This document shows positions 1-64,000 of a stretch of 64,000 nucleotides of DNA, piece by piece; positions within the stretch are counted from its first letter, which is position 1; each line of letters starts with the position of its first letter. Source of the stretch: Pirellulales bacterium (GTDB taxonomy: Bacteria > Planctomycetota > Planctomycetia > Pirellulales > JAEUIK01); assembly GCA_019636335.1 (NCBI GenBank), contig JAHBXR010000011.1, positions 62,001-126,000 on the forward strand. Direction: 5' to 3'. The notes under the pieces were generated by a model. It was not told the DNA's origin. It saw only the letters and a list, made by a program, of their open reading frames with translations, and did not search any database. Position numbers and translations under genes: made by a program.

Positions 1-1175
<1,175 letters not shown>

Positions 1176-1182
1176 GGCCCTG

Positions 1183-1203
1183 CCCCCCCCGCCGGGGGCG
1201 GGT
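1183..1203 (+). terminator. Possible terminator hairpin after the RNase E/G gene
   Basis: A run of C, a short loop and a run of G can pair just after the RNase E/G stop codon. It is followed by only a weak T-rich stretch (TCTTGGTT), so it is a modest candidate for an intrinsic terminator or attenuator before rplU. Confidence 0.3.
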
Positions 1204-1303
1204 CTTGGTTCTGGCGGCCACCACACGGTAACGACCGACCCGTCGGCGCGAACGCGCCGCGGTCGCACTTCGATAAAATCACCTGCTACGAGTACGAGAA
1301 GCC

Positions 1304-1612
1304 ATGTACGCGATCATCCAAGATGGTGGCCGACAGTTGAAGGTCGAGCCCGGTCAAGAAGTCGTCGTCGATTACCGTGACGTGCCGAAGGGCGAAAAGA
1401 TCACCTTCGACGTGGTCGCCATTCGCGACGATGCCGGCATCAAGCTTGGCAAGCCGACGCTCAGTGGCGCTTCGGTCACGGCCGAGGTATTGGGCGTCGA
1501 GATGGGCCCCAAGCTTGTCGTGCAGCGTCTGCGCAAGCGTAAGAACAGCCGCCGCCGCACGGGGCACCGTCAGATTCACACGACGGTCAAGATCGACGCG
1601 ATCAACGGTTAG
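1304..1612 (+). CDS. rplU: 50S ribosomal protein bL21
   Basis: Large-subunit ribosomal protein of 102 residues, the normal family length. It starts MYAIIQDGGRQ, carries the central Gly-rich strand (GKPTLSGASV) and the basic C-terminal RLRKRKNSRRRTGHRQ segment that contacts 23S rRNA. In most bacteria rpmA (L27) follows directly, often with obg. Here the next gene is on the opposite strand and ends only 5 bases away, so the rplU-rpmA pair is broken. The call is secure from the sequence. Confidence 0.97.
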   Translation: MYAIIQDGGRQLKVEPGQEVVVDYRDVPKGEKITFDVVAIRDDAGIKLGKPTLSGASVTAEVLGVEMGPKLVVQRLRKRKNSRRRTGHRQIHTTVKIDAING

Positions 1613-1617
1613 GCCGC

Positions 1618-3123
1618 TCAGCGCGGCCGCCGCAGCAGTTCTCGCGGATCGACATTCGGCACGGAGTAATGCTCCGTGCCGATGATGTTTTCGCGCGGGT
1701 CGAGCCAGTAGTAGCCGGCCCCGCTCTCCACGCGCAGCGGCATGCCCGTCGCGGGGTCGGTCGCATCGGTGACGTCGACCACCACATTCTCGGTCTCGCG
1801 CAGTCGCGTCTCGCGGTCGCTCTTGCCGCGTTCGGCCTCGCTGGTTTCACCGATCGTCTCGGCCAACTCGGTGGCTGACCGGGCCGCGATCGCGGCGAAA
1901 CCGGGTGCCAGGTGATTCTGTTTAGCGACCCAGGCTGGCTCGTACCGGAAGCTGGCCACCATGCGTCGCAGCACGGATTCGGCCGTGGGGGCCAACTCGG
2001 TGGGGGCCAGGTAGCCGTAGTTCTGCACCACGCTCCACTGGTCGCCCTGGCCGCGCGAGAGAGGCTTCTCGAGCGTGGCCGCAAAGGCATAACCCACGAA
2101 GCTTCGGTCCTGCTCGCGGCACGTATAGAGGAGCTCGCCAGCGTTCAGCGGTCGCTCGGCATCGGGTGCCTCCGCGCGACGGAGGATGCCCGCCAGCAGA
2201 CGATCGAGATCGGGCCGATTGCGCACCACAGTAAAACGCAGACTCGTCATCTCGCGGGCCACGGTATTTGTGACGAACCAGCGAGCGAACTGTGCGCCCG
2301 ACATGAAACGCCGCACCTGCATCCGCATCCCGAGCGGTGGCGCGTACCAGCTTCCTTCGACAAAGCCCGCCCCTGCGAGCGTGGGCGTGGGGACTACGAA
2401 AGTCGGCGTGTGCGCATCTCCCAGGTAGACGCGCAGGCTGCCGTCGGGGGAGCGGACCTCGATCACCGGCCGCGTGTCGCTTTCGCCGAAGCGGGCCAGC
2501 CCACCCTGCACCTGCCAGCCTTGCGGGATCTCGACCTCGAAGGCGTTTTCGTGGGGATCGCGCCAGGTTTCGAACGCCAGGCCGGCGTCCGGCGTTTCCT
2601 CGACGCTGCCCTGTAATCGCAGACTGGCCAGGATCTCGGCGAAGAGGCCTGCTGCCTGCGCGAACGTTTCGGCCGGCGCGATCGCGCAGGTGAACGTGGC
2701 CGCGGTACCCGGTTTCGCGGCGACCCAGCTCAGGCTGGCGACGGCGCCATTGCCTGCGTCGTCGCGCCCCACCAGCTTGACGGCCGTGCCCGCGACCTTG
2801 GGTGCGACCTGCCAGTTCACCTCCGGCGCCACGCGTCGTGCGAGCTGCCCCGCGACGAGCCTGGCCAGCCCGGGAGTGAACTCCTTCCGCACGAAGATGG
2901 GCCACATGGTGAGCTGCTGACCGGCGGGGCCTTGTGCGGCGATCGTACCCTGCTCGGCGCTACTCTCGATCTGCCATCCTGCCGGGTGTTCGAGGACGAA
3001 GCCTTGTCCGGCGTAGCGTACCCATTCCGTGGCGTTCGCGGCGCGCAGCGAACAGGCCGCGGTGAGCAGGCCGAACGCGGCGATCGCCCAGAAGGGCCTG
3101 ATGGACGTCGGAACGTTGCGCAT
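1618..3123 (-). CDS. Exported protein of unknown function
   Basis: Predicted secreted or periplasmic protein of 501 residues. The frame is open further upstream, but I start at the ATG whose product opens MRNVPTSIRPFWAIAAFGLLTAACSLRA, a plain signal peptide (a Cys lies in it, but it is not a clean lipobox). The mature part has two similar stretches around residues 35-50 and 195-210 ('GQGFVLEHPAGWQIES' and 'ENAFEVEIPQGWQVQG'), which look like repeated beta domains of the kind found in PsbP-like or similar proteins. The tail (TGMPLRVESGAGYYWLD) is unusual. It converges on rplU. I do not recognise a function. Confidence 0.72.
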   Translation of the reverse strand: MRNVPTSIRPFWAIAAFGLLTAACSLRAANATEWVRYAGQGFVLEHPAGWQIESSAEQGTIAAQGPAGQQLTMWPIFVRKEFTPGLARLVAGQLARRVAPEVNWQVAPKVAGTAVKLVGRDDAGNGAVASLSWVAAKPGTAATFTCAIAPAETFAQAAGLFAEILASLRLQGSVEETPDAGLAFETWRDPHENAFEVEIPQGWQVQGGLARFGESDTRPVIEVRSPDGSLRVYLGDAHTPTFVVPTPTLAGAGFVEGSWYAPPLGMRMQVRRFMSGAQFARWFVTNTVAREMTSLRFTVVRNRPDLDRLLAGILRRAEAPDAERPLNAGELLYTCREQDRSFVGYAFAATLEKPLSRGQGDQWSVVQNYGYLAPTELAPTAESVLRRMVASFRYEPAWVAKQNHLAPGFAAIAARSATELAETIGETSEAERGKSDRETRLRETENVVVDVTDATDPATGMPLRVESGAGYYWLDPRENIIGTEHYSVPNVDPRELLRRPR

Positions 3124-3331
3124 GAAAGACGCCTCAGAGAGCCGCAAGTAGAAGCCGTATCGGCAGCCGCAGCGCCACGGCCTGGCAAGCATGCCGTGCG
3201 GCTCGATTCTGGGCAAGCGTGCCGTGCGGATAGCGATTCATCCAACGCGGCGCCTGCGCTCCATCGCAACGGTCGTACGACTTGGACCGGTGAACCCCTG
3301 GGTCGCAGCGGCCCGATACCGCGCTCCGAGG

Positions 3332-4930
3332 TCAGATGGCGGTACTGCCGCGTTGGCCACGGAAAATGAGCATCAGCAGGATGACGAGCACGGCCGCCGC
3401 CACGATCGGCGTCGCGAACACCGCCCACGACCATTTGTCGCCGTTGGGTGTTGCCAGAGGCTTTACGGGCGAGGCTGGGACGGGAGTCGCGCTGGCCAGA
3501 TTGTCCCCCTCATCGCTGCCCCCTGGCGTGTCGCCGCTAGCAGCGGGTGCCGTGGTGGTGGAGACGGTCGTCGCATCGCCATCGGTATCCGTCATCGGCG
3601 AAGCGACTTCTGTAGTGGCGGCAGGCACATCAGCCGGGGAAGTCACGTCCGCCGAAGCCGTGGTATCGCTCGCCGGGGCGCTGGCGTCGCTGGTTGGCGT
3701 GGCCGGGGTGGCGTCATCGGCCGATGCCGCCGGCACGAGCGCCGGCTGCGAATCGACCGGCAGCGGCAGGAAGCTGTTCGCCCGCTTCACGGCATCGGGA
3801 TCGATCTCCGCGAGCTCGGCCAGATAGGTCTGCGCCTCGGGCAGCGGGCAAGCGCGGAGGAAATTCACCACCGGCACGCGGACCCAGCCCGACTCTTCGT
3901 CGGCCCCCTTGAACAGCTCGACCAGGCGCGGCATCGACTGCCAGTCTTCCCAGCGGGCCAGATCGGCGATCACCAGATCGGCCAGTTGCGGGCGCCCGAG
4001 CATGTGTCGCATCGCCTCGACCAGTCGTTCCTTGGGAATCACCGTGACTTCCTGACCGTGGAAGCGCAAGGCCATGATCACGGCGTAGGTGTCGGTGTAC
4101 TCGGCCTCCTTGTTCTTCAGGAAGCGATCTTCGACCAGGGGGAGGCCGTCGGGGCCTTCGAGCAGCAGATAGCAGGCGACCACCGCGTCGAGCGCGGTCT
4201 TGGCCTGACGATCGTCCGACTCGATCATCGACTTCAACACGGGTACGTCGTCGCGCGTGCCGCAGACGCCCAGCATCGTGAGATACAGCCGCTTGCGCGA
4301 GGCGGTCACCTCGGGGTTCTGGATCCACTCGAGCAGCTTCGCATGCGGCATCCGCTCCTTGAGTTCCTGCACTTCGGCATACGGCGCGCGAGCGAACTCG
4401 TCGTAGGCGTCGGCCGCGAGAATGGGATCGGTGTCTTCAAAATAGTCCTGGAAGAAGGCCAACCGGTCGGCCCCCTTCGGCGGTAGCGAGAGCAGCTTGC
4501 GAACGTAAGCGCCGGCCCGTTCGCTCAGTCCGATCGGTGTGCCCCAGCTCGGCATCTTGGGATCGATGGCGGTAATCATGAACTCGGGCTGCTGGGCATC
4601 CTGGCCGAAGTAGAAGACGTCGATCATGTCCCCCGGCTTCACGTGTTCCTGTCCCTTGAGCACTTCGACGATCTCGAACTTCGTCTTCGTGGCTTGGGCC
4701 GGGGCCTCGGTGGCGCTGGTCGAGGGGAGCGTTTGCCCGGGAGCGATCTTGGCGATCACCGCCAGATCGGCCGTGTTGATCTCTTCGGTCAGCGTGAGCG
4801 AGACCGCGCTGCAAAAGGGACAGGCCACGGCGCGACCGTTGCCCAAGAGCAAGGGCAGCGACAGCAGCACGGCCACGACGGCCAGCAGCGCGCGATCGAA
4901 ACACGCGGGTCGGTTCATGATAGATCGCAT
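3332..4930 (-). CDS. Membrane-anchored exported protein with HEAT-like middle
   Basis: A 532-residue protein of unknown function. It has an N-terminal hydrophobic export signal ending near ACPFCSAV; the CPFC motif resembles a thioredoxin-like or metal-binding Cys pair. A beta-rich domain follows (about 45-150), then helical, HEAT-like stretches (about 170-390, for example 'LLEWIQNPEVTASRKRLYLTML'), a long Ala/Thr/Ser/Pro-rich linker (about 395-490) and one C-terminal transmembrane helix (about 500-522) with a short basic tail. The layout suggests a protein held at the membrane with its bulk outside the cytoplasm. It ends before the start of the neighbouring secreted protein and lies just downstream of an ABC exporter, perhaps in the same transcript. 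Confidence 0.75.
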   Translation of the reverse strand: MRSIMNRPACFDRALLAVVAVLLSLPLLLGNGRAVACPFCSAVSLTLTEEINTADLAVIAKIAPGQTLPSTSATEAPAQATKTKFEIVEVLKGQEHVKPGDMIDVFYFGQDAQQPEFMITAIDPKMPSWGTPIGLSERAGAYVRKLLSLPPKGADRLAFFQDYFEDTDPILAADAYDEFARAPYAEVQELKERMPHAKLLEWIQNPEVTASRKRLYLTMLGVCGTRDDVPVLKSMIESDDRQAKTALDAVVACYLLLEGPDGLPLVEDRFLKNKEAEYTDTYAVIMALRFHGQEVTVIPKERLVEAMRHMLGRPQLADLVIADLARWEDWQSMPRLVELFKGADEESGWVRVPVVNFLRACPLPEAQTYLAELAEIDPDAVKRANSFLPLPVDSQPALVPAASADDATPATPTSDASAPASDTTASADVTSPADVPAATTEVASPMTDTDGDATTVSTTTAPAASGDTPGGSDEGDNLASATPVPASPVKPLATPNGDKWSWAVFATPIVAAAVLVILLMLIFRGQRGSTAI

Positions 4931-4957
4931 CGCAATGGCTCCTGCGAATCGATGGCC

Positions 4958-6259
4958 CTAGGGGGACGCGTTCAGCGCCTTCGCCACGTCGGTGCGATAG
5001 GCGGACAGGGCGGGCAAGAAGCCGGCCAGCGAGGCCAGCACCACCAAGCCTGGAATCAAAACTAACTCAATGGGCGAGAACTTCAAGAATCCGATCGAAA
5101 CGCCCGTTTGCGCCACCAAAACCGGATCGAGAACCCCGATCAAGCCGTGCCCCAGCAGCACCCCGGCGACACCCCCCAAAAGCGACAAGAGGACGCTTTC
5201 GAGCAGGGTCACGATCATCACCGTCGAGCGGCGTGCCCCCAGGGCCCGCATCACGGCGATGTCGTGCCGCCGCTCGCTCATCGAATTGTAGATGCTGACC
5301 ATGATCCCGATGCCGGCCACGACGATGATCAACACCGTCAACGCCAGCAGCACGACCTGCACGAAGCCGACAATCCCCTCGAACAGCGTAAGCACCTCAC
5401 GCGCCGGGGCAGCCGCCTGGGCGACATTCCCCTCGTTCACCGCCTGGAAGATCGCCTGCGACGTGATGTCGTTCGTGGCGAGGACGAGGATCGAGGTCAC
5501 CTCGCGCTGATTCTCGGGCAGCGGCGCCGGTTGCCCGCCGTCGTTGTATGCATGGTGCGCTGCTTCGGCCGTGGCCGCCGCGGCATCCTCCCCTTCGACC
5601 GGCTTGGCGTGCCCTTCGAGCAACAGAAAACCTTCGAGGTTGACGAACACGGCGCGATCGTTGGGTGTGCCCGTTGGCGCCAGAATGCCCACGACCTTGA
5701 ACGGATCGTGCTCCTTGCCCTGCTTCTCGTCGGTCGAGATGCCGTGCGTCGGTTTGAACGTGTCGCCTACCCGAAGGCCCGTCTTGCGCGCGACGAGCGA
5801 GCCGACGACCGCTTCGAAGAATTGATCCTCCTTGAAGTTCTCGCCGGACGAGAATCTGTACTTCTCGCCGGGGGCATATTCGAGCTGATCGAACATCGCG
5901 GGGGTGGTGCCGACAACGCGAAAACCCTTGTAGTTGTCTCCCAGGCAGTAGGGCACGGCGAGCGCTGTGTAGGGCTTGAACTTCCCCTCGGTGAATTCCT
6001 TGTAATAGCTCCAGGGGATGTTCTCGATCGGCTGGCTGAGATGGAACACGGTGTTCATCACCAGTTGCAGGCGGCCCCCCTTCGCGCCGACGATCAGGTG
6101 GTAGCCCTGCGCCGCGCGCTGAAATGAATCGCGCACGGCGCCATGAATCACGAGCACCGAGACGACCAGCGCCACGCCGAGCGCCATCGAGAAGCCGGTC
6201 AGAATCGAGGCCAGCGGGCGCTGCTCGACCGTACGCCAGGCGATTTTCCAGAGACTCAT
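4958..6259 (-). CDS. ABC transporter permease, FtsX/MacB type
   Basis: Inner-membrane permease of 433 residues. It has the FtsX layout: a first transmembrane helix at about 15-38 after 'RTVEQRPLASILTGFSMALG', a large extracytoplasmic domain of about 240 residues, then three helices grouped at the C-terminus (about 295-430). The conserved cytoplasmic loop 'SIYNSMSERRHDIAVMRALGA' is present, which is typical of LolC/E, MacB and DevC permeases. It overlaps the upstream ATPase by four bases (ATGA), so the two are translationally coupled. The substrate is not evident; members of this group move lipoproteins, lipids or peptides, or transmit mechanical signals. Confidence 0.92.
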   Translation of the reverse strand: MSLWKIAWRTVEQRPLASILTGFSMALGVALVVSVLVIHGAVRDSFQRAAQGYHLIVGAKGGRLQLVMNTVFHLSQPIENIPWSYYKEFTEGKFKPYTALAVPYCLGDNYKGFRVVGTTPAMFDQLEYAPGEKYRFSSGENFKEDQFFEAVVGSLVARKTGLRVGDTFKPTHGISTDEKQGKEHDPFKVVGILAPTGTPNDRAVFVNLEGFLLLEGHAKPVEGEDAAAATAEAAHHAYNDGGQPAPLPENQREVTSILVLATNDITSQAIFQAVNEGNVAQAAAPAREVLTLFEGIVGFVQVVLLALTVLIIVVAGIGIMVSIYNSMSERRHDIAVMRALGARRSTVMIVTLLESVLLSLLGGVAGVLLGHGLIGVLDPVLVAQTGVSIGFLKFSPIELVLIPGLVVLASLAGFLPALSAYRTDVAKALNASP

Positions 6260-6927
6260 GCGCCGACCATCACCTGATTGAACGATTCGAGATGTTCCAC
6301 GCGCTCGAACTGCGCGGCGATCTGGTCGGCGTGCGTGACCATCAACAGCGCGACTTGCTGCTCGCGGCAGCAGTTGCGGATCAAGTCGACGATCTGCTGC
6401 TGGTGCCGCGCGTCGACGTTGGCCGTCGGCTCATCGGCCAGCAGCAGCTTGGGGCGGTTCGCCAGCGCCCGGGCCACGGCCACGCGCTGCTGTTCGCCCA
6501 CCGAGAGCATCGTTGGTTTGTGCGACAGCCGGTGGGAGAGGCCGACCTGTTCGAGCAATTGCCGCGCCCGGGCCGGGTCGGATTTGCGCCCCGAAAAGGT
6601 CATGCCGAGCAGCACGTTCTCGAGGGCCGAGAAGCCGGCCAACAGATTGAACGTTTGAAAGACGTAGCCGATCTTGTCGGCGCGAAATCGGTCGCGGCTC
6701 GGTTCGGAGAGCCGCGTGATATCGAGCCCGTCGATGCATACCTCGCCCGAGTCGGCCCGCGTGATGCCGGCGATGATGTGCAGCAGGGTGGTCTTCCCCG
6801 ATCCGCTGCGCCCGACCAGGGCCACCTGCTCGCCGGCGGCGAGCTGAAAGTCGGCCACGTCGAGAATGGGCAGCCGCGACCCATCGGGCTCGACAAACGA
6901 CTTGCGGACATTTCGCAGGTGCAGCAT
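6256..6927 (-). CDS. ABC transporter ATP-binding protein, LolD/MacB type
   Basis: ATPase of 223 residues partnering the overlapping permease. Walker A GRSGSGKT is at residues 39-46, the Q-loop follows in YVFQTFNLL, the signature is LSVGEQQ (Val in place of the usual Gly), and Walker B is LLLADEP followed by the switch His in VTHAD. The layout and the 'TANVDARH' D-loop match the LolD/MacB/FtsE branch. A 4-base overlap with the permease shows a two-gene operon; no periplasmic adaptor gene is next to it. Confidence 0.94.
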   Translation of the reverse strand: MLHLRNVRKSFVEPDGSRLPILDVADFQLAAGEQVALVGRSGSGKTTLLHIIAGITRADSGEVCIDGLDITRLSEPSRDRFRADKIGYVFQTFNLLAGFSALENVLLGMTFSGRKSDPARARQLLEQVGLSHRLSHKPTMLSVGEQQRVAVARALANRPKLLLADEPTANVDARHQQQIVDLIRNCCREQQVALLMVTHADQIAAQFERVEHLESFNQVMVGA

Positions 6928-7147
6928 GGCGCAGGCGGGGAGGGAGCGTCCAGGTAAGGTGTGACTTTCGGGCGACGAAAGCGTTTCCAGTCTAGCGAGT
7001 TAGCTTTTGCGGACAACCGCGGTCGCGGGAGGCACGATCACTACGGGCGCGCAACCCGAGCGGCGGCATTGCTGTTGTTACGGCCAAAGAACCTTCTTGG
7101 TTCACCGAAACCAGATGACCCCAATAGTGCCTTCGGTCTAGAATTGG

Positions 7148-7168
7148 GTGGTACTGGCTCTGCCAGTG
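7148..7168 (+). repeat. Palindromic repeat copy 1 (ACTGGC-TCT-GCCAGT core)
   Basis: A 21-base element containing ACTGGC, a 3-base loop and GCCAGT. It matches the element at 7296-7316 on the other strand with two mismatches. The pair flanks about 130 bases. It looks like a REP-type intergenic palindrome; such elements are often scattered through a genome. Confidence 0.65.
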
Positions 7169-7295
7169 CGGTTCGGGCAACGACGAATTCGTGCAGACGT
7201 TTCCTGGGGCGATCCAAGCTCAGGGCAATGGAAGTTGGTGGTAGAGATATCGAACCCAACTTCCCACGAAGTGATCGACGCCGGGCCTCGAGAAT

Positions 7296-7316
7296 CACTG
7301 GCAAAGCCAGTGCCAC
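7296..7316 (-). repeat. Palindromic repeat copy 2 (CACTGGC-AAA-GCCAGTG core)
   Basis: Inverted partner of the element at 7148-7168. Its own arms pair perfectly over seven bases (CACTGGC/GCCAGTG) around AAA. Same family, opposite orientation. Confidence 0.65.
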
Positions 7317-7425
7317 TCCGGCGACTTCAATCACCGGAGAAAACTAATTGGGAAGAAGTTCTGACACCACACGCAAGCCGTGATTCCAATCGAATATTTT
7401 CTCCAGACGCATCCAATCACGCAAT

Positions 7426-7878
7426 TCACTGAGAATCTGTGGCGCTGTCCAAAGTGGACATTGTCCACTCGTAGAAACCAGATCCTGACGCAATGTGACG
7501 CGCGAGTTCTCGAGCAGCTTGTGCATATTGCTCGTAGCAGTTGATATCAGATTGGGTAAAAGAGAGCTCGACCGGATCTAACACAATTCCAAGTAATTGG
7601 CATTCGGTTCGAAAAGCTCCGATAACTTCACGCACTACCTTTCGGGAAGAGAGTAGAGAAGCTACACCCTGCCCAATAGGTGGCCGCGATGAATACCTCA
7701 CTGTGCGCAGCCAGCGTCTTGGTCGATCGTTGAATACAAAATCCAATTGGAGCCAACGAGTGGGAAGGATGGAATTGACAACGTAGTGATCGAGTTTTTC
7801 CTCTTGGCGATGATAGTACGAATACCGCGCCTCTGATGCAGATTGCTCCCGGTGCATGGCGGCCCCCAGCTTGTACAA
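7426..7878 (-). CDS. Orphan protein of unknown function
   Basis: A 150-residue open frame with protein-like content (for example 'LDFVFNDRPRRWLRTVRYSS' and 'NCYEQYAQAARELARHI') and no signal peptide or transmembrane helix. Two starts are possible, the first codon or the Met at residue 8. Base composition is visibly more AT-rich than the neighbours, which suggests a transferred or fast-evolving gene. I do not recognise a family. It lies 6 bases downstream of smpB on the same strand, but its composition argues against a shared function. Confidence 0.5.
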   Translation of the reverse strand: MYKLGAAMHREQSASEARYSYYHRQEEKLDHYVVNSILPTRWLQLDFVFNDRPRRWLRTVRYSSRPPIGQGVASLLSSRKVVREVIGAFRTECQLLGIVLDPVELSFTQSDINCYEQYAQAARELARHIASGSGFYEWTMSTLDSATDSQ

Positions 7879-7884
7879 TGCCTC

Positions 7885-8376
7885 TCACCCCCGCCGCATC
7901 GCCCGGGCGATGTCGCGTTTGACGTCGTTCTTCTTCATCACCTCGCGTTTGTCGTACAGCTTGCGCCCCTTGCAGATGCCGAGCAGGACTTTTGCTTTTC
8001 CCTCCTTGAAGTACATCTTCAGGGGGACGAGCGTGAGACCTTTTTCATACGCGCGTGAGGCAAAACGTTTGATCTCGCGGCGGTGCAAGAGCAGCTTGCG
8101 CGGACGCTTGGGCTGGTGATTGAATTGGTTGGCCTGCACGTACTCGGGAATGTCGCAGCCCATCAGCCAGACTTCGCCCTCCTTGATGCGGCCGTACGCC
8201 TCGTCGAGCGACATCTTGCCGGTGCGCAGGCTCTTCACTTCGCTCCCCACGAGCACGATGCCGCACTCGAGGGTCTCGATCACCTCGTACTCGTGGCGCG
8301 CCTTGCGATTCTGGGCAATCAACCGCTCGTTGTCGTGCTCGCGGTCGGGCGCTGCTTTCTTATTCGACTTGGCCGT
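7885..8376 (-). CDS. smpB: SsrA-binding protein SmpB
   Basis: Binds tmRNA and delivers it to stalled ribosomes for trans-translation. The core is clear: AQNRKARHEYEVIETLECGIVLVGSEVKSLRTGK, then the RKLLLHRREI segment and the basic C-terminal tail KGRKLYDKREVMKKNDVKRDIARAMRR. The start is the problem. Homologues have a 20-30 residue basic leader such as (M)AKSNKK. Here that point (8374-8376) reads ACG, preceded at good spacing by AGGGAG, while the nearest in-frame upstream ATG is at 8458-8460 and would add 28 residues unlike SmpB. I therefore place the start at the ACG; 8460 is the fallback. No tmRNA gene (ssrA) is visible nearby. Confidence 0.93.
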   Translation of the reverse strand, partial: TAKSNKKAAPDREHDNERLIAQNRKARHEYEVIETLECGIVLVGSEVKSLRTGKMSLDEAYGRIKEGEVWLMGCDIPEYVQANQFNHQPKRPRKLLLHRREIKRFASRAYEKGLTLVPLKMYFKEGKAKVLLGICKGRKLYDKREVMKKNDVKRDIARAMRRG

Positions 8377-8682
8377 GGCTCGGTCTCCCTGCAAATGAGA
8401 ATGTCGCGACGCATGCTGCTCGACTCGAACGCATGCCCACCCCGAGTACGGTGAGGGCATGGCACCCGGAAGTATTCTGCGATGAGAAAAACTGACATTT
8501 CGACCGGCCCTCACTCACCTTGGTCCGGGGCGTGGCTCCTGCTAGAGTAAATCACGTTGGCAGCCGATGCGAGGCCGAAAGATGAACCCCATCTTTTTCG
8601 AGGCCGGGTCGAGCCGTCGATTCTCGCTCGAGGGTCGATGTCGCAACGCCCCTCGCACGCCGGCCGCCGTCAGGAAAAGCTC

Positions 8683-9435
8683 ATGCTCCGGTCTCCCTCG
8701 CCACACGACGCGCACGACGCCTCGCTCGAGGCCCATCTCTTGGGTCCGCTCGAGTACGAGGCCTGCCTTGCGCTCCAGCAGCGGCTGGTCTACGAGGCCG
8801 CCGACCGGGGAGATGGGCAAATTACGCTTCTCGTGTGCGAACACCAACCCTTGATCACGATCGGCCGGCAAGGTTCGCGCGCCCACATCCGATTGAGTGA
8901 CGATGAGCTAGTCCACCGCCGGCTGGAACTGCGCTGGGTGAACCGTGGCGGCGGTTGCCTGCTGCACGGGCCGGGTCAATTGGCCATCTACCCCATCGTG
9001 CCGCTGGCCGCACGCGGTCTGACGGTGGGGGACTATCTGGCGCAATTACAAGTGGGAGTGGTGGCATCACTCAGCGAACTTGGTGTGCCCGTTCGCACGC
9101 ACGACGATCGCCACGGCGTGTGGGCCCGCGCCGGACAGGTGGCGGCCTTCGGCGCCGCCGTGAAACATTGGATCAGCTACCACGGGCTGTTCGTCAACGT
9201 CCACGCGCTGCCGTCGGTGAATCGTGCGATCGTCGCCGACGCGAGCGAGGGATTGCCCATGAGCTCGCTGGGGGCCGAACGCCAGCGACCCTTGCGCATG
9301 ACGACGGTGCGAGAATCGCTGGTGCGCAATGTGGCGACCGCCTTGGGCGCTACCCGATTTCATCTCTACACCGGGCACCCCTGGCTGGCTCGCCCGGCGA
9401 CCCCCACGCGCGAGGCCGTTCGCCGTGTCGGATAA
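8683..9435 (+). CDS. lipB: LipB-family octanoyltransferase homologue, catalytic residues altered
   Basis: Member of the LipB family (octanoyl-ACP to protein octanoyl transfer in lipoate synthesis), 250 residues. The start is the ATG preceded by CAGGAAAAG. Family landmarks are the RGGGCLLHGPGQ motif (88-99), GVWARAG (145-151) and AAFGAAV...YHG (154-168). In known LipB enzymes the catalytic pair is a Lys in (G)KKIAAIG and a Cys in the (N)PCG motif. The aligned positions here are Gln152 (GQVAAFG) and Asp186 (AIVADAS). Both are therefore replaced, so ordinary LipB chemistry is doubtful. It overlaps lipA by 11 bases, which ties it to lipoylation. It may be inactive, regulatory, or use another mechanism. 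Confidence 0.85.
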   Translation: MLRSPSPHDAHDASLEAHLLGPLEYEACLALQQRLVYEAADRGDGQITLLVCEHQPLITIGRQGSRAHIRLSDDELVHRRLELRWVNRGGGCLLHGPGQLAIYPIVPLAARGLTVGDYLAQLQVGVVASLSELGVPVRTHDDRHGVWARAGQVAAFGAAVKHWISYHGLFVNVHALPSVNRAIVADASEGLPMSSLGAERQRPLRMTTVRESLVRNVATALGATRFHLYTGHPWLARPATPTREAVRRVG

Positions 9436-10336
9436 CACGACCTTGTTGCCGATCATCGACGCGCCGCGCGAAGTGGCGGCCGAGCCTGCCTCGCGCCTGC
9501 CGCGCTGGCTCAAGCGCAACGTACCGCTGGGAAACGCGAATCACTACACGGCGCGATTGCTCGAGGAACTGCGGCTCGAGACGGTGTGCGACAACGCGCG
9601 CTGTCCCAACCGCATGGAGTGCTACTCGCAAAAGACTGCCACGTTCATGATTTTGGGGAACGTCTGCACGCGCCCGTGCGGCTTTTGCGCCGTCGACAAG
9701 GGACGCACGCAGGCGGTCGAGGCGGACGAGCCGGAACGTGTCGCCGAAGCGGCCCTGCGGCTCGGGCTCAAGCACGTCGTCATTACGTCGGTCACGCGCG
9801 ACGATCTCGCCGACGGCGGCGCCGAGCACTTCTACCAGTGCGTGCTCGCCGTGCGAGAAAAGACCGGCGCCGCGGTCGAGGTGCTCACGCCCGACTTCCT
9901 GCACAATCGGCCCGCGCTAGACCGAGTGATCGACGCCGCCCCCGAGGTGTTCAATCACAACACGGAGACCGTGCCGCGGCTCTACCGCACCGTGCGTGGA
10001 CGAAAATCGGATTATCGCTGGACGCTGAGGCTGCTGCGTCGCGTGAAGGAGCGCGATCCCGGCTTGAAGACGAAGAGCGGCCTCATGCTGGGGCTGGGCG
10101 AGACGCGCGACGAATTGTTCGACACGCTGGCCGATCTGCGCGACGCGGGCTGCGATCTGCTGACCTTGGGGCAGTATCTGCAGCCCTCGCCGCAGCATCT
10201 GCCGGTGGTGCGCTATGCAACGCCCGAGGAGTTCGACGAGCTGGGCGAGGCGGCCCGCCGCATGGGGTTTGCCCAGGTCGCCAGCGGACCCTTCGTGCGG
10301 TCGAGCTACCACGCCCGGGACATGGCCAAAGCATAG
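9425..10336 (+). CDS. lipA: Lipoyl synthase
   Basis: Radical SAM enzyme that inserts two sulfurs into protein-bound octanoyl groups to make lipoyl cofactors. It carries both expected Fe-S cluster motifs: the auxiliary cluster CDNARCPNRMEC and the radical SAM CTRPCGFC, and ends with the usual SSYHA segment (RSSYHARDMAKA), which includes the conserved Ser ligand. I use the GTG at 9425, which gives 303 residues (normal is about 300-320); it overlaps the end of the LipB-like gene by 11 bases, so the two are co-translated. Confidence 0.96.
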   Translation: MSDNTTLLPIIDAPREVAAEPASRLPRWLKRNVPLGNANHYTARLLEELRLETVCDNARCPNRMECYSQKTATFMILGNVCTRPCGFCAVDKGRTQAVEADEPERVAEAALRLGLKHVVITSVTRDDLADGGAEHFYQCVLAVREKTGAAVEVLTPDFLHNRPALDRVIDAAPEVFNHNTETVPRLYRTVRGRKSDYRWTLRLLRRVKERDPGLKTKSGLMLGLGETRDELFDTLADLRDAGCDLLTLGQYLQPSPQHLPVVRYATPEEFDELGEAARRMGFAQVASGPFVRSSYHARDMAKA

Positions 10337-10478
10337 AGGGCGATAAGTCGCCGCTGGTCCGTTAGTCGTCCGTGTCACTTTTCGGCTTGGCGATCCGCGG
10401 GCACGACTGTCTCGCGGCGATTCTTGCTTCCCGGTATGATGCGCAGGCTTACTTTCTTAGCGTCCGTCGAGGATTTCC

Positions 10479-11561
10479 ATGGCCGATACTGCCTCGCCGA
10501 AGGTTGTTGCCCCTGCTGAAAAACGAGCGACGGTTCCGCTGAGCGACGTCGTCGAGCGCGCCTCTCAGCCGTTGACGGTGGGCCAGCACATTCTCGACCA
10601 GCAGCGTCAGTTTCATCCGGACGCGACGGGCGAGTTCTCGTGGTTGCTGTCGGGGCTGACGCTGGCGACGAAGATGGTCTCGGCCGAAGTGAGGCGTTTC
10701 GGCCTGAATGCCGTGCTGCACGGTACGGGCCAGGTCAACGTGCAGGGCGAGGTGCAGCAGCAACTCGATGTCTTTGCCAACAATGCGCTGCTCCATTGCC
10801 TGGGCAACCGTGGCAACGTCGGCATCCTGGCCTCTGAAGAAAACGAATCGCCGGTCGTCGTGCTGCAGAACCCGCAGGCAGGCGAATACATCGTCGTGTT
10901 CGATCCGCTCGACGGTTCGAGCAACATCGATCTCAACGTCAGCGTCGGGACGATCTTCTCCATCCTGCGGCGCGACTTGAACGTCAACTCCGACCCCGCG
11001 GCCGACGTGCTGCAGCCGGGGTACCAGCAAGTGGCCGCCGGCTACGTGCTCTATGGTTCGTCGACGATGCTGGTCTACACGGCCGGGCACGGTGTGTACG
11101 GCTTCACGCTCGATCCGCTGATCGGCGCCTACGTGCTCAGCCATCCGAACATCCGCATGCCCGAGCGCGGCAACCTCTACTCGGTGAATGAGGCCAACGC
11201 CGACAGCTTTCCGGAATATGTGCGCCGCTTTCTGCACTGGCTCAAGTCGGGCGAGGACGGCACGGTTTATTCTTCGCGCTACATCGGTTCGCTGGTGGCC
11301 GACTTTCATCGCACGTTGCTCAAGGGGGGAATCTTCCTCTATCCCCCCACGGCCCATTATGCACAGGGCAAGTTGCGGCTGTTGTACGAGGCGAATCCCA
11401 TTGCCTTCCTGGCCGAACAGGCCGGCGGTATGGCCACCGACGGCCGGCAACGCATCATGGAGATCGTGCCCGAGACGTTGCACCAGCGGACGCCGCTCTT
11501 GGTTGGCAGCCGCTACGAGGTGGAACGCATCATGTCATTCGCCGAGAAGCGCGGCCGTTGA
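10479..11561 (+). CDS. fbp: Fructose-1,6-bisphosphatase, class I
   Basis: Hydrolyses fructose 1,6-bisphosphate to fructose 6-phosphate in gluconeogenesis. 360 residues. Class I motifs are present: the metal-binding EEN (ILASEENES), the FDPLDGSSNID signature, YGSSTMLVYT, and the C-terminal KLRLLYEANPIAFLAEQAGG active-site stretch. The start ATG is preceded by GAGGAT. It stands alone, with a convergent gene 55 bases downstream. Confidence 0.97.
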   Translation: MADTASPKVVAPAEKRATVPLSDVVERASQPLTVGQHILDQQRQFHPDATGEFSWLLSGLTLATKMVSAEVRRFGLNAVLHGTGQVNVQGEVQQQLDVFANNALLHCLGNRGNVGILASEENESPVVVLQNPQAGEYIVVFDPLDGSSNIDLNVSVGTIFSILRRDLNVNSDPAADVLQPGYQQVAAGYVLYGSSTMLVYTAGHGVYGFTLDPLIGAYVLSHPNIRMPERGNLYSVNEANADSFPEYVRRFLHWLKSGEDGTVYSSRYIGSLVADFHRTLLKGGIFLYPPTAHYAQGKLRLLYEANPIAFLAEQAGGMATDGRQRIMEIVPETLHQRTPLLVGSRYEVERIMSFAEKRGR

Positions 11562-11616
11562 AGGCCGGCGCATGGTGGTGCGGAGGGTACGATGGCGTCG
11601 ACGTCAAAGGGCCGTC

Positions 11617-12594
11617 CTACAACTGCTTCGCCACGCGCTGCATGGCGGTCGTGTCGACCTGCACCACGCCGTCGACGTTGACCTCGCGGCCGTGGACGAG
11701 CTTGAGCGGCAGCCCGCTTTCGAGCTCGATCAAATACTCCGCAACCGTGGCGATGGCGACCGTTTTGGGCAGCTTGGCCTCGTCGAAGGGTTTGCCCTGT
11801 TCTTTGGCACTGCGCTTGAAGAATTCGACCATCATACGGCGGGCTTCGGCCTCGTCGGCCTTTTGCTCGCTACGAATCGTGATCGTGCCTTTCGCGGCGT
11901 CGTCGGCCTTGACGGTCAGCACGATCGGGGCGGGCACGCGATCGCCGCCAAAGGGACTGACCAGTTCGCCCGCATATTCCGAGGTCCCCCCCGGCTGCAC
12001 GGTGCGTCCCGACAGCCCGAAGTAGATATACGCGTCGTCGGCCGTCAACTTATCGACCCCCGCCTCGGTCGAGATGCTTTCTTTGACCCGGCTTCCCAGG
12101 GCGCCGGCGACTTCGGGCTTGGCCCCCCCGCGCACCAGCTCGTTGATCAATTGCTCGACGCGGGTTTGCATGGCGGCCTGCACCTCGCGCCAGTTGCGTA
12201 CCCCCAGCACCATGCCCGCCGCCGAGAGCTCGAGCTCGAGTGGGCTGGTTTCTTCCAACTCGAGCATGCGTACGGCAAACAGGTCGGGGGGATTCGGCTC
12301 GAGGATGCGTCCGCCGGTCCGCGCCCAGCGCAAGATCATGTCGGTTTGCGAGATGCTCTGTACCTGGGCCGAAGCGATGGCCGCCGACTTCGTTTTCGAG
12401 GGGGCCTGGCCGGGCAGATTCTGGCTGCGCTCGTTGATGATCTGCAGGGTGATGCGTTCCCCCTCACGCAGCTTGACGCGGATATCGATGGGGTTCGCGT
12501 CTTGCGCCTGGACCGTGCCGGCACTCCCCACGAGACAGGCCACGACCAAGGCCCAGAGTTGCGCGCCGCGCCGCCTAGGAAGTGGATACCGCAT
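11617..12594 (-). CDS. Secreted protein of unknown function
   Basis: A 325-residue exported protein. The ATG at 12592-12594 gives a clear signal peptide (MRYPLPRRRGAQLWALVVACLVGSAGTVQAQ) with a basic start, hydrophobic core and likely AQA cleavage. The mature part is beta-rich with no motif I recognise; Pro-rich segments such as 'PNPPDLFAVRMLELEET' and a final VNVDGVVQVDTTAMQRV are visible. It converges on fbp. Planctomycete genomes hold many such periplasmic proteins of unknown role. Confidence 0.7.
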   Translation of the reverse strand: MRYPLPRRRGAQLWALVVACLVGSAGTVQAQDANPIDIRVKLREGERITLQIINERSQNLPGQAPSKTKSAAIASAQVQSISQTDMILRWARTGGRILEPNPPDLFAVRMLELEETSPLELELSAAGMVLGVRNWREVQAAMQTRVEQLINELVRGGAKPEVAGALGSRVKESISTEAGVDKLTADDAYIYFGLSGRTVQPGGTSEYAGELVSPFGGDRVPAPIVLTVKADDAAKGTITIRSEQKADEAEARRMMVEFFKRSAKEQGKPFDEAKLPKTVAIATVAEYLIELESGLPLKLVHGREVNVDGVVQVDTTAMQRVAKQL

Positions 12595-12793
12595 GGTTGC
12601 TTCGGCCCTTGCTGCTTGGATCGAGTCCCGCGTAGACGCCCCAGCCACGGACGACCGTGTCGAGCGCACCGAGCCAGTGTATGCCGGCTGCCAGGCGCGG
12701 GCAAATTCGGCCGGCTCTTTTTTTGCTGGGCTGCCGCTGTCGCTTACAATGGCGATTCGTTTCTTTTCGATCCTCGCGCATCAGGGTCCAACC

Positions 12794-13465
12794 ATGGGGC
12801 TCTTTCTGGCCGTTTCCGCGTTCCGGCATCAACCGGTCCAGGTTCTTTCCGAGGCGGCGGCTTTCTATGCCGCCTCGCATGGTGTCGAATGCCAGCCGGT
12901 CGATCGACATGAGTCGCATGGCGAGTTCGAATCGCGGAACGACGCCTTTCTCTTTTCACCGGTCGATGACTGGACCGTGGCCCTCTGGCCGGGCTACTTC
13001 AACATTCACGATGTCGAGCTCTGCCGCCATCTGAGCCGCAAGTTGAAGACGGTCGCTTCGACGGTACACGTCTACGATGGCGACTACTGGGCCCATGTGC
13101 TGTTGGACAACGGCCACGTCGTCGATCGGTTCGCCAGCGTGCCCGACTATTTCGCCGAAGGCGAAGTCGACAAGACGAACATGCGCGCGCAGTGGGCAGG
13201 TCATGCCGAGGCCATCGCCGCCGCGTTGTCCAAGCCGGCCGAAACGATCGCGCCGTATCTCGTGCATCAATCGCCCGAGATCGAAAGCCGCCCGATGCGC
13301 GCTTTCGAGGACGACCGCTTCGAGCTGGCCGACCTGTGGGTCTTCACCGACTTCTGGCGCCGCCTGGGCATCCAGTATCCCGACGACGTCACGAGCTTCG
13401 CCGCCCGGCTCCGTTTTGGCGATGACTACCGAGAGAAGCTGCCGGTGAGCGAAGAAGAGTTATAG
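12794..13465 (+). CDS. Conserved-looking cytoplasmic protein, unknown function
   Basis: A 223-residue protein with no signal or membrane segment, starting MGLFLAVSAFRHQ. The central stretch 'VHVYDGDYWAHVLLDNGHVVDRF' followed by 'SVPDYF' resembles, from memory, a family of uncharacterised bacterial proteins in which a D-x-W...NG...DxF...PDYW pattern recurs, some of them near toxin genes. That resemblance is an inference. It has normal high-GC codon use, unlike the gene just downstream. The frame is open far upstream, but the earlier part is antisense to the secreted protein gene and is not real. Confidence 0.65.
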   Translation: MGLFLAVSAFRHQPVQVLSEAAAFYAASHGVECQPVDRHESHGEFESRNDAFLFSPVDDWTVALWPGYFNIHDVELCRHLSRKLKTVASTVHVYDGDYWAHVLLDNGHVVDRFASVPDYFAEGEVDKTNMRAQWAGHAEAIAAALSKPAETIAPYLVHQSPEIESRPMRAFEDDRFELADLWVFTDFWRRLGIQYPDDVTSFAARLRFGDDYREKLPVSEEEL

Positions 13466-13489
13466 GGGCTGTTGGTATGGGGGCAGATC

Positions 13490-14062
13490 ATGGCATCCAC
13501 GTCCTATCAGCGTTGGCGCACGGATGCGTCAGCCGCGCTCGACGAAATCACTGCTGCACACGTTGCGGTTGGCGGCACAGATCGTGGGCGACGCTATGCG
13601 ACCCAACAACTCAACTATTCGTACGCGATACTGCTTGCTTCGCAGTTTCAAGGCTTTTGTCGAGATCTTCATACGGAGTGCATCGATCACCTTGTAGCCC
13701 TGATCCCCTCGCGACTGCAGGTAATCGTTCGGGATGAATTCGGCAGGTCTCGGCAACTCGACCGCGGAAACGCTCAGCCTGGTAGCATTGGGTCGGACTT
13801 TGGGCGATTAGGAATCGATCTTTGGCAAGAAGTGGACTATCTGGATCAAAGAAATGTCCGCCGCCGTAATCACTTACTGGCGTTAAACGACTGGCGAAAT
13901 GCTATCGTCCACCAAGATTTCAGGGCTATAATTGCAACCGGTGGTCTGCGTCTAGGAACAGTTCAACAATGGCGCTCGTCGTGCAACGGTTTAGCGAAGG
14001 CCTTGGACGGGGTAATGCGCCAGCACTTAACGCATCTGGCAGGGATGCCGCCTTGGTTGTGA
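13490..14062 (+). CDS. HEPN-like domain protein
   Basis: A 190-residue cytoplasmic protein from an AT-richer patch. An upstream TTG in frame exists, but the ATG at 13490 is preceded by GGGGG and gives a better start. The diagnostic feature is 'RRRNHLLALNDWRNAIVH', ending in an R-x4-H motif (RNAIVH), which is the catalytic signature of HEPN domains, many of which are RNases of toxin-antitoxin, abortive infection or related systems. The rest is all-helical by inspection, as expected. Family assignment below HEPN level cannot be made. It is followed 112 bases later by another orphan of similar composition. Confidence 0.6.
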   Translation: MASTSYQRWRTDASAALDEITAAHVAVGGTDRGRRYATQQLNYSYAILLASQFQGFCRDLHTECIDHLVALIPSRLQVIVRDEFGRSRQLDRGNAQPGSIGSDFGRLGIDLWQEVDYLDQRNVRRRNHLLALNDWRNAIVHQDFRAIIATGGLRLGTVQQWRSSCNGLAKALDGVMRQHLTHLAGMPPWL

Positions 14063-14174
14063 GCTTAATTGATGACTGCACGGCAAGTGAGCCCTGAAGT
14101 ATTGATCACTGGCACGCCGGCCGGGCTCCCGTTGGTGACCCGGGGTTCATTGGCAGCGCGGGGGTGAATAAGAG

Positions 14175-14693
14175 ATGCATAGCACCCCAAGTATTTCCTC
14201 AAGCCTGAATGTCGGTGACTGGGTTTCATTCGACTACGGATCGCAACGTATCTGGGCGCAGATCATTGAGGATCGAGGCGGACTTGGCGTCAGGGGGCGA
14301 CGGTTGTTGCGACTACGATTCAGGCGTGGTTCCGAAGAAGTAGCTTTCGAGATGCCAGAAGATGAATTGGTTCGAGAAAACCTGTCACGTAGTTCTGTCA
14401 TCGATTTTTTGAAGCACGGGGGACTCGTCGAAATCCTTCACAGCAATCTGACCGGTGGAAGCGAACCACGAGTTTGGCTTACTTTGTCTCCTCAAGGAAA
14501 GATTGGTTTCACGTTCGAAAAAGATCGTGGAATCGTTGGTGGCGAAGTAGTTCCATTCAATGCCCTTACGCGGGATCATAGGAAAGTATTTCTACCAGAT
14601 CGCGAGGGCGTCATCGGATTCGTCAAGTCATTTGGACTAACGCAGTCGGAAGCTGAAGACGTTGTTAGGAGTGTTGGCACGGAAGCGAACTAA
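14175..14693 (+). CDS. Orphan protein with SH3-like N-terminus
   Basis: A 172-residue cytoplasmic protein of unknown function. The N-terminal 'LNVGDWVSFDYGSQRIWAQI' has the turn-rich pattern of a small SH3-like barrel, as in tudor- or translation-factor-like folds; the rest has alternating charged strands and helices. Composition is AT-richer than the chromosome average, like the HEPN-like gene before it, and the two may have arrived together. No partner domain, transposase or att site is visible to prove transfer. Confidence 0.6.
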   Translation: MHSTPSISSSLNVGDWVSFDYGSQRIWAQIIEDRGGLGVRGRRLLRLRFRRGSEEVAFEMPEDELVRENLSRSSVIDFLKHGGLVEILHSNLTGGSEPRVWLTLSPQGKIGFTFEKDRGIVGGEVVPFNALTRDHRKVFLPDREGVIGFVKSFGLTQSEAEDVVRSVGTEAN

Positions 14694-14860
14694 ACTGGCA
14701 AAGTCTTCTTTGCAAATTCCAAAACTCTCCCAGCCTGTCGCGACTTGCGAAAGTGGGATGATTGGGCTTGTCGGGCATTTCTGGCGAGGGTATGGATACT
14801 CTCTCTGACCTCGTGCGTCAGTAGCTTGTACGCCCCTTGCGGGACGGAGCCCGCCTGCCG

Positions 14861-16540
14861 ATGACCAGCCACGCCTGGGCCGAATCTGCGATACGCTGGG
14901 AAGTCGATCCCGGTTGGGACGACGTCGTGGCCGAGTTGCGCGACAATCCGCCGAAGGATTGGGGCGAATTGCCCGGCGCGGCGGTCGTCAAGTCGGGGCC
15001 GCATCGCGTCGTGTATCGGCTCGATCGGCCCCAGGGCTCGCTCTTCGTCAAGCACTATCGCAGTGCCGATTGGCGCGCACGGGTGCGGTCTCTGTTTCGG
15101 CCGAGTGCCGCGCGGCGCGAATGGCACAAGTCGGTCGAGATGCTCCGCCGCGGCGTGCCGACCATTCGCGCGGTGGCCTGGGGAGAGTCCAAACAGTCGG
15201 GCCTTGCCACCGACAACTTCTTCGCCAGCGAGGCGATCGCCAATGCCGTGGCGCTCGACGCCTGGCTGCGCGACATTTGTCCTCGTCTGGACCCGGCCAC
15301 GCGCGCACGGCAGCGACGCCAGATCGTCGATCGACTGGCCGACCTGACGGCGCGCGCCCATCGCGCCGGCGTCTGGCACGATGATTTTCACGCGGGCAAC
15401 ATCCTGCTCGCCGATGAGGGCCTTTATCTCATCGACGTGCCGGGCGTGGAGCTTGCGCGCGGGCCCCTCAACTGGCGTCGCACGCGTGCCAGCCTGGCGA
15501 TGCTCTGCTCCGGCTTGTTGGGGGACGCGACTCCTGGCGAACGCTGGCGTTTCTGGCGACGCTACCTGGCGGCCCGTCCCGAGTTGGCGTGCCGAGATGT
15601 TCGCGCAGCGGGCGAAGAGGTCCTGCGCGCGGCGCACTCCCATGCGCGCCGCATCTTCCGCGGGCGAGACCAACGGGCCTGGGAGGCGAACCGCGATTAT
15701 TATCATGCCCGGCTGACCTCGGGCCGCGCTTACGCGGTGCGCGACCTAAGGCCCGAGGAACTGCGCCGCGTCTTCGACGATCCCGCGCAGTTTCTCGGCG
15801 GCCAGGTCACGCGGCCGATCAAGCTGAGCCATACCAGCGTCGTCGTCGAGGCGAACGTCGAACTGGCAAACCGCGCCGCGCACGTGGCGCTCAAACGATG
15901 CCGGCCGAAAGCGTGGTGGAAGAATCTGCTCGCGCTGGTGCGGGGCACGCGCGCGCGAGTGAACTGGTATCGTGGGCAGGCGCTCGTCTCGCGGTTGATT
16001 CCGACGGCCCGTCCGCTGGCGATGATCGAAACCGGGGGCATCGCTTCGACTCGCACTGGCTACACGCTGACTGAGTGGATCGCCGGCGCCACGAATCTGC
16101 ACCTCTACGGCTGGGACCTCGCCGTGCGACCCGCGCACGAACGCCGGCGACGTACGAGACAACTTGCCCAGCGGCTGGGCCTGCTAGTGGGGCGCCTGCA
16201 CTTGTGGCGGATCTCGCACCGCGATCTAAAAGGGTGCAACCTGCTGGCCGCCGAGCGCGACGATCGCATCGACTGTTACCTGATTGATCTCGACGGCATG
16301 CGTATTCGGCGCTGGCTCACGCGGGCCACGCGCATGCGCGATCTCGCGCGGCTGGCGGCCAGTTGCCAGGCCCATCCCTGGCTGACAAGGCAGGACCGCC
16401 TGCGCTTTTTGCGCGCCTATTTCCGCGTGCAGGAGGACCCGGCCGAGCGCCGCGAGTGGAAACGCTGGTGGCGCGAGATCGAGGCCTGCTCGGCGGGCAT
16501 CGCGCAACGGCTGACCCGGCGCGGCGAGCCGGTCGTGTAG
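14861..16540 (+). CDS. Protein with two tandem WaaP/Kdo-kinase-like domains
   Basis: A 559-residue protein in which the kinase fold occurs twice. Domain 1 (about 45-245) has the ATP Lys64 in LFVKHYR, catalytic-loop HDDFHAGNIL (173-182) and metal Asp192 in LIDVPG. Domain 2 (about 320-545) has Lys345 in VALKR, catalytic-loop HRDLKGCNLL (453-462) and DLDG (476-479). The loops are of the WaaP/KdkA/RIO-related type, which phosphorylate sugars of the LPS inner core or related substrates. No transmembrane segment. Start is the ATG at 14861; an in-frame TTG lies 24 bases upstream. Both catalytic cores look intact. The substrate is unknown. Confidence 0.85.
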   Translation: MTSHAWAESAIRWEVDPGWDDVVAELRDNPPKDWGELPGAAVVKSGPHRVVYRLDRPQGSLFVKHYRSADWRARVRSLFRPSAARREWHKSVEMLRRGVPTIRAVAWGESKQSGLATDNFFASEAIANAVALDAWLRDICPRLDPATRARQRRQIVDRLADLTARAHRAGVWHDDFHAGNILLADEGLYLIDVPGVELARGPLNWRRTRASLAMLCSGLLGDATPGERWRFWRRYLAARPELACRDVRAAGEEVLRAAHSHARRIFRGRDQRAWEANRDYYHARLTSGRAYAVRDLRPEELRRVFDDPAQFLGGQVTRPIKLSHTSVVVEANVELANRAAHVALKRCRPKAWWKNLLALVRGTRARVNWYRGQALVSRLIPTARPLAMIETGGIASTRTGYTLTEWIAGATNLHLYGWDLAVRPAHERRRRTRQLAQRLGLLVGRLHLWRISHRDLKGCNLLAAERDDRIDCYLIDLDGMRIRRWLTRATRMRDLARLAASCQAHPWLTRQDRLRFLRAYFRVQEDPAERREWKRWWREIEACSAGIAQRLTRRGEPVV

Positions 16541-16558
16541 CGCGACGATCGGAGACGC

Positions 16559-17485
16559 TCAGGTCCCCGCGGAGACCGGCACGTTGTCTTGCACCGGATC
16601 GATGTGCGTCCCGTCGTGACGGAAGACGCGGTTCCGGCCCGATTCCTTGGCGTGGTAGAGCGCCTCGTCGGCACGGTTGAGCAGGCTTTGCACGTCGTCG
16701 CCGTCGTGGGCCGAGGCAACTCCGCCGCTCACGGTGACCTTGGTATCGGCGATCAGATTGCGTTCCACGGTCATGCGCAATCGTTCGCAGAAGGTCGCCG
16801 CATTTTCGAGTTCGGTCTGCGGCATGATGATGACGAATTCTTCCCCGCCGTACCGGGCCACGACGTCCGTCTCGCGAACGCTGTCGCTCAGCATGGCGGC
16901 GAACGTCCGCAGCACGCGGTCGCCGGTGAGATGACCCTGCTCGTCGTTGATGTGCTTGAAGTGGTCGATGTCGAAAATCACGACCGAGAACGACTGGTCG
17001 TAACGGGTCTTCATGGCGAACATGCCGGCCAGCACTTCGTCGAGCGCGCGGCGATTGCGGACACCGGTCAACGGATCGGTGCGCACTTCGGTGAAGGCCA
17101 TCAAGTGCGTCATCTGCTGGCGCAGTTGGTCGTAGGCCTGGGCGAATTCATGGGCCAGACGCAAGGTCGGCTTGAGAAACTCGTCCGCTTCGTCGCACAA
17201 CTTCTTCCAGGTTTCGGCTTCTTCGTGCGCCGTGAGATCGTTCACGCGTTCCTTGAAGCGGGCCACGCTCGCGTGGTGCTTCGCTAGATGCTTGCGTACC
17301 GCGGCGCCAATGCGTTCCAGTTCGCGCGCCACCGATTGGGCACGCTCGATCTCGCGCTGCGCCTTGAGCGCGATCGATTCATCAGGCCGTTTGCGCCGCC
17401 GGCCGACCATGTAACCGATCGTCGCCACCGCGGCCAGGGCCACGGTAAAGTTCAATTGGGGTAGCCAACCAAACAATTCGTTCAT
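16559..17485 (-). CDS. Diguanylate cyclase (GGDEF domain)
   Basis: Makes cyclic di-GMP from two GTP. 308 residues from the ATG at 17483-17485, which follows a GGTGAG ribosome site. One N-terminal transmembrane helix (about 12-28) is followed by a coiled-coil-like basic linker (35-90), a helical segment and a GGDEF domain from about 135. The active-site loop is YGGEEF (212-217), and an inhibitory I-site RETD lies at 204-207, so product feedback is likely. It is downstream of a 44-residue membrane peptide gene on the same strand. Confidence 0.94.
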   Translation of the reverse strand: MNELFGWLPQLNFTVALAAVATIGYMVGRRRKRPDESIALKAQREIERAQSVARELERIGAAVRKHLAKHHASVARFKERVNDLTAHEEAETWKKLCDEADEFLKPTLRLAHEFAQAYDQLRQQMTHLMAFTEVRTDPLTGVRNRRALDEVLAGMFAMKTRYDQSFSVVIFDIDHFKHINDEQGHLTGDRVLRTFAAMLSDSVRETDVVARYGGEEFVIIMPQTELENAATFCERLRMTVERNLIADTKVTVSGGVASAHDGDDVQSLLNRADEALYHAKESGRNRVFRHDGTHIDPVQDNVPVSAGT

Positions 17486-17528
17486 CGTCTCACCGGTGAA
17501 GCTGATCGAAGTTGGAGCAGGAACGAGC

Positions 17529-17663
17529 CTAGTAGTTCGAACGCGAGCCAAAGCCGCGCAGGCAGAGCGCTCCCAGTACGAGGATGCCGATCATCACGAA
17601 CATCCAATCTTGCTTGTCGAAGTGTTCGACCGAGCGGACGACATGGTGATAGAGCTTTTCCAC
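17529..17663 (-). CDS. 44-residue single-pass membrane peptide
   Basis: A small gene reading from GTG at 17661-17663 to TAG at 17529-17531. The ribosome site GAGGTG lies 6 bases before the GTG. The peptide is an amphipathic, His-containing head (VEKLYHHVVRSVEHF), then DKQDW, a hydrophobic helix MFVMIGILVLGALCL and a short tail RGFGSRSNY. This is a plausible small membrane protein. It lies 43 bases upstream of the diguanylate cyclase start and probably shares its transcript. Function unknown; it would be missed by length-limited gene callers. Confidence 0.6.
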   Translation of the reverse strand: MEKLYHHVVRSVEHFDKQDWMFVMIGILVLGALCLRGFGSRSNY

Positions 17664-17885
17664 GCCAGGCACCTCGAGGGGGCGATGACCCTACAATCCA
17701 CGGGCTATCAAAGCCTAGTTCACAAATCCGTTCTTGCAGGCCCGGAGTGAAGCGTAAGTCTCCGCTGGCAGCCTGGGGGAAAATCCCCTCGTGGAGCCGG
17801 CGTTTCGCCGTTCGGGGGAGCCGGGAGCCGTCCGGATCTGTCCGTGAGGTGCGGTTGTAGGGATTCTCCAGCCCCGTAACACGCA

Positions 17886-17928
17886 CAAAAAAAAATGGCC
17901 CAGCGACGAATCGTCGTCGCTGGGCCAT
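17886..17928 (-). terminator. Intrinsic terminator of the FadR-type regulator gene
   Basis: Reading on the minus strand, a strong stem ATGGCCCAGCGACGA/TCGTCGCTGGGCCAT is followed by a run of T (A8-9 on the plus strand at 17886-17893). It sits 40 bases past the regulator's stop codon and also separates it from the cyclase gene. Confidence 0.9.
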
Positions 17929-17967
17929 CGTGGGGCTTATTGAATCGTGCGTGCGAGGGACGGCGGG

Positions 17968-18699
17968 CTAGGCGCTGACGGCACGAAGCTGACGGCCACT
18001 GGCGGCGCGGTGCAACGATTCAAGGTGCTCGCGCATCCGTTGCTCAGCGGTGTCGGCATCGCCGTGCGCGATGGCGTCGACGATCGCTTCGTGTTCCGAC
18101 TGCAGCTCGCGGCGATCGAGCTCGTCGGCGTGCTCGCGCCACAGGCGCACGATGTCGGCATAGACGGCCTCGATCGTGGCGCACAGGATAGAGTTGCCGG
18201 CCAGGCGGGCGATGCGCACGTGCAGACGCAGATCGTGGTCGCGCCAAGCGGCGGCATCTTCGAGCAACTCGGCGGCCTGCGCTACCTCGGCCCGCAGCGC
18301 GGTGGCCTGATCGGCGGTGATTCGCTCGGCCGCCAGCCGTGCCAGGATCGGTTCGAGATGCACGCGGGCCTCGATCACCTCGGCGATGTCTCGCTCGGGG
18401 TTGGCGCCGCCGAGACCGGCCTCGGTCAGCACTTCGAGAAAGTTGGGCTGGAGGAATGTGCCTCCCCCCTGCACGCGTCGCAGGGCGCCGCGCTCGCTCA
18501 GCCAGTCCAACGCATTGCGAAGCGATGGTCGGCTTACGCTCAAACGCGCGGCCAGATCGCGCTCCGGCGGCAGGCGGTCTTCCGCCGTGAAGCCGTGCGT
18601 CAGGACATAGTGACGCAGTTGCTCGAGGATCAATCCGGTAAGGTTCGTACGCCGGACCGGAGTGGGATGGGGCAAGTGGTGTCGTGATGCTCTTCTCAA
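17968..18699 (-). CDS. GntR-family regulator, FadR/FCD type
   Basis: DNA-binding regulator of 243 residues. The N-terminal winged helix-turn-helix (about 18-85) reads ILEQLRHYVLTHGFTAEDRLPPERDLAARLSVSRPSLRNAL, the classic GntR pattern. An all-helical FCD ligand domain follows (about 105-235) with its metal-binding Asp and His pattern (DHDLRLHVRIARLAGN, EHEAIVDAI, MREHLESLH). Such proteins sense carboxylates or sugar acids. It is divergent from pepP-accB-accC; palindromes in the shared 315-base region are candidate operators. No catabolic operon is adjacent, so its ligand is unknown. Confidence 0.93.
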   Translation of the reverse strand: MRRASRHHLPHPTPVRRTNLTGLILEQLRHYVLTHGFTAEDRLPPERDLAARLSVSRPSLRNALDWLSERGALRRVQGGGTFLQPNFLEVLTEAGLGGANPERDIAEVIEARVHLEPILARLAAERITADQATALRAEVAQAAELLEDAAAWRDHDLRLHVRIARLAGNSILCATIEAVYADIVRLWREHADELDRRELQSEHEAIVDAIAHGDADTAEQRMREHLESLHRAASGRQLRAVSA

Positions 18700-18795
18700 G
18701 GTGCAGCTCTCTTCTCGGGCAGGTACGCTCGCCGCACTTCAATTTCACACCTGCGGCGTAGACGTAAGCCTCCATTCTAATTCGAGGTTCCACGC

Positions 18796-18823
18796 GGTCT
18801 AGAAAAAGTTCGCTGATTAGACC
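18796..18823. promoter_or_regulatory. Candidate operator: GGTCTA-N16-TAGACC
   Basis: Inverted hexamers GGTCTA and TAGACC in the divergent region between the FadR-type regulator and pepP. The half-sites resemble GntR/FadR-type half-sites (GGTC/GACC), but the spacer is longer than in typical FadR operators. Inference only. Confidence 0.35.
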
Positions 18824-18851
18824 AATGACGCAAGTCCCTAAAGGTGGGGGT

Positions 18852-18865
18852 GTTCGCATGCGAAC
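18852..18865. promoter_or_regulatory. Perfect 14-base palindrome GTTCGCATGCGAAC
   Basis: A perfect palindrome about 150 bases upstream of pepP and 150 upstream of the regulator. It could be an operator for the divergent regulator or for an unrelated factor. Confidence 0.35.
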
Positions 18866-19014
18866 GAATTGCAGAAAAAGGCTCGCGAGGAGCCGCGCGA
18901 GCCGTAATCCGGCTCGATGCTCAAGACCGCTTTCCCCCTGGGAGCGGATGTCGTAAATTCGCGTCGGCGAGGCCGCGCCTAGGCGGTCGTCTTTCATCAC
19001 ACAAGGCACTTTTC

Positions 19015-20109
19015 ATGGCGGCTCAAAGCACGGCGCGGCGACAACGCGTGCGCAAGCAGTTGAAGAAGTTGGGAGTCGATGCGCTGCTCGTCACCAATTT
19101 CGCGAATGTGACCTACCTCTCCGGTTTTACCGGAGATGACAGCTACTTGCTGCTCACGCGCGATCGCGATGTGCTCATCAGTGATCCTCGTTACACGACG
19201 CAGCTCGAAGAGGAATGCCCGGGGCTGGAGCTCGAGATTCGTCAGCCCGGCACCTCGATGACGGCAGGCGTGGCCAAAGTGGCCGGCTCGACGGGGGGCA
19301 CGAAGATCGCGGTCGAGGCGGACTCGATGACGTTGGCCCTTTCCGAGGCGCTGGCCGCGGCGCTCCCCAAGGCGGAGCTGGTCTCGACCAGAGGGGTCGT
19401 CGAGGAAATGCGCGAGGTGAAGGACGCGGACGAGATCGTGCTGATCCGCGAGGCCATTCATCAGGCCGAGCGTGCCTTCGGCGTGTTGCGGGCGACGCTG
19501 CGGCCCGAGCAGACCGAGCGCGAAGTCTGCACCGAGCTCGAATATCAACTGCGGCGCTTCGGAGCGACGGGGGCGAGCTTTCCGCCGATTATCGCGGTGG
19601 GGGCCCGCGCGGCGCTGCCTCATGCCCGCCCGACCGACCAGAAAATCAACGAGAGCGACTTTGTTCTGGTCGACTGGGGAGCGAACGGCAAGCTCTACAA
19701 GAGCGACTTGACGCGTGTTTTGGTGACCGGTAAAATCTCGCCCAAACTTGAACGGGTGTATGGGGTTGTGTTAAAATCGCAGCTTGCGGGGATCGCGGCC
19801 ATCCGGCCGGGCGCCACCTGTCACGAGGTCGACGCCGCCGCTCGCGATGTGATCGCGAAGGCCGGCTTCGGCTCGAAGTTCGGACACGGACTCGGACACG
19901 GTATCGGGCTGGATATCCACGAGGGACCGCGCCTGGGTCGAAACAACCAAACCGTGCTGAAGCCCGGCATGGTGGTCACCGTCGAGCCCGGCATCTATTT
20001 GCCCGGGTGGGGCGGTGTGCGGATCGAAGACGACGTCCTGGTGACGAAGACGGGGCACGAGGTTCTCACCAGCGTCGCCAAGGAACTGCCCGACATGGTG
20101 GTCGGGTAA
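19015..20109 (+). CDS. pepP: Xaa-Pro aminopeptidase (M24B)
   Basis: Metallopeptidase that removes an N-terminal residue preceding proline. 364 residues. An N-terminal creatinase-like domain (1-130) precedes the pita-bread domain. Metal ligands are all present: Asp220 (VDWGAN), Asp231 (KSDLTR), His295 in HGLGHGIG, Glu324 (EPGIY) and Glu338 (RIEDD); His302 in the DIHEG motif is also conserved. Start is the ATG at 19015, since the sequence before it has no homology to the family. It precedes accB and accC, an order (often with efp between) known from several phyla; efp is absent here. Confidence 0.95.
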   Translation: MAAQSTARRQRVRKQLKKLGVDALLVTNFANVTYLSGFTGDDSYLLLTRDRDVLISDPRYTTQLEEECPGLELEIRQPGTSMTAGVAKVAGSTGGTKIAVEADSMTLALSEALAAALPKAELVSTRGVVEEMREVKDADEIVLIREAIHQAERAFGVLRATLRPEQTEREVCTELEYQLRRFGATGASFPPIIAVGARAALPHARPTDQKINESDFVLVDWGANGKLYKSDLTRVLVTGKISPKLERVYGVVLKSQLAGIAAIRPGATCHEVDAAARDVIAKAGFGSKFGHGLGHGIGLDIHEGPRLGRNNQTVLKPGMVVTVEPGIYLPGWGGVRIEDDVLVTKTGHEVLTSVAKELPDMVVG

Positions 20110-20205
20110 CGTCGGGCGCGGCGGGTGTCGTCGCGCCGAGCATCGAGAGAGGCGGACTCACCCACGGGGGTTCGCCAGCGAGCGTTTCACCTGCGGAGTG
20201 ATTGC

Positions 20206-20706
20206 ATGGCCAGTCCGCCCCCCGCGTCGGGCGACACCTTCGATTTGCGTAAGATTCGCCGCCTGGTCGAGCTCATGAACGAGCACGACCTGAGCGAGAT
20301 CGATCTACGCCAGGGTGAAGTTCGGGTCCGCCTGCGGAAGAACCACGGCCTGCTGGTACCCGCTGGCGGCGTTTCCTTTGCACCGCCGGTTGCCGCCACG
20401 CCTGCGGCGGCTTCTCCGTCGAGTGCCCCCCCCGCGGCGCCGGCTGCCGCCGCCGACGAGCAGTTGGCGGTGGTGAAGAGCCCGATGGTGGGCACCTTCT
20501 ACACCAGCAGCAGCCCCGACTCGCCCGCCTACGTCAAAGTCGGCGATCATATCGGTCCCGAGTCGACCGTCTGCATCATCGAGGCGATGAAGGTTTTCAA
20601 CGAGATTCCGGCCGGGGTCTCGGGCCGCATTGCCGCGGTGCTGGTCGAGAATGGCGAGCCGGTCGAGTACGGCCAGCCATTGTTCAAGGTCGACACCCGG
20701 CGCTAG
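20206..20706 (+). CDS. accB: Biotin carboxyl carrier protein of acetyl-CoA carboxylase
   Basis: Carries biotin between the carboxylase and carboxyltransferase steps of malonyl-CoA synthesis. 166 residues: an N-terminal helical domain (10-45), an Ala/Pro-rich hinge (57-82) and a C-terminal biotinyl domain with Lys129 in IEAMKVFNE and the acyl 'thumb' YTSSSPDSP. Start ATG at 20206 follows GGAGTG. It lies 37 bases upstream of accC. Confidence 0.96.
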
Positions 20707-20743
20707 GCCCTGCGCACGGTCGCCAGTTACCCGGGTTTGGCCC

Positions 20744-22093
20744 ATGTTCAAGCGAATTCTGATTGCCAACCGCGGCGAAATCGCGCTGCGAATCATCCGC
20801 GCCTGCCGCGAGCTGGGCGTCGAAACGGTGGCCGTCTATAGCGAGGCCGACCGCGGCGCCCAGTACCTCGAGCTGGCCGACGAGGCCTATTGCCTCGGTC
20901 CACCCCGCAGTGCGGACAGCTACCTTAAGATCGACCGCGTCATCAGCGCCGCCGAAATCGGCAACGTGCAGGCGATTCATCCCGGCTATGGGTTTCTCTC
21001 CGAGAATGCCCACTTTGCCGAGGTGTGCCGCAGTTGCAACATCGACTTCATCGGTCCTTCACCCGAGGCGATGGCTCAACTGGGCGATAAGAACCAGGCC
21101 CGGCGCATGGCGCGCGAGGCGGGCGTGCCGCTGGTGCCGGGAAGCCCCGGTCTCATCACGCACGAGGCCGAAGCGGTCGAAGTGGCGCACGAGATCGGTT
21201 TTCCCGTGCTCATCAAGGCCTCGGCTGGCGGTGGCGGTCGCGGCATGCGCGTGGCCGCGAACGATCTGGCGCTGAAGTCCGCGCTGCAGCAGGCACAGAC
21301 CGAGGCCGAGGCCGCCTTCGGCAACCCGGCCGTTTATCTCGAAAAGTACATCGAGCACCCGCGCCACGTCGAAGTGCAGATCCTGGCCGACAAACACGGC
21401 AACGTCGTACACCTCTGGGAACGCGACTGCACGATGCAGCGTCGCCACCAGAAGCTGATCGAGGAGAGTCCCGCGCCGGCCCTCGAGCAAAGCGTGCGCG
21501 AGTCGATCTGCGCCGCCGCCGTGCGGCTGATCCGCACCGCCGAATACTGGAATGCCGCCACGGTCGAGTTCATCGTCGATCGGAACGGCAACTTCTATTT
21601 TATCGAAGTGAATGCTCGCATCCAGGTCGAGCACCCCGTGACCGAGATGGTGACGGGCATCGATCTGATCAAGTCGCAGATCCGCATCGCGGCGGGCGAG
21701 CCCCTTCCCTTCACGCAGGAGCAGATCCAGCACAGGGGCTGCGCGCTCGAGTGCCGCATCAATGCCGAAGATCCCGCGGCCAATTTCCGCCCCTCGCCGG
21801 GACGCATCGAGCGGATGTACGTGCCGGGGGGGCTGGGGGTCCGTTTCGATTCGCACGCCTACGCCGGCTACACCGTCTCACCCTACTACGATTCGATGAT
21901 CGGCAAGCTGATCGTCCATCAGCCCACCCGGGAAGAGGCGATCGACAGCATGCTGCGGGCGCTGGCCGAACTGCGCATCGAAGGCATCCGCACGACGGTG
22001 CCCATCCAGCAGGAGATCCTACAGCACTCCGCCTTCCACGAGGCCCGCGTGGACACCACGTTCATCGAACGAACGTGGATGAAGAAGGGGTAG
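20744..22093 (+). CDS. accC: Acetyl-CoA carboxylase, biotin carboxylase subunit
   Basis: ATP-dependent biotin carboxylase, 449 residues, the usual length. It opens [25 protein letters not shown], and has the ATP-grasp Gly-rich loop [11 protein letters not shown], the catalytic [22 protein letters not shown] segment and the [12 protein letters not shown] binding motif. It is co-transcribed with accB. A long perfect hairpin directly after the stop codon probably ends the transcript. Confidence 0.97.
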
Positions 22094-22095
22094 AA

Positions 22096-22163
22096 CCTTC
22101 GCGCTCTTGGCGTCTTCGCGGTAAATGTTTTTGATTACCGCGAAGACGCCAAGAGCGCGAAGG
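22096..22163. terminator. Perfect 29-base inverted repeat, probable bidirectional terminator
   Basis: Arms 22096-22124 and 22135-22163 are perfect complements around a 10-base loop with a T run (ATGTTTTTGA). It starts 3 bases after the accC stop and ends 15 bases before the stop of the convergent gene, so it can serve both. The arm reads CCTTCGCGCTCTTGGCG and onward, a phrase I remember as recurring in intergenic regions of many high-GC genomes. Confidence 0.8.
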
Positions 22164-22177
22164 AAGCACTGGAAGAG

Positions 22178-22831
22178 CTACTCGGCTTTGACGCGCACGG
22201 CCAGCACATCCTCGCGAGCCAGCTTCTGCTCGCGGTGCTGGGGCACGAAGATCTGTCGCTGAAAGGCTCGCCCCACGAGCGGGATATCGCCCAGCAGGGG
22301 CATGCGTTTCTGCTCGGGCACCAGCGACTCGCTGACGATGCGCAGGTCGGTGCCGTCGTCGTGCGTCAGGGTCCCTTTGAGCAGCTTCAGTTCGCCTCCC
22401 TCGGCGTAGTCGACGTGGCAGAATTGCTCGGCGGGCGGCTCGCGATCGGTGACGTGGCGCAGCGGTGTTTGCTCGTGCGGCCTCACTCGCTGCACGATTG
22501 TGGCCGCCTCGCGCGGCAGCCAGACGATGCTCTCTTCGCGGCCGATGCCGACGTTCTTGAACGTACGATGGAAGAAGGGACGCTGCGACATCGGGACCCC
22601 TTCGTGGCGTCCGGCCTCTTCCCGTTGCAACACGATCCAGTCGGGGCGCACCTGCACGAGCACGCCGGTATAGCTTTCGCTCGTCCCGTTACGCTCGACG
22701 CGGATGGTGTATTGATCGCCGGTGACCAGCACGTTCACCGCGGCGGTCGATTCTTCCTCGGCATCGGAGATCGGAGACAGGCAGACGAGCAGGCCGAGCA
22801 GGAGCAAAAATTGGCGTGCAAGCTGTCGCAT
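22178..22831 (-). CDS. Secreted protein with secretin-like C-terminal motif
   Basis: A 217-residue exported protein of unknown function. The signal peptide (MRQLARQFLLLLGLLVCLSPISDA) is followed by a beta-rich domain (30-150). The C-terminal stretch MPLLGDIPLVGRAFQ (about 176-190) closely matches the conserved 'VPLLGDIPLLG' end-motif of secretin outer-membrane channels, followed by the usual beta-strand ending (LAVRVKAE). The protein is far too short to be a whole secretin and lacks the upstream barrel strands, so it may be a remnant or use the motif in another way. Confidence 0.7.
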   Translation of the reverse strand: MRQLARQFLLLLGLLVCLSPISDAEEESTAAVNVLVTGDQYTIRVERNGTSESYTGVLVQVRPDWIVLQREEAGRHEGVPMSQRPFFHRTFKNVGIGREESIVWLPREAATIVQRVRPHEQTPLRHVTDREPPAEQFCHVDYAEGGELKLLKGTLTHDDGTDLRIVSESLVPEQKRMPLLGDIPLVGRAFQRQIFVPQHREQKLAREDVLAVRVKAE

Positions 22832-23244
22832 GATGGCACCTCTTGCTAGCAGCGACGTTCATCGACAGAACGAGAGGGGCGCCCTTATAGCGACTGCCCC
22901 CAGGTGGGGGCAACCTCGACCGAAGAGGAACCATCGAATGATTATTCTCCGAAGCGTTCGCCGCCCATGGCGCGCCAAACGAAGCACGGCACCAGACGTA
23001 CGATGGCTCTGGTGAAATATCCCGGTCCTGGGCACTTAACGTGTTTTCTGGTGAGTGGTTGGTGCCGGTGATCGCTTCCGTATAAATGCGGGTATCGCCG
23101 AGCGCCCCACGACGAACCGCCGACAAAAATGGCTTCTCGATTGACCCCCCAATTATGGCCGACATAGACTAGGGAACGATTTACCCCGGTTACGTTGCTT
23201 TGCTGGTTTCATTGCCTGCTTCGCGAAGCTCAGGGTCACCTGCC
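22832..23244. other. Gene-free stretch
   Basis: About 410 bases between divergent genes. I see no convincing coding sequence, repeat or RNA. It must contain the promoters of the secreted protein and of the DUF1501 gene, but no consensus elements stand out. Confidence 0.5.
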
Positions 23245-24573
23245 ATGCTCGATTTCATCGGCTGCCGTCACGAGTTCTGCGATGGGGTTTCGCGGCGCGA
23301 TCTGCTGAAGGTGGGCGCGCTGGGTTTGGGCGGGCTGACGCTTCCCGGCTTGTTGCGCGCTCGTGCCACTGCGGCGGCCGAAGGGCGCGAAGTACGACGC
23401 ACCTCGGTGATCTACATCGAGCTGGCCGGCGGTCCGAGCCACTTCGAAACGTACGATCCCAAGCCCACGGCCCCGCGCGAGTATCGCGGTCCGCTGGGCA
23501 GTGTGGCCACCAAACTTCCTGGTGTGCGCTTCAGCGAATGCATGACCGAGCAGGCGAAGATTGCCGATCGCCTGGCGATCATCCGTTCGGTCCAGCACGA
23601 ATCGTCGAGCCACGAAACGTCGGCCCACCTGGTGCAGACGGGCTATTACCTGCGCGATCGCCAGAACCGTGAGAACGAGATGCCGTGCATTGGTGCCGTG
23701 GCGGCGCGGTTGCGTGGTGCCAATGTTTCGGGCGTGCCCGCCTATGTCGCGGTGCCGAATATGATGCGCTCGGGCGCGGCGGCCTACCTGGGCAAGGGCT
23801 TCAACGCCTTCGAGACCGGTGGGGATCCCAACAAGGCGAACTTTCGCGTCAATAACCTGTCGCTGGTGAAGACGCTGAGTCTCGATCGCCTCGAGTCGCG
23901 CCGCACGCTCCTGGCGGCGCTCGATTCGTCGCGTCGCGTGGTCGATAACCGCGGCGTCAGTGGCGCGATGGATAACTTCACGTCGCAGGCCTTCGAATTG
24001 GTGACTGGGGACCGCGCCCGCGAGGCCTTTGCCATCGAGCGCGAAAAGGACAAGGCCCGCGACCGCTACGGCCGCACGACCACGGGGCAGAGTCTGCTGC
24101 TGGCTCGCCGGCTGGTCGAGTCGGGGGTGGGCTTCGTCACCGTGCGCGTCGGCAGCTGGGACGACCACACGAAGATCAAAGATCGCATCCTGGGAAAGGC
24201 GCCGGCGCTCGACCGCGGTGTCGCCGCGCTGGTCAAAGATCTGCAAGCTAGCGGGCTCGACCAGGAGGTGCTCGTCGTTGCCATGGGCGAATTCGGCCGC
24301 ACGCCGCGCGTCAACAAGACCGCCGGCCGCGACCACTGGGGCTCGGTCATGAGCGTACTCGTCGCGGGGGGCGGGCTGAAGATGGGGCAAGTGATCGGCA
24401 GCTCGAATCGCAAGGGAGAGATCCCGCAATCGAGCCCCTATCGGCCCGAGCACGTGCTGGCGATGGTCTATCGCCACTTGGGCATCGATCCCGAGCAGAC
24501 CTTCAACGATCTCTCCGGCCGCCCGCGCTATATTCTCGAGCGCCGCGAGTTGATCAAGGAATTGCTCGCCTAA
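23245..24573 (+). CDS. DUF1501 sulfatase-like Tat-exported protein
   Basis: Planctomycete DUF1501 protein of 442 residues, related to the alkaline phosphatase/sulfatase superfamily. The ATG at 23245 gives a Tat signal: C-rich start, then SRRDLLKVGALGLGGLTLPGLL. Conserved features include IELAGGPSHFETYDPKP (Asp and His of the metal-binding core), SVQHESSSHETSAH, the DDH in 'SWDDHTKIKD', and GEFGRTPRVN with GRDHW near the C-terminus. Substrate unknown. A paralogue lies at 31998-33347 beside DUF1549; this copy stands alone. Confidence 0.92.
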   Translation: MLDFIGCRHEFCDGVSRRDLLKVGALGLGGLTLPGLLRARATAAAEGREVRRTSVIYIELAGGPSHFETYDPKPTAPREYRGPLGSVATKLPGVRFSECMTEQAKIADRLAIIRSVQHESSSHETSAHLVQTGYYLRDRQNRENEMPCIGAVAARLRGANVSGVPAYVAVPNMMRSGAAAYLGKGFNAFETGGDPNKANFRVNNLSLVKTLSLDRLESRRTLLAALDSSRRVVDNRGVSGAMDNFTSQAFELVTGDRAREAFAIEREKDKARDRYGRTTTGQSLLLARRLVESGVGFVTVRVGSWDDHTKIKDRILGKAPALDRGVAALVKDLQASGLDQEVLVVAMGEFGRTPRVNKTAGRDHWGSVMSVLVAGGGLKMGQVIGSSNRKGEIPQSSPYRPEHVLAMVYRHLGIDPEQTFNDLSGRPRYILERRELIKELLA

Positions 24574-24753
24574 CCGATGCACTTTTTGTAACGAGCGCAT
24601 GACGCCGCGCGAGTTCTTCGCGCAGGTTTCTGCCGGTGGCGGCCCGGATGGTGGCACGAGCCGGCGTTCCGCTCGACTTCTTTCGTCCTTGTCAGTGTGT
24701 GGGCAGTTCGAGAAATAGAACGGGCCGCTTTTCGGCCGATCACGGAGTACCGC

Positions 24754-25914
24754 ATGCGCAACATTTTCGAGTCCATCACGAAACGCCTGGTCGAGGTCTG
24801 GCGACCGGAAGAACCAACCGGGCGCGGGTACTCTTATCGTTGCCAGTGCGAGCGGCCGGTTTTCTTTCGCAACAGCCTGTGCCTGGGTTGCAATACGGTG
24901 TTGGGCTACGAGCCCGATTCGGCGCTCGTGCGCGCGATCGAGCCGGGCCCCACGCCGGGTACCTGGAAGCTGTTCGGTCAGACCGAGGATACATCTCTCT
25001 GGCGCCAGTGTGACAACTTCGAGTCGCCTGCTGGATGCAATTGGCTCGTGCCGGCCGATGACGAAGAGCCGCTCTGTCGTTCGTGCCGCTTGAATCAAAC
25101 GATCCCGCAACTCGACGACGAGCAGAATTGCCTCTGGTGGCGGCTGATCGAGAATGCCAAACGCCGCTTGGTGTCGCAACTGCTCACGCTCGGCTTGCCG
25201 GTCCAGTCGAAGGTCAGCGAAGACACGGAGCGCGGCGTGATGTTCGACCTGCTGCGCTCGCCCGAGGAGGGACCTCGCGTGTTGACCGGACACGCGAATG
25301 GCCTTATCACGTTGAATATCGAGGAGGCCGACGACTCGAAACGAGAGAAGATCCGCAACCAGTTGCACGAGCCGTATCGCACCTTGCTCGGGCACTTCCG
25401 CCACGAGATCGGACACTACTACTGGGATCGGCTGATCGCCGATACGCACTGGCACGAGAAGTTCCGCGAGTTGTTCGGCGACGAACGGCAGGATTACGCC
25501 GAGGCGCTCCAACGCCACTACGATCACGGCGCGCCTGCCGACTGGGCGAACCAGTACATCAGCACGTATGCCTCGTCGCATCCGTGGGAAGACTGGGCCG
25601 AAAGTTGGGCCCACTACCTGCACGTGGTCGATAGCCTCGACACGGCGCTGGGCTTCGGCCTGCGGGGCGAAAACGTGGAGACGACGGTCGAGCCCTTCAC
25701 GCCCGAGGACCTCTACGATCCCGATTCGCCCGACGCGAAGCGCGTCATCCTGCTGATCAACTCCTGGGTCCAGTTGACGACCGTGCTCAACGAACTCGCC
25801 CGCAGCATGGGACAGCACGACTTCTACCCCTTTGTCATGTCGCGTCCCGTGGTGCGCAAGCTGCATTTCATTCAGTTGGTGGTGAACGAGACGGGGGGCG
25901 GCAACTCGCCCCTG
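24754..25914 (+). CDS. Putative zinc metallopeptidase with N-terminal zinc ribbon
   Basis: A 386-residue protein matching the uncharacterised 'putative zinc-binding metallopeptidase' family. Start is the ATG giving MRNIFESITK. Cysteines at 30, 32, 43 and 46 form a first zinc site (YRCQCERP...CLGC), and 86, 95, 108 and 111 a second (CDNFE...CNW...CRSC). The catalytic HEIGH motif is at 217-221 (FRHEIGHYYWDRL), with a third ligand probably further on in the 'HPWEDWAESWAHYLH' helix. It is soluble with no signal. It stands alone on the strand. Substrate unknown. Confidence 0.88.
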
Positions 25915-26108
25915 TGATCGATGCGACGCGCGCCAGCCTGCTCCGCTCGGGGGGGCGGCGCTACGAGAATCGCTACGATCGTTGCCGCCGGCTCCTGGTG
26001 GCGCTGGTTCCACCTGGTCGAAACTCCAGCGACGGCGGGAGTTAACGCGCTCGGGGCCGGCCATGCCATAGACTTGCATGGCCCCCAGCTTCACCTAAGG
26101 AACCGCGC

Positions 26109-26828
26109 GTGATCGACGTCGTCGACTTTCACAAGGCCTACGCCGATCACGTCGCCGTGCGCGGCATCTCTTTTCGCGTCGAGCCGGGGGAGGTGCTGGG
26201 TATCATCGGGCCCAACGGCGCCGGCAAGACCACGACGATGCGGGCCCTCGCGGGCATCATTCCCGCTAGCCGCGGGCAGTTGTCGGTAGCGGGTCACGAT
26301 CTGGTCGAGGACGCGCTCGCGGCCAAGCGCGAGCTCGCCTTCGTGCCCGACGATCCGCCCCTGTTTCACGATCTCACGGTCGAAGAGCATCTGGCCTTCT
26401 ATGGCAGCGTGTATCGCGTGAGCAATGCCCGGCAGAAGGCCGCCCATCTGCTCGCAGAGTTCGAGCTCGCTGCGAAGGCCCGTACCTCGGCCAGCAATCT
26501 CTCGCGCGGGATGCGTCAGAAACTGGCGGTGTGCTGCGCCTATCTGCACGATCCACGCGCTCTCTTGTTCGACGAGCCGCTGACGGGGCTCGATCCGCAC
26601 GGCATCCGCGTCTTCAAGCGATCGCTCGAAGCCCGGGCCGCCGCCGGCGCCGCGGTGATGATCAGCTCGCACCTGCTGGCCATGGTCGAAGATCTTTGTA
26701 CGCACGTGCTGATCCTTTCCGGGGGCGTGCAGCGTTTCTGCGGACCGATCGGCGATCTGCGTGCCAGCTTCGACACGGTCGACGCGGAGGCGAGTCTCGA
26801 AGATATCTTTTTCGCGGCGACTTCCTGA
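26109..26828 (+). CDS. ABC transporter ATP-binding protein (ABC-2 type)
   Basis: ATPase of 239 residues, GTG start. Walker A is GPNGAGKT (34-41), followed by the usual TTTMRALAGI; the signature is NLSRGMRQKL, Walker B is ALLFDEPLTGLDP, and the switch His follows in SSHLLAMVE. The C-terminal stretch with LEDIFFAATS is typical of the exporter/bacitracin-like branch. It overlaps the permease by one base (TGATG), so the two are coupled. Substrate unknown. Confidence 0.93.
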   Translation: MIDVVDFHKAYADHVAVRGISFRVEPGEVLGIIGPNGAGKTTTMRALAGIIPASRGQLSVAGHDLVEDALAAKRELAFVPDDPPLFHDLTVEEHLAFYGSVYRVSNARQKAAHLLAEFELAAKARTSASNLSRGMRQKLAVCCAYLHDPRALLFDEPLTGLDPHGIRVFKRSLEARAAAGAAVMISSHLLAMVEDLCTHVLILSGGVQRFCGPIGDLRASFDTVDAEASLEDIFFAATS

Positions 26829-28528
26829 TGGCGGCGATCGCTCACCCGGCGATGTTCGATCTACTGCGCTTGCAGAGCCAGGGGCGTGCGCGGCGCATCG
26901 CGCGACGTTTTTGCCAGCCGCGGCGGTTGATCCTGTCGGCACTTGCCTGCGTGCTGGCGGTCGTCTGGCTGGGCAATGCCGCGATGACGGTCTGGCTGCG
27001 CGATCCGGCCGGCCCCACCACGCTCCGGGCGATGCTGTCGCTGGGGCTGTTGATGTACGCCGCGTGGCATTTTGCGAAGGCGGCATTCTTTCGCGCCGAA
27101 AGTCCCTTCGACTGGACCCCGGCCGAGCGCGAACTGCTCGACGCGATGCCCCTCCGCTCGCGCGATCTGGTGACGTATCAACTCGCTTCGGTCACCGTGA
27201 CCACGGTGCTCAAGGCGGCCTTGTTTACCGTCTTGCTGCTGCCCGATCTCCACAGTGTCACGCTCGGCTTGATCGGGTTGACGCTGGTGATGCTGCTGCT
27301 CGAAGTGCTGCGCATGGCGATCGAGATCGCCACGTGGGGCATGGGACGCGGCGCCTTTCTGATTTACCGCGCACTGGTGGTGACGGGCCTCATTGCGGCC
27401 GGTTTCGAGTTGGGACAGGCGGTGATCCAACTCGATACGTTCCGCGGTGAGATCAACGTCGGCGACGGGTTGCTCGCGCGGCTCGTCGATATCCTGGTGC
27501 AGGTCAATGCCTCGGGACTTGGTTACGCGACGCTCCCCTTTCAGCCGTTTATCCACCTGATCCTTGCCGATCGGCTCACCTCGGCTCATCTCGTCCTGGC
27601 GGCATTCGCGGCCACCCTGGTGCTGATCTTTGCCTGCGGGGTGATCGGTCTGCATGCCCTCACGGTACTGGCGGTGGCACGCCGTCAGCGTCGCGACTAT
27701 CGGAATCAGCGCCCCGCACAAGTGGACTCGGCAAAAAACCAGCAGCACACGCGGCACCCGAGCAGTTGGATGGGATTTCCCTACGTGCCCCATCTCGCCG
27801 GAGCGGGCGCGATGGCGTGGCGCCAATTGGTGGGCGCGGGACGCCAGTGGGGGAGCCTGCTCACGGCGATGATCGCCCCGGCCGTGTTGGCCAGCGCCCC
27901 CTGCTTTGTCATCAAGAATCCTTACCTTGCGCTGGTCTTTACGATCGGCACGATGGCCTTCTATACGTTCCTGTTGTTGCCCACGGCGCTGCGGTTCGAT
28001 TTTCGTCGCGATCTCGATCACCTGGCCACCTTCAAGTGCCTGCCCATCTCGCCCTGCGCGGCGGCCATCGGGCAGATCGCCGCGCCCGTGGCGATCGCCA
28101 GCCTGTACCAACTGGGAGTGCTGGGGTTGGCAATCTTCGCGCGCGAGCTGCCGTGGTACTATTTACCCTTGTCGATGGTCGTGATGGTGCCGCTCAATGT
28201 GATGGTCTTTGCGCTCGACAACCTCATCTTCCTGCTCTACCCGCATCGTTTGCAGCAGGAAGGGCTGGAGATTTTTCTCCGCACGATGTTGACCTTCACG
28301 GGCAAAGGCCTGTTATTCTCGATCGGCCTGGCCGTGATCTCGGCCTGGGGCTTCGCGGCGGCCGCGATTGCCAACGCTTGCGCAGCTTCGACCGGAACCG
28401 CGTGGAGCGCGTTCAGCGTCTTCGCGGCCGGAATGGTGGCCGGACCGACGCTCCTGGCGATCGTGACGCTCTATGTCTTGAGCCGGACCTACGGCCGTCT
28501 CGACCCGATCGAGGATGTTCCTCGCTGA
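26828..28528 (+). CDS. ABC-2 type permease
   Basis: Membrane component of the exporter, 566 residues with about twelve hydrophobic segments (first at about 34-52, then 65-82, 115-145, 160-185, 245-275, 355-400 and several to the C-terminus). The length and two-halves pattern suggest a fused or large ABC-2 permease. It begins at the ATG overlapping the ATPase stop by one base. The frame is open far upstream, but that part duplicates the ATPase region in another phase. Substrate unknown. Confidence 0.9.
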   Translation: MAAIAHPAMFDLLRLQSQGRARRIARRFCQPRRLILSALACVLAVVWLGNAAMTVWLRDPAGPTTLRAMLSLGLLMYAAWHFAKAAFFRAESPFDWTPAERELLDAMPLRSRDLVTYQLASVTVTTVLKAALFTVLLLPDLHSVTLGLIGLTLVMLLLEVLRMAIEIATWGMGRGAFLIYRALVVTGLIAAGFELGQAVIQLDTFRGEINVGDGLLARLVDILVQVNASGLGYATLPFQPFIHLILADRLTSAHLVLAAFAATLVLIFACGVIGLHALTVLAVARRQRRDYRNQRPAQVDSAKNQQHTRHPSSWMGFPYVPHLAGAGAMAWRQLVGAGRQWGSLLTAMIAPAVLASAPCFVIKNPYLALVFTIGTMAFYTFLLLPTALRFDFRRDLDHLATFKCLPISPCAAAIGQIAAPVAIASLYQLGVLGLAIFARELPWYYLPLSMVVMVPLNVMVFALDNLIFLLYPHRLQQEGLEIFLRTMLTFTGKGLLFSIGLAVISAWGFAAAAIANACAASTGTAWSAFSVFAAGMVAGPTLLAIVTLYVLSRTYGRLDPIEDVPR

Positions 28529-28589
28529 TCACCGCCGCGCCGGAGCGAACTCAGCCGCTGGCTTGGGCGTAAGACGAAGGGAGACCCGC

Positions 28590-29324
28590 ATGGAAACCGA
28601 TTACAACACGATCGCTGCCCTGTACAAACGCGCCAAGGAACAGCCGTGGCGCGACGCCGTCGAGACCTATTCGTTGATGAATCTGGTTGGCGATCTGTCG
28701 GGCAAACGCGTGGTCGATGTCGCCTGCGGCGAGGGTTTTTTTACTCGCAAGCTGCGCCAGCAAGGCGCGGCCGAAGTGTTAGGAGTCGACATTTCCGAGC
28801 GCATGATCGAACTGGCCTGTGCCGAGGAAGCCATTCGCCCGTTCGGGATCGACTATCGTGTCGAAGATGCCCGCGATCTCGGGGTGCAGCAGGATTTCGA
28901 CCTGGCGGTCTCCGCCTGGCTGCTCGTTTACGCGCACGATCGGGCCGAGCTGGCGCGGATGTGCCAGGGCCTGGCGCGCAGGCTTCGTCCCGGCGGACGT
29001 TTCGTCACGCTGACGACGAATCCCGGACTGTACCACTTTGCGGTGCCCGACTACACAAAATACGGCTTTACCATTCAGGTCGAAGATCGCGTCTACGAAG
29101 GAGCGCCGATCGAGTGGACCATCCTGCTCGACGACACGTCGTTCGGCATCGAGAACTACTACCTGCCGCTCGAAGCGTACGAAGCGGCGTTCCTCGAGGC
29201 GGGGTTCCGCGAGGTGAAGTTTCACACGCCCACGTTGTCGCCGGCCGCGAGCGAGGGCAGCGATTACTGGACCGATTTTCTCGAGCGTCCGCCGGCGATA
29301 CTGCTCGATTGCGTGCGAGCCTAG
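28590..29324 (+). CDS. Class I SAM-dependent methyltransferase
   Basis: A 244-residue soluble methyltransferase. The SAM-binding motif I is VVDVACGEGFFT (about 41-52), acidic loop VLGVDIS, motif II around VEDARDLG and DLAVSAWLLVYAHD, and the 'LRPGGRFVTLT' motif. It starts at ATG 28590 with GAAGGGAG upstream. It follows the ABC exporter by 61 bases on the same strand and may belong to it. Substrate unknown; the family covers small molecules such as quinones, lipids and secondary metabolites. Confidence 0.9.
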   Translation: METDYNTIAALYKRAKEQPWRDAVETYSLMNLVGDLSGKRVVDVACGEGFFTRKLRQQGAAEVLGVDISERMIELACAEEAIRPFGIDYRVEDARDLGVQQDFDLAVSAWLLVYAHDRAELARMCQGLARRLRPGGRFVTLTTNPGLYHFAVPDYTKYGFTIQVEDRVYEGAPIEWTILLDDTSFGIENYYLPLEAYEAAFLEAGFREVKFHTPTLSPAASEGSDYWTDFLERPPAILLDCVRA

Positions 29325-29328
29325 TTCG

Positions 29329-30030
29329 CTAGAGAGGCGCGTGCGGCGCCTCGGCGGCGCGTTGCTTCAACCTGGCATGCAGGCGATGCCGCGCCCACCA
29401 GCCCGTCGAAGTGCCGTCGAGTTCGATCTCTTGCAAGGCGGGCAACTCGTCGGCCACTTCGAGCGCTTGATTCGTGATCGGCGTATGCGACAGATCCAAA
29501 CGTTTCAACAGGCCAAACCGGGCCAGCTTGAGGACCGATTCGTCCGAGATCTGGCAGCCCGGTAGTTCGATGGCTCGCAGTTCGCGCAGGGCCACATACT
29601 CTTCGAGCATGGCCGCGATGATCGCCTCTCCCTGAGCAGCCCCCTCGGCGCGAACGGAGACGGCCGTCTCCGCGAGTTGAGCAAAATCCCCTAGCGAGCT
29701 CTTCAGCCAATCCTGGCTCATCGTGGTCACGACCGCGCCTAGCGCGGCGAGCCTGTCGACGGCGCTGCCGAGCGCCAGGTAATGCTCCATCTGCGCGCCG
29801 ATCCAGTTCCGCCGATCGGCGTGAAATTGGAGATATGCCTGGGCCTGCTCGAAGGCCTCGTGCAGCGCTTGAAAGGCCTCGACCGTTCCGCCTCGATCGG
29901 GATGCGCCTGCTTGGCCTGCTCGCGATACGCCTGGTGGACGTCTTCGAGCGTATACGGAGGAGCGAGCCCCAACGTGGCCATGAACGTCGGCCGGGGATC
30001 ACGCCAATCGCCGTGTGCGGGTTGAGCCAT
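29329..30030 (-). CDS. J-domain / leucine-rich repeat fusion protein
   Basis: A 233-residue cytoplasmic protein. From the ATG giving MAQPAHGDWRDP, a J-domain spans about 15-75: 'APPYTLEDVHQAYREQAKQAHPDRGGT', with HPD at 43-45, the residues that stimulate DnaK. A helical middle follows (80-150), then leucine-rich repeats (about 150-215; 'LRELRAIELPGCQISDESVLKLARFGLLKRLDLSHTPI', 'LPALQEIELDGTSTG'). No zinc-finger or substrate-binding DnaJ domains. Probably a specialised DnaK co-chaperone that recognises clients through the LRR part. The stop codon is 5 bases from the convergent methyltransferase. Confidence 0.85.
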   Translation of the reverse strand: MAQPAHGDWRDPRPTFMATLGLAPPYTLEDVHQAYREQAKQAHPDRGGTVEAFQALHEAFEQAQAYLQFHADRRNWIGAQMEHYLALGSAVDRLAALGAVVTTMSQDWLKSSLGDFAQLAETAVSVRAEGAAQGEAIIAAMLEEYVALRELRAIELPGCQISDESVLKLARFGLLKRLDLSHTPITNQALEVADELPALQEIELDGTSTGWWARHRLHARLKQRAAEAPHAPL

Positions 30031-30123
30031 GAATGATGTTCGATAGAGTCGGGTGCGCGGGCAGGACAGCGTGCTTCTGCGATTATGGCTCAACAATCGG
30101 CCGCGTCTACAGCGTGAGCGGTG

Positions 30124-30329
30124 TCAGACGCTGCCGGAAATGCAATTGTGGGGCCAACAGGATCCGTGGTGGGCGGGTTCGCGCGAGACGCTCATTTCGA
30201 GTCCGGCACTGTCGTAGACGGGGGTGCCACCGATGACGTTATAGGCCAGACTGCCCTTGTAGGAATCGGCACGTCGAACGGAGCCCATCCGGCATGTGTG
30301 GCAGGGGAACGTCAAGTACCGGCCCGAGG
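30124..30329 (-). other. Possible gene remnant with coding-like codons
   Basis: Just past the stop of the pre-peptidase-domain gene, the minus strand keeps an open, GC3-rich reading frame ending at a TGA at 30124-30126. It reads like protein (for example 'DSYKGSLAYNVIGGTPVYDSAGLEMS') but has no proper start or ribosome site; the best Met is near 30288. I do not recognise it. It could be a decayed gene or chance. Confidence 0.25.
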
Positions 30330-31988
30330 TTACTTCGCCGCCGGCTTCGAGACGGTCAGCCACAAGTCGTGGAGTTTTGCCCCAGCATGCCCGGGCACCG
30401 TGATGGTTGCCGCTTGGGGCGATTGTTCTCCCACGCGGCCCGTGATGCGGATGGGCTGGCTTGCCAGGGGGGCGTCTGCCGCGGCCGTGAGCTTGAGCGT
30501 TACCTTGGCCTTCGAGTCGTCGCTGGCTTGCGAGGTGGCCGCTTCGACCGTGACGCCGGCCGGAAGTTGATCGGCCGTGACGGCAATCGCCTCGGCGAAA
30601 CCGTGGCGGCGCTCGATCGTCACGGGTACTTCCACCGTGGCTCCGGCGGCCAAGACAACCTCGTGCGAGCCCACGCTGAGCCGAAACTCGGGCAGGGCCC
30701 GCTCGATCGTCAGCCGGTAGACGAAACGCTCGCCCGCAGCGCGATGGCGATCCGCGACGACGACTCGTAGCGTGCCTGCCGCCGTCGCCGTGTAGGTCAG
30801 TTCGGCGTCGCGCAGCTCGCCGATGTCGTCGGCCGTGGCAAGTGCCTTGCCGTCGGCGTCGAGCAGCTCGAGCACGGGATCGAGATCATATCCCAACCCA
30901 CGGCTCTCGATATGGATCGAAAGGATCGTGCCTTGCTCGACCGCGAACGCGTAGACGTCTTTCTCTCCCACGGTATCGATACGACCTGTGATCGTGACGG
31001 GCAGGGGCACCGTTTGCGGAGCTTCGAGCGAGCTGGGCTCCACTTCCAACAGGCTTTCGTGCGCGACGACCGGCACGCGCAAGGCGCCGGTCAATACTTC
31101 GCTGGCCAGATCCAGCTCGAAGTCTTCGTGGGGCGTGGCGACAAGGGGGGGCAGATTGGCGGGCAGATTCCAACCCTGCGGCTCGAGCGTGACGGGAACC
31201 GTGCTCGACACCGCCAACGGACGCGTCGCGTCGACATAGGGCCCGGTTGTCAGCAGCAGGCGATACAGGTGGTCGCCGCCGCCATCGAAGCCGATCGTGC
31301 TATTCGGCGTTGACGGAAAGCCGAACACGCGCACGTGCCAGATGCCATCGCGCGGCACTTGAAAAGCCAGCCGCGGATCGAGTCCCAGATGATCTTCGTT
31401 CTGCGCTTGTACGAAGCCGTCGGCAGAGACGATCTGCAGCACCGCGTCCATGGGCGAATCGAGTGGCGATTGCGCGTCGAGATCGGCGACGAGCCATTGC
31501 CCCGCCTTGGCCGGAATCGCAAAGAGATCGACATCGCCACCCTTGTTGAGCTGGGCATTGACCAGCAGCGTATTCGTCGCGGCCGCGGCATCGCCCAGCG
31601 GTTGCGCCGCTTCGTGCTTGTCGTTCGGCTCGACCTCGGTCACCTCGGGCACGGTGCCGACGATCAAGGGGCGCGGCACGCCCGAGCCGGTTTCGTCGTA
31701 GAGGCGAATCCAGTAGGTACCCGGCCGCGCGTCTGCCGCTGCGCGGACGGCGAACTGGCCGTTCTTTTCGAGCGGCGTGACTTCCAGGCCGGGGCGATCG
31801 ATCCAGACGCGAACGGGCCAGACCTCGAACTTGCCCGTCGCGGTCGTTTCGACGTTCTGCCCACGCTGCACGCCGGGGGGAAAGAAGTAACGCACCTCAG
31901 GAGCCGCAAGCAGCGCGCGTGAAGAAAGCCCTTGTCCGACCGCCAGCGCGATCAGGAGCCACCAGGTTCTCGACGACAAACCAGCCAC
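30330..31988 (-). CDS. Pre-peptidase C-terminal domain protein
   Basis: Exported 552-residue protein, last gene of the operon. Signal peptide MAGLSSRTWWLLIALAVGQGLSS is followed by an Ig-like N-terminal part (30-110), then two PPC (pre-peptidase C-terminal) beta-sandwich domains with the hallmark 'EVEPNDKHEAAQPL...GDVDLFAI' (about 120-250) and 'TGRIDTVGEKDVYAFAVEQG' (about 335-430), and a final Ig-like domain. The PPC 'EPND...DVD/EKD' motif is clear. Such proteins accompany DUF1501/DUF1549 partners in planctomycetes. Its start is 9 bases after the DUF1501 stop, so it is co-transcribed. Confidence 0.88.
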   Translation of the reverse strand: MAGLSSRTWWLLIALAVGQGLSSRALLAAPEVRYFFPPGVQRGQNVETTATGKFEVWPVRVWIDRPGLEVTPLEKNGQFAVRAAADARPGTYWIRLYDETGSGVPRPLIVGTVPEVTEVEPNDKHEAAQPLGDAAAATNTLLVNAQLNKGGDVDLFAIPAKAGQWLVADLDAQSPLDSPMDAVLQIVSADGFVQAQNEDHLGLDPRLAFQVPRDGIWHVRVFGFPSTPNSTIGFDGGGDHLYRLLLTTGPYVDATRPLAVSSTVPVTLEPQGWNLPANLPPLVATPHEDFELDLASEVLTGALRVPVVAHESLLEVEPSSLEAPQTVPLPVTITGRIDTVGEKDVYAFAVEQGTILSIHIESRGLGYDLDPVLELLDADGKALATADDIGELRDAELTYTATAAGTLRVVVADRHRAAGERFVYRLTIERALPEFRLSVGSHEVVLAAGATVEVPVTIERRHGFAEAIAVTADQLPAGVTVEAATSQASDDSKAKVTLKLTAAADAPLASQPIRITGRVGEQSPQAATITVPGHAGAKLHDLWLTVSKPAAK

Positions 31989-31997
31989 AGGGAACCT

Positions 31998-33347
31998 CTA
32001 ACCCATCAGCTCGGCGATCGGTGTCGGATCGCTCACCAGGTGCGCTGGGCGTCCTTGCGGCGTGTAGAGCATCTTGTCGGGATCGATTCCCAGCTTGAGA
32101 TACACGGTCGAAACGAAGTTTTCGGGCGAAAGAATCCGCTCGCAGGCGGCGTAGCCCTTGCGGTCCGTAGCGCCCACGACTTGCCCGCCGGGCGTACCGC
32201 AACCGGCGAACAGGATCGACATGGCGTTGGCCCAGTGATCGCGCCCCGGCGAACTGCGATCGGCCAGGGTCGAGATCTTCGGCGTGCGGCCGAATTCGCC
32301 CAGGGCGATGACCATCGTCGTGTCGAGCAGTCCGCGGTCGTCGAGATCGTTGATGAGCGCCGCGATGGCCCCTTCGAACTGTGGCAGACGCTTGCGCATC
32401 GCCGGGAAGATCTCGCTGTGATGATCCCAACCGCCGTCGTAGAGCGTGATGAAGGGGACGCCCGCCTCGACCAGCCGCCGCGCGAGCAGCGCCCGCTGAC
32501 CCAGCGAATGGCGGCCGTAGGCATCGCGCGTGGCATCCGATTCCTGGCTGATGTCGAACGCGCGTTGAGCCTCCGGGCTGGTCACCAGGTCGTAGCCCTG
32601 GCGGTAGTATTCGTCGAGGGCGACGGCGGGATCGGCAGCCGCTTCATCCGTGATGCGGACGAAGCGGTCGACCATGCCGCGCAAGTCGCGGCGGCCGAGG
32701 AAGCGATCGTCGGTCAGCCCTTCTGGCAAGGCCACGTCGCGCACGCGGAAGCCCTTGTCGTTGGGATCACCCCCGACGACGAAAGGGGCATACTTGGCGC
32801 CGAGAAAGTTTGGTCCGCCGGAACGGGACATCGACGGCATCGAGAAGTATGCCGGCAGCCCTCCCGGGGCGCCACGCTGGTGGGCCGTGACCGAGCCCAT
32901 GCTGGGATGGAAGCTAACGAACGCGCCGCAACCGACCGGAATGCGCGGCGGCGCGCCGGTCATCATGTAGTGGTTGCCCGCGCCGTGATTCCCCTGGTTG
33001 TGCTGCACCGATCGTACGACGGCGATCTTGTCCGACATGGCCGCCAGCTTCGGCAGGTGCTCGGAGAAATGGACGCCTGGGATGCGCGTGGCCACGGTGC
33101 CCAATTCACCGCGGATTTCGACGGGGGCCTCGGGCTTGGGATCGAAGGTCTCGAAGTGCGAAGGTCCGCCGTCCATCCAGATCAGGATGCAGCTCGTCGG
33201 TCGTCGCGTCGTGATGCTCGACGACGTTTCGTTCGCCATGCCGCGCAGACGCAACAGGTCGACGAACCCCGCGCCACCCAACATGCCCAACCCCAACTGC
33301 AAGCAGTCGCGGCGAGACATTCCTTCGCAGTTCTTGCGTACTCGCAT
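31998..33347 (-). CDS. DUF1501 Tat-exported sulfatase-like protein
   Basis: 449 residues, middle gene of the operon. It has a twin-arginine-like start with CEGMSRRDCLQLGLGMLGGAG, then the family core IWMDGGPSHFETFDPKP, SVQHNQGNHGAGNHYM, 'DGGWDHHSEIF', and GEFGRTPKISTL with GRDHW. The ribosome site AGGAGA lies just before the ATG and overlaps the TAG stop of the DUF1549 gene upstream. Related to the solitary DUF1501 protein at 23245. Enzymatic activity of the family has not been established to my knowledge. Confidence 0.94.
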   Translation of the reverse strand: MRVRKNCEGMSRRDCLQLGLGMLGGAGFVDLLRLRGMANETSSSITTRRPTSCILIWMDGGPSHFETFDPKPEAPVEIRGELGTVATRIPGVHFSEHLPKLAAMSDKIAVVRSVQHNQGNHGAGNHYMMTGAPPRIPVGCGAFVSFHPSMGSVTAHQRGAPGGLPAYFSMPSMSRSGGPNFLGAKYAPFVVGGDPNDKGFRVRDVALPEGLTDDRFLGRRDLRGMVDRFVRITDEAAADPAVALDEYYRQGYDLVTSPEAQRAFDISQESDATRDAYGRHSLGQRALLARRLVEAGVPFITLYDGGWDHHSEIFPAMRKRLPQFEGAIAALINDLDDRGLLDTTMVIALGEFGRTPKISTLADRSSPGRDHWANAMSILFAGCGTPGGQVVGATDRKGYAACERILSPENFVSTVYLKLGIDPDKMLYTPQGRPAHLVSDPTPIAELMG

Positions 33348-33359
33348 GAACGGTTTCTC

Positions 33360-35582
33360 CTAGTCCTTGAACAGGAACTCGGGCGTATTGAGCAGGGCCC
33401 ACATCAAATCTTCCGTCGCTCGGCGTCGCGATTCGGAGCTATCGCCGAAGAGAGACACGGTCGCTGCGCGCTCTTCATCGCTCGGCAGCCGCGAGTAAAT
33501 CGCCAGGTAGAGCTCTTCGACGATCTGGTCCGCAGGCAGGTCGCTGGCCGCCAGCTTCGCGGCGCGGCCGTTGTCGCTCGTCACCTTCTCGTGAATGCGC
33601 GGGGCGTTCATCAGGTGCAGCGTCTGCACGACGGTCGAATCGGCCTGACGCTCGCACGGAGGATCCTGGTTGGCATCGGGACGTCCGAACGCGTCGAGGA
33701 AGAGCGAGTCGACGCGATTCGTCCAGATTTCGACCGAACGCGAGCCCGCCGGCACGCCGCTGAACGACTCGGGCACCCCCGTCACGTCGCACACGGCGTC
33801 GAGCAAGGTCTCGGCCCGCAGACGCTGGCGATAGTAGCGCGAGTAGTTGCGCGTATCGGAGGAATTTCGTTCGCTGGGGAGCGAATCGAGTTGATAGACC
33901 CGCGAATTGGCGATCGTGCGAATAAGCTGCTTCTGGTCGTAGTTCGCGTCGCGCAGTGCCTTGGCCAGCGCCTCGAGCAGCGGCGCGTTGCTGGGTGGGT
34001 TGGTGGCGCGAAGATCATCGACCGGATCGACGATGCCGCGTCCCATCAGATGCGCCCAGAGGCGGTTCGCCGCGACCTGGGCAAAGTAGCCCTGTTCGTC
34101 CGCCACCATCCACTCGAAGAGGATCTCGCGGGGGTCTTCCTCGGGCGTCGCCTCGCGCGTCGTGCCGAACAGGGGCTTGGGCGGCAGCACGGCGCCGGTG
34201 ATCGGGTGCGTCACCTTGCCGCTGGGGGCGGTGAAGACGATCTCCTCGCCGCCAGAAATTGGCGGCGACAGGCCGGTCCCCTTGCGCCCGAGTCGCGAGA
34301 AGTAAGCGGCCAGGCCGTAGAAGTCATCTTGTCCCCAGACTTCGAAGGGGTGGTGATGGCACTTCGCGCAATCGAGCCGCACCCCCAGAAAAAGCTGGCT
34401 CACCATCGTCACGATTTCGTCCGGCTCGCGGCGATCGCGAAAGACGGTGACGGCGCCATTGCGCCACGTGCTCCCCTGCGCCGTGACGATGCCATGCACC
34501 ATCTGGTCGTAGGGCAGGTTGCGGCGGAAGGCGTCGCGGATCCAGTTATCGAGGCTCAGCGTGGCCTTGATCCCCACGCGGTAGGGATTCGGCCGCAAGA
34601 GATCCATCCACTTGTTGGCCCAATGGTCGGCGTATTCCGGCCGCTCGAGCAAGGTGTCGATCTGCCGCGCGCGTTTATCGGGCGAAGGATCGGCCAGGAA
34701 CGCTCGCACCTCGTCCGCCGTGGGCAGACGGCCGATGAGGTCGAGATGCGCCCGGCGCAGGAACGTGCCATCGTCGCAGACGGCACTCGGCGTGATGCGC
34801 AATTGTTCCAGCTTCTGCCAGACCAGGTCGTCGATCGGGTTGTCGCGCGGCAGCGCGGCGTAGACCGCCGCATCGACCGAGCCCGCCAGGGGAATCGCCG
34901 TGTTCCACGTGGCGATGTTGTTCATGTAACGGGCCATGATCGTGGCCTCGCCGGCAAGCTGCCCGGCGCGTACGACGCCGGCCTCGTCGACCGACACCAC
35001 CGCCGGTTCGTTCGACTGAAAGGCGGTGACCCCGGTCACGACGCGCGTCGAACCATCGGAATACTTCGCCGTAACGGTGAGAGGTTGCTCCTGTCCCGCT
35101 TCGAGCAGTCGCTCGGGCGGGTCGAGCGAAATGGCTTCGAGCGTGGGATCGGCGGGCGTGCTGCGCGGCATGCCCAGCGTGATCCAACGGCGGATCACAT
35201 CGTACTGCGGGCCGGCCGGATCGAGCCGCCGTCCGCCACCATGCGAGACCGCCATGGTGGCCTTCTCCAGGAGCAGGCTCTTCTCGGGCGAAGCGGGAAA
35301 GACCCGTCGACCACGGGCCTCGAGCGCGATGGCGGCGTAGTCGAAGTCGGGGTCGAAGCCCAACAGCGACAGTTGAAAGCCGTTCTGTCCGCGTGCTTTG
35401 CCGTGGCAGGCCCCCGCGTTGCAACCGGCGGCCGTGAGGACCGGCATGACGTCGAGCTCGAACGTGAGTCGCCCGGCGCCATTGGTGGCCGCTACATTCT
35501 CGACAGCCCGGGTGTGGTCGACACAGACGAGCGCGACCAGACACGCGAGCAGCGAAACGGCAGTCTTGCGCAGCGTATCCAT
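33360..35582 (-). CDS. DUF1549/DUF1553 protein with cytochrome-like motifs
   Basis: Large planctomycete-specific exported protein, 740 residues, first gene of its operon. The ATG at 35580-35582 gives a signal peptide (MDTLRKTAVSLLACLVALVCVDHT). After it come a CNAGACHG motif (a haem-site-like C-x4-CH), a Big-2/Ig-like stretch (about 165-235), the DUF1549 domain (about 245-450) with a CAKCHHHP haem-type motif, and DUF1553 in the C-terminal part. The family occurs with DUF1501 partners in planctomycetes and verrucomicrobia and is thought to act in the periplasm on complex polysaccharides; that is an inference from context. Confidence 0.92.
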   Translation of the reverse strand: MDTLRKTAVSLLACLVALVCVDHTRAVENVAATNGAGRLTFELDVMPVLTAAGCNAGACHGKARGQNGFQLSLLGFDPDFDYAAIALEARGRRVFPASPEKSLLLEKATMAVSHGGGRRLDPAGPQYDVIRRWITLGMPRSTPADPTLEAISLDPPERLLEAGQEQPLTVTAKYSDGSTRVVTGVTAFQSNEPAVVSVDEAGVVRAGQLAGEATIMARYMNNIATWNTAIPLAGSVDAAVYAALPRDNPIDDLVWQKLEQLRITPSAVCDDGTFLRRAHLDLIGRLPTADEVRAFLADPSPDKRARQIDTLLERPEYADHWANKWMDLLRPNPYRVGIKATLSLDNWIRDAFRRNLPYDQMVHGIVTAQGSTWRNGAVTVFRDRREPDEIVTMVSQLFLGVRLDCAKCHHHPFEVWGQDDFYGLAAYFSRLGRKGTGLSPPISGGEEIVFTAPSGKVTHPITGAVLPPKPLFGTTREATPEEDPREILFEWMVADEQGYFAQVAANRLWAHLMGRGIVDPVDDLRATNPPSNAPLLEALAKALRDANYDQKQLIRTIANSRVYQLDSLPSERNSSDTRNYSRYYRQRLRAETLLDAVCDVTGVPESFSGVPAGSRSVEIWTNRVDSLFLDAFGRPDANQDPPCERQADSTVVQTLHLMNAPRIHEKVTSDNGRAAKLAASDLPADQIVEELYLAIYSRLPSDEERAATVSLFGDSSESRRRATEDLMWALLNTPEFLFKD

Positions 35583-36158
35583 AAGGCGGGAGTGTGGGGC
35601 AGGAGGAGGGGCAGGCAAGTACCCCACAATCTAGCCGGAACCCGAAGCCGGATCAATCTTTCTGGCGAATTCTCGGTTGGGCCGTATCGCCCGCGGAAGG
35701 ACTGCGGATCGTGGCGATTCTGCCAGCCGGCTCCTGCGCTATTAACGCCTCCAGCAGCGTCGTGGGGCCCTGCGTCACCAAAGCCGAGGAGTGAAGCTAT
35801 CTGGGGGGGCGATTGCAGGCCCCCCGAAAGCCCTGCTGCACTTTCTGAGAATTGAGCAATGTCACGCGGACAGTGCTGTGAACCCACCGAGACATCCACT
35901 CCGCGTCCCTCCCCCACCCACCCATAATGTGGGAGGAAAAAGGTGGAGGAACCTTTTTTCCACAGGAACCTTTTTTCCAGAGTCAATCGCTGGCGTATCA
36001 TGGGTGGGCACAAAGGTGCAGGAACCTTTTCCGTAGGTCGATCCCTGGCGTATCCTGAGCACCTATGGGACGTCCGCATCAAGCCGCCGAGGGAGAAAAG
36101 GTGTCAGAAACCATTCGGGAGCGCAGGTTAGGCTTTTGTCGTTTGGCCAAGTTGTGTG
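35583..36158. other. Gene-free stretch with A/T-tract direct repeats
   Basis: About 575 bases between two minus-strand operons. It holds a patch of imperfect direct repeats (35947-36062, listed separately) and a likely terminator-side hairpin around the CCCACCCATAATGTGGG motif near 35920. No coding sequence is convincing. Confidence 0.55.
35947..36062. repeat. Direct repeats with AGGAACCTTTT(TT)CC core
   Basis: A 17-base unit AGGAACCTTTTTTCCA(C/G) occurs twice in tandem (35947-35963 and 35964-35980). The second copy continues into GTCAATCGCTGGCGTATC, and this combined 44-base stretch recurs 56 bases later at 36020-36062 as AGGAACCTTTTCC plus GTCGATCCCTGGCGTATC. An AAAAGGTGTCAG fragment at about 36096 may be a further, degraded relative. 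The pattern resembles intergenic REP/BIME-like elements. Confidence 0.7.
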
Positions 36159-37913
36159 CTACCGAGTTTTTGTCGCCAGTGACACCACCACCAGCACCAC
36201 GAACCCCAGCGGAATCGTCACGATGCCGGGCTGGCTGAACGGCACGAGGGCCGTGGCTGGGTCGAGACCGTAGATGTCTCGGTAGGTGTCGCCGCTGGCC
36301 AGGATCCAGGCCAGCGACGAGAGCATGCCCACCACGATCGCGACCGTGATGCCTTGCTTCGTCGTCCCTTTCCAGAAGAGGAGCATCACGAGCGAGGGCA
36401 GGTTGGCCGAGGCGGCCACGCTGAAGGCCCAGCCCACCAGGAAGTTCACGTTCATCCGCTCGAACAGAATGCCCAGCACGATGGCGATGGCCCCCACGGC
36501 CACGGCCGTGAGCTTGGCCAGGCGCACCTTTTCGTGATCGGTGAGCTTCACGCGTAGCAGCTCGCCCGCCAGGTCGTGCGCCACGGCGCCGCTGGCCGCC
36601 ACGATCAGGCCGCTCACCGTGCCCAGCACCGTGGTGAAGGCAATGGCCGAGATCGTGGCGAAGAGCAATTCGCCGAAGCTGCGGGCCAAGAGCGGCGCCG
36701 CCATGTTGCTGTTCGTCACGTCGATGGCGCCGCTCGTCATGGCGCCGAGTCCCAGGAAGAGGGTCAGCACGTAGAAAAATCCGATCGTGCCGATGCCCAC
36801 CACGGTGCTCTTGCGCGCCGCGGCCTCGTCCTTGACCGTGTAATAGCGGATCAGAATGTGCGGCAGCGACGCCGTGCCGCAGAACAGGGCCAGCATCAGC
36901 GAGAGAAAGTTCAGCTTGTCGAAGAAGTAATCGCTGCGCACGCCGGCGAACGTGGGGCTGTTGCCCGGCTTGAGCACGTCGCTCCCCGGGGTGGGCTTCT
37001 GCGAGAAGACCGTCGTCGTGCCGCCATCCTCGTTGCGGGTGGTGGTCGATTTCCACAGCACGACCTCGCTCCGCTCGAGCGTGCTGAGAAACTGCAATGG
37101 CCCGAGCGGGCCCGTCTTCAGCTTGCCATCAGGCAGGCGGCTCACTTCGCCGACCGGCCAGAGATCCCCTTCGCCTGGCCCTCTCCCCTGCGGTTTGCCG
37201 TTGACGATCCGCGTGCCGTCGGCCGTGACGGTCACGGTTTGCGTTTCTGTCAGGGGATCGCGTCCTGCCTCAGCGTCGCGGAAACGTGGGGCGACCTCCA
37301 ACCCTCGATTCAGAATCAGGACGGTGAGCACCGCGCTAAAGATCACCAGGAGCGAGCCCTTCAGAAACTGCACGTACGTGGTCGAGACCATGCCAGCCGT
37401 GCCGACGATCAGCACGACGACCGTGCCGACGATCACCACGCCGGCCCAGTGGGGCAGCCCCAACAGCGGCGTGATGAGGACGCCGGCGCCGACCATCTGC
37501 GGAATCAGATAGAAGACGCTCACGGCCAGCGTGCTCACGGCGGCGGCCAGCTTGATGCCGCGCGAGTTGAAGCGCGCATCGAGCGCGTCGGCGAAGGTGT
37601 ATCGCCCCAGGCGCTTCACCGGCGCGGCGATGACAAAGAGCGCCACGATCCAGCCCGCCAGGTAGCCGATCGAGTAGAGAAACCCGTCGTAACCATAAAA
37701 GGCGATCATGCCGCAGATGCCGAGAAACGACGCGGCGGAAAGGTAATCGCCAGCGAAGGCCACTCCGTTGATGAACCAGTGGATATTCCCGCCAGCAGCG
37801 AAGTAACTCTGCGACGAGCGCGTTTTGGCGGCAAAATAAAAACTCAGCCCCAGGGTGATGCCGACGAAGATGGCGAAGACCACGATCGCGGCCAGCGAAG
37901 GCTCGTAGATCAT
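36159..37913 (-). CDS. Sodium:solute symporter, cation/acetate (ActP-like) branch
   Basis: A 584-residue SSS-family transporter with about thirteen membrane helices, starting MIYEPSLAAIVVFAIFVGITLG. Family signatures include YFAAGGNIHWFINGVAFAGDYLSAASFLG near the N-terminus and 'GTASLPHILIRYYTVKDEAAARKS' in the middle. Between helices 6 and 7 it has a long extracytoplasmic insert (about 205-300) with repeated Thr/Val and Gly. It overlaps the upstream DUF485 gene by four bases, the classic yjcH-actP arrangement. The substrate is probably a short-chain carboxylate such as acetate. Confidence 0.92.
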   Translation of the reverse strand: MIYEPSLAAIVVFAIFVGITLGLSFYFAAKTRSSQSYFAAGGNIHWFINGVAFAGDYLSAASFLGICGMIAFYGYDGFLYSIGYLAGWIVALFVIAAPVKRLGRYTFADALDARFNSRGIKLAAAVSTLAVSVFYLIPQMVGAGVLITPLLGLPHWAGVVIVGTVVVLIVGTAGMVSTTYVQFLKGSLLVIFSAVLTVLILNRGLEVAPRFRDAEAGRDPLTETQTVTVTADGTRIVNGKPQGRGPGEGDLWPVGEVSRLPDGKLKTGPLGPLQFLSTLERSEVVLWKSTTTRNEDGGTTTVFSQKPTPGSDVLKPGNSPTFAGVRSDYFFDKLNFLSLMLALFCGTASLPHILIRYYTVKDEAAARKSTVVGIGTIGFFYVLTLFLGLGAMTSGAIDVTNSNMAAPLLARSFGELLFATISAIAFTTVLGTVSGLIVAASGAVAHDLAGELLRVKLTDHEKVRLAKLTAVAVGAIAIVLGILFERMNVNFLVGWAFSVAASANLPSLVMLLFWKGTTKQGITVAIVVGMLSSLAWILASGDTYRDIYGLDPATALVPFSQPGIVTIPLGFVVLVVVSLATKTR

Positions 37914-38209
37914 CGTCCGGCCTCGCGCGAATCGTCGCGTGCGGGACCGAGTCGGCAGATCCAGTCGTAGAGTACCGCCAGGACGAAGGCCATGACGATC
38001 AAGGCCAGGCCGCTGAGGACGGCCAGGTTGATGCCGGCCCAAGGCGTGCGTGCCATGAGCGTGGGAGCAAAGGCGTTCGCCAGCACGAAGCTGGCATAGA
38101 AGAACAGGTAGATGGCAAACAGCACGAGCCCCGCGCGCGAATGCCGCGTCGGCTCGAGCCGCGAGCGATCCTCCTCGCTCGACGCTGGCCTGTGGTCGAA
38201 CCCGCCCAT
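37910..38209 (-). CDS. DUF485 membrane protein, symporter partner
   Basis: A 99-residue inner-membrane protein with two helices (about 25-48 and 62-82), matching DUF485 (YjcH-type). The start MGGFDHRP is preceded by AAGGGAAG. The four-base ATGA overlap with the symporter gene shows translational coupling; the pair occurs together in many bacteria, and DUF485 is presumed to assist the transporter. The loop Gly-Pro and the 'LYDWICRLG' tail are typical. Confidence 0.9.
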   Translation of the reverse strand: MGGFDHRPASSEEDRSRLEPTRHSRAGLVLFAIYLFFYASFVLANAFAPTLMARTPWAGINLAVLSGLALIVMAFVLAVLYDWICRLGPARDDSREAGR

Positions 38210-38414
38210 GTTGCTTCCCTTGGTTAACATTTTCCTAGTCTCGGCGCGAATCGACTATCCTACGCCGTGGAACGCGGCAAGCGTAGCGCCGTGACAAACA
38301 ATCGCTGCGGGAGCGCCTGCGCGCCAGGATCGCAAGTGCATACACCTTCGTTTACATGGATAGCCTTCCAATGCGCATGGTGCTCGGATTTAATCTTTCT
38401 GAGGAATCGAGCGT

Positions 38415-38765
38415 ATGAGCGAACATCCCAACGAAGCGCCGAGACACCGCTGGTTCCAGTTCCAACTGCGAACACTGCTTGTCGTGCTTGGTTTGGTGTC
38501 GGTGATTCTCGCATACCGTGCCAATTGGATTCGGCAGCGACGCGCAGCGGCTGTCGGGTGGAAGATCACCGACTTCGAGCCACTGCATCCGCACGCTCCA
38601 GCCAGGGCGCCAGGATTACTTTGGCTATTGGGTGAGCGCGGATATGGAGCCCTTTACCGGGAATCCTCAAAGCCGCTTACGAACGAAGAGGAAACGCAGC
38701 TTGCCAAAGCAGAACTTCTCTTTCCCGAGGCACTTGTAGTATGGGAAGTGTTTCCCGAGCATTGA
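38415..38765 (+). CDS. Small planctomycete membrane-start protein
   Basis: A 116-residue protein of a type frequent in planctomycetes: a hydrophilic head (MSEHPNEAPRHRW), the 'FQFQLRTLLVVLGLVSVILAY' transmembrane start and a short soluble part here of about 75 residues. Longer relatives carry leucine-rich repeats; this one is short and may be a truncated or minimal form. The function of the family is unknown. Composition is slightly AT-richer than average. Confidence 0.75.
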   Translation: MSEHPNEAPRHRWFQFQLRTLLVVLGLVSVILAYRANWIRQRRAAAVGWKITDFEPLHPHAPARAPGLLWLLGERGYGALYRESSKPLTNEEETQLAKAELLFPEALVVWEVFPEH

Positions 38766-39143
38766 TCGGAGGGTTCCGGCAGCGCAGGAGCGCCTACTAG
38801 CGCAAGTCGCGTGGCTGAGATTACATGAGTTCGCTAGAAGAGAAAGAGAGGGCTGCCTACGACTGGTTCTCGATCGTGCGCCGCTATTGACGGCACGAAT
38901 GCGGAAAATCCTGCCCGAGCTGGCTCAGTGAGTCAAGCATGTTGTGACCAAAGAACTTGCGACAATTCCGGGTTGGGTCATGGCGTGCCGGCCTGCCGCC
39001 CTAATCGTCATAAGTTGAAGGATCGTCGCGTGGGGAGTCGATAGGAACCGATGGCGAGCAGCGATAGTTGACTTTGATAAGCAACATTCGTATCATTCGA
39101 GGCACTTCTCGCCTCAGACCAGCGATCGTGCGAGAGGAACTCC
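38766..39143. other. Gene-free stretch upstream of cysH
   Basis: About 380 bases without a gene. The right end holds a good promoter candidate for cysH (listed separately). The left part shows nothing I can name. Confidence 0.5.
39068..39096 (+). promoter_or_regulatory. Candidate sigma-70 promoter of cysH
   Basis: TTGACT at 39068-39073, a 17-base spacer and TATCAT at 39091-39096. This is close to the consensus with ideal spacing, 47 bases before the cysH ATG. The Rrf2 regulator encoded downstream could act here, but no clear operator is visible. Confidence 0.6.
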
Positions 39144-40004
39144 ATGCCCCCAGCCAGTCTGACGACTGCGGATTTCATGCTCACGAATGCTCAAACGGTG
39201 CCGCTTCCCGCAGCGGCCCCCCCAGCGGCCGAGCCGACCAACGGCAAGCCCAGCGACAGTGGTGCCCTCAAAGACGGCGCTCCCAAGGTTCGCGTGGCGA
39301 GCGAGGAATTGCTCGCGCAATTGAAGGAGTACAGTCGTCAGCTCGAAAATGCTCAACCTCGCGAGATCATCGAGTGGGCCGCGGAGAATTACTTCCCTCG
39401 CCTGGGCATGGCCACTGCCTTCGGTCCGGAAGGCTGCGTGATCATTCACTACCTGGCCGAGGTCCAGCCGAAGACCTACGTCTTCAATCTCGACACCGGC
39501 TACCAGTTCAAGGAAACCCTCGAGCTGCGCGACCGCATCGCCAAGCGGTACGGCATCGAAGTCGAGCTGCGCAGCGCCCCGACCACCGTGGCCGAGTACG
39601 AAGCTCAAAATGGTGGCCCCGTTTATAAAACCGATCCGAACAGGTGCTGTTTCGATCGCAAGGTGAAGGTCCTGCGCGAGTCGGTGGGGGGACTCGATGC
39701 CTGGATGAGCGGCATTCGCCGCGACCAGAGCACGGATCGCGCCGCGGCCGACATCGTGGGCTGGGACAAGAAGTTTGGTCTCGTGAAGATCAGCCCCTTG
39801 GCCAATTGGACCAAGAAAGACGTTTGGAAGCTGATCACCGACCACGACATCCCGTACAATCCACTGCACGACCAGGGCTACACGAGCATCGGTTGCTGGC
39901 CCTGCACGCGGGCAGTGATGTTTGGCGAAGACGAGCGTGCCGGTCGTTGGAGCGGCACGGCGAAGACCGAGTGCGGCCTGCACTCGGTCGACGAGAAAGA
40001 ATAA
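39144..40004 (+). CDS. cysH: Phosphoadenylyl/adenylyl-sulfate reductase
   Basis: Reduces activated sulfate (APS or PAPS) to sulfite with thioredoxin or glutaredoxin. 286 residues. After a 50-residue leader of low complexity come the ATP-binding-like SGG-type loop 'TAFGPEGCVIIHYL', FNLDTGYQF, the catalytic Cys277 in ECGLH, and the cluster ligands CC (168-169) with CxxC (251-254). The CC/CxxC set marks the [4Fe-4S] type that uses APS. With sat nearby and no cysN/cysC seen, direct reduction of APS is likely. It is followed by an Rrf2 regulator gene 96 bases on. Confidence 0.93.
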   Translation: MPPASLTTADFMLTNAQTVPLPAAAPPAAEPTNGKPSDSGALKDGAPKVRVASEELLAQLKEYSRQLENAQPREIIEWAAENYFPRLGMATAFGPEGCVIIHYLAEVQPKTYVFNLDTGYQFKETLELRDRIAKRYGIEVELRSAPTTVAEYEAQNGGPVYKTDPNRCCFDRKVKVLRESVGGLDAWMSGIRRDQSTDRAAADIVGWDKKFGLVKISPLANWTKKDVWKLITDHDIPYNPLHDQGYTSIGCWPCTRAVMFGEDERAGRWSGTAKTECGLHSVDEKE

Positions 40005-40100
40005 ACGCGGCGGCTCGCACCGTGCGGCGTTCGGCATCCACTCCGAATCGCGTCGCGGGCCACGCGCGATGCCTGGCCCAGTTTCTGCGAGTGACAACGC

Positions 40101-40529
40101 GTGCGAGTCTCTGCCAAGACGGAATACGCCTGCATTGCCATGCTCGAGTTGGCCGCCCGGTACGGCTCGGGGGAGCCGGTGCGCATTCGCGACATCGCCG
40201 AAGAGCACGACATTCCGTCGCGCTTTCTCGTGCAGATTCTGTTGCAGCTTAAAGGGGCGGGCTTCGTGGCCAGCACGCGGGGGGCCGCGGGGGGCTATCA
40301 ATTGCTCGTGCCGCCCGATCAGATCTCGCTGCGCGACGTGATGGTCGTGATCGAGGGTCCGCCCGAGGCGGCGCTGACCAGCAGCGCCGCCCCCACCTCA
40401 TCGGCGGCCAAGACGCTCTTGCACGTGTGGCGCGAAGTCACCGCCGTCGAGCAGCAGATGCTGGGTGAAATCACCTTTGCCGAGTTGGTTACTCGCGCCA
40501 AACGCGAGACCGACATGTACTATATCTAG
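40101..40529 (+). CDS. Rrf2-family transcriptional regulator
   Basis: A 142-residue winged-helix repressor with a GTG start. It opens MRVSAKTEYACIAMLELAARYGSG and has the Rrf2 recognition helix IPSRFLVQILLQLKGAGFV and GGYQL wing. The only Cys is residue 11, so the three Cys ligands of IscR and NsrR are missing; it is more like the CymR group, which senses the cysteine synthase complex or metabolites. Its position right after cysH points to control of sulfate assimilation. Confidence 0.9.
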   Translation: MRVSAKTEYACIAMLELAARYGSGEPVRIRDIAEEHDIPSRFLVQILLQLKGAGFVASTRGAAGGYQLLVPPDQISLRDVMVVIEGPPEAALTSSAAPTSSAAKTLLHVWREVTAVEQQMLGEITFAELVTRAKRETDMYYI

Positions 40530-40586
40530 CCGAGGCGCGTTCCATCGCGGGACGTCCTGCTCATGCCCGGCTGTTGATTAGCTCTC

Positions 40587-41381
40587 ATGATCTCCTTGCT
40601 CACGATCTTCAAGTCGCCGTATGCGCGCGGTCTCTTGGTGGCGATCCTTGCCTTGAGCAACTCCGCGTTCGCCGCCGACAACGTGGCGACGCACGACTGG
40701 CACGAGACGCACAGCTTCGCCGCCCCCGAGGCCCGTCAGGCGGCCGCGGCCGACGAGCGCTACGTGTATGCCATCTCTTCGACGACCGTGGCGCAGCACG
40801 ACCGCGAGACGGGCAAGCTGATCGCACGCAGCCACCCGCCGGCGAAACACCTCAACAGCGGGTTCTTTCACGAGGGGCAACTCTATCTCGCGCACTCGAA
40901 CTATCCGGCGAAGCCCGAGCAAAGTGAAATCAAACGGCTCGATCTCGCCACGCTGAAACTAACGACATGGCACGACTTCGGCGCGAGCGACGGCAGCCTG
41001 ACCTGGTGCGTGCGCGATGTCGCAGGAGCATGGTGGTGCAACTTTGCTTACTATGGTGAGGACAACACAAAGACCTACGTCGCCCGGCTCGTCGATGGGC
41101 AGGAAAAGGGGCGTTGGACGTATCCTGCCCGCGTGGTGCAGGCGTTTGGCCAGAAGAGCAGTTCGGGGGGCGTCTGGTATCACGGCAAACTGCTCGTCAC
41201 GGGACACGACGAACGTGAATTGCACATCCTGGAGCTTCCCGCCGATGTCGCCACTGGCGAGCTGCGCCATGTGGCCACCGTAAAGGCCCCTTTCACCGGA
41301 CAAGGCATCGCCATCGATCCGGTGACGGACGGACTGCTTGGCATCGATCGCGGCAAGCGGCGCGTGATCTTCGCAGAATAG
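40587..41381 (+). CDS. Secreted propeller-like protein, unknown function
   Basis: Exported 264-residue protein with a signal peptide (MISLLTIFKSPYARGLLVAILALSNSAFA). The mature protein consists of repeated four-stranded beta blades, as in a seven- or eight-bladed propeller ('ERYVYAISSTTVAQHDRETGKL', 'EGQLYLAHSNYPAKPE', 'DGSLTWCVRDVAGAWWCNF', 'GGVWYHGKLLVTGHDERELHILEL', 'DPVTDGLLGIDRGKRRVIF'). It is followed 11 bases later by a pectate lyase, so the pair may be co-expressed and act outside the cytoplasm. Confidence 0.75.
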   Translation: MISLLTIFKSPYARGLLVAILALSNSAFAADNVATHDWHETHSFAAPEARQAAAADERYVYAISSTTVAQHDRETGKLIARSHPPAKHLNSGFFHEGQLYLAHSNYPAKPEQSEIKRLDLATLKLTTWHDFGASDGSLTWCVRDVAGAWWCNFAYYGEDNTKTYVARLVDGQEKGRWTYPARVVQAFGQKSSSGGVWYHGKLLVTGHDERELHILELPADVATGELRHVATVKAPFTGQGIAIDPVTDGLLGIDRGKRRVIFAE

Positions 41382-41392
41382 AGAGTGATACC

Positions 41393-42475
41393 ATGAAACG
41401 CCATGTCGCCCCCTGGATATTTCTCGCGCTGTTGCTCGCCACGTCGCGGTTGCATGCGGCCGACACGATCGCGTGGAAGGCCTGTCTCTCGCAATCGCCT
41501 ATGTGGTACGGATCGGCCGAGGCCATTCGCATTGCCGACAACGTGCTCGCATACCAGCGTGCCTGCGGCGGGTGGCCGAAGAATCTCGACATGGCAGCGC
41601 CCCTCGACGACGCGACCCGCGCCGAACTACGCGCTACGCGCGACGAGCGCGGCACGATCGACAACGGCGCCACCTATACGCAGCTCCGTTACCTGGCGCG
41701 CGTGGCCAAAGCGACCGGTGAAGCGCGCTTTCGCGAGGGCGTGCTGTCGGGCATCGACTTCCTGCTCGCCGCCCAATATCCCTCGGGGGGCTGGCCACAG
41801 GTATCGCCGAACCCCGCAGGGTACTCACGGAACATCACCTTCAACGACAACGCGATGACCGGCGCGCTGCAACTGCTGCGCGACGTATCGCTGGGCGAGG
41901 CGAATTTCGACTGGATCGACGACGAGCGCCGCATCGATGCCGGCAAGGCCGTCGAACGCGGCATCGAGTGCATCTTGCAGTGCCAGATTGTCGTCGACGG
42001 CCGGCCGACGGTCTGGTGCGCGCAACACGATCCGGCCAGCTTCGCTCCCGCCGGGGCGCGGAGCTATGAGCTCCCCTCGTTCAGCGGTTCGGAGAGTGTC
42101 GGCATCGTGCGTTTCCTGATGCAGATCGACGAGCCGGGCCCGGCGATCGTCGCCTCGATCGAAGGCGCGGTCGACTGGTTCGAACGGGCGAAGCTCACCG
42201 GCCTTCGCATCGATCGACGCGAGGATCCCAGCCTGCCAAGAGGTTGGGATAAGATCGTCGTCGAGGATCCGCAGGGGCCGCCCATCTGGGCACGGTTCTA
42301 CGACTTGAAGACGAATCGCCCCTTCTTCTGCAGTCGCGACGGCGTGCCGCGCGAGCACCTGGCCGAGATCGAATACGAGCGGCGCACCGGCTACGCCTGG
42401 TACGGTGATTCTCCGGCGGCTCTGCTCTCGCGCGATTATCCGCGCTGGCAGGCTCGCTGGAATCAACGGCCCTGA
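41393..42475 (+). CDS. Pectate lyase, polysaccharide lyase family 10-like
   Basis: Exported 360-residue enzyme, signal peptide MKRHVAPWIFLALLLATSRLHA. The mature part matches PelA-type lyases: 'YQRACGGWPKNLDM', 'DNGATYTQLRYLARVAKATG', 'QYPSGGWPQ', 'ITFNDNAMTGALQLLRDV', with the conserved Asp/Asn/Arg positions of the calcium and catalytic sites (for instance TFNDNAM and the 'SFSGSESVGIVRFLM' region), and the final RRTGYAWYGD. It cleaves polygalacturonate in pectin by beta-elimination. It is preceded by the propeller-like secreted protein and is consistent with use of plant or algal polysaccharide. Confidence 0.9.
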   Translation: MKRHVAPWIFLALLLATSRLHAADTIAWKACLSQSPMWYGSAEAIRIADNVLAYQRACGGWPKNLDMAAPLDDATRAELRATRDERGTIDNGATYTQLRYLARVAKATGEARFREGVLSGIDFLLAAQYPSGGWPQVSPNPAGYSRNITFNDNAMTGALQLLRDVSLGEANFDWIDDERRIDAGKAVERGIECILQCQIVVDGRPTVWCAQHDPASFAPAGARSYELPSFSGSESVGIVRFLMQIDEPGPAIVASIEGAVDWFERAKLTGLRIDRREDPSLPRGWDKIVVEDPQGPPIWARFYDLKTNRPFFCSRDGVPREHLAEIEYERRTGYAWYGDSPAALLSRDYPRWQARWNQRP

Positions 42476-42507
42476 GCCGCTTGGATGCAATCCCTGCATC
42501 CACGAAA

Positions 42508-42541
42508 AAAGCCGCCCGCGAGAGAAACCCACGGGCGGCTG
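42508..42541 (-). terminator. Intrinsic terminator of sat
   Basis: On the minus strand AGCCGCCCG and CGGGCGGCT form a strong stem around a 14-base loop, followed by TTTTTT (A-run at 42505-42510 on the plus strand). It lies 28 bases past the sat stop and also follows the pectate lyase gene on the other strand. Confidence 0.85.
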
Positions 42542-42568
42542 TAAGTGGCTATGTTCGTACAGGCAAGG

Positions 42569-43837
42569 TTAGGCCTGCGAGGCGCTCGACATGGCCTCGG
42601 CCAGAATGCGCGACGTGCTTTCGCGCATGATGCGCGGGTCGACCGTGTTGCCGGCCAGCAGCGTGTTGCGCACGTCCTTGCCCGAGATGAAGACCGGCTT
42701 CTCGTCCTTGTGCTTCTCCATCAGGTCGACGCGGCCGATCGAGTCGTAGTACGCGGCGAAGCCGACGTTCACGGGCTTGATCTTCAGGTCGCCGCCGAGC
42801 TTGTTGAAGATCTCCTGGGCATCGAAATCGCCCCAGATCGCCGTACCGTCCGCGTAAGGCGCATCGGCATGCTTGCGGCCGATGACGATGTCGGTGAAGC
42901 CGTAGTTCTGGCGATAGATGGCGTGCATCACCGCTTCCTTCGGACCGCCGTAGAACATCTTGATGTCGAGGCCGAGCAGGATCACGCGATCGGGCACCGA
43001 CTCGCTACGCGAGTTCCACAACGAGGTGTCACTGTCTCCCTCGCCGATGCCGCGAGCGTCGATCAGCGCCTCGTAGGTGTGCATGCGCACGTCCGCCTTG
43101 ACGTCGTCTCCCTTCGTCTCGCCGATCAGCGGGTTCAGGCAGGCGCCGGCGTTGTGGCCCGCACGGAGCAACGTCTCGAGGCCGTAGACCAGGGCGTACT
43201 CGTGGGCGCGGTGCAACGGGTTGCGCGTCTGGAAGGCGACGACACGATTCCAGCCTTTTTCGGCCAGCAGCTTGCGCACTTCGCGCGGCGAAAGGACATA
43301 CTTGCCGAACTTTGAATTCTTCGGCTGCGGCAACACCTGGATCGTGCCGCCGATGAGATGCGTCTTGTCGGCGTCTCCCTTGAGCACCATGTCGGCGCCG
43401 GGATGATCGGTCCGCTCGGTGAGGTAGACGCTCTTGATGTAGCGCGGCTTGTCCCATTCGAAGACGTCGCTGATATCGAGCGTGGCGACCGGCTTGCCGG
43501 CCGTGTTCACCAGCGCGACCTTCTGCCCCTTCTTCAGTGTCTTGGCCAACTCGGCGGTGACGGGCAGCGCGATGGGAATCGTCCAGGCATATTTCTTGCC
43601 ATTCACCTCGATGACCGCTTCATCGAGCACGCGGTTGTAGGTGGCCGAATCCATCGGGCCGATCAGCGGGCTCAAAGCGCCATCGCCAAAGCGATACACG
43701 GTTGAGAGATCGGCGTCCGAGACGGGCACCTGGGGAAGCGTGGCGGCCTCGGCTTCGAAAGCGGCAATCTTGTCCGCGGCGACCGTGCAGCAAACCAGCT
43801 CCGAGAGGCCACCGTGAGGGGCGATCAAATCGGCCAT
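42569..43837 (-). CDS. sat: Sulfate adenylyltransferase (ATP sulfurylase)
   Basis: Makes adenylyl sulfate from ATP and sulfate, the first step of sulfate assimilation. 422 residues, monofunctional Sat type, without a kinase domain. Motifs: [11 protein letters not shown] with the catalytic HxxH near residue 205, the Rossmann-like [11 protein letters not shown], 'GRKHADAP' with its RxxH, and the C-terminal FISGKDVRN. It pairs functionally with cysH 2.5 kb away on the other strand. A promoter and a hairpin lie directly upstream, and it ends at a strong terminator. Confidence 0.96.
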
Positions 43838-43873
43838 AACTTTCGTCCTTCCAGCACGTTAGAGATAGTTCTC

Positions 43874-43890
43874 ACTCGTTTGAAGCGAGT
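43874..43890 (-). promoter_or_regulatory. Palindrome ACTCG-N7-CGAGT at the sat transcription start
   Basis: Inverted pentamers lie between the sat promoter and the sat start codon, roughly where transcription should begin. It is a candidate operator for the Rrf2 protein or a small 5' hairpin. Confidence 0.3.
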
Positions 43891-43891
43891 C

Positions 43892-43920
43892 AGTATAGAA
43901 AAACCGCTGGCAGCACACAA
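43892..43920 (-). promoter_or_regulatory. Candidate sigma-70 promoter of sat
   Basis: On the minus strand, TTGTGT (43915-43920), a 17-base spacer and TATACT (43892-43897), about 55 bases upstream of the sat ATG (43835-43837). Spacing is ideal. Confidence 0.5.
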
Positions 43921-44790
43921 TTGGGCGAAAGCAGCACCCTACGAGGGTTTTTCACGAGGGATTCCTCGCACGAGTCGCCGCGGAAGCGAGCGAGGCCTTG
44001 ATCGCCGCATGACAATCGGCGATGGTCCGTCCAGCGGGCACTAAGAAAAGGCTCCACCTCGAACACGTCCATTTGTCCACGCGAGGTGGGGCGTTTGCGG
44101 TCGACTTGTCGGCAAGGACGACGACTGGTCTCCGCAACTCGCAACCGGACGCTTCGTGCGTGCGCGGTCCGCTCATGGCCCAAATTCCGTCGGTCGCAGG
44201 GCCGACATCAAGACGCGTCAGTCGGTGGCCGGTGACTGGCGCGCCGGGTAAGGCGCTAGGCGAGCAATCGGACGGACTTTCTCCAGTACGAACAGGTTGG
44301 ACGAATCAGGCGGGCCAGGGGCGCGGTGTGCAGGCAGGGATCGCATTCACGTTGGACCGGCGTGCGCACGCCGAGCGCGGGTCTATCCAGGTGCAAGGCG
44401 GAGCCAAGACGTCGAGCCCACTCCTGACACGGCTCCGTTGGAAGTAGAGGACGAACGTTCCCGCGCCGTCCAGGCCTGTGACACTGGCCACGCGCGAGGT
44501 AGCTGATCGGAATCTTTGCCAATCGCGAAAGCGTTCGCGAACGGTGCTTGCAGGTTCTTGATCGAGGCCGCAACGATCGTGTTGCACCCAGCGATCACCA
44601 CACGCACCATTCACTCCCACTGAGGTCCAAGAATAGCGATGCGTGGCGCATCGTCAAGAAACTTTTCCGTGCGCGACAACGAATGCACAGTCGCGCTGCG
44701 CGTAGCTTGCGAACAGCATTTCACTTGCGACGAGAAAAAGTCTCGGCAAGTTTTTTTCACGCGCGTCGATGCTAGCAATGCTGTCGTCGC
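43921..44790. other. Gene-free stretch of about 870 bases
   Basis: No open frame here reads like protein, and none has a good ribosome site. Base composition is mixed, with a more AT-rich patch near 44630-44760 that includes AAACTTTTCC and AAGTTTTTTTC. I see no tRNA, 6S, RNase P or tmRNA hallmark, though structured RNA cannot be excluded by eye. Part of this may be an old mobile or coding remnant. Confidence 0.5.
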
Positions 44791-45936
44791 TCAGAGGGAC
44801 AACCATCGCCGATAGAACGCCGCATAGGCCGCCACCATCGCGTCGACGCTGAAATGTTCCGCCACGCGGCGCTGGTTTTCCCCTCCCAGGCGGACCCCCT
44901 CGGCGGCTGGCCCGACGAGCGCAAAAGCCCTGAAAACAAGGCCTTCTGCATCACCCGGGTCAAAGGTCTGCGCGGCGGCGAGCGGGCCGAGCGCCTCGGC
45001 CACCCCCTCGACTCGGGTAGCCACGACTGGCAGCCCGGCCGCCATCGCCTCAAGCACCACGTTGGGCATCCCCTCCCAGGCCGAGGGGAGCACGAGCAAC
45101 TCGCTCGCGCGCAACAGGCGCGGCACGTCGTCGCGCCGCCCCAGCCGATGCACGCGGTCGGCCACGCCCAATTGTATACACTTGTTGTACACAACTTCGC
45201 GCAGGGGGCCATCGCCCACCAGCAGCAGGTCGTGCTGCGGCAGTCGCTCCAGCAAGCGCGGCGCCTGCTCGACGAGCCACACGCTGCGCTTCTGCTCGTC
45301 GAGCCGACCGACATAGATGATCGCTCGCCTTCCCGCCGCGACCCCCAACGTGGTGAGATCGAGCGGCTCGGCCTGGGCAAAGCGGGGCACGTCGACACCG
45401 TTCGGAATCACCGACAAGCGGTCGCCCGGCAGGCCCCCCTCGCGCCGCGAGAAGTCCGCCACGTCCGCGCTGACGCAGACGTAATGATCGACCCAACGCG
45501 AGGTCATTCGGTCGAGCCAGAGCCGCGCGCGACCGCGCCGCTCTGCCACGCGGATACCGCAGACCATTCGAACTCCGGCGCGGCGCGCGGCGAGGCGACC
45601 CAGCAGGTTGGCGTGATGCAAAAAGCTCTGCGCGATCGCCGGTCGATCGCGCCGCCAGGCGGCGGTCAGCCAGCGCAGGGCGCGGGGGGCATCCCGCACG
45701 GTACGCACCCCGCAAAATTCGCAGGCGATTCCGGCCGACTCCAGCGCGCGCACCAAGCGATCCTGACCTGCCGCGGGTCGCGGTTGCAGAACATAGACCT
45801 GGGGCCGGAAGCCGTGCTCGCCGAGCCCCAGCGCCAGGTTGGTCAGGGCCTGCTCGGCCCCCCCCACCTCGAGCCCCGTGATGAGCAGGGCCATGGGCGT
45901 GGCCGACTCGACCGGTTGATCGCCTGCACGCGACAT
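44791..45936 (-). CDS. Glycosyltransferase family 4/GT-B type
   Basis: Retaining GT-B glycosyltransferase of 381 residues. The ATG at 45934-45936 gives MSRAGDQPVESATPMALLITGLEVGGAEQALTNLALGL, the N-terminal acceptor domain start; the frame is open further upstream but that part has no homology. The C-terminal nucleotide-sugar domain has VSVIPNGVD, YVGRLDEQKR, LLLVGDGPL, 'RRDDVPRLLRASELLVLPSAWEGMPNVVLEAMAAGLPVVAT' with the donor-binding E-x7-E pattern. Likely used in cell-surface glycan synthesis; donor and acceptor are not evident. It is divergent from queA. Confidence 0.9.
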   Translation of the reverse strand: MSRAGDQPVESATPMALLITGLEVGGAEQALTNLALGLGEHGFRPQVYVLQPRPAAGQDRLVRALESAGIACEFCGVRTVRDAPRALRWLTAAWRRDRPAIAQSFLHHANLLGRLAARRAGVRMVCGIRVAERRGRARLWLDRMTSRWVDHYVCVSADVADFSRREGGLPGDRLSVIPNGVDVPRFAQAEPLDLTTLGVAAGRRAIIYVGRLDEQKRSVWLVEQAPRLLERLPQHDLLLVGDGPLREVVYNKCIQLGVADRVHRLGRRDDVPRLLRASELLVLPSAWEGMPNVVLEAMAAGLPVVATRVEGVAEALGPLAAAQTFDPGDAEGLVFRAFALVGPAAEGVRLGGENQRRVAEHFSVDAMVAAYAAFYRRWLSL

Positions 45937-46099
45937 GAACGTTCCGCAACTCAAAAGAAATAGGGAAAACAGTGTGGCTCCCGCTCGCCTTGGGCGTTCG
46001 GCGCACGCGGCCGTTGGCTTATACTCGCCTCCCCGGCCGACGCCTAGGCGATTCACCTCCAGGCGTTCATCGGCCAAAGCTTCCGCGAGCCGCCCGATC

Positions 46100-47152
46100 G
46101 TGTCCGACGCCGAACTTTCTCATTATGACTACGAATTGCCGGTCGAGTTGATCGCCCAGCAGCCGCTGCACGAACGTAGCGACGCACGGCTACTCGTGGT
46201 CAATCGAGCCCAGGCAAGTATCGCTCATCATTACGTCCGCGATTTGCCCGAGTTGTTGCGGGCAGGGGATATGGTGGTGGTCAACGAGTCGAAGGTCGTG
46301 CCCGCGCGGCTTTTGGGCCGGCGCGAGAGGACGGGGGGCAATTGGGAGGGGCTGTTTCTCTCGGTCGGCGCCGACGGGCGCTGGCATCTGCTCAGCAAGA
46401 CCCGGGGCAAGGTGCAGCCGGGAGAATGGATCGTCCTGGTCGACAACACGGGGCGCGATGCCTGCCGCCTCCAGTTCGCCGCGCGCGAAGGAGAGGGAGT
46501 TTGGCGGGCGAAACCGGAATCGGCCGATGACGCCTATGCGATTCTCGATCGGGTGGGGCGCGTCCCCCTTCCCTGCTACATTCGCGAGGGGGTCTCGGAG
46601 CCGGGGGATCTCGAGCGTTACCAAACCGTTTATGCCCGGGTGCCCGGCTCGGCCGCGGCGCCGACCGCAGGCCTGCACCTCACCGATCGCCTGATCGGCC
46701 GCCTCGAGACCCGAGGCGTGTCGCTCGCGCGCGTCACCCTGCACGTGGGGCTCGACACGTTCCGCCCCATTGGCGTCGAGCGACTGGCAGAACACCGCAT
46801 GCATCGCGAATGGGGCGAAATCGATCACGCGACCGCCGAACGGCTACGGGCCGTGCGACCGTCTGGCGGGCGCATCGTGGCAATCGGCACGACGAGCACG
46901 CGCGTGCTCGAGACGGCGGCCCGGCAGGGGGATCTCGCGGCCTGGCGCGGCGAGACCGATCTGTTCATCCGCCCGCCCCACGTGTTTCATGGCGTGGACG
47001 CGCTGCTGACGAACTTTCACCTGCCACGTTCGACGTTGCTGGTGCTCGTGCGAACCTTTGGCGGCGACGAGCTCATTCAACGAGCCTATGACGCGGCGAT
47101 CCGCGAACGGTACCGGTTTTACAGTTACGGCGACGCCATGCTGATCGTCTGA
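46100..47152 (+). CDS. queA: S-adenosylmethionine:tRNA ribosyltransferase-isomerase
   Basis: Transfers and rearranges the ribosyl group of SAM to 7-aminomethyl-7-deazaguanine in tRNA, making epoxyqueuosine. 350 residues from the GTG at 46100: MSDAELSHYDYELPVELIAQQPLHERSDARLL, then the conserved 'GDMVVVNESKVVPARLLG', 'AAPTAGLHLTD', 'HVGLDTFRPI', 'EHRMHREWGEI', and 'IGTTSTRVLE' plus 'FHLPRSTLLVLV'. All signatures are intact. No other queuosine gene is next to it. The rest of the upstream frame overlaps the divergent gene region and is not coding. Confidence 0.96.
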   Translation: MSDAELSHYDYELPVELIAQQPLHERSDARLLVVNRAQASIAHHYVRDLPELLRAGDMVVVNESKVVPARLLGRRERTGGNWEGLFLSVGADGRWHLLSKTRGKVQPGEWIVLVDNTGRDACRLQFAAREGEGVWRAKPESADDAYAILDRVGRVPLPCYIREGVSEPGDLERYQTVYARVPGSAAAPTAGLHLTDRLIGRLETRGVSLARVTLHVGLDTFRPIGVERLAEHRMHREWGEIDHATAERLRAVRPSGGRIVAIGTTSTRVLETAARQGDLAAWRGETDLFIRPPHVFHGVDALLTNFHLPRSTLLVLVRTFGGDELIQRAYDAAIRERYRFYSYGDAMLIV

Positions 47153-47294
47153 TTTTCCGCCGCGTGGCCGCCTCTGTTCCGTTCTTGCCCGCGGATGCTC
47201 GCCACGTGGGGATCGCTGCCGTATACTCCGGTGGTCGAGCGGTCCTCGCGTCGCGGGCCGACAAACCCAGGAATCTTCCGGAAAGGACGCCCCC

Positions 47295-47915
47295 GTGGCA
47301 CTGGTAAAGACCGAACAAGTTCTTGTCGTTCCCACGGCCGTCTTTCACCGCCTCGGCCATTTCCAGGGATTCTGCGCCGAGGTGGACCGCTACCTCGACG
47401 AGTTGCTTTCTCCGGAGCACACGAGCTACCGTCCGCGCGACGAAGTCGAGGAAGATCCGAGCTTCAAGCAGTTGATTCCCTACGTTGTGTTCCGGCATGG
47501 CGGCGACGGCCGGCCAGAGAGCATCTTTCAATACACGCGCGGCCGCGGGCAAGGCGAACAGCGCCTGCACGCCAAGCGCAGCGTCGGGATTGGGGGGCAC
47601 ATCTCGTCAGTCGATGCCGAGGAGGACGTGAACCCCTATGCCGAGGGCATGCGCCGCGAGTTGGAAGAGGAGGTCCTCATCGACACGCCTTACCTCGAGC
47701 GCTGTGTCGGGCTGATTAACGATGATGAAACCGAGGTCGGCCGCGTCCACTTGGGCGTGGTACATGTGTTCGACGTGGCGCGGCCGGCCGTGCGTCCACG
47801 CGAGCGCGACATCGTCGAGGCCGGCTTCCGCCCGGTCGAATCGCTCTTGGCCGACCTAGATGGTTTCGAGACCTGGTCGCAGATCACGCTACGGGCGCTC
47901 TTCGGCAAGGGCTGA
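47295..47915 (+). CDS. NUDIX-domain protein
   Basis: A 206-residue soluble protein with GTG start after GGAAAGGACG. The Nudix box is present in a variant form: 'GIGGHISSVDAEEDVNPYAEGMRRELEEEV' (about 97-127), where REL-EE holds the catalytic acidic cluster. Other Nudix features: 'QLIPYVVFRH' and the C-terminal 'WSQITLRALFG'. This matches a phosphoesterase-type Nudix group. It is probably a hydrolase of a nucleoside-diphosphate-linked substrate; the exact substrate is unknown. Confidence 0.88.
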   Translation: MALVKTEQVLVVPTAVFHRLGHFQGFCAEVDRYLDELLSPEHTSYRPRDEVEEDPSFKQLIPYVVFRHGGDGRPESIFQYTRGRGQGEQRLHAKRSVGIGGHISSVDAEEDVNPYAEGMRRELEEEVLIDTPYLERCVGLINDDETEVGRVHLGVVHVFDVARPAVRPRERDIVEAGFRPVESLLADLDGFETWSQITLRALFGKG

Positions 47916-48128
47916 CGGGATAATATCTCCCAGACGATTTTCCGGAGCGGCGCCGGTCGGCAGGCGAAGTCCGGTGTCGGAGAATCATGTTGCGCAGCTC
48001 ATTCTCTGGTCGCTGCGCGACACCGACCATCTTGCGACTGGGCTCGTTTCAGAAGGAGAGCTTTTTCCGCAAGATGATCGGTGCTACCCGGCTTCCATGC
48101 TGACGTGTGGCCGGAATCCGAGGGATCT

Positions 48129-49415
48129 TTACACGCTCTCCGCGGCGAGCCAGCCGGTGCTGAAGGCCGCCTGGAAGTTGTAGCCGCCGATCGGCCCGTC
48201 GAGATCGAGCACTTCGCCGGCGAGGTAAAGCCCCGGCACGAGCTTGCTCTGCAGGGTGCGCGAGTCGACCTCGCCCAAGGGGATGCCGCCGGCAGTGACT
48301 TCAGCCTTTTCGAAGCCAAGCGTCCCTGCGACGGGAAAGACGAGCCGCTTCACGTTTTCGACGAGGCGCGCCCGTTCGGTCTTGGAAATCTCGGCCGCGC
48401 GGCGTTCGAGCGGCACTTCGGCCTGCATCATGACCGTCTCGGCAACGCGGTTCGGAAGCCATTCGCCCAATAGCGTCACCACCTGCTTCTTGCCCGACTC
48501 GGCCGTCGCGCGGCGCAAATCTTCCTCGAACTGGGCACGCGGCACGTCGGGGAGCAGATCGCACTCGAGCCGCAGCGTGCGCGGGCGCGGGTGGCCACTC
48601 ACTTCGCGACTGATATCGAGCGCCACGGGGCCCGTCAGTCCAAAGTGCGCGAAGAGCAACGAGCCTCGCGTTCGCGCCAGTGGCTTGGCGCGGCGTCCCG
48701 ACTCGTTTGCTTCGTGCAGTTCCAAGGCGATATCGGGCAAGGTCACGCCGCGGAGCGCCGCCACCCAGTGCGCTTCGCAGCGCACCGGCGTCAGCGAAGG
48801 CCGCGGCGGCACGAGCGAATGCCCCAACGACATGCACCAAGCATAGCCATCGCCCGTGGTGCCGCTGCCGGGATAGGACTTGCCTCCCGTCGTGACGATG
48901 ACTTTTTCTGCCCGCAGTTCGCGTCGCGCGGTCGTGAGCCGAAATCCGCCCTCGATGCGTTCGATCGATTTGAGCGGCTCTTCCGTGGCGAGCGTGCAAC
49001 CGCTGCGCTGGAGCCGTGCGAGCAGGGCCGCCAAGACGTCGGCCGCGCGATCGCTGGCGGGAAAGATCTTGCCAGTCGATTCGATCTTGGTCAGCACCCC
49101 CTCGGCCTCGAACAACTCGACGAGTCGAGGCGGATCGAGTGCGGCGAGGGCCGAGTGCAGGAAGCGGCCCGGCAGGCCGTAGGCCTGGACGATGCCGGCC
49201 GCGTCGGTGGCGTGCGTGAGGTTGCAGCGCGTGCCCCCCGACATGAGGATCTTCACGCCGGGGCGGCGGTTCTTTTCGAGCAACAAGGTGCGGCGGCCCC
49301 GTTCGGCGGCATGCGCCGCCGCCAGCAGGCCCGCCGCCCCCGCCCCCACGACGATGACCTCCCATCGTTCGGACGAATTCGGTTCGGATGGCAGCGCGTC
49401 GCTCAATGGAGTCAC
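48129..49415 (-). CDS. FAD-dependent oxidoreductase, YhiN/HI0933 family
   Basis: A flavoprotein with the usual 'EVIVVGAGAAGLLAAAHAAERG' dinucleotide motif, 'LEKNRRPGVKILMSGGTRCNLTH', and the C-terminal 'TAGGIPLGEVDSRTLQSKLVPGLYLAGEVLDLDGPIGGYNFQAAFSTGW'. These are the hallmarks of the HI0933-like family. The start is not certain: the frame opens at a TTG at 49505, but the homologous region begins later; I use the GTG at 49413-49415, giving about 428 residues. The biochemical role of this family is poorly known. Confidence 0.9.
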   Translation of the reverse strand: MTPLSDALPSEPNSSERWEVIVVGAGAAGLLAAAHAAERGRRTLLLEKNRRPGVKILMSGGTRCNLTHATDAAGIVQAYGLPGRFLHSALAALDPPRLVELFEAEGVLTKIESTGKIFPASDRAADVLAALLARLQRSGCTLATEEPLKSIERIEGGFRLTTARRELRAEKVIVTTGGKSYPGSGTTGDGYAWCMSLGHSLVPPRPSLTPVRCEAHWVAALRGVTLPDIALELHEANESGRRAKPLARTRGSLLFAHFGLTGPVALDISREVSGHPRPRTLRLECDLLPDVPRAQFEEDLRRATAESGKKQVVTLLGEWLPNRVAETVMMQAEVPLERRAAEISKTERARLVENVKRLVFPVAGTLGFEKAEVTAGGIPLGEVDSRTLQSKLVPGLYLAGEVLDLDGPIGGYNFQAAFSTGWLAAESV

Positions 49416-49553
49416 GGTCGGCAGTTCTGGAACAGAGGGTCGGTGAGCTACAGAGGTGAGGCCAAACTGGCGGGGGTCGGGCCAGAATAGGGGATTCACG
49501 CCCAAGTGTCACGGCTTGCCGTCGTGCCATACCGCTCGGACAATGATACGACT

Positions 49554-50747
49554 ATGGACGAACGCCCCATTTACCTGGACAACCACGCCACGACGCGCGT
49601 CGACCCACGCGTCGTCGAGGTGATGCTGCCCTACTTCACCGAGACGTATGGCAACCCGGGCAGCACGAGCCATGTTTTCGGCTGGGAGGCCCGCGAGGCC
49701 GTCGATGCGGCACGCAAGGCGCTCGCGGCGGCGATCGGGGCGCGCGACAAAGAGCTCGTCTTCACCAGCGGCGCCACCGAGAGCAACAACCTGGCGATCC
49801 GGGGAGTGGCCGAGCGCCAGCGGCGCCGCGGCAATCACCTGATCTCGGTCGAAACGGAGCACCCCTCGGTGCTCGACCCCCTCGATCGCCTTGCCCGGCG
49901 CGGCTACGAGGTCACGCTTCTGCCGGTCGCAGCGCATGGCGATCCGCGGGCGGGCTGGCTCGATCCGCAACGCGTGGCCGACGCTCTGCGCGACGACACC
50001 TTGCTCGTATCGGTGATGCTGGCCAACAACGAGATCGGGGTGATCCAGCCGCTTGCCGAAATCGTGGAGCTGGCACACGCGCGCGGCGTGCCCGTGCATT
50101 GCGACGCCACGCAAGCCGTGGGCAAGCTACCGGTCGATGTGGGCACGCTGGGGATCGACCTGATGAGCTTCACCGCGCACAAGCTGTATGGCCCGAAGGG
50201 CATTGGGGCCCTCTATGTGCGACGCCGTCCGCCGTCGGTGCGGCTTGTGCCTCAGATCGACGGTGGTGGTCAGGAGGGGGGCCTGCGCAGCGGCACGTTG
50301 AACACGCCGGGCATCGTCGGTTTCGCGCGGGCCGTGGAACTGGCGCTGGCCGAGCTGCCGGACGAACAGCGCCGGCTTTCAACCCTACGACAACGGCTCT
50401 ACGAGGGGCTCGTGAGCGCGGTGGACGAAGTGTCGCTCAATGGGCCGACGCTGGAGCGGACCGACTTGCGGCTGCCGGGCAACCTCAACGTCAGCTTTGC
50501 CGGCGTCGACGGCGAGGCACTGATGATGAGCATGAAGCGTCTGGCGGTCAGCTCGGGCAGCGCCTGCACGAGCGCGAATCCCGAGCCGAGCCACGTGCTG
50601 CGCGCCCTGGGACTGAATGACGACCTGACCCGGGCCAGCCTTCGCTTCGGCCTGGGGCGTTTCAACACCGAGGCGGAAATCGACGCGGCCATCGAGGCCG
50701 TGGCCGAGACGGTCCACCGCCTGCGGCAGCTCAGTCGTTCGACTTGA
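49554..50747 (+). CDS. iscS: Cysteine desulfurase
   Basis: PLP enzyme that removes sulfur from cysteine for Fe-S clusters and tRNA thiolation. 397 residues: [20 protein letters not shown], the PLP Lys210 in [11 protein letters not shown], the HCDATQAVG motif, and the catalytic loop Cys338 in [17 protein letters not shown]. The Cys loop has the length of class I (IscS/NifS) rather than SufS. It is followed 145 bases later by an A-type carrier, so the two may function together in Fe-S assembly; iscU and hscAB are not present here. Confidence 0.95.
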
Positions 50748-50835
50748 GCGATTTCGGGGCAAGTTTTGTGGGTCAAATGCCGATTTTGCTCGTCATCGCC
50801 CCGCCCAACAGCCCTTTCCTTTGCTGGCCGGGTCG

Positions 50836-50853
50836 TATAATTTAGACAGTCTA
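50836..50853 (+). promoter_or_regulatory. TATAAT -10 box followed by palindrome TAGACAGTCTA
   Basis: A perfect -10 TATAAT (50836-50841) with no clear -35, about 50 bases upstream of the Fe-S carrier start. A perfect palindrome TAGAC-A-GTCTA (50843-50853) abuts it, over the expected transcription start, and is a candidate repressor site. Confidence 0.5.
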
Positions 50854-50892
50854 CGTTGCAATAAATCGCGACTCCTCACCTGGAGACGGAAC

Positions 50893-51225
50893 ATGGGTAT
50901 TGTGCTGACCGAGAAGGCCGCGTCGGAAGTCAAGCGAATCCTCGAAGAGCAGAAGCTCGATGCCGACACCATGCTTCGCGTCGGTCTCGCCGGCGGCGGC
51001 TGCAGCGGCTTCCAGTACAGCCTCGGCTTCGACAAGGCCTACGACGAGAAGGTCGACTCGAAGCAGGAACACCATGGCGTGACGGTCGTCGTCGACAAGA
51101 AGAGTGCCCTCTACCTGGACGGCACCAAGGTCGACTTCTACGACGGCCTCGAAAAGCGCGGCTTCGTGTTCGATAATCCGAACGCGACGAAGACGTGCGG
51201 CTGCGGCAGCTCGTTCTCGGCCTAA
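50893..51225 (+). CDS. A-type iron-sulfur cluster carrier (IscA/ErpA)
   Basis: A 110-residue member of the HesB/IscA/SufA/ErpA family. Cys37 (GGGCSGF), Cys102 and Cys104 (TCGCGSSF) are the three invariant cluster ligands. The start [16 protein letters not shown] is normal. It lies just downstream of the cysteine desulfurase and takes clusters to target proteins. Without neighbours such as iscU, ErpA, IscA or SufA identity cannot be fixed. Confidence 0.93.
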
Positions 51226-51289
51226 GCCCCGAGCACCCTTCGCTCGACGGTCCGGAAAACCAACGAAACCACGCTACGCGCCTGCTGGA

Positions 51290-52276
51290 TTACCATTTCC
51301 AGCCGGCGCGTAGTTCTTCGTTGACCACGCGACCGTTGCCGGGCCATTCACCCCGGTACAGTTCGGCGATCGATCTTCCGGCCATCGTGGCCATCGCCTC
51401 GAGCGATTCTTCGTCGAGGCCCCCCATGTGCGGCGCAAGCAGCACGTTGTCGAGCGCGAGCAGTGGGCTGTCGAGTGCCAGCGGTTCGACGTCGAACACG
51501 TCGAGCCCCGCCGCCATCAGGTGACGGCTGCGGAGCGCGTCGGCCAAGGCCGTTTCGTCCACCAAGCTGCCACGAGCCGTGTTGATGAACACCGCGCCTG
51601 GCTTCATCTTCGCCAGACTCTTGGCATTGATCATCCGCACTGTCTCGGGCGTGGCCGGTGTGTGCAGGCTCACGATGTCGGCCTCGGCGTAGAGTTCATC
51701 GAGCGTAACAAGACGAATGTCGTGCTTCGCGGCGAAGGCAGCATCTGCCATGGGATCGCTGGCGATCACCTTCAGTCCGATGCCGAGGCACCTCGTCGCC
51801 ATGGCGCGGCCGATGCGCCCCAGCCCGACGAGACCGATCGTCTTCCCTCCGAGCCTTGGCAGCGGTACCCGCTTCCACACGCCCGTACGAACTTCCTGAT
51901 CGCGCCCCGGTTGTCCGCGCATCACGCCGAACAAAAGGGACAGTGCTTGCTCCGCCACCGAGATTTCATTCGTGCCAGGCGTGATGGTGACCACCACGCC
52001 TCGCTTGCTGGCGGCGGCCATGTCGACGGCGTCATAGCCCACGCCGGCCCGGGCGATGACGCGCAGGTTTGACTTCGCGAGCACGTCGGGATTGAACGGC
52101 TCCATGCCCGCCAGCACGGCCGAGACGCCATCGAGCTGCTCGAGCAGATCGGCCGGGTCCATCAGCGACATGGCGTTCGGCGGATAGACCACTTCGAGGC
52201 CGGCTTCTTCGATCGCGCGGCGACAGGGCAAGTCGAGTTCGTATAGCAGATGGGGCGTGATCAATACGCGGGGCAT
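51290..52276 (-). CDS. D-isomer-specific 2-hydroxyacid dehydrogenase
   Basis: NAD-dependent dehydrogenase of 328 residues. Rossmann motif GLVGLGRIGRAMATRCLGIG, the Arg-containing 'NTARGSLVDETAL', catalytic Glu in 'FDVEPLALDSPLL' and His in 'APHMGGLDEES'. The usual Arg235/Glu264/His283 triad of this family is represented. It is similar to phosphoglycerate dehydrogenase-like proteins, without the ACT domain. Start ATG at 52274-52276. Substrate unknown. Confidence 0.93.
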   Translation of the reverse strand: MPRVLITPHLLYELDLPCRRAIEEAGLEVVYPPNAMSLMDPADLLEQLDGVSAVLAGMEPFNPDVLAKSNLRVIARAGVGYDAVDMAAASKRGVVVTITPGTNEISVAEQALSLLFGVMRGQPGRDQEVRTGVWKRVPLPRLGGKTIGLVGLGRIGRAMATRCLGIGLKVIASDPMADAAFAAKHDIRLVTLDELYAEADIVSLHTPATPETVRMINAKSLAKMKPGAVFINTARGSLVDETALADALRSRHLMAAGLDVFDVEPLALDSPLLALDNVLLAPHMGGLDEESLEAMATMAGRSIAELYRGEWPGNGRVVNEELRAGWKW

Positions 52277-52507
52277 GGCAGGTGATCTAAGCGAGCGGGC
52301 AAGGGAGCGAAGCTCGGCGGTTTCTACCCCACGGCGCCATCCTAAACAAGTACCGACCGGCGTGTCTCCCCCGCCCGGCACGCGGGGGTTCATTTCAATC
52401 GCGGGGGGCCGTAGAATCGCCCCAGAGCGAACGCCTGGGGCGGCGCACGTCGTGTGCCGTGAAGACCGGGCGGACTCCAACCGACGAACCAATCGAGGCG
52501 GCCGCAC

Positions 52508-53752
52508 TTGGGCACCAGCGAAAAAGTACACATCATCGGGATCGGCGACGACGGACTCGACGGAGTAACGGACGCCGCCCGGCGGCTCATCCACGAGGCC
52601 GAATTGATCATCGGCGCCGAGCCGACTCTGGCCGTCGTGCCCCCCGGCAAGGCCGAGCGATTGCTCGTCGGCGCGAATCTCGACGCGGTTGTGCAGCGCG
52701 TGGCGAACTCCGCCGGGCGCCGCATCGTCGTGCTCGCCTCGGGCGATCCCCTGTTCTATGGCGTTGCGCGCTACCTGTGCGCCCAGTTGGGCAAAGAACA
52801 TTTCGAGGTGCTGCCGCATGTGAGCAGCATGCAATTGGCCTTTGCGCGCGTGAAAGAGAGTTGGGAGGAGGCCTACCTGACCGATCTCTCGAGCCGCAAT
52901 CTGTCGAGCATCCTCGAAAAGATTCGCATCGCCGAGAAGGTGGGGCTCTTCACCAGCGAAACCACGCCCCCCGCGGCGGTGGCCAAGGCGCTGCTTGCCA
53001 GCCGGATCGACTACTTCAACGCGTATGTCTGCGAGAATCTCGGTTCGCCCGACGAGCGCGTGACGCAGGGGACGCTGAACGAGATCGCGGCGCAGGAGTT
53101 TTCGCCCCTGAACGTGCTGATCCTGGTGCGCAAGCCCGACGTGCCGGACCGGCCGAGCGAACAGATCGGCCGGCGCTTGTTCGGCAATCCCGACCAGGTC
53201 TTCCTGCAGTCGAAGCCGAAGAGTGGCCTGCTGACCCCCGCCGAGGTGCGCTCGATCGCGCTGTCGGAATTGGATCTCGGGCCGACGAGCATCGTCTGGG
53301 ACGTGGGGGCGGGGAGCGGATCAGTGGCGATCGAGGCCGCGCAAATCGCCGCTGGCGGAACGGTGTACGCCATCGAGATGGACGCTGAAGATCACGGCCT
53401 GATCGTCGAGAACGCCGAACGCTTCGGCTGTCGCAATCTCGTGCCGATCCACGGCCGCGCCCCCGACGCCTGGGCTGATATCCCCAGCCCCGATGCCATC
53501 TTTGTCGGTGGACAGGGGCGCGAAATCAGCCGCCTGGTCGAACTGGCCTTCTCGCAACTGAAGCTGGGGGGGCGTTTGGTGGCCAACGTCGGCAGCCTGC
53601 AAAACCTCTCCGAAGTGCATGCCCTGCTCGAGCATGGCGGCTCCGACGTCAAGGTGTGGATGGTCAACATCGCGCGCGGTACTTATCAACTGGAGCGGGT
53701 GCGTTTCGAGGCATTGAACCCCACCTTCCTGCTGGCGGCTGTTAAGGCCTGA
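52508..53752 (+). CDS. cobL: Precorrin-6Y C5,15-methyltransferase, fused CbiE-CbiT (CobL type)
   Basis: A 414-residue protein. The N-terminal part (1-205) is a CbiE-type tetrapyrrole methylase with 'VHIIGIGDDGLDGVTDAARRLIHEAELIIGAEPTL', 'LASGDPLFYGVARYL' and 'VSSMQLAFARV'. The C-terminal part (about 235-410) is a CbiT-like SAM methyltransferase/decarboxylase with WDVGAGSGSVAIEAA. The fusion is the CobL form of cobalamin synthesis. The start is a TTG (52508), with no better in-frame start near. No other cobalamin genes are next to it. It is 31 bases upstream of a GNAT gene. Confidence 0.92.
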   Translation: MGTSEKVHIIGIGDDGLDGVTDAARRLIHEAELIIGAEPTLAVVPPGKAERLLVGANLDAVVQRVANSAGRRIVVLASGDPLFYGVARYLCAQLGKEHFEVLPHVSSMQLAFARVKESWEEAYLTDLSSRNLSSILEKIRIAEKVGLFTSETTPPAAVAKALLASRIDYFNAYVCENLGSPDERVTQGTLNEIAAQEFSPLNVLILVRKPDVPDRPSEQIGRRLFGNPDQVFLQSKPKSGLLTPAEVRSIALSELDLGPTSIVWDVGAGSGSVAIEAAQIAAGGTVYAIEMDAEDHGLIVENAERFGCRNLVPIHGRAPDAWADIPSPDAIFVGGQGREISRLVELAFSQLKLGGRLVANVGSLQNLSEVHALLEHGGSDVKVWMVNIARGTYQLERVRFEALNPTFLLAAVKA

Positions 53753-53783
53753 TATTGGCGATTGTCCGCGGATGGGATCTGGG

Positions 53784-54215
53784 ATGAGAATTCGCCCCTT
53801 CCAAGAGTCTGACGAAGCCGAAGTGAGCGCCTTGTGGACCAAGGTGTTTTCGTATCCACAGCCCCACAATCAACCATCTCATATCATCCAACAGAAACTT
53901 GTCTTGCAGCGCGAGCTCTTCTTTGTGGCAGAAGAGGATCACGGCATTGTCGGCACGGTGATGGGGGGCTACGACGGACACCGCGGCTGGATCTATGCGC
54001 TGGCCGTGAGGCCCGAGTCGCGACGCCAGGGGTTGGGTACCGCTTTGGTGCGACATCTTGAACGGGAATTGTCGTTTCTCGGTTGCACGAAGATCAACCT
54101 ACAGATCGTTGCGTCAAATGCCGCGACCGCGGAATTCTACAAGCAGCTTGGCTACCTGGTCGAAGAGCGAATCAGCATGGGCAAGGTGATCGCTTCCGCT
54201 CATCCGAACAATTGA
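53784..54215 (+). CDS. GNAT-family acetyltransferase (YpeA/RimI-like)
   Basis: A 143-residue N-acetyltransferase: [22 protein letters not shown], acetyl-CoA-binding '[26 protein letters not shown]' (motif A, Q/RxxGxG/A) and '[31 protein letters not shown]'. It resembles the YpeA group. The ATG at 53784 fits the family better than the ATG at 53772. It lies 31 bases after the CobL-type gene and 14 bases before the PIG-L gene. Confidence 0.88.
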
Positions 54216-54229
54216 AGAAGGCATCCATC

Positions 54230-55008
<779 letters not shown>

Positions 55009-55012
<4 letters not shown>

Positions 55013-55167
55013 CAGGCTGCTGAAAAAGGTCCGTCGTGGCCTTTTTCAGCCTCGCGAAGTGCGGAGTTGAACTCCGCACCGCTCGCAAAAGAACGACTTC
55101 CGTCGCTATTTTGTGATCGCATCCAGGCGATCCTAGCAGGCTGCTGACTTTTTCAGCAGCCTGCTAG
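55009..55167. repeat. Inverted-repeat intergenic element with CTAGCAGGCTGCTGAAAAAG ends
   Basis: A 159-base element. The left end (55009-55028) and the right end (55148-55167, reverse complement) are a perfect 20-base inverted repeat. A further copy of the first 15 bases (55133-55147) makes a hairpin with the right end around CTTTT. Internal hairpins: GCTGAAAAAGG...CCTTTTTCAGC near the left end and GTGCGGAGTT-G-AACTCCGCAC in the middle. The TAG within each end is the stop codon of the adjacent gene on that side. It is probably a nonautonomous repeat that also terminates both genes. Confidence 0.8.
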
Positions 55168-56009
55168 TTCGGCGGCGTCTCGGGCTCGGCCCGTTTGGCG
55201 AACGTGCGAATCGCGGCATCGATCAGTTCGAGCGGATAATCGGGCGACGTGGGATTGGCGACCCCCTGAAAGACGATCCGCCGGTCGCCATCGTCGATCA
55301 GATAGACCACGGCCGCGATCGACTGCTCGTTCGGCAACGTCGCATGATAGGCCATCCGCGAAGCGGGGAAATCGCCGATCTTGCCATGCTCGGTCTTCTG
55401 CCGCTCCGAGTTGGGCCACGTGGTCGAAATATTCGCGAACATGGCCGCTAGCATGGCATCGTGAGCCGGGTATTGCTGGCTCGGCGGATGAAATGTCGCC
55501 GCGATGACGGCGGGCGTGGCGCCTTCTTGCGCCGGGCCTTGATAACCGATCATGAAGGGCTGCGGCGAATCGGGCCGATCCGAACCGCGGGCCGCTTCCG
55601 TGAATCCCACCGGCACACGCAGACCATAACCACCGAAGTCGGCCGGCTCGGCGACGAGCTTTTCGTCCCATTCGGCGCCGACCTCCCAGGAATCGTCCGC
55701 CGCGTCAGCAGCCGCCGGTTCGCTGGGTGCGGATGGTTCTTCGGCAGACACCGGTTCAGCAGGCGGCTCGATTGCTGGCGCATCGACGGGCGCCGCAGGC
55801 ATCGACGGTTCTGGTGTGACGTTCGCCGCCGGGGCGGCCGCGGGGGCAGGCGTTTCGGCGACTGCGGTTGCCTGTGTCGATTCCGTCGCCGCCGGCTTGC
55901 CGCAACCGGTGCCCAGCGCGCCGAGGGACAATGCCAAGGCAAAGGTCATCGTGTGCCAGGCACGCGTCTCAAAAAACGACCGACCACACCGATAACGATT
56001 TGCTTGCAT
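55164..56009 (-). CDS. Lipoprotein, unknown function
   Basis: A 281-residue lipoprotein. The signal has a basic start, a hydrophobic core 'TMTFALALSLGALGTGC' with a lipobox LGTGC at Cys36, and a long Pro/Ala-rich linker (about 38-115), followed by a globular part (about 120-275) with 'YGLRVPVGFTEAARG' and 'RIVFQGVANPTSPDYPLELIDAAIRTF'. The tail resembles the domain seen in the exported protein at 1618-3123. Its stop codon lies inside the right arm of the repeat element. Function unknown. Confidence 0.75.
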   Translation of the reverse strand: MQANRYRCGRSFFETRAWHTMTFALALSLGALGTGCGKPAATESTQATAVAETPAPAAAPAANVTPEPSMPAAPVDAPAIEPPAEPVSAEEPSAPSEPAAADAADDSWEVGAEWDEKLVAEPADFGGYGLRVPVGFTEAARGSDRPDSPQPFMIGYQGPAQEGATPAVIAATFHPPSQQYPAHDAMLAAMFANISTTWPNSERQKTEHGKIGDFPASRMAYHATLPNEQSIAAVVYLIDDGDRRIVFQGVANPTSPDYPLELIDAAIRTFAKRAEPETPPN

Positions 56010-56034
56010 GGGAGTCCTTGGTTGGCGGGCCCGC

Positions 56035-56889
56035 TCAGCCTTGCACGACGGTGTTCGCGAGCGTGCCGATGGGTTCTATCGTAATCTCGATTTCGTCCTG
56101 GGGCAGCAAGGTGAAATCGTCTTTCGGCACGATTCCCGTGCCCGTCAACAGAAAGGCTCCCTCCGGAAAGCTATTGTCGCGGGCCAGCCAGCCGATGAGA
56201 TCGTCGAACGTCCGCGCCATCTGCCCCAGGTTCGTCGTATCGGTGAACGCCACCTCGCGCTGGCGACGGACGGTGAGCTTGATTTCGGTCTGTTTCGGCA
56301 GGTCGTCGGCCAGCAGAATCGCGGGGCCCAGGGCACACGACCCGTCGTACACTTTCGCCTGTGGCAAATAGAGAGGGTTTTCTCCCTCGATATCGCGCGA
56401 GCTCATGTCGTTGCCGATCGTAAAGCCGACCAGCTTCATCCGCGAGTTGAGCACCAGCGTCAGTTCGGGCTCGGGCACGTTCCAGGCAGCGTCGCGACGA
56501 ATGCGCACCGCGCCGCCGGGGTCGACCACCCGATGCGGGTTCGCCTTGAAGAACAACTCGGGACGCGGCGCCTCGTAGACGAGGTCGTAGAAGCGGGCGG
56601 CCCCTTCCGATTCCTCCATCCGCGCGGCGCGGCTGCGCAAGTAGGTTACCCCGGCAGCCCAGACTTCCTGCCGATCGATCGGCGCCAGCAGATCAATCTC
56701 GGCGGTCGTATAAGGCGTTGCCCGACGATCGACTAGTTCGTGAACGGCGGCGGCCGGATCATCGGCTTCGAGGATGTCGGCGAGCGTGGCGAAGGGCGTT
56801 CCTGGCTCCAGACGCAATGGCACGATGGCGTCGTTCTCCCAAAGCCCTGTTTTGATGCCGGCACTGGTTTGGAATTTGACAAGTTTCAT
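56035..56889 (-). CDS. Fumarylacetoacetate hydrolase family protein
   Basis: A 284-residue hydrolase or isomerase of the FAH superfamily. It starts MKLVKFQTSAGIKTGLWEND. The C-terminal catalytic domain has the metal-binding acidic residues in 'PEPELTLVL', 'GNDMSSRDIEGENPLYLPQAKVYDGSCALGP' and the closing 'GTGIVPKDDFTLLPQDEIEITIEPIG'. Such enzymes cleave C-C bonds of acylpyruvates or act on 2-keto-3-deoxy sugars. The ATG at 56887-56889 is the best start. No catabolic partners are next to it, so the substrate is open. Confidence 0.9.
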   Translation of the reverse strand: MKLVKFQTSAGIKTGLWENDAIVPLRLEPGTPFATLADILEADDPAAAVHELVDRRATPYTTAEIDLLAPIDRQEVWAAGVTYLRSRAARMEESEGAARFYDLVYEAPRPELFFKANPHRVVDPGGAVRIRRDAAWNVPEPELTLVLNSRMKLVGFTIGNDMSSRDIEGENPLYLPQAKVYDGSCALGPAILLADDLPKQTEIKLTVRRQREVAFTDTTNLGQMARTFDDLIGWLARDNSFPEGAFLLTGTGIVPKDDFTLLPQDEIEITIEPIGTLANTVVQG

Positions 56890-56914
56890 GGACCGTCTCT
56901 GCAAAGTTCCGAAT

Positions 56915-56942
56915 CAAAGTGGCACAGACTGCCAGCCTGTGC
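56915..56942 (+). repeat. REP-like palindrome, copy 1 (CAAAGTGGCACAG family)
   Basis: 28 bases beginning CAAAGTGGCACAGACTGCCA and ending CCTGTGC; its GCACAG...CTGTGC arms pair. It forms an inverted pair with 57002-57029, with 59 bases between, in the space between the FAH and monooxygenase genes. A third copy lies at 58519-58546. Confidence 0.75.
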
Positions 56943-57001
56943 ATTGGGAGTGTCAGCTCACTTCATGAGTGGAGCATGTCGCGGCGTTCAATACTGAAAC
57001 T

Positions 57002-57029
57002 GCACAGGCCGGCGGCCTGTGCCACTTTG
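57002..57029 (-). repeat. REP-like palindrome, copy 2
   Basis: Inverted copy of 56915-56942 (GCACAGGCCGGCGGCCTGTG core and then CCACTTTG). Its core GCACAGGCC/GGCCTGTGC is almost a perfect palindrome. It ends about 25 bases before the stop of the monooxygenase gene. Confidence 0.75.
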
Positions 57030-57055
57030 ATGTCAAGCACCAATACAGCGCTTCT

Positions 57056-58387
57056 TTACACCTGTTGCGGTTCCTTGCCCGCGTGCGAAACGAGCAGGCG
57101 CATCAACCGCTTGATGTGCTGGCGATAAGTATAGTGCTCGATCTCGAGCAGGTGGCGAGTCGAATGAACGTAATGTATTCCGGCGCCGAGATCGGGCTGC
57201 GGCCCCGCCTTGATCTGCCGCACACGTGCGGCACGCTCCGGCGCGCGCTCTTGGGCGGCAACGTACTCGGCGATCAATTGGGCCTGGTAGTCGACGAGCC
57301 CCAGTTGTCCGCTGTCGGGCTGCAGTAGCCCCGCCACAAAGAGATTGTCGTAGCGGGGATGAAAAATGTGCAGATACAACAGTGGCTTGTCGTCGTGCCA
57401 ATTCAGATGCGCGCGATCGATGAAGGGAAAGCTGATCTTGAAGCCGGTCGCGTAGACGATGACGTCGATCGCCTCCTCGCTGCCATCCGTGAAGCGCACG
57501 TGCGTGCCGGCCAACTCGGCAATATCGGGCTTCACCGTGATGTCGCCATGCCCGACGTAGTAGAGCATCTGCGAATTGACGATCGGGTGGCTTTCGAGCA
57601 GCTTGTGATCGGGCTTGCGTAGGCCGTAGTCTTGCGGACTGCCGAGCACTATCTTGGCCAACACGCTCGCCACGGTGCGCCGCACGGCGAGCGGCACGCG
57701 CCAGCGCAACAGGCGTTCGCCCAATTCGTCCGAAGGGCGGCCGAGAAAGTATTTGGGCAGGTAGTGGTACCCGCGCCGCGAGCTATGGAACGTCTGGGAG
57801 GCGTTCTGAGCCGACTCGACGGCGATATCGCAGCCGGAGTTGCCGGCCCCCACCACCAGCACGCGTTTGCCACGGATCGCGTCGGGCGTCTTGTACTGCG
57901 CGGAGTGCAGGACGAGTCCGTCGAAGTGGCCGGGATACTCGGGATATTTCGGATCCCAATTGTGCCCGTTGGCAATCACCACGCCGCGATAGCGCCGCCG
58001 CTCGCCCCCCGACAACGCGACGTCCCAGAATTCGCCGGCCGGCTCGATGCGCTCGATCGCGCGATTGAATTCAATCGCGCGGTAAAGATCGAAGTGCCGC
58101 GCGTAATCGCGCAGGTATTCCCACACCTGCGTTACGCCCGGGTAGTCGGGGTACTCGGCCGGCATCGGAAAGTCGGTGAACTCGGTCATCCGCTTCGAGC
58201 TGAGCAGATGCGTCGAGCGGCAAACGCTGCTGGCGGGCTTGCCGAAGTACCAGTTGCCGCCGACGTCGTCCTCGCGCTCGATCACCTCGACCGCGATGCC
58301 GCGCTCGAGCATGTTTTTGGCAACGGTCAGGCCCGATGATCCCGCACCGACGATACAGTAGGTCTTCGTACGATCGTGTGGGTCCAT
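57056..58387 (-). CDS. Flavin-containing monooxygenase
   Basis: A 443-residue FAD/NADPH monooxygenase. First dinucleotide motif GAGSSGLTVAKNMLERG (15-31), the FMO fingerprint F-x-G-x3-H-x3-Y in 'FDGLVLHSAQYK', the second NADPH motif VVGAGNSGCDIA, and 'VIVYATGFK' near the C-terminus. It belongs to class B flavin monooxygenases and oxidises N or S of small organic compounds. It is flanked at both ends by copies of a short repeat. Substrate unknown. Confidence 0.92.
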   Translation of the reverse strand: MDPHDRTKTYCIVGAGSSGLTVAKNMLERGIAVEVIEREDDVGGNWYFGKPASSVCRSTHLLSSKRMTEFTDFPMPAEYPDYPGVTQVWEYLRDYARHFDLYRAIEFNRAIERIEPAGEFWDVALSGGERRRYRGVVIANGHNWDPKYPEYPGHFDGLVLHSAQYKTPDAIRGKRVLVVGAGNSGCDIAVESAQNASQTFHSSRRGYHYLPKYFLGRPSDELGERLLRWRVPLAVRRTVASVLAKIVLGSPQDYGLRKPDHKLLESHPIVNSQMLYYVGHGDITVKPDIAELAGTHVRFTDGSEEAIDVIVYATGFKISFPFIDRAHLNWHDDKPLLYLHIFHPRYDNLFVAGLLQPDSGQLGLVDYQAQLIAEYVAAQERAPERAARVRQIKAGPQPDLGAGIHYVHSTRHLLEIEHYTYRQHIKRLMRLLVSHAGKEPQQV

Positions 58388-58518
58388 GAGGAGGATTTTA
58401 TGCCGTGGTGCGGGGCAAAGAAGCGAACTGGCCGAGGCCGCGTTATTGTAACAGCCTCAACAAGCAGAGAAGTGGCCCCGTCCGCCGGCTTATGCCATAC
58501 GAGTGCAAGCTGTACCCA

Positions 58519-58546
58519 GCACAGGCCGGCGACCTGGGCCACTTTT
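58519..58546 (-). repeat. REP-like palindrome, copy 3
   Basis: Third copy of the family at 56915 and 57002, with the GCACAGGCCGGCGACCTGGG core followed by CCACTTTT. It is the most diverged copy (CCTGGGCC in place of CCTGTGCC). Confidence 0.65.
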
Positions 58547-58659
58547 GTTGTGAGCGTCTGTTCTTATCTCGTAGCACGTATAGCCCTAACTGGTCATTTG
58601 ACGACCAGGTGCGTGGAAAACAAGTCGTTTCGAGGTCCGATAGTCCGGCGAGCCGATCT

Positions 58660-58687
58660 TTGTCCACCCGGCAGATTCCGCTATGAT
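58660..58687 (+). promoter_or_regulatory. Candidate sigma-70 promoter of fumC
   Basis: TTGTCC (58660-58665), a 16-base spacer and TATGAT (58682-58687), 61 bases upstream of the fumC ATG. Confidence 0.5.
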
Positions 58688-58748
58688 CTAGCCGCCAGAC
58701 CCCAAATTGTGCAGCTTTGCCGAACCCACACACGAACCAATTGCCGCG

Positions 58749-60173
58749 ATGACCGACTTCCGCACTGAACACGATTCGATGGGGGACGTGCGCGTCCCCA
58801 AGCATGCGTACTATGGCGCCCAGACGCAGCGCGCCGTCGAGAACTTTCCCGTCTCTGGATGGCCCCTGCCGACGCCACTCATCCGCGCGCTCGGGCTCAT
58901 CAAATACGCTGCCGCTGTCGCCAATCGGGATCTGGGCAAGTTGACGGGCTCGGGCAAGAACCCGCTCGACGACAAGCAGGTCGAAGCCTTGCTCAAGGCC
59001 GCGCGCGAGGTGTACGACGGTCGCTTCGACGCCGAGTTTCCGATCGACGTCTTCCAGACCGGCTCGGGCACCTCGAGCAACATGAACGCCAACGAGGTGA
59101 TCAGCAATCGCGCGATCGAGATGCTGGGGGGGGATCGCTTCTCGCAAGCGAAGCCGGTTCATCCGAACGATCACGTGAACATGGGGCAGAGCACGAACGA
59201 CATGTTCCCCACGGCCATTCATGTGGCCGTCGCGCTGGCGATCAAGAACGATCTGATTCCCGCGCTCGAGCGGTTGCAGGGCGTGCTCGAAGACAAGGCG
59301 CGCGCGTGGGACAAGATCATCAAGATCGGTCGCACCCATCTGGCCGACGCGACGCCGTTGCGTCTGGGCCAGGAGATCGGCGGCTTCGCGCGACAGATCG
59401 AATTGTCGCTCGACCGCGCGCGTCGCGCCATCGAGGCGGTGCTCGAGCTGCCGGCGGGGGGCACGGCGGTCGGCACCGGTATCAACACGCATCCCGAGTT
59501 CGGCAAGCGCGTGGCGGCCGAGTTGGCGCGCGAGACCGGTATTCCCTTCGTCGAGGCGGTGAATCACTTCGAGGGGAACGCGCAGCGCGACGGGCTCGTC
59601 GAGTGCCACGGCCAACTGCGCACGATCGCCACGACGCTGTTCAACGTGTCGAACAACATTCGCTGGCTCGGCTCCGGCCCGCGCTGCGGCTTCTACGAAC
59701 TGAAGCTGCCCGATCGCCAGCCGGGCAGCTCGATCATGCCCGGCAAGGTGAACCCAGTCATGTGCGAGAGCATGATGCAGGTCACGGCCCGGGTCATGGG
59801 GAACGATCAGACGATCGCCGTCAGCGGCGCGGCTGGTGGCCAGTTCCAGTTGAACATCATGATGCCCGTCATGGGGCATACGACGCTGGAAAGCATTGCC
59901 ATCCTGGCGGGGGCCACGCAGGCGTTCGTCGACTTCTGCGCCCTCGAGATGGAGGCCAATGAAGAGGCCTGCCCGGCTTCGGTCGAGAAGAGCCTCTCGA
60001 TGGTGACGAGCCTCAATCCGCTGATCGGCTACGAGAAAGCGGCCGCCTTGGCGAAAGAGGCCTTCAAAACCGGCAAGACGATCCGCGAGCTGTGCCTGGA
60101 ACAAAACATTCTCGCTCCCGACGTGCTCGAACGGGCACTCGACCCCTGGAGCATGACCGAACCGCACGGTTAA
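58749..60173 (+). CDS. fumC: Fumarate hydratase, class II
   Basis: Interconverts fumarate and malate in the TCA cycle. 474 residues: TEHDSMGDVRVP, the conserved 'TGSGTSSNMNANEVI', 'HPNDHVNMGQSTNDMFPTA', 'GRTHLADATPLRLGQE', and the signature GSSIMPGKVNPVMCE. The length and motifs are those of class II fumarases, and the active-site residues are present. Start at the ATG giving MTDFRTEHDS; upstream residues in frame do not belong. Confidence 0.97.
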   Translation: MTDFRTEHDSMGDVRVPKHAYYGAQTQRAVENFPVSGWPLPTPLIRALGLIKYAAAVANRDLGKLTGSGKNPLDDKQVEALLKAAREVYDGRFDAEFPIDVFQTGSGTSSNMNANEVISNRAIEMLGGDRFSQAKPVHPNDHVNMGQSTNDMFPTAIHVAVALAIKNDLIPALERLQGVLEDKARAWDKIIKIGRTHLADATPLRLGQEIGGFARQIELSLDRARRAIEAVLELPAGGTAVGTGINTHPEFGKRVAAELARETGIPFVEAVNHFEGNAQRDGLVECHGQLRTIATTLFNVSNNIRWLGSGPRCGFYELKLPDRQPGSSIMPGKVNPVMCESMMQVTARVMGNDQTIAVSGAAGGQFQLNIMMPVMGHTTLESIAILAGATQAFVDFCALEMEANEEACPASVEKSLSMVTSLNPLIGYEKAAALAKEAFKTGKTIRELCLEQNILAPDVLERALDPWSMTEPHG

Positions 60174-60249
60174 TGTCTCTCGGTGAGCTTGCGCGGGGAA
60201 CGCAACCAACCGAACTCCAACCTAGCGTGAACGATCAGGAGACCGAATC

Positions 60250-61413
60250 ATGGCAGGTCGAATCAAGGCGTGGCGCGTCGCGGCGATGGCGGGCTGCCTG
60301 TCGCTGTGTTGGACGCTGGCGGCCGTGGCGCAAAACTCGTCCCAGGAAGGCGCCGTCGGGGCCGACGCCGTGCGCGAGGCGCACCGCATCAGCAAGACCG
60401 CCAAGACCGAGGAAGACTACAACGCCATCCTCGCGCTGTGCGAAAACGGTCTCACCACGATCACCGGCGAAGAGAACCTCAACTACACCAAGCAGCTCAT
60501 GTCGTGGGCGTTGAACCGCCGCGGCGAAGTGCGCGCGGCCGACGGACGCGACCAGGAAGCCGCGGCCGACTTCGACCAGGCCATCGAGCTCGATCCCACG
60601 CGCTGGCAGGCCTGGCACAACCGGGGCGTCAGCCGTGCCATGTCGGGGGACTTCGAGGGGGCCATCGCCGATTTCGATCAGACGATCAAGCTCAAGCCCA
60701 ACTACGCCAACGCCTGGTTCAACCGAGGAGAACTGCGCTACGAGCAGGGAGAATACGAAGCGGCCGTTGCCGATTACAACAAGTCGATCCAGCTCAACTC
60801 GGTCGACGCCGCCGCCTTCAACAGCCGGGGGCACGCCTTCTACCGCTTGGGCCAGTTCCAGAAGGCCGTCGACGATTTCACCCAGGCCATCCGCATCGAG
60901 CCGTCGAACGCCGCGGCCTATACGAACCGGGGCGATCTGTACGCCGATCTGGGGCAATTCGATCAGGCCGCGCGAGACTATCGTGCGGCCATCCGCATCG
61001 ACCCGAACCTGGGGCGCGCCTATCAAAGTGCCGCCTGGCTGATGGGCACCTGCAGCGACGAGCGCTATCGCAACGCCCAATTGGCCGTCGATGCCGCCGT
61101 CAAGGCGATCGAGCTCGACGGAGCGGACGACTTCCGTTACCTCGACACGCTGGCGGCGGCCTACGCCAACGCGGGCGAGTTCGACAAGGCGATCGAGAAC
61201 CAGGAGAAGGCCATCCAGCTCGCGCCGGAAGAGGTGGTCGAACGCTATGAAGAACGGCTCGCCCTCTACAAGGCCAACGAGCCTTATCGCGACACGCTCG
61301 ACGACGAAAAAGGGGCTCCCGCGTCCGCGAACAACGCGAAGACCACGCCCGCTCCGGCTAGGCCGTCTGGTCCCAGTGCCCAGCGCAACCCGCTCCGCGA
61401 CCGCCCGTTGTAG
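60250..61413 (+). CDS. Secreted TPR-repeat protein
   Basis: A 387-residue exported protein. Signal peptide MAGRIKAWRVAAMAGCLSLCWTLAAVAQ is preceded by AGGAGA. The mature part consists of about seven tetratricopeptide repeats ('RDQEAAADFDQAIELDPTRWQAWHNRGVSRAMSGDFEGAIADFDQTIKLKPNYANAWFNRGE' and following). These scaffold protein-protein contacts in the periplasm. The C-terminus is a Pro/Ala/Asn-rich low-complexity tail. Function unknown beyond binding. Confidence 0.88.
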   Translation: MAGRIKAWRVAAMAGCLSLCWTLAAVAQNSSQEGAVGADAVREAHRISKTAKTEEDYNAILALCENGLTTITGEENLNYTKQLMSWALNRRGEVRAADGRDQEAAADFDQAIELDPTRWQAWHNRGVSRAMSGDFEGAIADFDQTIKLKPNYANAWFNRGELRYEQGEYEAAVADYNKSIQLNSVDAAAFNSRGHAFYRLGQFQKAVDDFTQAIRIEPSNAAAYTNRGDLYADLGQFDQAARDYRAAIRIDPNLGRAYQSAAWLMGTCSDERYRNAQLAVDAAVKAIELDGADDFRYLDTLAAAYANAGEFDKAIENQEKAIQLAPEEVVERYEERLALYKANEPYRDTLDDEKGAPASANNAKTTPAPARPSGPSAQRNPLRDRPL

Positions 61414-61427
61414 GCCGCTTGATGAAG

Positions 61428-61459
61428 TGGTCAGGGGTCAGTGGCTAGTGGTGAGGGGG
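61428..61459. repeat. Short degenerate GTCAGTGG-type repeats
   Basis: Just after the TPR gene, four degenerate 8-base units GTCAGGG/GTCAGTGG/CTAGTGGT/GAGGGG follow each other. Such micro-repeats recur in planctomycete intergenic DNA (recollection, not checked). Confidence 0.35.
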
Positions 61460-61495
61460 CGTTCTGCTACGGGAGTCGGCGTCCGGACGGACTTG

Positions 61496-62371
61496 TCATA
61501 GCAGGTGCCACTGGTCGTAGCCGGCCAGATGGCTGCCGACCACGTAGAGGCCCAACAGCCCGTTCGTCACGCCGTGGGCCACCACGCAATCCCAGATGTT
61601 CCGCGTGCGGATCATCAGCCAGGTGACGAGCGAGAACCAGCAGAGCTCGGCCAGGATCTCGGCGGGGTGCATCGATACGGCCGCCGCGGTCGCCAAGGCG
61701 ATGCCCAACAGGTGGGGCGTGCCGAAAGGGACCTTCCACCAGTCGGCAGCAGCGACGAAACGCATCACGAAGCCGCGCAGAAAGAATTCCTCGATCAAGG
61801 GGACGATGGCCACCAGGCCATAAAACCGTAGGGCGAGGAAGCCCCACGCCCAGGCGGGCTGATGCTGTAGCTCGACCAAAGGATTGAACGCGCTGCGCCG
61901 GCCGGCGTCGATCAGGCCGTCGAGCCCCACCGCTCCCAGCACCGTCGGTTCGAGCGCCAGGTGTGTCAAGGCGATCCAGACGAGGACCCCCACCGCGCCG
62001 ACCAGGGGGGCCAGTGGACTTAAACGCCAGGGAAATTGCTTGTAGCCGGGCCACACGAACCCGATCGCCACCAGCGTGCAGGCGATCTTCAGCGTGTAGA
62101 TGAGCGGGTAGGAACGGTACTCGATGCCCAGGTCGAACCAGGCTTTTTCTTCTCCGGCCCCGCTCGGAGGCGTCGGCTCGAAAGAGTTGCCCAGCATGTA
62201 GACGACAAAGGGGAGGACGAAGACGAGCCAGGGATGGCGCGCCAAAAGCGCCGCTCGGCCGCCTAAAGAGCTCTCGTCCAACTGTCCTGCTGGCGGCGGC
62301 GTGCCAGCAGAATCACCCGGAGAGGCCGAGCGATCCCCTGCGCCAGCGTGGTTTTGTGGTTCTCGATTCAT
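61496..62371 (-). CDS. CPBP-family membrane protease (CAAX protease-related)
   Basis: A 291-residue integral membrane protein with about eight helices. Hallmarks are motif 1 'PLIEEFFLRGFVMRF' with Glu194-Glu195 and Arg199, His235 in the second motif ('AVSMHPAEIL'), and motif 3 'CVVAHGVTN' with His266 and Asn270. The pattern matches CPBP/ABI proteins, in particular the CAAX-prenyl-protease-related group reported next to exosortase genes in some bacteria; no exosortase is nearby. It may process a small membrane or exported peptide. The N-terminal 40 residues are Pro/Ser/Gly-rich and cytoplasmic. Confidence 0.88.
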   Translation of the reverse strand: MNREPQNHAGAGDRSASPGDSAGTPPPAGQLDESSLGGRAALLARHPWLVFVLPFVVYMLGNSFEPTPPSGAGEEKAWFDLGIEYRSYPLIYTLKIACTLVAIGFVWPGYKQFPWRLSPLAPLVGAVGVLVWIALTHLALEPTVLGAVGLDGLIDAGRRSAFNPLVELQHQPAWAWGFLALRFYGLVAIVPLIEEFFLRGFVMRFVAAADWWKVPFGTPHLLGIALATAAAVSMHPAEILAELCWFSLVTWLMIRTRNIWDCVVAHGVTNGLLGLYVVGSHLAGYDQWHLL

Positions 62372-62783
62372 GGCACCTAACGCTAGTTTCGATAAAGAGA
62401 TGAGTCAAGCAACGGGGGGGCGAAACGGGGTTGGGCGGAGAGCATGAAGAGGGCTTTTCGCAGTCTGGTTGTAAAGTCTCGGTGAACCTTGCAAAATCGC
62501 CCTTCGCTAAACGGCGAAATCGATTACTATAGGTAGGTTAGAGCTGCGCCCTGGCGGGAATATACCGGTGGGGCCGTCGCAGAAGGCCCCGCCTGCGCGG
62601 GTCGCCCTGTACGCTTGGCGGGGATAATAGGCGTCCCGCTCGGTGGCAACCGGTCAGGGCGGATCGCGCTACACGCCACGTCGCCGTTGTGCGGCCACTT
62701 GGCATCCCCTGCTCCAAACAACCCCTGCCCCGCGCGGGCACAGGGCTGGTGTCGTTCGTTTCGTTATCGATCTCGTTGAGAAG
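62372..62783. other. Gene-free stretch upstream of elongation factor G
   Basis: About 410 bases between divergent genes. It contains short GC-rich hairpins (for example GGGGCC...GGCCCC near 62575) and must hold the promoters of both genes, but no strong consensus pair is visible. Confidence 0.5.
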
Positions 62784-64000
62784 ATGCAAGCCATGGACTT
62801 GAGCAAGCTGCGTAACATTGGGATTTCCGCTCACATCGACTCGGGCAAGACGACGCTCAGCGAGCGCATCTTGTACTATGCCGGCCGCATTCACCGCATG
62901 CAGGAGGTGCGCGGCGAAGGTGCCACCATGGACCACATGGAGCTCGAGAAGGAGCGCGGGATCACGATTACCAGCGCCGCCACGAGCGTGACGTGGGACG
63001 ACCACGCCATCAACCTGATCGATACGCCGGGGCACGTCGACTTCACCGTCGAGGTGGAACGCAGCCTCCGCGTGCTCGATGGCGCCGTGCTCGTGCTCTG
63101 CGCCGTGGGTGGCGTGCAGTCGCAGTCGATCACGGTCGACCGCCAGATGAAGCGCTACCACGTGCCGCGCCTGGCTTTCATCAACAAGATGGACCGCACC
63201 GGATCCGATCCGCACCGCGTGATCCAGCAGTTGCACGAGAAGCTCGATTGCGACGCCGTGTTGATGCAACTGCCGATCGGCAAGGAGCAGGATTTCCTCG
63301 GCGTGGTGGATCTCATCACGCAGAAGGCGGTCTACTTCGATGGCAACGACGGCGCCGACGTCCGCGAGGCCGAAGTGCCCGCCGAGATGAAGGAAGAAGT
63401 CGCCGCCGCGCGTCAACAAATGCTCGAGACGCTGGCCATGTACAGCGACGAGCTGATGGAGATGTTGCTCGCCGAGCAACCCATTCCCGAGGAATTGATC
63501 TATCCGATCGTCAAGTCGGCGGTGCAGGAGCAGGACCTGACCCCGGTGTTCATGGGGACCGCCTATCGCAACAAGGGGGTGCAGTGCCTGCTGGACGCGG
63601 TGGTGCGTTACCTGCCGTCGCCGCTGGAGCGCGAAGTCACCGCCCGCAAGTACGATCAGCCGGACGAGAAGTTCCCGCTCGACCCCGATCCCAAGAAACC
63701 CTCGGTGGCGATGGCCTTCAAGATCGTCGACGACCCGCACGGCCAGTTGACGTTCATGCGGATCTATCAGGGAACGATCGCCAAGGGCGAAACCTACTAC
63801 AACCAGCGCACCGGCAAGAAAAGCCGCATTGGCCGCGTCGTGCGGATGCACGCCGACAAGCGCGAGGAAATCGATTCGGCCTCGGCCGGCGATATCGTCG
63901 CCGTGATGGGCATCGACTGCGCGAGCGGCGATACCTTCGCGAGCGAGCACAAGTACGGGACGCTCGAGAGCATGTTCGTGCCGGAGCCGGTCATCAAGAT
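62784..64000 (+). CDS. fusA: Elongation factor G, spirochaete/planctomycete/mitochondrial type (cut by window end)
   Basis: GTPase that drives translocation on the ribosome; the last third is missing. Two in-frame ATGs exist (62784 and 62793); GTTGAGAAG precedes the first. The GTP-binding motif reads SAHIDSGKTTLSER, where most bacterial EF-G has AHIDAGKTT. 'RIHRMQEVRGEGATMDHMELEKERGITITSAAT' and 'DGAVLVLCAVGGVQSQSITVDRQMKRY' are close to mitochondrial EF-G1 and to bacterial spdEFG1. DTPGH and NKMD are intact. So this is the spdEFG1 type, involved in elongation. Confidence 0.95.
   Translation, partial: MQAMDLSKLRNIGISAHIDSGKTTLSERILYYAGRIHRMQEVRGEGATMDHMELEKERGITITSAATSVTWDDHAINLIDTPGHVDFTVEVERSLRVLDGAVLVLCAVGGVQSQSITVDRQMKRYHVPRLAFINKMDRTGSDPHRVIQQLHEKLDCDAVLMQLPIGKEQDFLGVVDLITQKAVYFDGNDGADVREAEVPAEMKEEVAAARQQMLETLAMYSDELMEMLLAEQPIPEELIYPIVKSAVQEQDLTPVFMGTAYRNKGVQCLLDAVVRYLPSPLEREVTARKYDQPDEKFPLDPDPKKPSVAMAFKIVDDPHGQLTFMRIYQGTIAKGETYYNQRTGKKSRIGRVVRMHADKREEIDSASAGDIVAVMGIDCASGDTFASEHKYGTLESMFVPEPVIK

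Follow-up and report, generated by a model that had tools for sequence, protein, structure and literature searches.

A frame of 44 codons lies directly in front of a gene for a GGDEF protein in the genome of a Pirellulales bacterium, raising the question of whether so short a frame encodes a protein and, if so, whether that protein belongs with the enzyme beside it. The locus was analyzed within a window of 64,000 nucleotides (the whole stretch of DNA studied) and compared with genomes of the same order, class and phylum. On the minus strand (17529..17663), the frame reads GTG GAG AAG from 17663 through to TAG (17531..17529), giving 44 codons plus the stop and the peptide MEKLYHHVVRSVEHFDKQDWMFVMIGILVLGALCLRGFGSRSNY. 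Six bases 5' of the GTG, direct reading of the sequence finds a putative Shine-Dalgarno-like GAGGTG (minus strand, 17670..17675). These features agree with the preliminary description of the locus, which had reported the ribosome site, the GTG start and the length and had left the strand unstated. The GAGGTG itself includes an in-frame alternative GTG at 17672, nine bases upstream of the one at 17663, from which a 47-aa product would be made. Both starts are possible, since the nearest plausible starts in relatives, picked by rule rather than measured, mostly yield 44-47 aa.

With the peptide as the single query, relatives turned up in 41 of the 57 near genomes (its own genome counted), as against 4 of 57 (own counted; best foreign E 1.4e-5) for a control, a longer ORF of 84 aa on the opposite strand of the same DNA. 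A profile of 30 rows matched 138 of the 246 genomes of the order, at 144 places. Loss of the frame in relatives had been named beforehand as the outcome that would speak against a gene, and an in-frame stop occurs inside the profile match at none of these 144 places. Differences at codon positions 1, 2 and 3 number 416, 213 and 943 over 44 pairwise comparisons of close relatives (the pairs are not independent), and pN/pS, computed on eight pooled pairs that each represent a different group, is 0.25; in two of the groups the pair consists of two copies within one genome. The control comparison, the stop-free matches and the pN/pS value rule out a chance ORF. Judged by the conservation of its reading frame and its amino acids, the 44-residue ORF is a real gene, and the earlier remark on gene-calling limits can be accepted: the membrane peptide is genuine and falls in the size range that callers skip. 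Searches of the window peptide against Pfam, NCBIfam and PHROGs returned no family; for 34 members of the peptide family, Pfam likewise returned none and NCBIfam matched one member only, to TatA at E 0.0089.

The AlphaFold2 model of the peptide (mean pLDDT 83.9) places an amphipathic helix at residues 2-13, followed by a second helix at residues 17-40 (minus strand, 17544..17615). The latter is predicted to span the membrane from the model together with the hydropathy and flank charges of relatives, and the peptide thereby has the single membrane helix typical of small membrane regulators. Across 127 aligned relatives, G31 is invariant (127/127), while W20 is kept in 94%, G37 in 98% and R41 in 87%; the C-terminal tail is basic (RGFGSRSxY). 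Averaged over 92 relatives that adjoin a partner and are 36 aa or longer, the N-terminal flank carries 1.83 K+R and 2.60 D+E and the C-terminal flank 2.00 and 0.10; the corresponding values for 33 relatives detached from a partner are 1.79 and 2.03, and 2.21 and 0.18. By the positive-inside rule, these charges suggest a single-pass protein with its N-terminus outside and its C-terminus in the cytoplasm. The charged head, single hydrophobic helix and short tail first proposed from the letters are thus matched by hydropathy, flank charges and the structural model.

Downstream on the same strand lies the partner gene (minus strand, 16559..17485), encoding a membrane-anchored GGDEF protein of 308 aa (Pfam GGDEF, 8.5e-46). 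Its ATG at 17485 follows the peptide stop, whose last base is 17529, by the 43 bases originally given. AlphaFold2 predicts one N-terminal membrane helix at residues 13-31 (minus strand, 17393..17449) with the pattern VALAxVAxxGYxxG, in which G24, Y25 and G28 (GYxxG) are conserved in 96, 99 and 93% of 94 adjacent partners; this helix, too, is predicted to run N-out/C-in. A stalk of two long helices follows (residues 36-82 and 90-131; minus strand, 17093..17380), drawn from the AlphaFold2 model and from A3, an alignment of 34 sequences; the model has moderate confidence for stalk and membrane helix (pLDDT about 56-76). We defined the N-module of the partner as residues 1-134, preceding the GGDEF domain, and a Pfam search found no specific family for this membrane and stalk module. 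The GGDEF domain itself (residues 136-286; minus strand, 16628..17080) was delimited by Pfam and a motif check. It has the GG[DE]EF motif, as GGEEF, and the metal-binding Asp of diguanylate cyclases as well as an inhibitory-site motif, RETD (RxxD), and the window cyclase is predicted to be active because the GGEEF and RETD motifs are present.

Upstream of the pair, a terminator-like hairpin of 16 pairs followed by a T run (minus strand, 17894..17929) stands after a GntR/FCD gene. The scan found one such hairpin as compared with 1.8 expected in shuffles, and its stem is unusually long. Since the hairpin closes the GntR/FCD gene, a separate unit probably begins with the peptide and GGDEF genes; a promoter scan gave no match. 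Convergent to the GGDEF gene lies a long kinase of the Kdo/WaaP type (plus strand, 14837-16540; PF06293, 1.9e-29).

The pairing seen in the window recurs throughout the order. Of the 246 genomes, 100 contain the N-module, and 99 of those 100 also have the peptide, a co-occurrence counted within one order and uncorrected for shared ancestry. The peptide gene immediately precedes the module on the same strand at 94 places, spread over 92 genomes, with a median gap of 76 bases (range 21 to 532). The conservation and synteny with GGDEF genes that the preliminary description had put up for testing are borne out, and the linkage is real and well beyond chance. The one genome that has the module but lacks the peptide, G326 (86% complete), carries a module resembling the second paralogue of family f13. 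In G365 just nine bases separate the peptide from the edge of its contig and the module begins close to another such edge, so the two are probably adjacent, and in four f19 genomes (G024, G040, G048, G322) both genes are present on different contigs. A second membrane/stalk GGDEF paralogue, unlinked to the peptide, was observed in f13 at L108 (G326) and L109 (G018). A search for a second small membrane ORF before unlinked cyclases, at six loci, gave one weak candidate more than 460 bases away.

That the peptide regulates the cyclase, as had been suggested, is a claim of which the linkage stands and the regulatory part gained no support. A mutual information test between the peptide and the partner N-module (94 pairs) found no pair above within-clade shuffles, the observed maximum being 0.255 against a null mean of 0.267. 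The cyclase also appears too narrow a target. Of the 94 adjacent partners, 56 have an intact catalytic set (GG[DE]EF and the metal Asp) and 38 do not; in family f6 none of 35 has it (one of these, in G400, is truncated at the edge of its contig). Elsewhere intact sets prevail, with 14/15 in f15, 13/14 in f17, 4/5 in f2 and all adjacent partners in f1, f8, f11, f12, f13, f14, f16 and f18. Some partners retain the stalk alone. Among the 40 named loci, which overlap the genomes of the order-wide set and are not an independent sample, 23 have a module downstream of the peptide, and in four of these (L225, L229, L230, L233) the gene is stalk-only (130-146 aa), and the following 750 bases on that strand show no evident GGDEF sequence. 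The f15 partner of G189 (L157) is likewise a stalk-only protein of this size, with a stop codon, and at L077 and L081 a decayed GGDEF gene adjoins the peptide. The membrane helix and stalk of the partner track with the peptide more than the cyclase chemistry does. In two f4 genomes a stub of the module, 113-116 codons long, is located apart from the peptide. At L256 (G009) and L257 (G027), short ORFs remote from the peptide cover only the membrane helix of the partner and the first helix of its stalk.

The peptide is also found where no partner follows, a further respect in which the cyclase is too narrow a target. The module search gave no match in 39 of the 138 peptide genomes. When these 39 and four others were searched with a module profile, weak or partial extra matches appeared in G009 and G394 only, where the partner remnant is located elsewhere than beside the peptide; in two of the 39 a decayed GGDEF gene adjoins the peptide. 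For 11 of the 39, genome completeness is 95% or higher, the peptide match has E <1e-9 and neither search shows a module. In the reverse direction, the module profile gave one weak match in 36 sampled genomes with a marginal peptide match or none listed. The partnerless genomes and the near absence of the reverse case together imply that the peptide can dispense with the partner, whereas the reverse is very rare; this pattern, too, is uncorrected for shared ancestry. We fetched 53 loci, a chosen subset of the 144 places, in 20 of which a partner adjoins the peptide and in 33 of which none does; among these 33, two (L076, L102) have too little downstream contig to judge and two (L077, L081) are those with the decayed GGDEF gene. 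Fifteen of the 33 loci lacking an intact partner next to the peptide retain one or more of three flanking genes that also occur at partner loci (a Kdo/WaaP kinase at 8, a TPR protein at 7 and a DUF6793 gene at 8), and the position of the peptide would therefore be older than, or independent of, the partner. The kinases following the peptide at those eight loci are homologous to the Kdo/WaaP type of the window. A DUF6793 (PF20593) gene was also noted close downstream of peptide or partner at L110, L111, L113, L089, L114, L225 and L233, the Pfam match having been tested on one member (L130).

Several explanations can be offered for this pattern. The one that we favor, at what we judge to be even chances, is that the peptide is an accessory subunit of the downstream membrane-helix and stalk protein, with cyclase output optional. 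Topology, contact between peptide and partner, and effect on activity are the parts of this model that we infer. The short amphipathic helix (residues 2-13) would lie outside and the basic tail in the cytoplasm, while the helix at residues 17-40, with its invariant glycine, would pack in parallel against the GYxxG membrane helix of the partner. This packing may set the assembly of the two-helix stalk below, and in the window, where GGEEF and RxxD are intact, control of the stalk could tune c-di-GMP synthesis in a manner analogous to stalk-binding SiaC on SiaD. Alternatively, the peptide may have an independent housekeeping role in the membrane and simply keep its chromosomal place, with the GGDEF neighbor sharing its transcript. 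This we rate somewhat below an even chance: it would account for the partnerless genomes, the near-complete ones included, and for the flanking genes kept around peptides that stand alone, and the negative mutual information result places it close behind the subunit model. It does not readily explain why the module occurs without the peptide in just one of 100 genomes, and the tight spacing and common strand at 94 places would have to be maintained by inertia alone.

The short gap and shared strand would also suit a leader peptide whose translation merely opens the start site of the downstream gene. We consider this very improbable, as it is the amino-acid sequence itself that is conserved, notably at W20, G31 and G37, the gaps vary from tens to hundreds of bases, and the peptide is retained where no partner follows. 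Type I toxins are small and have a single membrane helix, and in both respects the peptide could be the toxin of a type I toxin-antitoxin pair; its presence as one copy at a fixed position in nearly all carriers, with vertical spread within one order, makes this the least probable of the explanations. Returning to the accessory subunit, the peptide often outlives the enzyme part of its partner and is therefore probably not just an enzyme switch but the older member of a small membrane partnership. A more far-reaching proposal, tentative and in our estimate unlikely, is that the peptide and the GYxxG helix with its stalk form a two-part membrane device peculiar to the Pirellulales, with a conserved job that is structural or sensory, to which the cyclase is an add-on that decayed throughout family f6 and elsewhere was lost altogether, with stalk-only partners as the remainder. 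If this is true, the sensor half of such a signaling assembly would predate its enzyme and be better preserved.

As a kind, small membrane proteins that partner larger proteins are already known. MgrB (acting on PhoQ), KdpF and AcrZ are small single-pass regulators of larger membrane proteins, and the window peptide resembles them in having fewer than 60 residues and one helix and in its presumed action on a larger protein of the membrane. It differs in lineage and in that its partner is a GGDEF stalk protein, and Pfam and NCBIfam searches found no sequence relation to regulators of this type. SiaC is a soluble protein, whereas the window peptide is a membrane helix; an N-terminal membrane anchor of SiaD is not known to be part of the SiaC-SiaD system. 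The likeness lies in a separate small protein proposed to act on the stalk of a cyclase. According to the published account, SiaC of Pseudomonas aeruginosa binds SiaD stalks and promotes active dimers (PMC8457831). SiaD is the closest in fold to the partner stalk and GGDEF domain (best Foldseek match 7e6g, SiaD with its activator SiaC, E 3.0e-19), a match that rests mainly on the GGDEF domain, given the moderate pLDDT of stalk and membrane helix. This best match, together with the stalk architecture, makes control through the stalk plausible. Partner residues 61-287 match NCBIfam diguan_SiaD at 173.1 bits against a cut-off of 290, and the partner is therefore not a SiaD; a PDB sequence search with the peptide profile returned no chain at E up to 1, hence no relation of the peptide to SiaC. 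With membrane-anchored diguanylate cyclases the window partner shares the GGDEF domain, GGEEF and RxxD, and it differs from them in that its membrane and stalk module pairs with a peptide and outlives the active site.

As far as our searches of family libraries and literature reach, the peptide family, its order-wide range and a partner with an optional enzyme are new; the open-access literature searched yielded no planctomycete pair of small membrane protein and cyclase. Planctomycete c-di-GMP signaling is hardly explored in that literature, and small membrane proteins are usually missed. The family provides a small protein spread across the order, together with a candidate partner and defined residues (W20, G31, G37 and R41 in the peptide; G24, Y25 and G28 in the partner), and natural variants with active, dead and stalk-only partners make the target of the peptide directly testable.

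The range of the peptide appears to lie within the order. In a class sample, 63 of 297 genomes were matched, 59 within the order and four outside, the latter marginally (E 3e-4 to 9e-4) and with no GGDEF gene found in their 6-kb loci. Two of these four are chance matches, to one cysteine-rich protein and one long protein; of the remaining two, the first is doubtful and the second (G169, L137) is a possible distant relative. In a phylum sample, five of 294 genomes were matched, one of them (G471) outside the order, where the match sits in a frame containing TAG and was rejected. Wide distribution beyond the order is thus not supported by the class and phylum samples. Named loci with the peptide are planctomycete, many of them from Pirellulales MAGs, apart from one chance match of 12 residues, in Clostridia (L255), which was dropped. 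The marginal match at L137, from another order of the class, is to a frame ending MDHLSPQDYCIMLVFAIAIGYCLLKGQDV and resembles a distant peptide relative. Nearly all genomes carrying the peptide have one copy. In G335 and G037 the pair of peptide and partner is present twice per genome; G335 is listed with 7% contamination, and one of its pair copies may be foreign.
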